From: Pseudomonadota bacterium
GTDB lineage: Bacteria > Pseudomonadota > Gammaproteobacteria > Burkholderiales > Rhodocyclaceae
Direction of reading: 5' to 3'
Assembly (NCBI GenBank): GCA_018262245.1
Contig: JAGTRV010000011.1
Coordinates: 1 to 35,107, forward strand
Length of the DNA stretch: 35,107 nucleotides
In this document: in pieces, positions 1 to 35,107 of the stretch
How positions within the stretch are numbered: position 1 is the first letter of the stretch
Layout: each line of letters starts with the position of its first letter
Notes under the pieces: model-generated
What the model saw: only the letters and a program-made list of their open reading frames with translations
Database searches by the model: none
Told to the model about the DNA's origin: nothing
Position numbers and translations under genes: made by a program

Positions 1-1
1 T

Positions 2-238
2 GCATGGGGTTGTCTGTTCGGGTTCTCTGCGTGCTCGCGCTTTGCGATCTTTAGCTGGATGTCGAAATTCTTCGAGCGACATACCGTTGTAGTAGATATG
101 CAAGCGAAGTATTACTTCGTGCTACCCGAATACATCTACCAGTTTTCAATTGACTGGCCTTCCATTCGAGGGGAAGGTCAGTTGTCAGTTGGCAAGCAGT
201 ATGTCTTTACAGGACAGGAGCAATGGCGGCCATATTGA
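2..238 (+). CDS. Hypothetical cassette protein, 5' end outside window
   Basis: An uninterrupted frame runs from base 2 to a TGA at 236-238 (78 codons). It is too short and too edge-truncated for the ORF track. The visible N-terminal part is hydrophobic (CLFGFSACSRFAIFSW), like a signal peptide or membrane segment, followed by a polar, aromatic-rich tail (EYIYQFSIDWPSIRGEG). An internal ATG at 59 is an alternative start. An attC-like site begins two bases after the stop, which is the usual arrangement of an integron cassette gene, and this is the main reason to believe the frame. I recognise no family. Confidence 0.5.
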   Translation, partial: AWGCLFGFSACSRFAIFSWMSKFFERHTVVVDMQAKYYFVLPEYIYQFSIDWPSIRGEGQLSVGKQYVFTGQEQWRPY

Positions 239-239
239 A

Positions 240-320
240 CCCTAACCCTACGCTCAAGGCGCTTCCTTCGGTCGCCGGGAAACGCTGCAAGCCGCGTGCC
301 CCTTACCTAAAACGTTGGGG
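240..320 (+). other. Integron attC-like recombination site 1
   Basis: The left core CCCTAAC (240-246) pairs with the right core GTTGGGG (314-320) with one mismatch. Inner arms CTCAAGG (253-259) and CCTTAC (301-306) are also complementary, as expected for the L''/L' boxes. The site lies directly after one small gene and before the next, in the orientation expected for plus-strand cassettes. The cores deviate by one base from RYYYAAC and GTTRRRY. Confidence 0.6.
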
Positions 321-332
321 CGCTTAGCTCGT

Positions 333-770
333 ATGCGCAAACTTGTCCTTGCAGCAATCACCGTATACCAACGCTACGTATCCCCGCACAAGGGTTTCTG
401 CTGCGCGTATCGCGCACACACAGGGCACAAGAGTTGCTCGGTTCTCGGTTTCAGAGCCGTGCGTAGGTACGGCGTTCTCGCTGGCCTCACGGTTCTTAGG
501 CACCGCACCTATTTGTGCGGAGTGGTTCATCGGCGTTACACAAAACCGCGTAACCGCATCCTTCACTCACAGCAAGGATTCTGCGACGTTGGCTGTGATT
601 TCCCCTGTGATGTTCCAAGTATTGATGGGTGCATTTCGCTGGGCGATTTCGCTAGTTGTTGCGATTATGGAAGCTGCGACTGGCCTAGCCGAAATCGGAA
701 GAGTCAAGAGGGAGAGCAATACGTGTACATCCCTCCGAACGTCGAAGGCAAAAAAGAAAACCGTACTTGA
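333..770 (+). CDS. yidD: YidD-like membrane protein insertion efficiency factor (cassette gene)
   Basis: The protein is 145 aa from the ATG at 333. The track start at 315 is a TTG lying inside the attC core, so I prefer 333. The N-terminus MRKLVLAAITVYQRYVSPHK carries the YidD signature (hydrophobic-basic helix, YQRYxSP), followed by FCCAYRxHTGHKSCS and FRAVRRYG. The C-terminal part is cysteine-rich (CDVGCDFPCD). It is longer than the ~85-aa E. coli YidD and resembles the longer variant. YidD is a small inner-membrane-associated protein thought to help YidC-dependent membrane protein insertion. Here it is not next to rpmH, rnpA or yidC but lies between two attC sites, so it is probably an extra, mobile copy. 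The function is inferred from family membership only. Confidence 0.75.
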   Translation: MRKLVLAAITVYQRYVSPHKGFCCAYRAHTGHKSCSVLGFRAVRRYGVLAGLTVLRHRTYLCGVVHRRYTKPRNRILHSQQGFCDVGCDFPCDVPSIDGCISLGDFASCCDYGSCDWPSRNRKSQEGEQYVYIPPNVEGKKENRT

Positions 771-782
771 ATCCCCTCCGCG

Positions 783-849
783 TCCCAACCCATCATTCGA
801 GCGAACCTGCGCAAAAAGCCGCGCAGGCCACTCAATTCAAACATTAGCG
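783..849 (+). other. Integron attC-like recombination site 2
   Basis: Left core TCCCAAC (783-789) and right core ATTAGCG (843-849) flank the arms ATTCGAGCG and CACTCAAT. A perfect central hairpin CCTGCGC-N8-GCGCAGG completes the site. It follows the yidD stop at 770. The right core carries A instead of the usual G of GTTRRRY, so recombination activity may be reduced. Confidence 0.7.
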
Positions 850-866
850 CTTATCAAGGAGTTTTC

Positions 867-959
867 ATGCTTCGCAACGCATTAGTCTTGCTTTTGGCAA
901 CCGCTACATTCCCACTCGTCAAGACATCGCATATGAGCTCATTGTGCAATGAGCGCTAA
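867..959 (+). CDS. Mini-ORF with signal-peptide-like sequence, possibly a remnant
   Basis: This 30-codon frame starts at ATG 867 with a strong ribosome-binding site (AAGGAG, 6 bases upstream). The first residues MLRNALVLLLATATFPLV look like a signal peptide, and the frame ends soon after (CNER stop). It is the first ORF after attC site 2 and has the position and RBS of a genuine cassette gene. It may be a real small peptide, a leader, or the 5' remnant of an exported cassette protein that lost its body. Confidence 0.4.
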   Translation: MLRNALVLLLATATFPLVKTSHMSSLCNER

Positions 960-1052
960 CCACTCATTCCACCCTATCTGTGGGAATACCTCGCTGACTG
1001 GTGAATTCAAACAGTGTGCCTTCCGTTCCATTCTCTCAGGAGCTATCGAACA

Positions 1053-1679
1053 ATGACTTGGCGTCTGACGCGCATCCTCATACTCACCTCATTAATAGTT
1101 CTCTGCCATCAGTCCTACGCGGCCGATGCCTATTACGACTACGTAGCAGATTTCTATCTTCACGAAAGTCATCAGGCTCGCAACCCGGACCAGGTAATTC
1201 GATATACCGATGGAGAGAATGGCGCGCTTCTTCAATCAGTCCTTGAGCCGACGCGGGTCAAGGCGGTACTGAACTCCTATTTAGAGTCCATGAAGCGCAG
1301 CGAGAAGATTCCTGAGGTTCCCAAGCTCTTGCAGCCTTTAGCTGCTCGGTATGACGGAGCATTCAAGAAGGAACCACGAGCTTACGAAAAGGAGTTTTTG
1401 GACAGCCTTGAAGCCTCGGTCGAGGTGATCTCTATTGCTTCGGCGATGACTAATGTATCTATGCCGCCTTCCACAACCAACAAAACCTCTGGGGCGGATG
1501 CTGAAAAGCAGAAGGCGCTAACAGATAGTATTCAGTCACTTGCAAAAATGACCCGCGACTTGAGTACTGTTGCCTATAAAGCAATGGCAACGGAAATCCG
1601 CAACAGGGTTGGCAAAGGAATGTTTTCCGAAAGTGGTGCCAAACGCGCCCTGGCAATCGCAGAAAGAATTTCTCCGTAG
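1053..1679 (+). CDS. Exported hypothetical protein (cassette gene)
   Basis: I place the start at ATG 1053 (208 aa) rather than the track start at 1014. This gives a classic signal peptide, MTWRLTRILILTSLIVLC, with cleavage probably after QSYA, and an AGGAG about 10 bases upstream. The mature protein is largely helical and polar, with an acidic/basic middle and a conserved-looking C-terminus (GKGMFSESGAKRALAIAERI). No domain is recognised. The gene ends 25 bases before attC site 3, so it is the body of the second full cassette. A periplasmic location is inferred from the signal peptide. Confidence 0.65.
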   Translation: MTWRLTRILILTSLIVLCHQSYAADAYYDYVADFYLHESHQARNPDQVIRYTDGENGALLQSVLEPTRVKAVLNSYLESMKRSEKIPEVPKLLQPLAARYDGAFKKEPRAYEKEFLDSLEASVEVISIASAMTNVSMPPSTTNKTSGADAEKQKALTDSIQSLAKMTRDLSTVAYKAMATEIRNRVGKGMFSESGAKRALAIAERISP

Positions 1680-1704
1680 CTGATATGGGCGCTATCCACG
1701 GTAG

Positions 1705-1770
1705 ACCCAACCCGGCGACCAACTGGAGCTGCGCAAAAAGCCGCGCAGGTCAGTTACCTCTACGTTAGAG
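1705..1770 (+). other. Integron attC-like recombination site 3
   Basis: Left core ACCCAAC (1705-1711, a perfect RYYYAAC) and right core GTTAGAG (1764-1770) flank the arms CCAACTGG and CAGTTACC. The centre CTGCGC-N8-GCGCAG is almost the same as in site 2, including the AAAAAGCC loop. The next gene starts four bases after the right core. This is the clearest of the three sites. Confidence 0.75.
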
Positions 1771-1773
1771 CTC

Positions 1774-2121
1774 ATGAAAACCGTCACTTACCTCGGAGCC
1801 ATTCTCGTCGCATGTCAAGCCACCGCTGGGTCTGCCGCTGATTTGCCCTCCGACCGAGGTCAGTTCCAGGCGCTGGTCGAGCGAGAGATCGTTATAGGTT
1901 CATCTATAGAGTCCGCAAAGGATCGGCTGAAGGCCGTCGGACTCGAGTGCAAGTCGGTCGCCAGGGGATGGACAAACAACGTTCACGACACGACGGAGTT
2001 CATCTTCTGCTCTCGAAACTCTGATGAATGGCCCGTGTTCAGGCGCTGGCAAGTGGCACTGCTACCTCGTGACGGGAAGGTTGCGGAGATACGTTCAAAC
2101 GTCGGTCTCATTGGGCCGTAA
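1774..2121 (+). CDS. Exported hypothetical protein (last cassette gene)
   Basis: The protein is 115 aa from ATG 1774, which lies immediately after the attC right core as is usual for cassette genes. The signal peptide MKTVTYLGAILVACQATAGSA is followed by a mature part of about 94 aa with two cysteines (LECKSV and FIFCSR), which could form a disulfide in the periplasm. The family is not recognised. It is the last gene of the cassette run. I find no attC between its stop and the nsrR gene, so the distal end of the array has probably decayed. Confidence 0.65.
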   Translation: MKTVTYLGAILVACQATAGSAADLPSDRGQFQALVEREIVIGSSIESAKDRLKAVGLECKSVARGWTNNVHDTTEFIFCSRNSDEWPVFRRWQVALLPRDGKVAEIRSNVGLIGP

Positions 2122-2148
2122 CGTGACCTCTATCGAAAGCAAACAAGA

Positions 2149-2628
2149 TTAGCTTCGCATACATGTAGGAGCAGCCTTTTTCCCCTGACCAATAGTCAGA
2201 TCACAGCCTGCTAGCGGCATCAGCTTACCTGGCGTCCGCAGCAGGTCGGCCAGTGTGTAGCCATCAAGAACGAGGAACATGGCCTTCAAGGCTTCATTGA
2301 GAATCGCAGGCAGGCAGCAGGCGCCCTGAATCCGGCAGGTGCTTTTATCAGCGAAGCATTCGGCCAGCGTGAAATCGCTTTCGGTCTGGCGAATCACCTC
2401 GCCGACGACAATTTCCTGCGGTTCATGCGCCAAGCGCAGGCCGCCGCCCTTGCCACGCACGGTCTCGATATATCCACCTCGCCCGAGCTGATGGGCCACC
2501 TTCATCAGGTGACTCTTTGAAATATCGTGGGCGGCGGCGATTTCGGCGATCGTCGCCAGCCGGTTTGTTTGCGCGCCGAGGTACATCAGAACGCGCAGGC
2601 TGTAGTCGGAAAAGGCACTCAGTCGCAT
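2149..2628 (-). CDS. nsrR: NsrR, nitric-oxide-sensing Rrf2-family repressor
   Basis: This 159-aa protein has an Rrf2 winged helix at the N-terminus (MRLSAFSDYSLRVLMYLG, recognition region SKSHLMKVAHQL, wing VRGKGGGLRLA). Three cysteines, C91, C98 and C104, match the iron-sulfur ligand pattern of NsrR. DGYTLADLL near the C-terminus is also typical of NsrR. The family binds an Fe-S cluster that reacts with NO, releasing repression of NO-detoxification and respiratory genes. An NsrR-type operator lies 10 bases upstream of its own start, so autoregulation is likely. It is divergent from ccoG. IscR is less likely because its conserved motifs differ and no isc genes are present. Confidence 0.85.
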   Translation of the reverse strand: MRLSAFSDYSLRVLMYLGAQTNRLATIAEIAAAHDISKSHLMKVAHQLGRGGYIETVRGKGGGLRLAHEPQEIVVGEVIRQTESDFTLAECFADKSTCRIQGACCLPAILNEALKAMFLVLDGYTLADLLRTPGKLMPLAGCDLTIGQGKKAAPTCMRS

Positions 2629-2638
2629 GGTCGCTCAA

Positions 2639-2661
2639 AAGATACATTTAAAATATTGCTT
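2639..2661. promoter_or_regulatory. NsrR-type operator in front of nsrR
   Basis: Half-sites AAGATACATTT and AAATATTGCTT are separated by one base, matching the known NsrR layout of two 11-bp half-sites (AAGATGCATTT-like). The left half matches at 10 of 11 positions, the right half at about 7. It lies 10 bp upstream of the nsrR start codon. Confidence 0.65.
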
Positions 2662-2685
2662 ATAGCGATCTTGGTTGATAGCATC

Positions 2686-2708
2686 AAGATTCATTTTATT
2701 TATATCTT
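2686..2708. promoter_or_regulatory. NsrR-type operator in front of ccoG
   Basis: Half-sites AAGATTCATTT and ATTTATATCTT are separated by one base; the outer AAGAT/ATCTT pair is a perfect inverted repeat. The start-to-start distance to the nsrR operator is 47 bp. It lies about 50 bp before the ccoG start, a plausible place to block a ccoG promoter. Confidence 0.6.
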
Positions 2709-2757
2709 ATGCCAGCCTGTGGCGCAATTCGCCCGGCTGGTCATCGCCGGAATAGTC

Positions 2758-4161
2758 ATGGCCAAGCAGCCCGCAAAAAAGATCTTTGAAATCAAGCAGG
2801 TCGTCGATCCGGATGCCAAGGTCTATCCGCGTTCGATCAGCGGACCTTACACCCGCTGGCGCTGGGTCTTTGTCTGGCTGACCCAGATCGTTTTCTATGG
2901 CCTGTGCTGGCTACCCTGGCATGGTCGTCAGGCCATCCTGTTCGACATCGACACCCGCAAGTTCTATTTCTTCGACCTGGTACTCTGGCCGCAGGACACG
3001 ATCTATCTCGTGCTGCTGATGATTCTCGGGGCCTTCACCCTCTTCCTGTTTACCGCCGTGGCGGGACGATTGTGGTGCGGCTATACCTGCCCGCAAACCG
3101 TTTATACGGAAATCTTCCTGTGGTTTGAAAAGGTCATCGAAGGCGAACGGCCGCAGCGCATCAAGCTTGATGCCGCCCCGTGGTCGCCGCGCAAACTGGC
3201 GATCAAGAGCGCCAAGCACGCGACGTGGATCCTCTTCTCGCTGTGGACCGGGATCACCTTTGTCGGTTATTTCATGCCGATCCACGATCTGGTCAATGAT
3301 CTGATTACCCTGTCGCCCGGTGCCTGGTCGTCCTTCTGGGTGGTCTTTTATGCCTTCGCCACCTATGGCAACGCCGGCTTCCTGCGCGACCAGATGTGCC
3401 GCCAGATCTGCCCCTACGCCCGCTTCCAGTTCGTGATGTTCGACCCCGACACGCTGATCATCGCCTACGACACGGCGCGTGGCGATGCCCGCGGCCCGCG
3501 CGCCAAGGGGGCCGACCCCAAGGCCCTGGGCCTGGGTGATTGCGTCGATTGCGGCATCTGCGTTCAGGTCTGCCCGACCGGCATCGACATTCGTAACGGC
3601 TTGCAGAACGAGTGTATTGGCTGCGCCGCATGCATTGACGCCTGCGATCAGGTCATGGACAAGATGGATTACCCGCGCGGCCTGATCCGCTATTCGACTG
3701 AAAACGCTGTTTCAATGCGCTTTACGACGCTGGAAATCATCAAACGTGCAGCCCGGCCGCGGGTCATCATCTACACGGCGATCCTGCTGGCCCTGACGGG
3801 CGCCATCGCCTGGTCGCTGGCCACCCGCGTGCCGCTGAAGGTCAATGTCCTGAAGGATCGCAACGTGCTGTCCCGGGAAGCGGACGATGGCTCGATCGAG
3901 AATACCTATCGCCTGCAGATCATGAATACCGGCGACCAGACGCGGAAGTTCCGGATCAGCATTGGCGGTGTCGAAGGCGCCCGCCTGAAGGGTGACAGCG
4001 AAATTACCGTACCCGGCGGTGAGATTGGCAGTCAGAGCGCCATTGTCAGCGCTGAACCGGGGGCCACCCGATCCGGTGCAACGCCGATCACTTTCAGCGT
4101 GACCGACGTGGCCGACGAAAAAGTCTCGGTCACCGAAAGCTCGAAGTTCTGGATGCCCTGA
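2758..4161 (+). CDS. ccoG: CcoG (RdxA/FixG-like) cytochrome oxidase accessory ferredoxin
   Basis: The 467-aa protein from ATG 2758 has the usual CcoG length. The track start at 2527 would run back through the operators and nsrR, so it is rejected. It has an N-terminal cytoplasmic part and several membrane helices. Cysteine motifs are CGYTC (C107, C111) and CRQIC (C214, C218). A two-cluster 4Fe-4S ferredoxin domain follows (C262/265/268/272 and C286/289/292/296), then another membrane helix and a C-terminal Ig-like periplasmic domain. CcoG is proposed to reduce copper for assembly of the cbb3 oxidase CuB centre. No ccoNOP or ccoI/S genes are in view; its partner here is nsrR. Confidence 0.9.
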   Translation: MAKQPAKKIFEIKQVVDPDAKVYPRSISGPYTRWRWVFVWLTQIVFYGLCWLPWHGRQAILFDIDTRKFYFFDLVLWPQDTIYLVLLMILGAFTLFLFTAVAGRLWCGYTCPQTVYTEIFLWFEKVIEGERPQRIKLDAAPWSPRKLAIKSAKHATWILFSLWTGITFVGYFMPIHDLVNDLITLSPGAWSSFWVVFYAFATYGNAGFLRDQMCRQICPYARFQFVMFDPDTLIIAYDTARGDARGPRAKGADPKALGLGDCVDCGICVQVCPTGIDIRNGLQNECIGCAACIDACDQVMDKMDYPRGLIRYSTENAVSMRFTTLEIIKRAARPRVIIYTAILLALTGAIAWSLATRVPLKVNVLKDRNVLSREADDGSIENTYRLQIMNTGDQTRKFRISIGGVEGARLKGDSEITVPGGEIGSQSAIVSAEPGATRSGATPITFSVTDVADEKVSVTESSKFWMP

Positions 4162-4394
4162 CCAGCAAACTGGTTTGACGGCCGGCCGAACGATCTTGAT
4201 GGACGATCGGCTTATTCAAATTAGAATACCGGCTTTACAAGCTGGCGGTAACGGCTGCTTTCAAAAACTGATTTACCATGCAAAATGCTTATGCATTTTC
4301 CCATTCCGCGCTGCTTCATATTCCTAAAAAAGCCCCAGGCGCCTGCACCGCGGAATCTTTCCGACCCATTTCACAGAAGTCCTGACCCCAACTC

Positions 4395-7300
4395 ATGGCC
4401 AGCCTCACCCCTCAAGACAGCCCCCGGCCACGCCGCTGGAAGCTTTACCTCACCCTTGGCATCCTCGTATTGGGTACCGCCGTTGCCACCGCCGGCTGGA
4501 TCGAACTGCAGGAATCCAGTTTCCAGGCCCGCTATTTCACCGAACAGGCGAAAACCTCCACTTGGACCATGGAATCCGGCGCTGACAAGGACATCTGGTT
4601 TCCAGCCACCGGCCCGTACGAGCAACGCCTGGGCTACGCACAGCTAAGCAATTTCCTGCCGCGCCTGGCCAGTTCGGGGTTCATCATCGACACCCAGGCC
4701 CGGCAATCCGCTGGTTTCCGCCACATTGTTGGTCTTGGCCATTTCCCCATTTACCGTGAAAAATCCCGGGCGGGCTTGAGCATTCTCGATCGTCACGATC
4801 AACCGCTCTATGACAGCCAGTATCCGCGTGTCCAGTACGCTGACTTCGAAGCTATTCCACCGGTCCTGGTCGAAGCGCTGCTGTTCATCGAAAACCGCGA
4901 CCTGCTTGACACCACTTACCCGAAGCGCAATCCGGCCGTCGATTGGGGCCGGTTGGCCCGGGTCGCGGCAGGTCAGGCACTGCGCCACGTCAATATGGGT
5001 GGCGGCCGTGCCGGCGGCAGCACGCTGGCGACGCAGATCGAGAAATTCCGCCACTCCCCCGGTGGGCGCACGCGCGATACCGACGACAAATATCACCAGA
5101 TGATGTCGGCTGCCCTGCGCGCCTATCAGGATGGCGAGGAAAACCTGCCGGCCCGCCGCCGCATCGTTCTCGATTTCATCAATTCCGTACCGCTCGGCGG
5201 CATTCCGGGCTACGGCGAGGTCAATGGGCTGGGCGATGGCCTGTGGGCCTGGTACGGGCAGGAATTCGCCCGCACCAATCAACTGCTGGCCGACCCCAAG
5301 GCCGCCCTCACCGAGCGGGCCAAAGCCTTCAAGCAGGCACTCTCCCTGTTCGTTGCCCAGCGCCGGCCATCGGGCCTGCTCGGCGACACGACGGGGCGCC
5401 TCAATGCGCTGACCGACAGCTATATCCGCCTGCTGGCTGAAGACCAGCTGATCCCCGCCGACCTGCGCGAAGCCGCCCTCCAGGTACAGATCAACCCGGC
5501 ACGTCAGGCCCGCCCCGGCGAAGAAGTCTCTTTCGTCGAACGCAAGGCGGTCAACGAAATCCGCGGCACGCTGGGCGACCTCCTCAACATCGAGAATCTC
5601 TATTCCCTCGACCGCTACGACCTGACCGTCCATAGCACCCTCGATGGTCCCAGCCAGCAGGCAGTGACGCGTATCCTGAACCGTCTCGCCGACCCGGCTT
5701 TCCTGGCCTGCGCAGGTCTCAAGGAAGGCCGGTTGCTGGACAGAGGTGACCCGAAACAGGTCAACTACAGCCTGACCCTGTACGAGCGCACACCGACCGC
5801 CAACGTGCTGCGCATCCAGGCCGACAATCTCGATCAGCCGCTGGACATCAACGCCGGCACCAAGCTTGATCTCGGCTCCAGCGCCAAGTTCCGGACCCTG
5901 GTTTCCTACCTGCTGGTCGTCACCGACCTGCACCAGCGCTACAGCCAGATGCCCCCGGCAGAACTGGCCAAGCTGCCCCGCCACCCGGCCGACCGTCTGA
6001 GCAACTGGGCGATAGATAGCTTGCGCGCCAAGCCGGAGATGACGCTGGAGGCTTTGCTCGAAGCTGCCATGGAGCGCCGCTATTCGGCCAGCCCCGGTGA
6101 AACCTTCTTCACCGGCGGCGGCATTCACCACTTCAACAATTTCAAGCACGAAGACGATGGCAAGGTACCGAGCGTCGCCGAAGCGCTGGAACAGTCGGTC
6201 AATCTCGTTTTCGTCCGGATCATGCACGATGTCGTGCACTACCACGCCTACGAGGCGGTCGACGCGCCGGCCCGCGGCCTGCGTGATAAGGACGACGAGG
6301 AGACCCGGCAGGCCTTCCTCAACCGCTTTGCCGAACGGGAAGGTCTCGGCTTCCTGCGTACTTACTGGCACAAGTACCGTGACGTGGCACCGGAAGACCG
6401 GCTTGAAGTCCTCAGCGACTCGGTTCCCGCCCGGCCCGTGCCGCAGGCTGCCGCCTACCTGAGCGTCCTGCCGAAGAGCGATTTCGCCAGCTTCCTCGCC
6501 TTCATGCGCAAGCAACTCGGGGAAAAGGCCGGCACTGACGCCGGCCTGCGCCGCCTGTTCGACACCCACGCCACGCGCCAGTACAACCTGGCCGACCAGG
6601 GCTACCTGGCCCGGGTGCATCCGCTCGAACTGTGGCTGGTCCGCCATCTGCAGGACCAACCGAAAGCCACGCTCAAGGACATCGTGCCGGCCAGCGTCGA
6701 GGCTCGCCGCGATGCGTCGAAGTGGCTGTTCTCGACGCGATTCAAGCATGCCCAGCAGGTCCGTATCGACATCGTTGTCGAAGTCGCTGCCTTCGAGCGC
6801 ATCGCCGACGAGTGGCGGCGCCTGGGCTACCCCTTCGAACATCTGGTGCCCTCGCTGGCCACCTCGATCGGCAGCTCCGCCGACCGGCCAGCGGCCCTCG
6901 CAGAATTGATGGGCATCGTGGTCAATGACGGTATCCGGCGCCCGACGGTGCGCATCGACGAATTGCTGTTTGCGGCCAACACCCCGTTCGAAACGCGCCT
7001 CAAGCGCCAGCCCGAAGCCGGCGAACGGGTCATGCCGGTCGAAGTCGCCCAGGTTACCCGGCGCGCCTTGCTCCGCGTCGTCAATAGCGGCACTGCCCGA
7101 CGTATAAAGGACGCCTACCGCGACAACGAGGAAAAACCGTTGCTGGTCGGTGGCAAGACCGGCACCGGCGACCACCGCTCCAAGGTCATTGGCGCAGATG
7201 GTGGCGTGCGTAGCGCCAAGGTCATGAATCGTGCCGCGACCTTTGCCTTCTACATCGGTGACCGCTTCTACGGTGTCGTGACCGCCTTCGTGCCCGGCTC

Positions 7301-7421
7301 CAAAGCGGCCGCCTACGACTTCACCTCGGCGCTACCGGTCCAGATTCTCAAGGAAATGGAACCGGTCTTGCGACCGCTGGTTGCCGATCGCCCCGCGGCG
7401 GAAGGCAAGTGCAAAGGCTAA
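4395..7421 (+). CDS. Class A penicillin-binding protein, unusually long
   Basis: This is a 1008-aa bifunctional peptidoglycan synthase. A membrane anchor lies at about 16-36. The glycosyltransferase-51 domain has the catalytic-type glutamate E166 in LLFIENRD and GGSTLATQ at 207-214. The transpeptidase motifs are all present: SSAK (S495, K498), SVN (601-603) and KTG (921-923). About 320 residues separate SxN from KTG, far more than in ordinary PBP1 enzymes, so there is a large insert within the transpeptidase region. The GT motifs are divergent (ENRDLLDTTYP instead of EDxxFxxH). The start at 4395 has only a weak RBS. The gene stands alone. A specialised septal or envelope role is possible but not shown. 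Confidence 0.85.
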   Translation: MASLTPQDSPRPRRWKLYLTLGILVLGTAVATAGWIELQESSFQARYFTEQAKTSTWTMESGADKDIWFPATGPYEQRLGYAQLSNFLPRLASSGFIIDTQARQSAGFRHIVGLGHFPIYREKSRAGLSILDRHDQPLYDSQYPRVQYADFEAIPPVLVEALLFIENRDLLDTTYPKRNPAVDWGRLARVAAGQALRHVNMGGGRAGGSTLATQIEKFRHSPGGRTRDTDDKYHQMMSAALRAYQDGEENLPARRRIVLDFINSVPLGGIPGYGEVNGLGDGLWAWYGQEFARTNQLLADPKAALTERAKAFKQALSLFVAQRRPSGLLGDTTGRLNALTDSYIRLLAEDQLIPADLREAALQVQINPARQARPGEEVSFVERKAVNEIRGTLGDLLNIENLYSLDRYDLTVHSTLDGPSQQAVTRILNRLADPAFLACAGLKEGRLLDRGDPKQVNYSLTLYERTPTANVLRIQADNLDQPLDINAGTKLDLGSSAKFRTLVSYLLVVTDLHQRYSQMPPAELAKLPRHPADRLSNWAIDSLRAKPEMTLEALLEAAMERRYSASPGETFFTGGGIHHFNNFKHEDDGKVPSVAEALEQSVNLVFVRIMHDVVHYHAYEAVDAPARGLRDKDDEETRQAFLNRFAEREGLGFLRTYWHKYRDVAPEDRLEVLSDSVPARPVPQAAAYLSVLPKSDFASFLAFMRKQLGEKAGTDAGLRRLFDTHATRQYNLADQGYLARVHPLELWLVRHLQDQPKATLKDIVPASVEARRDASKWLFSTRFKHAQQVRIDIVVEVAAFERIADEWRRLGYPFEHLVPSLATSIGSSADRPAALAELMGIVVNDGIRRPTVRIDELLFAANTPFETRLKRQPEAGERVMPVEVAQVTRRALLRVVNSGTARRIKDAYRDNEEKPLLVGGKTGTGDHRSKVIGADGGVRSAKVMNRAATFAFYIGDRFYGVVTAFVPGSKAAAYDFTSALPVQILKEMEPVLRPLVADRPAAEGKCKG

Positions 7422-7450
7422 AACACCGCCACGCCTTCCATCCATCCCGA

Positions 7451-7492
7451 AAAGCGGGAATCCAGACGACCGATCGACTGGATTCCCGCTTT
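7451..7492. repeat. Palindromic repeat copy A, possible terminator
   Basis: AAAGCGGGAATCCAG (7451-7465) and CTGGATTCCCGCTTT (7478-7492) form a perfect 15-bp stem with a 12-base loop. It lies 30 bases after the PBP stop. The arm is a diverged relative of the CTGGATTCC..GGAATGACG family seen at 31742, 34059 and 34395. It could end transcription of the PBP gene but lacks a clear T-run. Confidence 0.7.
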
Positions 7493-7602
7493 CGTGGAAA
7501 CATCCAAAATCACCAATAATCCGTAAAAACCACACTTTGCTGCGGCGCAACAAAATGGTAGTCTTTGACGCATAAAATAAAGCGATCAAAGCGAGCAACA
7601 GC

Positions 7603-9921
7603 ATGAGTGAAATCGATCTGAAACGTTTCTTCCTTGAACAGGTTCGCCTGTTCGAGAACTTCCCGGCCGACAAGGTCGAGGAAATCGTCATCAAGTCCCG
7701 ACTGGCGACCTACGAGGGTAATGAGGCCATCCTCGAAACTGGCGATGAAGGCCGTTTTATCGGCGTCATGATCAGCGGCCATGCCGAGATTTCGATGACC
7801 GACAACACCGGCACCCGCGCCGTGATCACCCAGCTGGGCACCGGCGATGTCTTCGGTGTGATGTCCCTGCTGACCGGCGACCGCATCGTCGCCGACGTCA
7901 TTGCCGGTAATCGCTGCTTCGTGCTGATGATTCCGCAGGACGTCTTCAACACCCACATCCTGACCAACCCGAAGGCCGTCGGCTACCTGTCCCGCCTGCT
8001 CGCCGAGCGCACCCGCGCCATGTCGGTCGATCTGGTCACCGCCCAGGCCAACGCCATCACCCGCTCGACGGATCCCTATGCGCTGTCGCTGACCACCAAC
8101 CAGCCGGGCAAGGTCGTCGTCATCAATGTCGGCATCAGCCAGATTCATTTCGGCATCTACGACACCGAGGAAAGCGGTGCCGACGTGCACGGCATCATCG
8201 ACCACGCCGACCAGCAGGTGACCCTGATCAGCGTCATGGTTGGACCGCAGCAAAAAACCATCGAGCATGCACCCTTCAAGCTTTCCGACCTCTTCAAGGT
8301 GATGCAGGAAGCCACCGCCCTGCTCGGCGAGGCCTTCACCTTCCACCCGGAAGATGTCACCGCTATCGGCCACCGGGTCGTTCACGGCGGCAACAAGTTC
8401 TCCAGTTCGGTCGTCATCACGCCGTCCGTCATTGCCGAGATCGAGGAACTGGCGCTCTTCGCGCCGCTGCACAACCCGGCCAACGTCGCCGGCATCCGCG
8501 TCGCCATCAAGCAGTTCCCGAACGTGCCGCAGGTCGCCGTGTTCGACACTGCCTTCCATCAGACGCTGCCGCCCTACGCCTACCTCTACGGCCTGCCCTA
8601 CGACCTTTACAAGCAGCACGGCATTCGCCGCTACGGTTTCCACGGCACCTCGCACCGCTATGTATCGCTGAAAGCCGCCGAAGTCCTGAAGCGCCCGCTC
8701 GGTGAGCTGGAAATCGTCTCCTGCCACCTCGGCATTGGCGCCTCGCTGTGCGCCATCGACCATGGCCGTTCGGTCGACACCAGCATGGGCATGACCCCCA
8801 GCGATGGCCTGATCATGCCCAGCCGCTCGGGCAGCATCGACCCGGCCGTGATGATCCACCTGATGGAACAGCACAAGATGACGCCGGATCAGCTGTCCAC
8901 GCTGATCAACAGTGAAAGCGGCCTGAAGGGCATCTCCGGCATTTCCAGCGACATCCACGACATTGAGACAGCCGCCAGCGAAGGCCACCATCGCGCCCTG
9001 CTCGCCCACAAGGCCTACTGCTATCAGGTCCGCAAGAATATCGGCGCCTACGTTGCGGCCATGGGCGGTATCGATGTCCTGGCCTTCACCGGCGATGTCG
9101 GCGAAACCAGTGCCGCCGTGCGCAGCCTGGCCTGCCAGGGCCTTGGCTACATGGGCATCAAGCTCGACGAGGAAAAGAACCGCAACTTGGGCCGCATCGA
9201 TGGCTATGCCGTCATTTCGGCCGACGATTCACCAGTCACCATCCTGGTCGTCGCCAATGACGACGAGCGCCTGGTCGCCTGGGAAACGCTGCGCGCCATC
9301 GAACGTAATGCCCTGCTGCTCGCGGCCAATGCCGAAGATGCGCCAATCCCCGTTGAAATCTCCGCCCACCACGTGCATCTGTCGCAAGTCGATGTCGAAA
9401 AGCTGTTTGGCCCCGGCCACCAGCTGACGCCGATGCACGAACTGTCGCAGCCCGGCCAGTTCGCCTGCGAGGAACAAGTGCATCTGGTCGGCCCCAAGGG
9501 CCGGATCGCCAAGGTTCGCGTCCTCGGCCCGACACGCAAGGAAACCCAGGTCGAAATCGCGATGACCGAGCAGTTCAAGCTCGGCGTCCAGCCGCCGATC
9601 CGCCAGTCCGGCGACCTGACCGGCACACCTGGCGTGACGCTGGAAGGCCCGTACGGCAGCACGACCATCGAACGCGGCGTGATCTGCGCCCAGCGCCACA
9701 TCCACATGACGCCGGAAGACGCCATGCGCTTCCACGTACGTGACAATTACGTCGTTCGCGTCCGCATCGAAGGTGAGCGCCAGTTGATCTTCGGCGACGT
9801 CGTCGTCCGCGTTAACCCCGGTTTCCGCCTGGCCATGCACATCGACACCGACGAGGGCAATGCCGGCAACATCCAGACCGGCATGCTGGGTTATATCGAA
9901 GAGATCCAGAACCGGCACTAA
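7603..9921 (+). CDS. CNB-acetate kinase-PduL phosphotransacylase fusion protein
   Basis: The 772-aa protein joins three domains. Residues ~5-135 form a cyclic-nucleotide-binding-like beta-roll (GDVFGVMSLLTGDR), in which the usual cassette Glu of FGE is Val. Residues ~170-575 are an acetate/propionate-kinase domain: VVVINVG (N175), GHRVVHGG (257-263), APLHNPAN, FHGTSH (346-351), DTSMGMTPSDGL. Residues ~583-770 are a complete PduL-type phosphotransacylase, with metal-binding HVH (590-592), GHQLTPM, TPGVT and RHIHMTP (H699, H701). Together the last two could convert acyl-CoA to acyl-phosphate to acid plus ATP, or the reverse. Several kinase loops deviate: NCGSSS is NVGISQ, HLGNGGS is HLGIGAS, TRSGDIDP is SRSGSIDP, GGIGENS is GDVGETS. 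Activity or substrate may therefore differ. No frameshift or linker suggests an assembly error. Confidence 0.85.
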   Translation: MSEIDLKRFFLEQVRLFENFPADKVEEIVIKSRLATYEGNEAILETGDEGRFIGVMISGHAEISMTDNTGTRAVITQLGTGDVFGVMSLLTGDRIVADVIAGNRCFVLMIPQDVFNTHILTNPKAVGYLSRLLAERTRAMSVDLVTAQANAITRSTDPYALSLTTNQPGKVVVINVGISQIHFGIYDTEESGADVHGIIDHADQQVTLISVMVGPQQKTIEHAPFKLSDLFKVMQEATALLGEAFTFHPEDVTAIGHRVVHGGNKFSSSVVITPSVIAEIEELALFAPLHNPANVAGIRVAIKQFPNVPQVAVFDTAFHQTLPPYAYLYGLPYDLYKQHGIRRYGFHGTSHRYVSLKAAEVLKRPLGELEIVSCHLGIGASLCAIDHGRSVDTSMGMTPSDGLIMPSRSGSIDPAVMIHLMEQHKMTPDQLSTLINSESGLKGISGISSDIHDIETAASEGHHRALLAHKAYCYQVRKNIGAYVAAMGGIDVLAFTGDVGETSAAVRSLACQGLGYMGIKLDEEKNRNLGRIDGYAVISADDSPVTILVVANDDERLVAWETLRAIERNALLLAANAEDAPIPVEISAHHVHLSQVDVEKLFGPGHQLTPMHELSQPGQFACEEQVHLVGPKGRIAKVRVLGPTRKETQVEIAMTEQFKLGVQPPIRQSGDLTGTPGVTLEGPYGSTTIERGVICAQRHIHMTPEDAMRFHVRDNYVVRVRIEGERQLIFGDVVVRVNPGFRLAMHIDTDEGNAGNIQTGMLGYIEEIQNRH

Positions 9922-9941
9922 GCGACCGTTCGCTGGATAAA

Positions 9942-9975
9942 AACAAGGGGATCACCGCCAGGTTATCCCCTTGTT
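9942..9975. terminator. Bidirectional terminator
   Basis: AACAAGGGGAT (9942-9952) and ATCCCCTTGTT (9965-9975) form a perfect 11-bp stem with a 12-base loop. It is flanked by an A-rich stretch on the left and a T-rich stretch (CGTTT) on the right. It sits between convergent genes, so it can serve both. Confidence 0.75.
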
Positions 9976-9978
9976 CGT

Positions 9979-10362
9979 TTAGAGCCAGCCAAGCTGCTTA
10001 CAGGCTGCACGGACGAGAAAAAACCCAAGGCCACATACAAACAGGCCAAAGATCAGATGAAGATACTCAGCATTCATCCGATTGGCGAGAAATGCCCCCA
10101 GCCACGCCCCGATAAACATCGTTGCCGCCAGAATGATGGCCGCCCGGATGTCGACATTTCCATGTCGGTAATACTCATAGGCGGCAGCAAGACCAATGGG
10201 GGGAAGCAGTACGGCCAGGGTGGTACCGGTTGCCATGTGTTGCGAGAAGCCGGCCCAGTAAACCAGTGCGGGCACGATGATGACTCCGCCGCCAATACCA
10301 AAAATACCTGCCGCCAGACCGCCGATCAGACCAATGAATATGAATACGAGCAAGGATGGCAT
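9979..10362 (-). CDS. Half-size TauE/SafE family permease
   Basis: The 127-aa membrane protein starts at ATG 10362, preceded by AAGGA at good spacing; the track start at 10389 adds a poor N-terminus. The signature GIFGIGGGVIIVPALVY and four predicted hydrophobic segments identify one TauE/SafE (DUF81) repeat. Typical family members have ~250 aa and two such repeats, so this one probably works as a dimer. Members export sulfite, sulfonates or other organic anions across the inner membrane. The substrate here is unknown. It is convergent with the acetate-kinase fusion. Confidence 0.8.
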   Translation of the reverse strand: MPSLLVFIFIGLIGGLAAGIFGIGGGVIIVPALVYWAGFSQHMATGTTLAVLLPPIGLAAAYEYYRHGNVDIRAAIILAATMFIGAWLGAFLANRMNAEYLHLIFGLFVCGLGFFLVRAACKQLGWL

Positions 10363-10412
10363 CAGTGTTTCCTTCACGCGCCAGGACAATGGTTTGACAT
10401 CAAAAGATCAGC

Positions 10413-11765
10413 CTACTCATCAAACGACTTGAGTTTTCTCCAGAGCGACACCCTGTCGATACCCAGCATCTTTGCTGCCTGAAACTTGTTGCCGTTGCAG
10501 TGCAATAGCGCTTTCTGGATGTGCTCTTTTTCAAGCTGCTCCAAAGTCTGAAAACCGCCACTCGCCGAATCGATCGGACTCGGAGACGCTTGCTCGAACA
10601 GGTTTGCCGGCAAAAGATCCTGCTCAATGAGCTGCGTGGAACATAAAGCGATCGCCCGCTCAATGATATTTTCCAGTTCGCGAATATTGCCGGGATAGTC
10701 ATAGGCCATTAGCACGGACAGCGCCTGCGGCGAAAGACTGGGTAAAGCCTTGCCCATTCTCTGGGCGTGAGTCGCAATCAGGTGAGAAGCAAGCACAGGG
10801 ATATCCTCCTTTCGATCGCGCAGGGGTGGAATACTCAATGCCACCACATTCAGGCGAAAGTAAAGGTCCGAACGCAGGATGCCCGCAGCGACCGACTCTT
10901 CCGGATTACGATTGGTTGCCGCCAAGATCCGGAGATTTATTTTTATTGCTTGCGTACTGCCCAAGCGGAAGAATTCTCGCTCCTGCAAGACTCGCAAAAG
11001 CTTGACCTGAATGGCCGGCGGCATTTCCGTGACTTCATCGAGAAACAAGGTCCCGCCCTCAGCCGCCTCCAGCAGTCCGGTTTTCACACCAGCGGCTCCG
11101 GTAAAGGCACCCCGCTCATGGCCGAACAGTTCATTGGCCAACAATTCCTCGGACAACACACCGCAGTTGATTGCGACAAAAGGGGATGCGGATCGATCGC
11201 TGCAATCGTGCAAATAGCGGGCGATCAACTCTTTCCCGGTCCCCGTCTCGCCGTGGATCAGCACCGTGCAGTCAGTTGGTGCGACACGCCTTGCTGTGTC
11301 CAGCAGGCGCTGCATCGCCTCTGAACTCGCGATGATCCGGCGAGACATGGTGGTTTTGGCCAGCTCCTGCTTGAGCGCCAGAACTTCACTTTTAAGGCGG
11401 ACCTTCTCCAGGGCTTCGTGGACTATCTTTCGTACCTCGGCAATGCGAAAGGGCTTTTCCACATAGAAGAATGCGCCGGCTCGCATCGCCTCGACGGCGG
11501 ACCCAGCACTCGCATGCGCGGTAATCACGATTACCTCGGTATCAGCTGCCTGCGCCTTGATCTGCCTGAGCAACGCCAGACCATCCATACCCGGCATACG
11601 AATATCCGTCAGCACCAGTTGATAAGTTTGCTTGCCCAGACAAGCCGTTGCCTGCTCTCCATCGGCAGCGGCATCTACGTGCCAGCCCTCGCGCTTCAAA
11701 ACATGCACGAGATTCTGGCGGGCAATTTCTTCGTCATCGACAACCAGGATTCTTGTCTCAGACAT
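10413..11765 (-). CDS. NtrC-type sigma-54-dependent response regulator
   Basis: The 450-aa protein starts at ATG 11765, which overlaps the kinase stop by 8 bases; the track start lies inside the kinase gene. Domains: receiver (1-120; acidic pair D10-D11, phospho-acceptor D54 in LTDIRMPG, K in EKPF), AAA+ domain with Walker A GETGTGKE, GAFTGA loop for sigma-54 contact and Walker B GGTLFLDE, arginine-finger region, and a C-terminal Fis-type helix-turn-helix (KFQAAKMLGIDRVSLWRKL). It should activate sigma-54 promoters when phosphorylated by the co-transcribed kinase. A sigma-54 promoter candidate for the adjacent lipoprotein operon makes that operon the obvious target (inference). Confidence 0.92.
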   Translation of the reverse strand: MSETRILVVDDEEIARQNLVHVLKREGWHVDAAADGEQATACLGKQTYQLVLTDIRMPGMDGLALLRQIKAQAADTEVIVITAHASAGSAVEAMRAGAFFYVEKPFRIAEVRKIVHEALEKVRLKSEVLALKQELAKTTMSRRIIASSEAMQRLLDTARRVAPTDCTVLIHGETGTGKELIARYLHDCSDRSASPFVAINCGVLSEELLANELFGHERGAFTGAAGVKTGLLEAAEGGTLFLDEVTEMPPAIQVKLLRVLQEREFFRLGSTQAIKINLRILAATNRNPEESVAAGILRSDLYFRLNVVALSIPPLRDRKEDIPVLASHLIATHAQRMGKALPSLSPQALSVLMAYDYPGNIRELENIIERAIALCSTQLIEQDLLPANLFEQASPSPIDSASGGFQTLEQLEKEHIQKALLHCNGNKFQAAKMLGIDRVSLWRKLKSFDE

Positions 11766-13182
11766 CGCTTTCCCCACTTGTTTTACCTTCATCCGGTACG
11801 TGAATCCAGATTCGTGTACCGCCGCTGACGACAGATTCGGCAGCGATCGTCCCACCATGCTGCGTAACAATCTCGCTTGCCACAAAAAGACCGAGCCCTA
11901 TCCCCTTGCCTGTTGGCTTGGTTGTATAGAAAGGATCGAAGATGCGTAGTGCCGGCTCGCCGGCTATGCCTTCGCCATCATCCTCAATCTCGAAGGTGGT
12001 TCCTCTCCCTTCTGGAAACTCCTCTCGCCAGGCTCGCAACACAATATTTCCCTCGCCATGGATCGCTTCGGCAGCGTTCTTGATCACATTGATCAAGACC
12101 TGCTGGAAACGGGTACGATCAATCACGACCACGACATCTTTCGCCACCTCAAGCTTCACCACAATCGAAGCCGGAATCTGGTTGCGTAGCAAGGTCAAGG
12201 TTTCATCGAGCAGCAGGAGAACGTTCTGGCTCCTCCGCTCCAGGCTTCCACTCCCCGAATTATTGAGCAGTGCCGAAACAATGCGTTGTGAACGCATGAC
12301 CTGATCGTCAATTTGACCAAGCAAGGTACGAATCTGCTCATCAGGCAGCTCGTTCATCTCCTCCTGAAGAATTTGGCAGGATGAGGAAATATTGGAAAGC
12401 GGGTTGTTCAACTCATGCGCAACGCCTGACAACATGGTTCCCAGCGCCATCAGGCGAGAAGACCTGGCCATCGTGCTTTGTCGCGCCTCCAGTTCATGCA
12501 AGGTATCGTTGATGGATCGCGTCAGTGAGGCCATCTCATCGCCAGAATCTTCGCCTTCGAGTCTCCCCGCCTCGCCCTTGGCGATTTTTTGCAGGCTCCG
12601 CTCCAACTCACGGAGTGGCCGAACCACGCTGCGCGTCACCAGTATTCCGACCAGCAGCCCCAGGGCCAGCATCACCCAGATAATGCGCTGAAGGTTGATT
12701 TCGTGATGTCGAATGGCTTCATCGACGCGTCTCTGCGCATCGTCATCCAGGCGTTCGCCCAAGCGCAGGGCGCTGCTTCCTGCGACGAAGGTTTCTTTCA
12801 ATATTTCGGCAGACAGCCCTGGTGCAGAAAGCGCACTTTGAAAATCGAGCAATCTGTCGCGATATGTCGCGACCGAACCGACCTCTTCAGCCGACAACTC
12901 AGGCTGCTTACGTAAAAGCGCCTCGAGAAGTTGTGTTGCCTTGTTGGCCTGCTCGACAGCCTCATGAAGATCGGCCTCCTTCTTGTAAAGCAGGAAGTTC
13001 TTTTCAAGGCGCCGCGCATCTCTCAGCAAATCAAAAAACGACACGATCCCCTGACGCCTGTTCAACTCGTCTTTCAGGACGCGAAACTGGATGATCGAAG
13101 TTCCGACGAAAACAACGAACAAGAGTCCCACCACGGCATAGCCGAAAAGGATTTTAGAGTGCAGGGAGCGAAACAATTTCAT
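11758..13182 (-). CDS. Membrane sensor histidine kinase
   Basis: From the ATG at 13182 the protein is 474 aa (MKLFRSLHSKILFGYAVV). Upstream ATGs at 13191 and 13245 have no better RBS. It has one membrane helix near residues 10-30, a helical periplasmic sensor of ~140 aa rich in charged heptads, a second helix (VMLALGLLVGILV), HAMP (RPLRELERSLQKIAKGE), a dimerisation box with H256 (GVAHELNNPLSNI), and an ATPase domain (N-box NVIKNAAEA, DDGEGI, GKGIGLGLF). It forms an operon with the downstream NtrC-type regulator. The stimulus is unknown; the genes across the intergenic region suggest an envelope signal. Confidence 0.9.
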   Translation of the reverse strand: MKLFRSLHSKILFGYAVVGLLFVVFVGTSIIQFRVLKDELNRRQGIVSFFDLLRDARRLEKNFLLYKKEADLHEAVEQANKATQLLEALLRKQPELSAEEVGSVATYRDRLLDFQSALSAPGLSAEILKETFVAGSSALRLGERLDDDAQRRVDEAIRHHEINLQRIIWVMLALGLLVGILVTRSVVRPLRELERSLQKIAKGEAGRLEGEDSGDEMASLTRSINDTLHELEARQSTMARSSRLMALGTMLSGVAHELNNPLSNISSSCQILQEEMNELPDEQIRTLLGQIDDQVMRSQRIVSALLNNSGSGSLERRSQNVLLLLDETLTLLRNQIPASIVVKLEVAKDVVVVIDRTRFQQVLINVIKNAAEAIHGEGNIVLRAWREEFPEGRGTTFEIEDDGEGIAGEPALRIFDPFYTTKPTGKGIGLGLFVASEIVTQHGGTIAAESVVSGGTRIWIHVPDEGKTSGESDV

Positions 13183-13184
13183 TT

Positions 13185-13199
13185 GTTGCATTCTGAAAT
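13185..13199. promoter_or_regulatory. Imperfect dyad site 1 (GTTGCA..TGAAAT)
   Basis: GTTGCATTCTGAAAT resembles the perfect palindrome at 13295-13309 (GTTGCAA-A-TTGCAAC). It lies against the proposed kinase start, suggesting autoregulation, and 22 bp from the next copy. If the kinase starts at 13191 the site overlaps the coding region. Confidence 0.35.
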
Positions 13200-13206
13200 A
13201 TCGATG

Positions 13207-13221
13207 GTTGCAATATGAAAC
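13207..13221. promoter_or_regulatory. Imperfect dyad site 2 (GTTGCAA..ATGAAAC)
   Basis: GTTGCAATATGAAAC has 6 of 7 pairs of a GTTGCAA-N-TTGCAAC dyad allowing near matches. It is 22 bp from site 1 and 88 bp from the perfect copy, so all three are on roughly the same helix face. Confidence 0.4.
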
Positions 13222-13222
13222 A

Positions 13223-13238
13223 GTATGCAGATGCATAC
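13223..13238. repeat. Perfect inverted repeat GTATGCA-GA-TGCATAC
   Basis: A perfect 7-2-7 dyad in the kinase/lipoprotein intergenic region. It is distinct in sequence from the GTTGCAA sites, and could be an operator for a second regulator or chance. No gene lies here. Confidence 0.4.
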
Positions 13239-13294
13239 TTTTCATTGTTATTCATCTACTTATGCGCATTCTGGGCACTTCCAATCGGGACATG

Positions 13295-13309
13295 GTTGCA
13301 AATTGCAAC
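13295..13309. promoter_or_regulatory. Perfect dyad GTTGCAA-A-TTGCAAC, candidate enhancer site
   Basis: A perfect 7-1-7 palindrome about 87 bp upstream of the sigma-54 promoter candidate. This is the typical distance for an NtrC-type enhancer site, next to the gene for such a regulator. Two weaker relatives lie at 13207 and 13185. Confidence 0.55.
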
Positions 13310-13381
13310 AATTACACCTTAAACCCATCCCCCGCGCGAATCAATCGCCTTTAGGAATCAACAACTTACAAAAGAACACGA

Positions 13382-13397
13382 TGGCACACCATGTGCT
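13382..13397 (+). promoter_or_regulatory. Sigma-54 (-24/-12) promoter candidate
   Basis: TGGCACACCATGTGCT matches the TGGCACG-N4-TTGCW consensus at the whole TGGCAC block and the GC of the -12 element, with correct spacing. Predicted transcription start is near 13409, about 80 bases before the Pal-like gene. No sigma-70 promoter or strong RBS is evident. Confidence 0.6.
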
Positions 13398-13489
13398 AGC
13401 AATGAATGGTCCATGCCCACGGTCGATGGATCAAATCCTGTTCAAACCTCCGACTCTCTGCACAAACCTCATTCCAGATTGAATTCATC

Positions 13490-14017
13490 ATGTCAAAGAA
13501 AATTGCACTAGCCCTCCTTTCCTCTGCGGTCTGCCTGTTGGCCGCGTGCTCAACAACCGCTACCGCCCCCACTGAAACGACCACACCACAGAAAGCGCCG
13601 GATTCCGTTCGTCCGGTCGCCGCAGCGCCGAGTGGCCTTTCCGCAGCCGATCTGGCCGCCTTGCGCGATCCTTCCAACCCGCTTTCAAAACGCAGCATCT
13701 ACTTCGATCTCGACAGCAGTGCCATTAAGCAGGAATACCGTTCTGTCGCCGAAGCTCACGGAAAATTCCTCGCGAATAGACCCGGGGTAAAGGTGACCGT
13801 GCGCGGCAACACCGATGAGCGAGGCAGCCGTGAATACAACCTGGCGCTGGGGCAACGTCGTGCCGATGCCACCAAACAGGCACTGAGCGCCTACGGTGTT
13901 GTCAGCGACCAGATTGAAACCGTCAGCTACGGCAGCGAAAAACCGGCTGCTGAAGGCCATAACGAAGCAGCCTGGGCAAAAAATCGCCACGCGGACATTG
14001 CCTATCCTGGGGAATGA
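13490..14017 (+). CDS. Pal/OmpA-like peptidoglycan-associated lipoprotein
   Basis: The 175-aa protein starts at ATG 13490. A lipoprotein signal (MSKKIALALLSSAVCLLAAC) gives a lipidated Cys20. A Thr/Pro-rich linker is followed by an OmpA-C domain: SIYFDLDSSAI, VTVRGNTDERGSREYNLALGQRRA and the C-terminal NRHADI. These are the residues that hold diaminopimelate of peptidoglycan, so it should tether the outer membrane to the wall. No tolQRAB-ybgF genes adjoin it, so it is probably an accessory Pal paralogue rather than the Tol-Pal member. It is first of a four-gene operon behind the sigma-54 candidate. Confidence 0.85.
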   Translation: MSKKIALALLSSAVCLLAACSTTATAPTETTTPQKAPDSVRPVAAAPSGLSAADLAALRDPSNPLSKRSIYFDLDSSAIKQEYRSVAEAHGKFLANRPGVKVTVRGNTDERGSREYNLALGQRRADATKQALSAYGVVSDQIETVSYGSEKPAAEGHNEAAWAKNRHADIAYPGE

Positions 14018-14057
14018 TTTGGCAAGGCATTCAGTAGCGAAGACGGTTCTCATCACC

Positions 14058-14624
14058 TTGAAGGACCGTCTTTGCAAGGTCAAAAGCAGATTGGATGGCA
14101 GGTCAACGCCCATCGCCATCCTTCTGCTTCTGAGTGCTTGCGGCACAACGCCGCCGGCAGCAACAAATGCACCTTCGCAAAATCTCGCGACAAGCGAAGT
14201 CGCACCGCTCAATCCCCCGGATGCTGCCCGAGAGGAAGCCCCTCCACTCATTGCCGCTTCCAGGCAAGACAACATTCGTAGTGAAAAGAAATTATCCAAA
14301 AGATATATCTCGTTTGCTCCGAACGAACTGAGCCTGGACGAAGCGAACCGCAAGAAACTTCACGGCTACGCCCAAGAACTAAAAAATCGGCCCAAAACCG
14401 TGGTTGTCATCAAGGCTTTTTCCTATGGTGCCGGCAGTCGCGCCTACACATTGGCCGCCCTGGAAAATCAGCTGCGCGCAGTCTCTGGCGCACTACAAGA
14501 GTCCGGAATTCAGAAAACCCGAATTCGACAAGTGCTAATGGGGCAGCGCTTTCAGAAAAAGTTTTGCCCGACGCAAGAATGCAGCAATGGTTACCAGATA
14601 GTAGAGATCGACTGGAAAGACTGA
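14058..14624 (+). CDS. OmpA-like lipoprotein
   Basis: I start it at TTG 14058 (188 aa), giving a basic N-region, a hydrophobic stretch PIAILLLLSAC and a lipobox Cys; TTG 14091 is an alternative. The track start at 13896 lies inside the Pal gene and is unlikely. After a low-complexity Ala/Pro linker comes a diverged OmpA-C fold (RYISFAPNELSLDEANRKKL, SYGAGSRAYTLAALENQLRAV). The usual NTDxxG peptidoglycan-binding motif is degraded to FSYGAGS, so wall binding is doubtful. Two late cysteines (KFCPTQEC) could form a disulfide. It follows the Pal-like gene by 40 bases. The two are probably related by old duplication. Confidence 0.65.
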   Translation: MKDRLCKVKSRLDGRSTPIAILLLLSACGTTPPAATNAPSQNLATSEVAPLNPPDAAREEAPPLIAASRQDNIRSEKKLSKRYISFAPNELSLDEANRKKLHGYAQELKNRPKTVVVIKAFSYGAGSRAYTLAALENQLRAVSGALQESGIQKTRIRQVLMGQRFQKKFCPTQECSNGYQIVEIDWKD

Positions 14625-14626
14625 GC

Positions 14627-15142
14627 GTGTTTCAAAACCAATCCTTTCAAGTCATTCGGATAGCGACATCCTGGGCAATCAAGCTCATTTTGCTGTTCCT
14701 GGTCGGCGGAGGCATTGGCAGTATTGCGTTTGCACTAATCCCTCCCGAAGCGGCCAGCGAATTGATTACCCAAGGTTCGGATTGGCAGAGATTAAGCCCG
14801 GAGGAGCAGTTGGCGCTCGCCCCACTGGCAGAGAAATGGGCAACTTTGAATAGCTTGCAACGGGACAAATGGCGCTCGACCGCCAGAAAATTCAGTCACC
14901 TTTCTCAAAGACAAAAAGATAGATTCCATCGGCGTTTAGTGAGATGGAGCGAAGTCACCAGCGTCCAGAAAAATATCGCCAGAAGCAACTACAAAGCATT
15001 CAAAACAAAACCGGTCCAGGACAAGATGAAAGCGCTTGCCACCTGGAAAGCTCGCTCAAAATCCGGGGAAGAGGTAGCAACGCTTGAGCCAAAGCATACC
15101 GATCAGAGCATGCCCCCCCAGGAAACGGTCACCGAACAATGA
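14627..15142 (+). CDS. DUF3106-like membrane-anchored protein
   Basis: The GTG start at 14627 lies two bases after the previous stop, with GGAAAGA as RBS, giving 171 aa. One membrane helix (IKLILLFLVGGGIGSIAFALI) is followed by a helical domain with repeated 'L..L...W..L....R.KW' units (LALAPLAEKWATLNSLQRDKW, then RKFSHLSQRQKDRFHRRLVRW), the pattern of DUF3106. The tail is Gln/Glu/Thr-rich. The DUF3106 function is unknown. Its place in the operon suggests it works with the two lipoproteins at the envelope. Confidence 0.7.
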   Translation: MFQNQSFQVIRIATSWAIKLILLFLVGGGIGSIAFALIPPEAASELITQGSDWQRLSPEEQLALAPLAEKWATLNSLQRDKWRSTARKFSHLSQRQKDRFHRRLVRWSEVTSVQKNIARSNYKAFKTKPVQDKMKALATWKARSKSGEEVATLEPKHTDQSMPPQETVTEQ

Positions 15143-15579
15143 ATTCCGGCAACGTCACTATGGTTCTGCTGACCTGTGCAGCGCTGGTCGTGTTCGGATG
15201 TGATTCGGAAAAACAAGGCACATCGAAGCATTCTGATTTTCCAGAGAGAATGCAGATTGTAGAAAACATCAGCAGACTGACTGCAAGCGATCATCGCGAT
15301 ACAACCTATCGCTATGAGTTGATTGGCGGATGCCAGCTCCTCATCACCAAATTGCTGAATGGAAGTCGGTTCAGTCAGGCCAATATCGACTTATCGAATA
15401 CAGACTTCGAAATATTCGAATATGCCAAGGGGCTCGGTTACTCGCTTAGAACACCGGGTTCACATGGAAAGTTAACGATTTTTGAAACTCCTTCACCGGA
15501 AAGGGTGGAAACCGCGATCCACGAATTCAACGAACTGAGTTCAATGTGCCGCACCAAACAGCCATTGGCGACAAGGTGA
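15139..15579 (+). CDS. Small lipoprotein, unknown function
   Basis: The 146-aa protein starts at ATG 15139, overlapping the previous stop by ATGA, so the two genes are translationally coupled. A lipobox VVFGC predicts lipidation at Cys21; ATG 15160 is a possible shorter start with the same lipobox. The mature part has two cysteines (GGCQLL and SSMCRT) and a mixed alpha/beta look. No family is recognised. It is the last gene of the Pal/OmpA/DUF3106 operon. Confidence 0.7.
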   Translation: MNSGNVTMVLLTCAALVVFGCDSEKQGTSKHSDFPERMQIVENISRLTASDHRDTTYRYELIGGCQLLITKLLNGSRFSQANIDLSNTDFEIFEYAKGLGYSLRTPGSHGKLTIFETPSPERVETAIHEFNELSSMCRTKQPLATR

Positions 15580-15638
15580 AGCTCAGGGCGTGAACCACTC
15601 CGCCGCCCAAAGATCAGGAACTGATCCAGCGGGAAGCT

Positions 15639-16970
15639 TCAAACGGGTGGATGAGCCTGAAGTCTTTGGCGTCTCAGGTCGAGTTGTCGGGTGACGATTG
15701 CGATGATGCCGATCTGGTCCGCATCGGGTACCTTGCCTTGATCAAACGATCGAATAACAAGGTCGGAGAGTTCATCGTCCAGCCGATCAAGAAGTGTCAA
15801 ATTGGCATTTCGAGCGTTGCGCATGATGCTCACCAGTCGCTCGATATCAATGCCACCGCCTGTCGCTGAGTCGGACTTTCTTGCACTGAACAACCAGACG
15901 ATGCACGAGCCGAGAATACCCAGAATAATCGATATCAAATAGAAGATGCTCACGGCGCTGTCGACCAGTGAGTTTTGCTCCCCCTCGAAATACGCGGCAG
16001 CCCCGGGATGGATAGGCAAGCCGGAGCCATCGTCGCTATCCGGAGCCTCGATGTTCCGGGCCAGAGGAGAGGTTGAGATCAGCCGCGCCTTGGTCAGGGT
16101 GAGCAGGCGTGCAATTTCACCCGTGGCAAAGTCCGGCAGCGAGTGCCGTCCAACCAGGCGAAAGGTGACGGCCAAGGTCTCCAGCGCCTCCTCCGGCTTC
16201 GGTTTCGCGCCGCCGAAATCGCCCTCTTCGATTTCGTTGGCCTCCGTACCCTGGATTGTTTTGGCAATGGCAGCCGCCTGTTTTTCGCCAATCAACTTCG
16301 GTGAGGTTTTGGATGCACTGCCGATTGCGGCGATGGCCTTGCTAACCGGGCCGGTGCCCGATGGACCAAGCGCAAGAATGCCGGCCACTTGTTTTTTTGC
16401 GATGGCCGGACCAATTTCATCCAGCGTCAGTAATTCCTGATGAACCGTTTCGGGGTTGATATTATAAAAATTCAGAACGCCATTCAGCAGCCGCACCAGG
16501 CTTTCATTGCGCTCCGCTGAATCCGACTTGAGCAAGCCGATTTTCTGGCCCGACAGCCCCTGAAAACTGCTCAGGCTAGCGTTTCCCGGCACGATCAGCA
16601 CCAGATTGTCACGACGGAGAACTGCAATCGTCAGTCCGTTGCTCGGCATCGCGATATCGCTGCGGACGATAGCAAGATCGGCTTCCCCGTTTTCCAGGGC
16701 CTTGGCGCTGGCAGCGAAACTCTCTTTCTTGATGCGCTTCAGATGAATGATCGGACGTTCTTCAGCGAATACCTTTGTGATCGTATTCAGGAAGTCCGCA
16801 CCGCCAATCATGGCGGGTCCAGTCGCCACTTTCAGCGGCCAGCGGACCAAACCCTGCTTGATGACCAGCGTGCCAATGGCACCAATACCCAGAACAATCA
16901 TCATTCCGAGAAACAACTGCTTAACCCAGACAGGCCTTGAGCCAAGCAGTCGTCTAGCAGAACGGATCAT
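15639..16970 (-). CDS. TAXI-type solute-binding protein with C-terminal membrane anchor
   Basis: The 443-aa protein starts at ATG 16970 (RBS TCAGGA). It has an N-terminal membrane segment (VKQLFLGMMIVLGIGAIGTLVI) and a TAXI/NMT1-like periplasmic binding domain: VATGPAMIGGADFLNTI, ALENGEADLAIVRSDIA, FQGLSGQKIGLL, PIHPGAAAYFEGE. A second membrane helix (AVSIFYLISIILGILGSCIVWLF) and a ~75-aa cytoplasmic tail follow. TAXI proteins normally feed TRAP permeases, but no permease gene is near. A binding domain placed between two helices suggests sensing or signalling rather than free transport (inference). It lies 59 bases after a small periplasmic protein gene. Confidence 0.75.
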   Translation of the reverse strand: MIRSARRLLGSRPVWVKQLFLGMMIVLGIGAIGTLVIKQGLVRWPLKVATGPAMIGGADFLNTITKVFAEERPIIHLKRIKKESFAASAKALENGEADLAIVRSDIAMPSNGLTIAVLRRDNLVLIVPGNASLSSFQGLSGQKIGLLKSDSAERNESLVRLLNGVLNFYNINPETVHQELLTLDEIGPAIAKKQVAGILALGPSGTGPVSKAIAAIGSASKTSPKLIGEKQAAAIAKTIQGTEANEIEEGDFGGAKPKPEEALETLAVTFRLVGRHSLPDFATGEIARLLTLTKARLISTSPLARNIEAPDSDDGSGLPIHPGAAAYFEGEQNSLVDSAVSIFYLISIILGILGSCIVWLFSARKSDSATGGGIDIERLVSIMRNARNANLTLLDRLDDELSDLVIRSFDQGKVPDADQIGIIAIVTRQLDLRRQRLQAHPPV

Positions 16971-17029
16971 CAGCCATTCCTGAGTAGTAGAAATCGGGCC
17001 TGCGGCCCTGGCGGCCAGGTTGGCCGGTT

Positions 17030-17383
17030 TCAGTCGCGCCTGACCAGGACATAGGGACTGCGAAACTTTGCCCCTTTGATCTCTGAGACAGCGAACGAGC
17101 TTCCTGACGATAACAGTTTCGCCCGCCCGGCAACCTCTTTACTGCCATCGGTTGATGTCTCTTTCATTTCAACGATGACCGGCTCCGGCGCGATCAAGCG
17201 CAGTTCGCACGTCGTGCTTGGCGTGTCTCTTGGCGAAAATTTCACGGTGGAGTTTGGTCCAACCAGTGAGACAGACTGCTCCAGGGTGCCCGCCAGGTAG
17301 ACATCGATTTTGACGGCATCTACGGCAAAGGCGTGAAGGGGAGCGGCCAGCAGTGCAGCGAGAAGCAGGGACAGGGATTTCAT
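17030..17383 (-). CDS. Small periplasmic protein, unknown function
   Basis: The start is ATG 17383 (117 aa), which begins a clear signal peptide MKSLSLLLAALLAAPLHAFA; the track start at 17476 adds a non-signal extension. The mature part is beta-rich (VKIDVYLAGTLEQSVSLVG, CELRLIAPEPVIVEMKE) with a single Cys. No family is recognised. It is likely co-transcribed with the TAXI-like gene 59 bases downstream, so it may be a periplasmic partner of that protein. Confidence 0.65.
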   Translation of the reverse strand: MKSLSLLLAALLAAPLHAFAVDAVKIDVYLAGTLEQSVSLVGPNSTVKFSPRDTPSTTCELRLIAPEPVIVEMKETSTDGSKEVAGRAKLLSSGSSFAVSEIKGAKFRSPYVLVRRD

Positions 17384-17571
17384 CGACAAATTCCGATTAT
17401 GTGGAGTTGGCGCGCCAAGCCAAAACCGAGGCAAAACAGCGCGCCGGTCACGAAAAACGGAAAATACTAACGCCACCGCTCAATTTTTTCAGTCACAGAT
17501 TGTAATTGCGTAACCATCTCTATCGCCAAGGCTGCCCAAACCCGCATCAATTCGCCCTTCCCCCAGAATAA

Positions 17572-17961
17572 TCAACCCTCAATGACCCCCATCTCCTTCA
17601 GCACCTCCTGCGCTGAACGAAAGGCATCGATAGCCAGTGGAAAACCGCAGTAAACGGCAGCGTGGAGCAGGGTTTCCTGGATTTCCCGCATCGTCGCCCC
17701 ATTGTTGATGGCCCCGCGCACGTGGCCCTTGATTTCGGTAGCACGACCGAGGGCGGTAAGCATCGAGAGGGTGAGCAGGCTGCGGGTTTTCAGGTCGAGT
17801 CCCTCACGACACCAGGTCGTTCCCCAGGCGTTGCGGGTCACGAACTCCTGCAACGGCGCGGTAAAGGCATCGACATTGGCGAAGGCCTTGTCGACGAAAG
17901 CCTCGCCCATCACTTGTTGGCGCATCTGCAAGCCTTGTTTGAACTGTTCGTCGCGATTCAT
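17572..17961 (-). CDS. PcaC-like carboxymuconolactone decarboxylase family protein
   Basis: The 129-aa protein matches the whole PcaC/AhpD-like fold: MGEAFVDKAFAN, TRNAWGTTWCREGLDLKTRSLLTLSML, GHVRGAINNGATMREIQETLLHAAVYCGFP. The motif pattern is that of PcaC (4-carboxymuconolactone decarboxylase, protocatechuate branch of the beta-ketoadipate pathway) rather than the AhpD CxxC redox type. No other pca gene is nearby, so the true substrate is uncertain. Confidence 0.8.
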   Translation of the reverse strand: MNRDEQFKQGLQMRQQVMGEAFVDKAFANVDAFTAPLQEFVTRNAWGTTWCREGLDLKTRSLLTLSMLTALGRATEIKGHVRGAINNGATMREIQETLLHAAVYCGFPLAIDAFRSAQEVLKEMGVIEG

Positions 17962-18126
17962 GTGGTTTCTCCGGAAAGCTGGACGTTAGGTCTATTTGAA
18001 ATATCCGTTCAGCTTACGAAAGCAACGCCAGGCCGTCCATTTTTTTGCGGCAGCGCGACGATTCCTCCGAAGCTTTCCCGCACCATCGCTTAGACTGCGC
18101 CCCTCACTCTTTCGACAGGACGCCCG

Positions 18127-19863
18127 ATGCAAAACGAACACTTCATTCCGGGCAAGGACGCCTCGCTCGAACACTCCATCGCCTCCATGCAGGCCAAGCT
18201 GACTGCCCTCGGTTTCGATATCGAGGAATGCTCCTGGCTCAATCCGGTTGATAACGTCTGGTCGGTGCACGTGCGCAATCGCGCCTGCCACCTGATGTTT
18301 ACCAACGGCAAGGGCGCCACCAAGCTGGCCGCCCAGGCCAGCGCGCTGGGCGAATATTTCGAGCGCCTGTCGTGCAACTACTTCTGGAATCATTATTACC
18401 TCGGCGACGCCGTGGCCAACGGCGAATTCGCCCATTACCCGCGCGAACGCTGGTTCCCGGTCACCGGCTCCGACTGGCCGAGCGAACTGCTGACGCCGGA
18501 ACTGCAGGCCTTCTACAACCCGGAAGGCAGCATCCCGGCCGAAGCGCTGATCGACATGAACACCGGCCACTACGAGCGCGGCATCTGCGCCATTCCCTAC
18601 GTGCGCCAGCGTGACGGCGCCGAGGTCTACGTGCCGGTCAACATCATCAGCAACCTTTACGTCAGCAACGGCATGTCGGCCGGTAACACGCCGGCCGAGG
18701 CGCGCGCCCAGGCGCTGTCGGAAATCATCGAACGCCACGTCAAGTTCAAGGTTATTGCTGAAGGCCTGTGCCTGCCCGATGTGCCAGAAGAAGTCATCGC
18801 CCGCTACCCGACCATCGCCGCCGGCATCCAGGGGCTGCGCGATGCCGGCTTCGGCATTCTGGTCAAGGACGCCTCGCTCGGCGGCAACTACCCGGTGCTC
18901 TGCGTGACCATGCTCAACCCGCGCGACCAGGGCATTTTCGCCAGCTTCGGGGCGCATCCGCGTTTCGAGATCGCCCTTGAACGGGCCCTGACCGAACTGC
19001 TGCAGGGCCGCGCCCTGGAAGCGCTGGACGGCTTCCCGCCCCCCGGCTTCGACCTCGATGAAGTGGCCAGCGCGCCGAACATCGAGATCCACTTCGTCGA
19101 TTCGAGCGGCATCGTGCATTGGGAATTCTTCGGCGACACGCCCGATTTCGAATTCGCGGACTGGAATTTCAACGATCTCGAAAACGGCAAAACCACCGAC
19201 GACTACGCCTGGCTGGCCGAACGCATCCACGCCGACGGCCACGACATCTACGTCGCCGACTTCGACCACCTCGGCGTCTATGCTTGCCGCATCCTGGTTC
19301 CCGGCATGTCGGAAATCTATCCGATCGACGATCTGGAATGGGAAAACAACAGCAACGGCGCCGCCGTCCGCCCGGCCATCCTGAATCTGGCCGAACTCGA
19401 CGACGACCAGTGCGGGCAGTTGCTCGACCTGCTGAACGAACTGAACATCGCCGACGAACGCCCGGTTGCCGCGTTGATCGGCCTTGCTCCGGATGCCGGT
19501 TCGCTATGGGCCGATCTGCGCATCGGCGAACTGAAGACCATGCTGGCGCTGGCCGTCGGCGATACCGATGCAACGCTCGAAGGTTGCGAATGGGTGCGCC
19601 AGTTCGAACAACTCGATGCCGGACGCCGCCGTGTTTATCAGTGCATCGCGACACTGCTCGAAATGGAAGACCCGAACATCTTCGAGGACGCGCTGGTCAG
19701 CCTCTACGGTGAGGACACACTGGACATGGCGACCGACCTGATCGATGGCGAAATCCGTTTCTTCGGGCTAGTTTCACCGGGACTCGAGCTGACCGGTTGT
19801 GAATTACACCAGCGGCTGCTGGCTGAATACGCCAAAGCCCACCCAACTAAGGTGCACGGCTGA
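18127..19863 (+). CDS. ycaO: YcaO, RimO accessory protein
   Basis: The 578-aa protein closely follows E. coli YcaO in length and motifs: FIPGKDASLEHSI, SWLNPVDNVWSVH, TNGKGATK, ALGEYFERL and LSEIIERHVK (the ATP/Mg-binding glutamates), NIISNLYVSNGMSAGNT, DSSGI. A C-terminal tetratricopeptide-like region completes it. YcaO enzymes activate amide backbones with ATP. The E. coli protein supports RimO in beta-methylthiolation of ribosomal protein S12; it is not in a peptide-modification cluster. No rimO or precursor peptide gene is adjacent here, so a housekeeping role is likely. Confidence 0.92.
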   Translation: MQNEHFIPGKDASLEHSIASMQAKLTALGFDIEECSWLNPVDNVWSVHVRNRACHLMFTNGKGATKLAAQASALGEYFERLSCNYFWNHYYLGDAVANGEFAHYPRERWFPVTGSDWPSELLTPELQAFYNPEGSIPAEALIDMNTGHYERGICAIPYVRQRDGAEVYVPVNIISNLYVSNGMSAGNTPAEARAQALSEIIERHVKFKVIAEGLCLPDVPEEVIARYPTIAAGIQGLRDAGFGILVKDASLGGNYPVLCVTMLNPRDQGIFASFGAHPRFEIALERALTELLQGRALEALDGFPPPGFDLDEVASAPNIEIHFVDSSGIVHWEFFGDTPDFEFADWNFNDLENGKTTDDYAWLAERIHADGHDIYVADFDHLGVYACRILVPGMSEIYPIDDLEWENNSNGAAVRPAILNLAELDDDQCGQLLDLLNELNIADERPVAALIGLAPDAGSLWADLRIGELKTMLALAVGDTDATLEGCEWVRQFEQLDAGRRRVYQCIATLLEMEDPNIFEDALVSLYGEDTLDMATDLIDGEIRFFGLVSPGLELTGCELHQRLLAEYAKAHPTKVHG

Positions 19864-19876
19864 AAATAAGCGAAAA

Positions 19877-19901
19877 AAGGGCGTCGCCACGCGACGCCCT
19901 T
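19877..19901. terminator. Bidirectional terminator
   Basis: AAGGGCGTCGC and GCGACGCCCTT form a perfect 11-bp GC-rich stem with a CAC loop. An A-run precedes it, which gives a T-run for the minus-strand gene. It sits between the convergent ycaO and chemoreceptor genes. Confidence 0.85.
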
Positions 19902-19917
19902 GGCGTGAGCTTTCCGC

Positions 19918-21540
19918 CTAGATTTTGAAGCGGTCGGTATTCAAGCGCATCGTGTGCGCCAGTTCGCCCAGTCGATGGGCCGACGAGGCGGTTTCATCCG
20001 CCGCCGCGTTGTTTTCTTCCGCTGACTGAGCAACCATCTCCAGTTGCTGCGCCAGCGATTGAGTGGCCGAAGACTGCTCGGCAATCGACCCGGCAATATC
20101 CGCCACCACGGAAACGACCTCACCGGCCGCCCGGCGGATATCGACGATGGATTGTCCGGCCTGCTCGGCCAGTTCGGTGCCGGTACGCACCTCCTGCACC
20201 GTCTCATGCATTGCATCAACAGCCGAGAGCGAACTGGACTGGATCGTCTCGATCATGGTCGAGATTTCGCCGGTGGCCTTGGTCGTCCGTTCGGCCAGCT
20301 TGCGCACTTCGTCAGCAACCACGGCAAAACCACGCCCGGCCTCGCCGGCCCGCGCTGCCTCGATCGCGGCATTGAGCGCCAGCAGATTGGTCTGGTCAGC
20401 CACGTCCTTGATGACCTGGACGATGCTGGAAATTTCCTTCGACTGCTCGCCCAAGGCTCCGATCATGTTGGCCACACGATCGATCGCGTCGGCAATGTGC
20501 CGGATCTTGGTCACCGCATCGCCGATGACACGGCCGCCCTCGTCGGACAAACTCCCGGCTTGGCGAGCCAAATCCGAGGCCGTATGTGCATTGTCGGAAA
20601 CCTGGTTGATGCTGACTGAAACCTGTTCGACGGAAGCCGCCATTGCTGCTGCCGACTCGCTGGACATCGCCGAGGCCTGGGCCGACTGGCTGGCCGCTGA
20701 GGACAGGGAGTGAGCCGAAACGTCCACCTCTCCGATTGAGCGTTTTAGCTCGTCCAGCGTCTTGCGCAAGGTCGCCAGCAGTTCGTTGAAAGCTTTCGCC
20801 GCCTGCCCGACTTCATCTTCGGAATCGACACGCACAGTAGCCGTGAAGTCATTTTTGTCACACACCAGCGTGATGACGTCGCGCACCGAACTCAGCGGAC
20901 CGGTAATCGAGCGGATGATCCAGACAGCTGCACCGAACGCGAGCAAGACACCGACAATCAAACCGCCAATGGCGCGATTTCTTGCGCTTTCGTACTCTGC
21001 ACGATTGCGGGCGACATCACTCTGCATGTTCTCATCCTGCAGGCTGGCCATTTCCTTCACGGCGCTGATCAGCGCATCGTTCTTCGGGGCGAACTCCTTG
21101 GTCAGAAGCAATCTGGCTTCGGCAGGACTCCGATCAAGTGCTTCAAAATACTTGCCGTACAAGCTGCTTTGCGCCGCACGCGTTTCCTTGATGTGATCGA
21201 GGATTTTCCTTCCCCGCTCCGTACGGACCAGCGGATCCAGTTTTTCGATCAGTTCGCTGTTCAGCTTCCGGTTGGCACTGATTTTGGCTTCCAATGCAGC
21301 CCGTTCTTCATTGCTATCAACCAGCAGGATGGCGCGCAACATGCCTCCGTTTTTGAGCACGCTCTCGACAAGTTTGTAGGATGTATTGAGCTTGAACACC
21401 CGGTCTTTAACCAAGGTATCCATGTCCTGCATCGATTCGGCCAAGCGCTGCAATGCCAGGATGTTGCTGACCAGCAGCAGGATGATCAAAGCGGTGAATG
21501 CAAATATCAAGCGGACTTTTATTGTTAGGCGACTGAACAT
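19918..21540 (-). CDS. Methyl-accepting chemotaxis protein
   Basis: The 540-aa protein has an N-terminal membrane helix ([20 protein letters not shown]), a four-helix-bundle periplasmic sensor (~35-185) with charged helices, and a second helix ([20 protein letters not shown]). These are followed by HAMP (~210-265) and a long cytoplasmic signalling coiled coil. Its hairpin tip carries [19 protein letters not shown] and [18 protein letters not shown], the CheA/CheW-binding core. It lacks a C-terminal NWETF tether for CheR/CheB. The ligand is unknown. The start is preceded by a G-run RBS. Confidence 0.93.
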
Positions 21541-21788
21541 CGACCCCCCCTAGAAAAAGAAAAACAGAATTCAACAACATTGTGTTTTTCTTATACACAA
21601 TCAAAAAAGAGGTATCAATTTACTTTTGTCACTTTCGAAAAATAAATCGCTGAAACTGGCAGATCGTGGTCGCAAAGCCCTCCGCACGCGGGCGCAAGGC
21701 ACAACAAAAACCACTCACCGGCCGCTGCCAGAATGTTTCCGCTCAAGAATTCGAACTTGGGTACCGGTGTCCGGGCCGCGACACCATT

Positions 21789-24668
21789 TCAGGCGGGCGA
21801 CTTGCTCAGCCACTTGCTCAGCCACTTGACCAGCATCGCGTACAGATGGCCGGGATCGACCGGCTTGGCGATGAAATCGTTCATGCCTACCTCAAGGCAG
21901 CGCACTTTATCCTCGGCAAAGGCATTTGCCGTCATGGCCAGAATGACAATCCCGGCCTTGCCAGCCTGCTCGCGAATCTTCCGGGTTGCCGTCAGGCCAT
22001 CCATTCTCGGCATCTGCATATCCATCAGGATCAGGTCATAGTCATTCCGGTCAAGCATTTCGATGGCCACGACACCATCTTCCGCCACATCGGCGATCAG
22101 GCCGACATCGTCCAGCATGGCCAGCGCGATCTCCTGATTAATCGGCTCATCCTCGACCAGCAGAATGCGGCAGCCCCGATAATCTCCTCTCAGAACTTCA
22201 CCGGCACCATCGAGCAATTCAATACCAGCCGCCACATCGCCCGCTGCCCCTTTCTTCAAGCGGGCGGTCAGCCAGAAAGTACTCCCCTGTCCCAGCACGC
22301 TGCTTGCACCAGCATCCCCCCCCACCAAACGGGCGATCTTCCGGGTGATCGCCAGCCCCAGGCCTGTGCCACCATAGCGGCGGGTGATCGAGTTGTCGGC
22401 CTGCTCGAAGGCAGAGAAAAGTCTGGGCAAGTGCTCGGGAGCAATGCCGATTCCCGTATCCTCAACCTCGAAGCGCAGGAGCAGGCTGTCGGCATCCTCA
22501 TAGACGCGCCTGGCCCGCAAGGTAATACGGCCGGATTCGGTGAACTTGATGGCATTGGACATGTAGTTCAGCAAGGCTTGCTGCAAATGAACCGGGTCTC
22601 CGAGCAAGGGAGGTAGCGTTGGGTCGCTCTCGACTGAAAGTTGCAGATGCTTTGCCTGGGCGCGATCCTGGAGGATGGCCACCACGTTATCAAGAATGCC
22701 TGCCACCCGCAGTGGTGCCTCCTCAAGCGAAAACTTCCCGGCCTCGATCTTGGACAGGTCGAGAATGGCGTTGATGGTCTCCAGCAGATGCTCGCTGGCC
22801 AGTTCCAGCCGGTCGAGTCGTTCCATCTGTTCGGGTGCCAGACCACCACGCCTGATCAGATGTGCCATGCCGGAAATCGCATTGAGCGGGGTACGTATCT
22901 CGTGCGACATGTTGGCCAGAAATTCACTCTTCGCCACGTTGGCAGCCTCGGCAGACTCTTTCGCGACAGCCAGCTCCTCGGTGCGCTCGGCAACGAGTTC
23001 TTCCAGATGCAGGCGGTGCTGCGCCAGTTCTTCTTCGTTGCGGACCTGCTCGGAAATATCCCGGCTGACGCCGAAAAGTCCGACGACCCGTTTTTGCTCG
23101 TCAAATAATGGCCACTTGTAAGTCTGCACGTAGCCGCGCTGACCGTCGGCGTCGTAGTACGGCTCGATCTTGTTCAGCAAGGGGCGGCCTTCAGTGAGGA
23201 CCCGGTATTCCTCCTCCTGATAGACCCGTGCGGTATCCGGCGGAAAAATTTCCCGGTCGTGCTTGCCGATCATCTCGCGCCAGCTGGCATGTCCGGAAAT
23301 CTCGGCCATGGCCTGGCTGCAAAAACGGAAACAGCCCTTGGCATCCTTGAAATACACAAAATCTGTGGTCTGATTCAGGAATGCCTCGAAGTCCCGGTTG
23401 AAATCCGCCAGCTCCTTCTCAGCCTGCTTGCGGTCGGTAATATCGACATCCATGCAGACGAGGATCGGTTTTTCAGGGCTTTCCCCGGGGATGGAAAACA
23501 TCGTCGCCTCGACCCAGCGCAGTTCGTCATCACGAGTCCGGACTGGATATTCAGCCGGACCGATGGGCTTTCCGCTCGCAGCCACCTCGTCCAGCAGGCG
23601 CGTGAAATTGGCAGTCTGCTCCCGGTCAAAAATCAGCCGATCCAGTCGCTGACCAATCGCCTCCTCGGCAGACCAGCCATAAAGTTGCTCCGAGGCATGA
23701 TTCCAATAGATCACCCGGCCCTGCAAGTCGTACCACTGGACAGCCACATCCGGCGTGTTCTCCAAGGTCGCCGAAAGCTGCCGCCCGGAAGATTCGGCGC
23801 GTGCCCAAGCCCGCGAGGCCTGGTTCAAGGCCCGCCAGAGCACCAGAAACGCCCCCAGCACCAGCAGCGCTACGACAGCCATGCCCAGACGTAACAGCCA
23901 GACATTGTCCGCCCTGGTCGGCCAGCCGCCTCGCGGCAGCGCGGCCAGTTGCCAGGTACCGCTGGGTAGATTGATTTCGGCCAGCACCGGTGACTCGGCA
24001 AACAATGCCGGGCGACCGAAGAAGACGCCCCCTTCGCTCCCTTTCCCATCGGTGCCGCGGATTGCGATCTCGATCGGCGAGTTGTCATCCCGCAAACCGC
24101 TATTCCGGTACAGCAACTCTGCATCGACGACCGCGCTGACAATCCCCCAGAAACGCTCCTGCCCCTCACCATCCGGCAGAAATACCGGCAAGCGTGCCAC
24201 GATGCCGACACCGCCCTGAACCAGACTCAACGGGCCAGCCAGGACGATCTGACGAGTCAGCCTTGCCCGATCCGCTGCCTCGAACTGTCCAGGGCTTTTC
24301 CGGTAGTCGAAACCAATGGCCTTCTGGTTGCCCTGCGTGGGGTAAATCAGGCGAATCACCATGTCGGGGGCGACGGCAATACTGCGCAACTGCGTGCGGC
24401 CTGCAAACAACGGCTGGACGGCCCGTTCAAAACGAGCCTGAACCAGGTCCGGCTCCAAAGCGATGACCCCGACCAGACCTCGAACCAGCTGGATATCGCT
24501 GTTGAGATTGCTGTCCAACCGATCCCGGGTCCGGATCAGATTCTGCTGAACTTCGCCGCGGACAGCACCGACATAACGCTCATCGTTGATTCGCTCGCCG
24601 ACATAGGCCGCCAAAGCCATGCCGCAGACCAGCACGGCCATGACCGTATTAAAGACGCCGCGCCTCAT
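21789..24668 (-). CDS. CHASE-PAS-PAS hybrid sensor histidine kinase
   Basis: I start it at ATG 24668 (959 aa); the track start at 24734 is a GTG with no RBS. Domains: membrane helix, periplasmic CHASE domain (~30-230; [17 protein letters not shown]), second helix ([18 protein letters not shown]), PAS 1 ([13 protein letters not shown]) and PAS 2 ([12 protein letters not shown]) with PAC segments, coiled coil, dimerisation box with H589 ([13 protein letters not shown]), ATPase domain ([22 protein letters not shown]), and a receiver with D883 ([13 protein letters not shown]). There is no Hpt domain, so a separate phosphotransfer protein is needed. A 12-bp tandem duplication gives KWLSKWLSK near the C-terminus. 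No cognate regulator adjoins it. Confidence 0.92.
21801..21824. repeat. 12-bp tandem repeat at the hybrid kinase 3' end
   Basis: CTTGCTCAGCCA occurs twice in direct tandem (21801-21812 and 21813-21824), adding four residues (KWLS) to the C-terminus in frame. It is probably recent slippage. Confidence 0.8.
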
Positions 24669-24973
24669 CGCTCGCCAATCCAAAGTGTGGCCACAACGCC
24701 TTCCTGGGGCCGGAATGGCAGCCAACCGCAGCACTCGACAAGCATCGACATCAATCCACAGCTCCGGTAGGAATAAGGAAATAGCTCTTTTTTGGTGATT
24801 CTAGCGATGCAGCAAGGCCGGAAGCAAAAACTATCGTTAATGATGCTCCGCTCCGGTAGTCAAAAGCATGAGCAAGGCAAGCATATCCGCCATGTCAGCG
24901 AACTAACTGCTTCGCCTGAGTTCAAATCAGTAGGCTCAATCAAACATGTCGGCAAACCGACGAGGAGCACGTG

Positions 24974-26380
24974 ATGGAAGCTGGTGCTCGGACCCGCTTG
25001 GAAAACGACTCATTCGGCAGCATCGAAGTCGCCGCCGAACGGCTCTGGGGTGCGCAAACGCAACGGGCGCTGGAAAATTTTGCGATTTCATCCGAGCGCA
25101 TGCCCAGTGAACTGATCCATGCCCTGGCCACGATCAAGGCCGCCTGCGCCAGCGTCAATCGGGAACTCGGTCTGATGAAACCAGCCCTGGCGGCAGCCAT
25201 TGTCATTGCTGCCAACGAAGTCGCAAGCGGCCGCCATGACGACGAATTCGTGCTGCCGGTCTGGCAGACCGGTTCCGGCACGCAAACCAACATGAACATG
25301 AACGAGGTGCTGGCCAACCGCGCATCAGAACTGCTCAACGGCCCGCGCGGCAACGCCCGCCTCGTTCACCCCAACGACGAGGTCAATCTCGGCCAGTCAT
25401 CCAACGATATTTTTCCGACGGCCATGCATGTCGCAGCGGCTACCGCCATCACAAGACAACTGTTGCCGGCCATCCAGCAACTGACTGCAACGCTGGAAGA
25501 AAAAACAGCCGAATTCGCTGACATCATCAAGATCGGTCGCACCCATCTGCAAGACGCCACCCCGCTATCGCTGGGCCAGGAATTTTCGGCGTATGTAGCC
25601 CAACTGCAGCACGCCGAAACCTTGATCAGCGCCAGCCTGTGTTCGCTCTTCCCGCTGGCTGTGGGGGGAACGGCCGTCGGCACCGGCTTGAACACGCATC
25701 GTGAATTCGGCAGTCGAGTCGCCGCCGAGCTTGCCATCCGCACCGGCCAGCCCTTCACCAGCGCCGCCAACAAGTTCGCCGCGCTGGCCGCGCATGATGC
25801 CCTGGTGGCCGCCCACGGTGCCCTGAAAACCCTGGCCGTGGCCCTGATCAAAATGGCCAATGACATTCGCTGGCTAGGTTCAGGCCCCCGCTCGGGCTTG
25901 GGCGAAATCAGGCTGCCGGAAAATGAACCGGGTAGCTCCATCATGCCAGGCAAGGTCAACCCGACCCAGTGCGAGGCGCTGACCATGCTCTGCTGCCAGG
26001 TGATGGGCAACGATGTGACGATCGGCATCGCCGGCGCCTCCGGCAATTTCGAACTGAACGTCTACAAACCGGTGATTGCCCACAATTTCCTGCAGAGCGT
26101 ACGCCTGCTGGCAGACGGCATGCTCAGTTTCGAACGCCACTGCCTGCGCGGCATCACGGCCAACAAGGAACGCATTGCCGATCTGATGGAAGGCTCGCTG
26201 ATGCTGGTCACCGCGCTGACCCCGCACATCGGCTACGACAATGCGGCTGAAATCGCCAAACTGGCACACCGTCAGGGAATGACACTGAAGCAGGCAGCAC
26301 TGGCCCTCGGTCATGTCTCGGCAACGGACTACGACCGCTGGGTCGTGCCGGCCGACATGATTCATCCGGGAAGGCCCTAA
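24974..26380 (+). CDS. fumC: Class II fumarate hydratase FumC
   Basis: The 468-aa protein starts at ATG 24974, six bases after GAGGAG. Fumarase/aspartase superfamily regions are present: [30 protein letters not shown] and the signature [15 protein letters not shown] (320-334) with the mobile serine loop. GTQTNMN and the length favour fumarase C over aspartase or argininosuccinate lyase. It is the oxygen-stable, iron-independent enzyme converting fumarate to malate in the TCA cycle. It stands alone, with ~300 bases upstream that hold no convincing gene. Confidence 0.92.
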
Positions 26381-26400
26381 AGCCTTAGCAGTCAATTCTT

Positions 26401-26468
26401 CATCCCCGAGGCTCCGCCGGCGGGATTCAGTGTCTTGAAGCCATGGATTCCCGTTGGCGCGGGAGCGA
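26401..26468. repeat. Degenerate palindromic repeat copy B
   Basis: The segments GCCGGCGGGATTCA and ATGGATTCCCG..GCGCGGGAG resemble the two arms of the CTGGATTCC family, with many changes. It lies after the fumC stop. The rest of the 26381-26667 gap holds the palindrome at 26557. Confidence 0.4.
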
Positions 26469-26556
26469 AAAATTGATCAGCGGCGTCCCAGATAGGGCGA
26501 TGGCAACGATCCACCGGGCTGGCTACGGAACACAAATACCGTCATTTTTGAAATCT

Positions 26557-26584
26557 GTTCAAACAAGCTAGCCCCTGTTTGAAC
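26557..26584. promoter_or_regulatory. Perfect inverted repeat before the cytochrome operon
   Basis: GTTCAAACA and TGTTTGAAC are perfect 9-bp arms around a 10-base spacer (one helical turn), ~85 bp upstream of the first cytochrome gene. The arrangement fits an operator for a dimeric regulator. There is no T-run and it faces into a gene, so a terminator is less likely. Confidence 0.5.
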
Positions 26585-26667
26585 TTCCTGGCATCTCAAA
26601 TGTCATTAAGTCTGTGAGTGGAATCACAGCAGCCTGAGGCTCGTAGGCGTTGATGGGGAGAACACGT

Positions 26668-29289
26668 ATGAAACGTACTCTGCTGGCCGCTATCGCGGCA
26701 TTCGTCACCCTTGCCGCTGGCATCGGAATATTCCAGAACCAACACCACAGCATCGGCGACGCCTTGGCCGCGAATGCGCCAGTCAGCGTTGCAGCGCCGC
26801 CCGCCGGAAAATCCATCCCAGAAGTCTCTTCCGTCGATCAGGACGCGCCCTATCACGAGGCCTGCGCCCGTGAGGGGCTGAACGAGTCCGAATGCGTCGG
26901 CCGCCTGATCTGGTTCAAGGCCACCGCCGGCAACGACCGTTTCCACACCTACACCTTCCAGCAGCGCATTGGCGTGCTGATCGACTGGTTCCGCGTGCTG
27001 CGCGCTGACCAACGCGACGACCGTTTCTGGGCCTGGGGCATCATCAACGACCCGGCCTGCTGCAAGCCGGGCGACCCGGACTGCCCGGCCAAATCGGCCG
27101 AGGAGACCTATGGCTTCGACTGGTGCCCGGGCGACGACGTGCTGCTCAAGTACGTCGGCAAGCCCGGCTACGTGGACCCGGCCTGCAGCCTGAAGGACGC
27201 CGCGCTCGACCCGGACGATCCGCACAGCCAGGGCGGCAAGGTGGATCAGCGCCATTCGGCCTGCGACCTCAAGTTCGGCACCTCGACCGGGGCGCTCGGT
27301 ATCCGCAAATTCCCCAACCCGCGCTTCGACGCCGCCAAGTGGCAAGTGCTGAACGGCGGCAATGCCAGCTGGGCCGGCTTCAACGCCACCAAGGTGGCCG
27401 CCACCGGCGTCGAGTCGGACGCCCGCGTCAGCAAGCTGGCCGATGCCTCGGTCGAACCGCCCTTCCTGATCGGCACCGCCTGCGGCTCCTGCCACATCGC
27501 CTTCGACCCGCTCAACCCGCCGGCCGACCCGGCGCATCCGAAGTGGGACAACATCAAGGGGCTGATCGGCAACCAGTACACCCGGATGTCCGAACTGCTC
27601 ACCTCCGGCATGCCGAAGAGCAGCCTGGAATACCAGATGTTCGCCCACGCCCGCCCCGGCGTCACCGACACCTCGGCCATCTCGCACGACCAGGTCAACA
27701 ACCCCGGCACCATCAACGCGCTGATCAACGTCGCCCAGCGCCCGGTGTTCAAGGGCGAAATGGTCACCAAATGGCGCAAGGCCAACACCTGCGGTACCGA
27801 GAAGGATGAGGACAAGTGCTGGTGCGAACCGGGCCGCAACGGCAAGTGCTGGCAGAAGAGCACGCGCGACGACGACACCACCACCATCTTCCTCGGCGGC
27901 CAGAAGGTCGTGCTGCCCGGCGTGCATCACATCCTGAAGGGCGGCGAGGATTCGATCGGTGCCCAGGAAGCCATCCAGCGCGTCTATTTCAATATCGGCT
28001 CGTGCTCCGAACAGTGCTGGGTCAACAACTTCACCGACATGCGGCAACTGGACCCGGAACAGCGCGGCTACGGCCAGACGGCATTCAACATCGGCCAGTG
28101 CCGGCGCGACTGCCCGAACTTCCGTGCCGTCGAGGACCGCCTGCAGAACATCCTCGATTTCTTCGCCTCGGCCGAATCGGATGAAAGCGACCTGTACGCA
28201 GCCCGCGCCAACCAGCGCAAGGCGAAAAATCCGGCCGCCACGTACACACGGGCCGAGCTTGCCGCCGACCTCGAGAAGGAATTCGGCAAGGGCGCCGTCG
28301 GACGCGGCCAGACGGTCTTCGCCGACAACTGCGCGCGCTGCCATTCGAGCATCCCGGAAAGCGCCGGCGGCGCCTTCAAGAACCGCGACTTCACGGCGCC
28401 CAACGATGCCCATCCGCGCAAGGTGCGCGCCGATTTCCTGGGCAACGACCAGCCGACCGCCGTCACCGAAGTCGGCACCTTCCGCTGCCGGGCGCTGCAC
28501 TCCAACCACAAGCCGGGCCATCTCTACATGGAATACGCCTCCAACACGCTGCACAAGCAGCCGCCGGTCGCCGACATTCCGGAACGCCCCGAACTGAAGG
28601 ACGGCGGCCGCGGCTATATGCGCAACGTCTCGCTGGTCAATGTCTGGGCCACCGCGCCGTTCATGCACAACAACGCCGTCGGCCCGGAAATCTGCGGCAA
28701 GCCGGCCAACAAGGACAACGATTTCCACCGTGCCCGCTACGTCAGCGCCGATGGCAAACTGCTGCCCGAACAGCCCGACTGCGTGCGCTACGACCCGACG
28801 GTGGACGGCCGCTTCGACCTCTACAAGCGCTCGATGTTCGAACTGCTGCACCCCAGGGAGCGCGGCGCCAAGCGCACGCTGACCAATGCCGACCTGCTGC
28901 TCGACGTCGGCATCCGCCCCCTCGACGGCAAGACCGAGAAACCGCTCGGCGGCTTCGGCCAGGTGAAAATTGCGGCCGGCGCCAGCGCCGGTTTCCTGAA
29001 TGGCCTGGAGTACAAGCAACTGGTCGGCGACCTCTTCCTCGCCAAGCGCCACCCCGAGCAGCTGGAAAAGGCCGGCCGCAAGGCCCTGCAGCCAACCCTG
29101 CTGGAGATTGCCGACGAGGTTCTGAAAAATCCGTCGCGCTTTGTTGAAATCCTGCGCGAGAAGCGCGATTTCCTCAGCGCCCATTACGAGACCTGCACCC
29201 AGGAGATCGAAAACGAGGGTCACCGCTTCGGCGAGGATCTTTCCGAAGCCGACAAGAAGGCGCTGACTGCCTTCCTCGCCACCCTCTAA
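26668..29289 (+). CDS. Large diheme c-type cytochrome, exported
   Basis: The start at ATG 26668, 7 bases after GGGGAG, gives 873 aa with a signal/anchor sequence (MKRTLLAAIAAFVTLAAGIGIF). Two heme c motifs are CGSCH (272-276) and CARCH (555-559). The second is followed by SLVNVWATAPFMHNNAVGPEICG, which resembles the distal motif of MauG/RoxA/bacterial cytochrome c peroxidase-like diheme proteins. The N-terminal half has many extra cysteines (PACCKPGDPDCP, CWCEPGRNGKC, CSEQCW, CRRDC) that could form disulfides. It is likely periplasmic and redox-active; the substrate is unknown. It is the first gene of the cytochrome operon. Confidence 0.8.
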   Translation: MKRTLLAAIAAFVTLAAGIGIFQNQHHSIGDALAANAPVSVAAPPAGKSIPEVSSVDQDAPYHEACAREGLNESECVGRLIWFKATAGNDRFHTYTFQQRIGVLIDWFRVLRADQRDDRFWAWGIINDPACCKPGDPDCPAKSAEETYGFDWCPGDDVLLKYVGKPGYVDPACSLKDAALDPDDPHSQGGKVDQRHSACDLKFGTSTGALGIRKFPNPRFDAAKWQVLNGGNASWAGFNATKVAATGVESDARVSKLADASVEPPFLIGTACGSCHIAFDPLNPPADPAHPKWDNIKGLIGNQYTRMSELLTSGMPKSSLEYQMFAHARPGVTDTSAISHDQVNNPGTINALINVAQRPVFKGEMVTKWRKANTCGTEKDEDKCWCEPGRNGKCWQKSTRDDDTTTIFLGGQKVVLPGVHHILKGGEDSIGAQEAIQRVYFNIGSCSEQCWVNNFTDMRQLDPEQRGYGQTAFNIGQCRRDCPNFRAVEDRLQNILDFFASAESDESDLYAARANQRKAKNPAATYTRAELAADLEKEFGKGAVGRGQTVFADNCARCHSSIPESAGGAFKNRDFTAPNDAHPRKVRADFLGNDQPTAVTEVGTFRCRALHSNHKPGHLYMEYASNTLHKQPPVADIPERPELKDGGRGYMRNVSLVNVWATAPFMHNNAVGPEICGKPANKDNDFHRARYVSADGKLLPEQPDCVRYDPTVDGRFDLYKRSMFELLHPRERGAKRTLTNADLLLDVGIRPLDGKTEKPLGGFGQVKIAAGASAGFLNGLEYKQLVGDLFLAKRHPEQLEKAGRKALQPTLLEIADEVLKNPSRFVEILREKRDFLSAHYETCTQEIENEGHRFGEDLSEADKKALTAFLATL

Positions 29290-29307
29290 GGCACGGGAGA
29301 TCAGATC

Positions 29308-30210
29308 ATGGGACTGCACACCTTCACCCCGCGCACTGGCCGGATCGCCCTCACCACTCTCAGCGCCCTCGCCATCCTGATGCTGGCCGCCTGCAGCAAA
29401 CCGGAGCCGCCGAACATCGGCTTCGCCCCCTACGGCAAGGACTACGCGACCAAGATGAGCCTGGCCCAGGTCGAGTACAAATACCCGATCCCGGCGGCAG
29501 AACTCGCCAAGATCACGCCGGACTACCTGGCCAAGCTGGACCAGGAGCAACTCGACCAGATCTACGCCCGCTTGCCGGCCGGCCCCATTCCGGATGGCGC
29601 TTTCGACGGCCGCATCCTGCTGCCGCGCGGCGAGAGCGGCAAGTTCCGGCTATCCGAAATCGTCGGCGGTTTCACCGGCATGGGCCTGCACCTCAAGGGC
29701 CTGCTGATCGAGGATGTCGGCGAGGCGCTTTGGCGCGGCAAGGTCTTCTTCCGTGACGAACGGGTACTGCGCAACCGCATCGAAGACCTGTCGGTGCTGA
29801 AAAAGATCGGGCTGGTCGAAGGCGAGCCGAAGAAGATGAGCTATGGCGGCAAGGAAACCTGGCTGCTCTTCCCGGCCAAGCTCTACTGCGGGCAAAGCCT
29901 GCTCGACGCCCGCCGCGAATCGATCATCATCGATTATTCCTTCACCGACGAAATCGCGGGCTACCAGGAGAGCCCGGACTTCCTCGCCGGTCGCCGTGGC
30001 CTCAAGGTACGCGACGAAATCCGCATGATCCACCCCGGTCTCTACCTTGGCCGCGCCTACCTCGACCGTGGTTTCGCGCTGAATTTCACGCTCTATGACA
30101 AGACCACCGACGACAAGGCGCGGGACGATTTCGTGAAGACCGGCAAGGTTCAGGAAGACTGTTGGCCGGGCACACAGGCACGGACCACCGTTGCCGCCGC
30201 CAAGCCCTGA
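29308..30210 (+). CDS. Lipoprotein of the cytochrome operon
   Basis: The 300-aa protein starts at ATG 29308 with a GGGAG RBS. A lipoprotein signal ends in LMLAAC (Cys29). The mature protein is beta-rich, with PIPDGAFDGRILLPRG, LWRGKVFF and HPGLYLGRAYLDRGFALNFTLYD, which suggest a beta-barrel or lipocalin-like fold. No heme motif is present. Family not recognised. It lies 18 bases after the first cytochrome gene and 34 before the next, so it is part of the operon and may bind a hydrophobic substrate or hold the cytochromes at the membrane (inference). Confidence 0.75.
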   Translation: MGLHTFTPRTGRIALTTLSALAILMLAACSKPEPPNIGFAPYGKDYATKMSLAQVEYKYPIPAAELAKITPDYLAKLDQEQLDQIYARLPAGPIPDGAFDGRILLPRGESGKFRLSEIVGGFTGMGLHLKGLLIEDVGEALWRGKVFFRDERVLRNRIEDLSVLKKIGLVEGEPKKMSYGGKETWLLFPAKLYCGQSLLDARRESIIIDYSFTDEIAGYQESPDFLAGRRGLKVRDEIRMIHPGLYLGRAYLDRGFALNFTLYDKTTDDKARDDFVKTGKVQEDCWPGTQARTTVAAAKP

Positions 30211-30244
30211 GCGACGCGGATACATACAGCCATGAGGATTCGTC

Positions 30245-32518
30245 ATGACGCTGCCCCTGGCTCTTTGCACGGGACTCTGCTTGCTGGCTTTCAGCGGGGC
30301 AACGGCCATGGCTGCCGGGAAGTCTGAAGCCACCTGGGTAGTCGACCCGGCGCTTCCCGGCGAAAACCTGCCGCCTGTCGGGCGTTCGCAATTCGACCGT
30401 TTGTTTGCTTCCGAGCGCGCAGGCAAGGTCGACTACGACCTGCCCTTCCCCTTCGAAGCGCTGCTCGGCCGCATCGACTCCCAACTCAGCGGTGATCCAT
30501 CCAGCCCGCTGCCGCCGGCCAAGCGGGTTCTGATTCCACTCGGGCGTTCGCTGCAGCGCACTGCCGCCGCGCCCGATTATTTCGCGTTCCCGCGCGTGGT
30601 GGTCGCCGTCGATTCACCGCCGGCCTCGCCGTCAAACCTGCTGCTGAAGGATCGCCTGTACATCGGCTATCAGGAAAAATCGGCGGTACTGGAAGTGATC
30701 AGTTACAACGAAACGGTCGGACGTTTCGAGTTCCAGCTGGTCAAGGACTATCGGGCCGGCGGAGAACCGCAGGTGGTCTACGCCAATCGCACACTCTGCT
30801 ACGCCTGCCACCAGAACGGCGCGCCGATCTTCTCGCGCGCCCTGTGGGACGAAACCAACGCCAATCCACAAGTCGCCGCGTTGCTTGCTGCCAGTGGAAA
30901 AAGCTTCTACGGAATCCCGCCCGAACGGGGCGTCGACGTCCCCTACGCCATTGACATCGCCATCAAGCGTTCCAACGGCTTTGCCCTGACCCAGCGCCTG
31001 TGGCAAGAAGGTTGCGGTGACGCCGACCTGTCTGGCCGCCGCTGCCGTGCCGGCCTGTTCACCGCCGCGTTGCGTCATGTTCTCGCCGATGGCCGCAAGG
31101 CTGCGGTAGCGGCACTCTTGCCTGCCGAAATCGCGCGGCGCTGGCCCGGCGGACTCGCCACCGCCCCCGCAGACATTCCCAACCGGAATCCTCTGCAGGG
31201 CCTAACCAGTTGGCCCGATGACGCGGCCCGACAGGTGGCCTACTCTCACGTTCCGGCCCGCTTCGAACCTTTGGCGCCACGTCAGCCTCAGGCAATCTGG
31301 CGAGCCGATGCCACCGATGCGATGGATCAACTGGTCAACGGCTTGGCCGAATTCGTCGCCGCCAGCGACCGTCAACGGCTCGAAAACGCGCTCGCTGCCC
31401 GACCAGCACATGTCGTCCGCCATGAAGTACCCTGCCGCTTTGAAACCCGAGCTTCCCGCTGGTCGGTGCGTTGTCAGCCGGCCGCTGGCGAGACCGGTCC
31501 GCAACTGACTGCGACACTCGAAATAACACGTGGAAAGGTATCGGGCGGGAGGCTGGAACGCTTAGCCCTGCCGGGCGGTGATACCCTGAGTTCCGTAGCG
31601 CTAATCGGCACAGCCCCTCGCTCCAATGAGCAATTCTCCCTTGTCCCAGAGGCTACCTCTAGGCAATCACAGATACGCCCGTCACACCGGCGAAAGCGAC
31701 CGCAGGAAGTGCAGAGCCCGGTGTCCAGTTCCACGGTTGTTCTGGATTCCGGCTTTCGCCGGAATGACGATTCTCCGACCAATCGTCCCAGGGGTGCCGA
31801 CGGCAACCCGCTGACGCGCATCGCCTTTCAGGTTTCATCGAACGATCCGACTGATGGCCGTGTGACCGTCGATTTTCGCCAGGAGTTTTCCGGCGTCGAG
31901 AAAGCCGTCATGGACATGGCTGAAGGTCCGGACGGCGCGGCGCTTTTCGGCGCCCGCCCGTTTCCGCGCGAACAGCTTTTCGCGGCGCTGCTTTCCCGGC
32001 TGGACGCACCGGTTGTAGCGGCCTGTTGTCAGGCCGCCGACAAGCTTCCGCCACCGCACCTCGAAGTACCCGCTATCGCACCGGGCAGCTCGGCCACGAT
32101 GCCGATGGAAAAGGCCCTGCAGGGCTTCTACCCCTACTGTGCCACCTGCCACCAGAGCGCCGAGACATTCCCACCGAATTTCCTTTCCGGCAATGCCACG
32201 CAGGTCGCCGCCCAACTGCGCCAATGCGCACCGCGTCTTTACGTGCGACTAGCCATGGCGGACCTGACACCCGAGCAACGGGACAAGACCCCGATGCCGC
32301 CGGAGAGCCTGCTGCCTGCCTTCGCCACAACTAGTGCCGGCTGGCGTACCAGCCCCGCACGCGCCGCGCTGTTCGCCCAAGTTAGCGACTGGCTGAAAGC
32401 CGAAACCGGACAGCCCCCAAACCTGAGCCAGCTGCTGGCCGGTGGTTACGAGGCTCTGCGCCCCTGTCTGCCGACAAATGACTCCGTGATGCACCCACCA
32501 CGAAGGGAAGCACCATGA
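30245..32518 (+). CDS. Exported cytochrome c with two CXXCH motifs and in-frame repeat insertion
   Basis: The 757-aa protein starts at ATG 30245 (RBS GAGGA). The signal peptide MTLPLALCTGLCLLAFSGATAMA is followed by heme motifs CYACH (185-189) and CATCH (632-636). The stretch around residues 479-508 encodes a palindromic repeat (VVLDSGFRRND), so ~30 residues are foreign to the family and form a basic, disordered-looking loop. The reading frame is kept. The stop overlaps the next start by ATGA. Function unknown; probably a periplasmic electron carrier or oxidase subunit acting with its neighbours. Confidence 0.75.
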   Translation: MTLPLALCTGLCLLAFSGATAMAAGKSEATWVVDPALPGENLPPVGRSQFDRLFASERAGKVDYDLPFPFEALLGRIDSQLSGDPSSPLPPAKRVLIPLGRSLQRTAAAPDYFAFPRVVVAVDSPPASPSNLLLKDRLYIGYQEKSAVLEVISYNETVGRFEFQLVKDYRAGGEPQVVYANRTLCYACHQNGAPIFSRALWDETNANPQVAALLAASGKSFYGIPPERGVDVPYAIDIAIKRSNGFALTQRLWQEGCGDADLSGRRCRAGLFTAALRHVLADGRKAAVAALLPAEIARRWPGGLATAPADIPNRNPLQGLTSWPDDAARQVAYSHVPARFEPLAPRQPQAIWRADATDAMDQLVNGLAEFVAASDRQRLENALAARPAHVVRHEVPCRFETRASRWSVRCQPAAGETGPQLTATLEITRGKVSGGRLERLALPGGDTLSSVALIGTAPRSNEQFSLVPEATSRQSQIRPSHRRKRPQEVQSPVSSSTVVLDSGFRRNDDSPTNRPRGADGNPLTRIAFQVSSNDPTDGRVTVDFRQEFSGVEKAVMDMAEGPDGAALFGARPFPREQLFAALLSRLDAPVVAACCQAADKLPPPHLEVPAIAPGSSATMPMEKALQGFYPYCATCHQSAETFPPNFLSGNATQVAAQLRQCAPRLYVRLAMADLTPEQRDKTPMPPESLLPAFATTSAGWRTSPARAALFAQVSDWLKAETGQPPNLSQLLAGGYEALRPCLPTNDSVMHPPRREAP
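31680..31769. repeat. Palindromic repeat copy C inside a cytochrome gene
   Basis: The left arm CGTCACACCGGCGAAAGC (31680-31697) differs at two positions from the copy at 34059. The right arm (31742-31769) is identical over all 28 bases to the copy at 34395. The arms are inverted around a 44-base centre, total 90 bp or 30 codons, which preserves the reading frame. Confidence 0.85.
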
Positions 32519-34032
32519 CTGACAATTTCAAACGCGCGGATAACCCGTGGAAGCGGCGCTTCCTGATCCTCTTCATTATCACCATAGTCATTCCGGTGCT
32601 TATTGCCGTGTGGCTGTTCAATCGCTTCGGCGGCGACGTTCCGGTCGATTACGACAGTCCGACCGAGCACTTCAAGTACGGGTCGACCGGTGGCGAGCAC
32701 GAAATGGGCTTTCCCTACTGGATCTGGCGGGCGCTGCCGGAAGTCTGCCCGCAGTATCTGCCGGGAAAGGGCTACCAGTCGCTGGGCATGATCTATGAGA
32801 AGAACCCGGACGGTAGCGAGCGAGATGTTCCGGTCGGCACTTCGAAACGGCGTTTTCAGGGCATAGACCGGGTTTTCTTGAATTGCGCCGTGTGTCATGT
32901 CAGCACCGTGCGCACCGCCATCGACCAGCCGCCGGCGCTTGTGCTTGGCATGCCTGCCGCGACCTTCAACATCAAAGGTTTCGAAGAGTTTTTGTTCCGC
33001 TGCGCCGCCGATCCGAAATTCTCCAAGGAATACGTCGTTCCTGAAATTCAGCGCCAGGGCGCCGACCTTGATCTGCTCGACCGCTATCTGGTTTATCCGG
33101 TTGCCATCGCCATCATGCGCGACCGGGTGCTGGCACTGGCCGGACGCTTCGACTGGGTGTTCAAGCAGCGCGAGTGGGGCCCGGGCCGGGTCGACACCTT
33201 CAATTCGGCCAAGGTCATCTTCAACTTCCCGATGGCGCATCTCGACCCGAAAGAGCTGGACGCGCCCGCCGACTTCCCTTCGATCTGGCGACAACGCCAG
33301 CGTAAGGAGCCAAAGGAAATGCAACTGCACTGGGACGGTAACAACACGACCGTCGAGGAACGCAACAAGAGTGCCGCCTTCGGTACCGGCACAACACCGC
33401 CGACCATCGATCTGGCGCGCATCAAGCGCGTCGAGGACTGGCTGCTGGACGCCAAGCCGCCGTCTTTCAAGGACTTCTTCTCGATTGACGCGCAACTCGC
33501 CGCAACGGGTGCGCCGATCTATCAGGAGTACTGCGCCGCCTGCCACGGCGCCTCAGGCAGCAATTTCACCGGCGAATACGTCGGCCAGGTGGTGCCGCTG
33601 GAAAAGATCGGCACCGACCGCCGCCGTCTCGATTCCTACACCTATACGCTGGCGGTGAACCAGGCCACGCTCTATGCCGGCTACCCGTGGCGATTCACTC
33701 ATTTCCAAAAGACCCACGGTTACGCCAACATGCCGCTCGATGGCCTCTGGCTGCGCGCGCCGTATTTGCATAACGGCGCAGTGCCCAGCCTGCGCGACCT
33801 GCTCGAACCTGCAGCCACGCGACCAAAGGACTTCTATCGTGGCAACGACGTCTTCGACCCGGTCAAGGTTGGTTTCGTCTCGGACGTTCCGGAAGCCAAC
33901 GGCAAGAAATTCTTCCACTTCGACACCGCACAAGCCGGCAACGGCAACGCTGGCCACGAAGGCAAGGCCTACGGTACCGAACTCTCCGACGCCGAGAAAA
34001 CGGCGCTGGTCGAGTTCCTCAAAACGTTTTGA
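32515..34032 (+). CDS. Membrane-anchored diheme c-type cytochrome
   Basis: The 505-aa protein starts at ATG 32515, overlapping the previous stop. An N-terminal helix (FLILFIITIVIPVLIAVWLF) has no clear cleavage site, so it should anchor the protein facing the periplasm. Heme motifs are CAVCH (124-128) and CAACH (340-344). After the second comes GLWLRAPYLHNGAVPSLRDLL, close to the conserved loop of MauG/RoxA-type diheme oxidases and peroxidases. It shares FKYGSxGxExxxGxPYWI and NCAVCH with the next gene, so the two are tandem paralogues. Enzymatic activity on an unknown substrate is inferred from the motif only. Confidence 0.85.
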   Translation: MTDNFKRADNPWKRRFLILFIITIVIPVLIAVWLFNRFGGDVPVDYDSPTEHFKYGSTGGEHEMGFPYWIWRALPEVCPQYLPGKGYQSLGMIYEKNPDGSERDVPVGTSKRRFQGIDRVFLNCAVCHVSTVRTAIDQPPALVLGMPAATFNIKGFEEFLFRCAADPKFSKEYVVPEIQRQGADLDLLDRYLVYPVAIAIMRDRVLALAGRFDWVFKQREWGPGRVDTFNSAKVIFNFPMAHLDPKELDAPADFPSIWRQRQRKEPKEMQLHWDGNNTTVEERNKSAAFGTGTTPPTIDLARIKRVEDWLLDAKPPSFKDFFSIDAQLAATGAPIYQEYCAACHGASGSNFTGEYVGQVVPLEKIGTDRRRLDSYTYTLAVNQATLYAGYPWRFTHFQKTHGYANMPLDGLWLRAPYLHNGAVPSLRDLLEPAATRPKDFYRGNDVFDPVKVGFVSDVPEANGKKFFHFDTAQAGNGNAGHEGKAYGTELSDAEKTALVEFLKTF

Positions 34033-34058
34033 ATAACGTATGAGCCAATTTCACCCGC

Positions 34059-34086
34059 CGTCATTCCGGCGAAAGCCGGAATCCAG
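34059..34086. repeat. 28-bp repeat, left arm of GIY-YIG unit
   Basis: Starts CGTCATTCCGGCGAAAGCC and is the exact reverse complement of the copy at 34395-34422. It contains its own short hairpin (TTCCGGC-GAAA-GCCGGAA). Confidence 0.9.
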
Positions 34087-34096
34087 AAAAGGCACA

Positions 34097-34382
34097 TCAG
34101 ACAATGTCGCCGTACAAATCTCGCCACTCTGGATTGTTGGACTCAATGAGCGAGAGCTTCCATGCACGTCGCCACTCCTTGATGGCCTTTTCACGCTCAA
34201 TGGCCGGTTGCATCGTATCGTGAAGCTCGTACCACACCAGCGTATGGACGCCGTACTTCTTGGTAAATCCTTCCACGAGGTTTTTTTTGTTGCCAAATCC
34301 TTTGGACAAGATCGGACGTGACGCCAGTGTAAAGCGTACCGTTTCTGCGACTGGCAAGGATATAGACACATGGCTGTTTCAT
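34097..34382 (-). pseudogene. Frameshifted GIY-YIG nuclease gene
   Basis: The 5' part (ORF 34197-34382) encodes MKQPCVYILASRRNGTLYTGVTSDL, the GIY-YIG core (here VYI..LYTGVT) of the small UPF0213/YhbQ-like family. The 3' part continues in another frame (NLVEGFTKKYGVHTLVWYE, AIEREKAIKEWRRAWK, NPEWRDLY), which is the rest of the same domain. The frames meet at a run of 8 T on the plus strand (34281-34288); one base fewer would give a complete ~94-aa protein. It is therefore a pseudogene by slippage, a programmed-slippage gene, or a sequencing error. It is tightly enclosed by two 28-bp inverted repeats and lies antisense inside the cytochrome operon. Confidence 0.85.
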
Positions 34383-34394
34383 CCACGCAGATTA

Positions 34395-34422
34395 CTGGAT
34401 TCCGGCTTTCGCCGGAATGACG
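34395..34422. repeat. 28-bp repeat, right arm of GIY-YIG unit
   Basis: Starts CTGGATTCCGGCTTTCGCC and is identical to the right arm of copy C at 31742-31769 and an exact inverted copy of 34059-34086. It begins 12 bases upstream of the GIY-YIG start codon. Confidence 0.9.
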
Positions 34423-34459
34423 GAATGGATGTGCATCGATTCTCTGAGGGGATAACATC

Positions 34460-35107
34460 ATGACCACCACCGGCTCCCGCAAAACCTGGCTCAAAATCAT
34501 CGGCATTTTCGTATTCGTTCTGCTCGCCGTTGGCGCCTGGATTGGTTACGACCGGGGCTTCCGCGAATACCCGCAGCCGGACTGGGTTAACGCCACGCCG
34601 GAAATGCGTTTCAAGTACGGCTCGATCGGCGCCGAATACGACGCGGGAATTCCCTACTGGATTTTCTACGTTCTGCCGCGCATCTTCCCTGAAAAGCTGA
34701 CACAGGACGGCGTGGTCTTACCCGGTGGTTATGCCGCCCTCGGCGTTCCCTGGGAGATGGGCCAGGAACTGCCCGCCGGCTTCACCAAGAAGCGAATCGG
34801 TTTCGACCGCGTAGCCAACAACTGCGCCGTCTGCCACACCACCAGCTATCGGGAAACGCCGGATTCCAATCCGGTCTTCGTCGTCGGCGGCGGATCGCAC
34901 ACGACCAATGTTGAAGGCTTCTTCCGCTACCTGATCGACTGCGCCAAGGACCCGCGTTTCAACAGTGACATCCTGATGGCCGAGATCAATCGCGTCACCA
35001 AGCTCGACTTCATCGACTCGCTGCTCTATCGCTTCGTGATCATCCCGATCACCAAGAAACGCCTGCTGGAGCGCGAGGCCCAGTTCGCCTGGATCTACCG
35101 CAAGGAC
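34460..35107 (+). CDS. Membrane-anchored c-type cytochrome, 3' end outside window
   Basis: The first 216 codons are visible from ATG 34460 (RBS GAGGGG). An N-terminal anchor helix (IIGIFVFVLLAVGAWIGY) is followed by FKYGSIGAEYDAGIPYWI and heme motif CAVCH (122-126). It aligns along its length with the N-terminal part of the gene at 32515, so a second CXXCH is expected beyond the window. Similar regions include GFDRVANNCAVCH against GIDRVFLNCAVCH. It continues the cytochrome operon, separated from it by the GIY-YIG unit. Confidence 0.8.
   Translation, partial: MTTTGSRKTWLKIIGIFVFVLLAVGAWIGYDRGFREYPQPDWVNATPEMRFKYGSIGAEYDAGIPYWIFYVLPRIFPEKLTQDGVVLPGGYAALGVPWEMGQELPAGFTKKRIGFDRVANNCAVCHTTSYRETPDSNPVFVVGGGSHTTNVEGFFRYLIDCAKDPRFNSDILMAEINRVTKLDFIDSLLYRFVIIPITKKRLLEREAQFAWIYRKD

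Follow-up and report, generated by a model that had tools for sequence, protein, structure and literature searches.

RAYTs (TnpA-REP), HUH tyrosine transposases, are thought to spread the GTAG REPs, and their genes are flanked by palindromes that are also scattered as dimers (REPtrons, REPINs). MITEs of insertion sequences offer a second point of comparison: a short non-autonomous unit that shares its ends with a larger, gene-bearing unit. A separate group of REPs, the CGTC superfamily, was described by Di Nocera 2013 (PMC3733652), with a CGTC (or TGTC/CCTC) tag, an 8-bp stem, a 4-nt loop and a CCA(G) tail, mostly arranged as head-to-head dimers; it includes Neisseria dRS3 (CGTC-1) and the R. 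conorii elements RPE-6 (CGTC-1) and RPE-4 (CGTC-4). That survey, in which most CGTC repeats came from alpha-Proteobacteria, described in-frame intragenic REPs that encode amino acids, and it reported the CGTC REPs to be without a dedicated transposase and no RAYT to be flanked by CGTC repeats. The Rickettsia elements RPE-4 and RPE-6, and the longer RPE-1, are palindromes lying in frame within protein genes.

We examined a stretch of 35,107 nucleotides (the window) that carries a REP dimer of this kind within a cytochrome-like gene and, 2.3 kb downstream of this REP, a unit in which similar arms enclose a small nuclease gene. The features are as follows.

30245–32518, plus strand: di-haem cytochrome-like ORF, intact, 757 aa, carrying the REP insert; CXXCH at residues 185 and 632; homologues in relatives
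31664–31783, plus strand: segment of 120 bp (residues 474–513) missing from 17/17 congeneric homologues in alignments; ends uncertain by a few bp
31680–31769, no strand assigned: CGTC-tagged REP, head-to-head dimer, 90 bp (69 bp canonical plus 21-nt nested insert)
31680–31728, plus strand: left arm, CGTC ACACCGGC GAAA GC[21 nt]CGGTGT CCAG; uninterrupted ACACCGG-type left arms occur in L061 and L075
31698–31718, plus strand: nested 21-nt insert GACCGCAGGAAGTGCAGAGCC, placed in the left arm's hairpin loop; REPs of G037, G011 (two) and G013 have it at the corresponding point
31742–31769, minus strand: right arm, CGTCATTCCGGCGAAAGCCGGAATCCAG as read on the minus strand; same letters as the GIY-YIG unit arms
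34059–34422, no strand assigned: GIY-YIG unit of 364 bp, a gene between two head-out CGTC arms
34059–34086, plus strand: left CGTC arm of the GIY-YIG unit
34395–34422, minus strand: right CGTC arm of the GIY-YIG unit
34097–34382, minus strand: small GIY-YIG nuclease gene, frameshifted at a T8 run; PF01541 in the downstream part, bit score 22.5 against a cut-off of 22.6

The element at 31680–31769 reads CGTCACACCGGCGAAAGC-GACCGCAGGAAGTGCAGAGCC-CGGTGTCCAG-TTCCACGGTTGTT-CTGGATTCCGGCTTTCGCCGGAATGACG, with the CGTC tag at both outer ends (CGTC...GACG), and as single-stranded DNA it folds better than its shuffles (z = −3.4). Its right arm (CGTC-ATTCCGGC-GAAA-GCCGGAAT-CCAG) has the expected stem of 8–9 bp, loop of 4–5 nt and CCA-like tail, as does the left arm once the 21-nt loop insert is discounted. 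The first-pass annotation had described a 90-bp element with inverted arms, one of them identical over 28 bp to an arm of the GIY-YIG unit. Both statements hold, and the identity (28/28) is to the arms at 34059–34086 and at 34395–34422 alike; the 90-bp unit is real, but it is a composite of a 69-bp REP dimer and the 21-nt insert. Chance can be excluded because the 28 nt occur exactly three times in 35 kb and the arm motif read backwards has no match in the window's genome. The family is widespread in the order. Relatives have up to 302 CGTC arms, the window's own draft genome only 5–8, and the head-to-head arrangement is shared by the window copy and most of the copies inspected in genome G060. 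Judged by its sequence, the element is a non-autonomous CGTC-tagged REP of the same superfamily as RPE-4/RPE-6 and dRS3. The likeness to in-frame Rickettsia elements proposed at the outset is thereby borne out, although the kinship is one by the rules of PMC3733652 and not letter by letter, and here we deal with a single insertion in what is probably a Dechloromonas-related beta-proteobacterium. A 13-nt sequence in the right flank (GACCAATCGTCCC, 31777–31789) recurs in L047 (G089, another genus), where it is equally far from a REP arm; a search of all loci examined found it only in the window and in L047.

The 21-nt loop insert distinguishes the window copy from the CGTC REPs of the 2013 survey. 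Four REPs from three other genomes of the genus (G037, two in G011, and G013) have the 21-mer at this very point of the loop, with the shared pattern GACCG[C/A]AGGAAGTGCA[G/A]AGCC (one change allowed in one copy), and this recurrence marks it as an insert of its own. Including the window's copy at 31698–31718, 21-nt sequences near GACCGMAGGAAGTGCARAGCC thus occur at one loop point in five copies, spread over four genomes of the genus (the others in L206, L199, L212 and L205). A related form with the core AGGAAGTACCCC sits in other REP loops (L044, L322), and further genomes of the genus (L197, L207, L213, L210, L204) have the same core outside REPs, as part of the conserved stretch GACNGCGACCNNAGGAAGTGCAGAGCTA.

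Searches of Pfam and PDB with the cytochrome ORF (30245–32518), and of Rfam with window positions 31000–35107, gave no match. A search of 150 relatives yielded 17 congeners and four more distant homologues that align at the insert site. Residues 474–513 are absent from all 17 of the congeneric proteins, the comparison that the first-pass annotation had called for, and also from the four more distant ones; an unrelated homologue carrying the segment as conserved protein but lacking the DNA repeat was sought among the aligned homologues and none was found. The annotation had given the insertion as exactly 30 codons with no stop. The repeat is indeed 90 bp long, in frame and stop-free within the 757-aa ORF, but the protein is longer by 40 residues (120 bp), with ~16 bp to the left of the REP and ~14 bp to its right also extra. 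These ~30 bp are not explained by the REP and count against our best explanation. The repeated CAATC at 31664 and 31780 was considered as a target duplication and rejected, since removing one repeat length leaves the wrong frame.

The insert falls between the two haem motifs, in a linker of weak conservation, where majority identity is 0.50 (residues 455–472) versus 0.73 for the whole cytochrome. Third-position G+C is lower in the insert (0.62 versus 0.70), and this, together with the still letter-perfect right arm, gives the insertion a recent look. Because the insert length is a multiple of three and there is no in-frame stop, the cytochrome could persist with ~40 extra residues; these are most likely tolerated rather than useful, and the peptide would be neutral. 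The predicted tryptic peptide reading through the insert is RPQEVQSPVSSSTVVLDSGFR.

The gene inside the downstream unit matches PF01541 (GIY-YIG), just under the curated cut-off for this frameshifted copy, and is not an HUH tyrosine transposase; the family of proteins to which it belongs resembles the UPF0213 structures 1zg2 and 1ywl. Eight consecutive T on the plus strand (34281–34288) mark the site of its frameshift, for which either a genuine mutation or a sequencing error could account. Of 18 GIY-YIG loci screened (~3 kb each), one was that of the window and the other 17 came from 16 relatives; 13 had CGTC arms (12 of the 17 without the window's own), all near the gene and none elsewhere in the locus; the five armless loci were L088, L096 and L100–L103, less one that was cut short by its contig. 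This screen was only a first indication of a link between gene and arms. An alignment of these GIY-YIG proteins was used to scan GTDB genomes, and the best 80 loci by protein similarity were taken; since the query came mostly from arm-flanked genes, the figures for these loci describe one GIY-YIG clade and not all GIY-YIG genes, and the more distant hits L100–L103 have no arms. The 80 loci come from alpha-, beta-, gamma- and delta-proteobacteria, Nitrospira, Planctomycetes, Elusimicrobia, Chloroflexi classes and others. A CGTC arm lies within 400 bp of the GIY-YIG gene in 70 of the 80, and on both sides in 46. Arm density falls from 7.3 per kb (0–100 bp from the gene) to 3.2 (100–200 bp), 0.43 (200–400 bp) and ~0.13 (1–6 kb), so that arms are ~60-fold denser beside the gene than in the background. 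Head-out orientation was seen for the outermost arms in 47/55 and 47/60 cases, and 35 of the best 80 loci have head-out arms on both sides, forming units of 352–628 bp. The two stems of a unit are identical in 18 of these 35 loci, versus 4.7 expected on shuffling between loci.

As in the RAYT-REP system, the presence of the enzyme tracks repeat number: the median number of arms per genome is 16 with a GIY-YIG gene and 0 without (p = 9e-6, phylogeny ignored). Nine GIY-negative relatives nevertheless hold at least 20 arms, which could mean that the gene was lost, that it acts from another place or that it is not required. When genome-wide REP type was compared with the type of the GIY-YIG unit, types were mixed within genomes among the matches listed.

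Several genomes have more than one GIY-YIG unit. In G205 a pair of copies shares 94% identity across 362 bp, starting with CGTC and ending with GACAA, in unrelated flanks; they share the unusual right-arm stem ATACCGTC as well as the same left arm. Two copies in G230 (88% identity over 413 bp) have the same ends and likewise unrelated flanks. In G206 the two copies are only 67% identical, with stems that differ but remain paired, and here too the match extends from one tag to the other; G233 has a longer shared stretch, which takes in an outer palindrome. These copies show that the CGTC tags are the outer ends of the mobile unit. Comparison of orthologous filled and empty sites revealed no clean target duplication, the sites being too diverged or rearranged beside the element; presence or absence of a REP was clear at several intergenic sites of close relatives, with no clean junction. 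In this the units may differ from MITEs, and they do differ in that each end is a hairpin and that no known transposase goes with them. In G060 (L298, L299, L302, L311) REPs sit beside shared longer sequences or in palindromes (for example TTCAGTTAAG next to the tag, or a terminator-like hairpin), which suggests preferred targets.

We consider it likely that a REP dimer landed in the cytochrome linker and that the GIY-YIG nuclease is the dedicated enzyme of the CGTC REPs. A non-autonomous head-to-head dimer would have inserted into the variable linker of the di-haem cytochrome gene, and the same CGTC ends bound a larger unit with the small GIY-YIG gene in place of the short spacer. The nuclease is envisaged to recognise the CGTC hairpin ends, to nick or cut there, and to start copying of its own unit and, in trans, of the short dimers, as RAYTs would do for GTAG REPs. 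That the nuclease mobilises CGTC REPs strikes us as fairly probable from the arrangement of gene and arms. We also lean towards the wider proposal that CGTC REPs represent the ends of a minimal autonomous element with a ~95-residue GIY-YIG nuclease as its only gene, whose dimers would be mobilised in trans in many phyla, some of them landing in frame. Against mobilisation stand the arm-rich GIY-negative relatives, the filled and empty sites with no clean target duplication, the broken state of the window's own GIY-YIG gene, and the fact that GIY-YIG enzymes are known as endonucleases, not transposases.

GIY-YIG enzymes are indeed the classical homing nucleases, and the nearest serious rival builds on this: the nuclease would cut REPs and its gene would be copied as a passenger into existing REP dimers, the REPs themselves being spread by a RAYT-like HUH transposase, replication slippage or recombination. 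Homology ending at the arms is expected from such homing too, the nine GIY-negative genomes rich in arms fit it, and REPs are known targets for insertion sequences (PMC1525189). The within-unit stem matches speak against it, however. With stems matching within the unit in 18 of the 35 loci that have head-out arms on both sides, and with the G205 copies sharing both the unusual right stem and the left arm, the arms seem to travel with the GIY-YIG gene; the 2013 survey found no CGTC-flanked RAYT (PMC3733652). We regard homing into REP dimers as unlikely, at perhaps the level of a minority view worth keeping in mind.

Two further readings concern the cytochrome insertion, which we otherwise take to be the landing of a REP dimer. 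The 40 residues might have been recruited for cytochrome function, as is imaginable for RPE peptides, and to the left and right of the insert the ORF remains intact, with both CXXCH motifs kept; the segment is nonetheless confined to one genome and to a poorly conserved linker, and its recent look likewise makes recruitment very improbable. Slightly more improbable still is a false join in a metagenome-assembled contig. The window's draft genome comprises 379 contigs at 84% completeness, repeats cause misjoins, and the neighbouring GIY-YIG frameshift falls in a homopolymer; yet the two sides belong to one gene in the same frame, and the left and right halves are similarly close to each homologue (identity 0.64–0.66 and 0.60–0.64, e.g. 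0.66 and 0.62), as would not be expected of a chimeric contig.

Read as a REP landing, the cytochrome case is a clear example, with many empty homologues, of how repeats can make proteins longer, a route already known. The first-pass annotation saw in it a repeat family that can create protein sequence; it does add one more case, but the kind of event is not new, in-frame REPs of this superfamily having been reported in 2013. Of greater value is a candidate enzyme for the CGTC REPs, including Neisseria dRS3 and the Rickettsia RPEs, said in 2013 to lack a transposase. Where the 2013 survey had no enzyme gene, here CGTC arms surround a GIY-YIG gene in many phyla, and these enclosed genes permit a concrete and cheap test of the transposase question. 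If true, the proposal would set beside the RAYT-REP system a second one that works with an unrelated enzyme, with a predicted GIY-YIG nuclease domain in place of an HUH tyrosine transposase and CGTC in place of the GTAG tag. A search of the open-access literature, with most subscription papers and all bioRxiv preprints outside its scope, found no paper tying GIY-YIG genes to CGTC REPs or dRS3; given this scope, we cannot claim priority for the link.

REPs also lie within other genes. An automatic screen of 303 REP elements, each flanked left and right by 250 bp or more, yielded clear in-frame REPs at six further sites in conserved genes; many of the remaining candidates were antisense or spurious frames. 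In the HrpA helicase (L077) the REP lies between HA2_C and the OB fold, in HsdR (L162) inside ResIII, and in NifJ/PFOR of two Thiobacillus (L106, L115) at the same junction, between POR and EKR; the others are in HsdS (L141), HsdM (L167) and a PMT_2 protein (L060). The REP sequences of L106 and L115 differ, although the POR-EKR junction is shared. We found no special coding adaptation of the dimers, which are open in 3.27 of six frames versus 3.80 of six for dinucleotide shuffles; since they are no more open than shuffles, the in-frame copies appear to be those that selection against frameshifts has spared. A single arm leaves five of its six frames open, the sixth usually being closed by the TGA of AATGACG. 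A literature search keyed on the peptide VIPAKAGIQ found no paper; this peptide belongs to an outer-membrane lipoprotein-like ORF (L308, L325) that has a single REP arm in open frame close to its beginning, and the arm is conserved between the related genomes G060 and G061.
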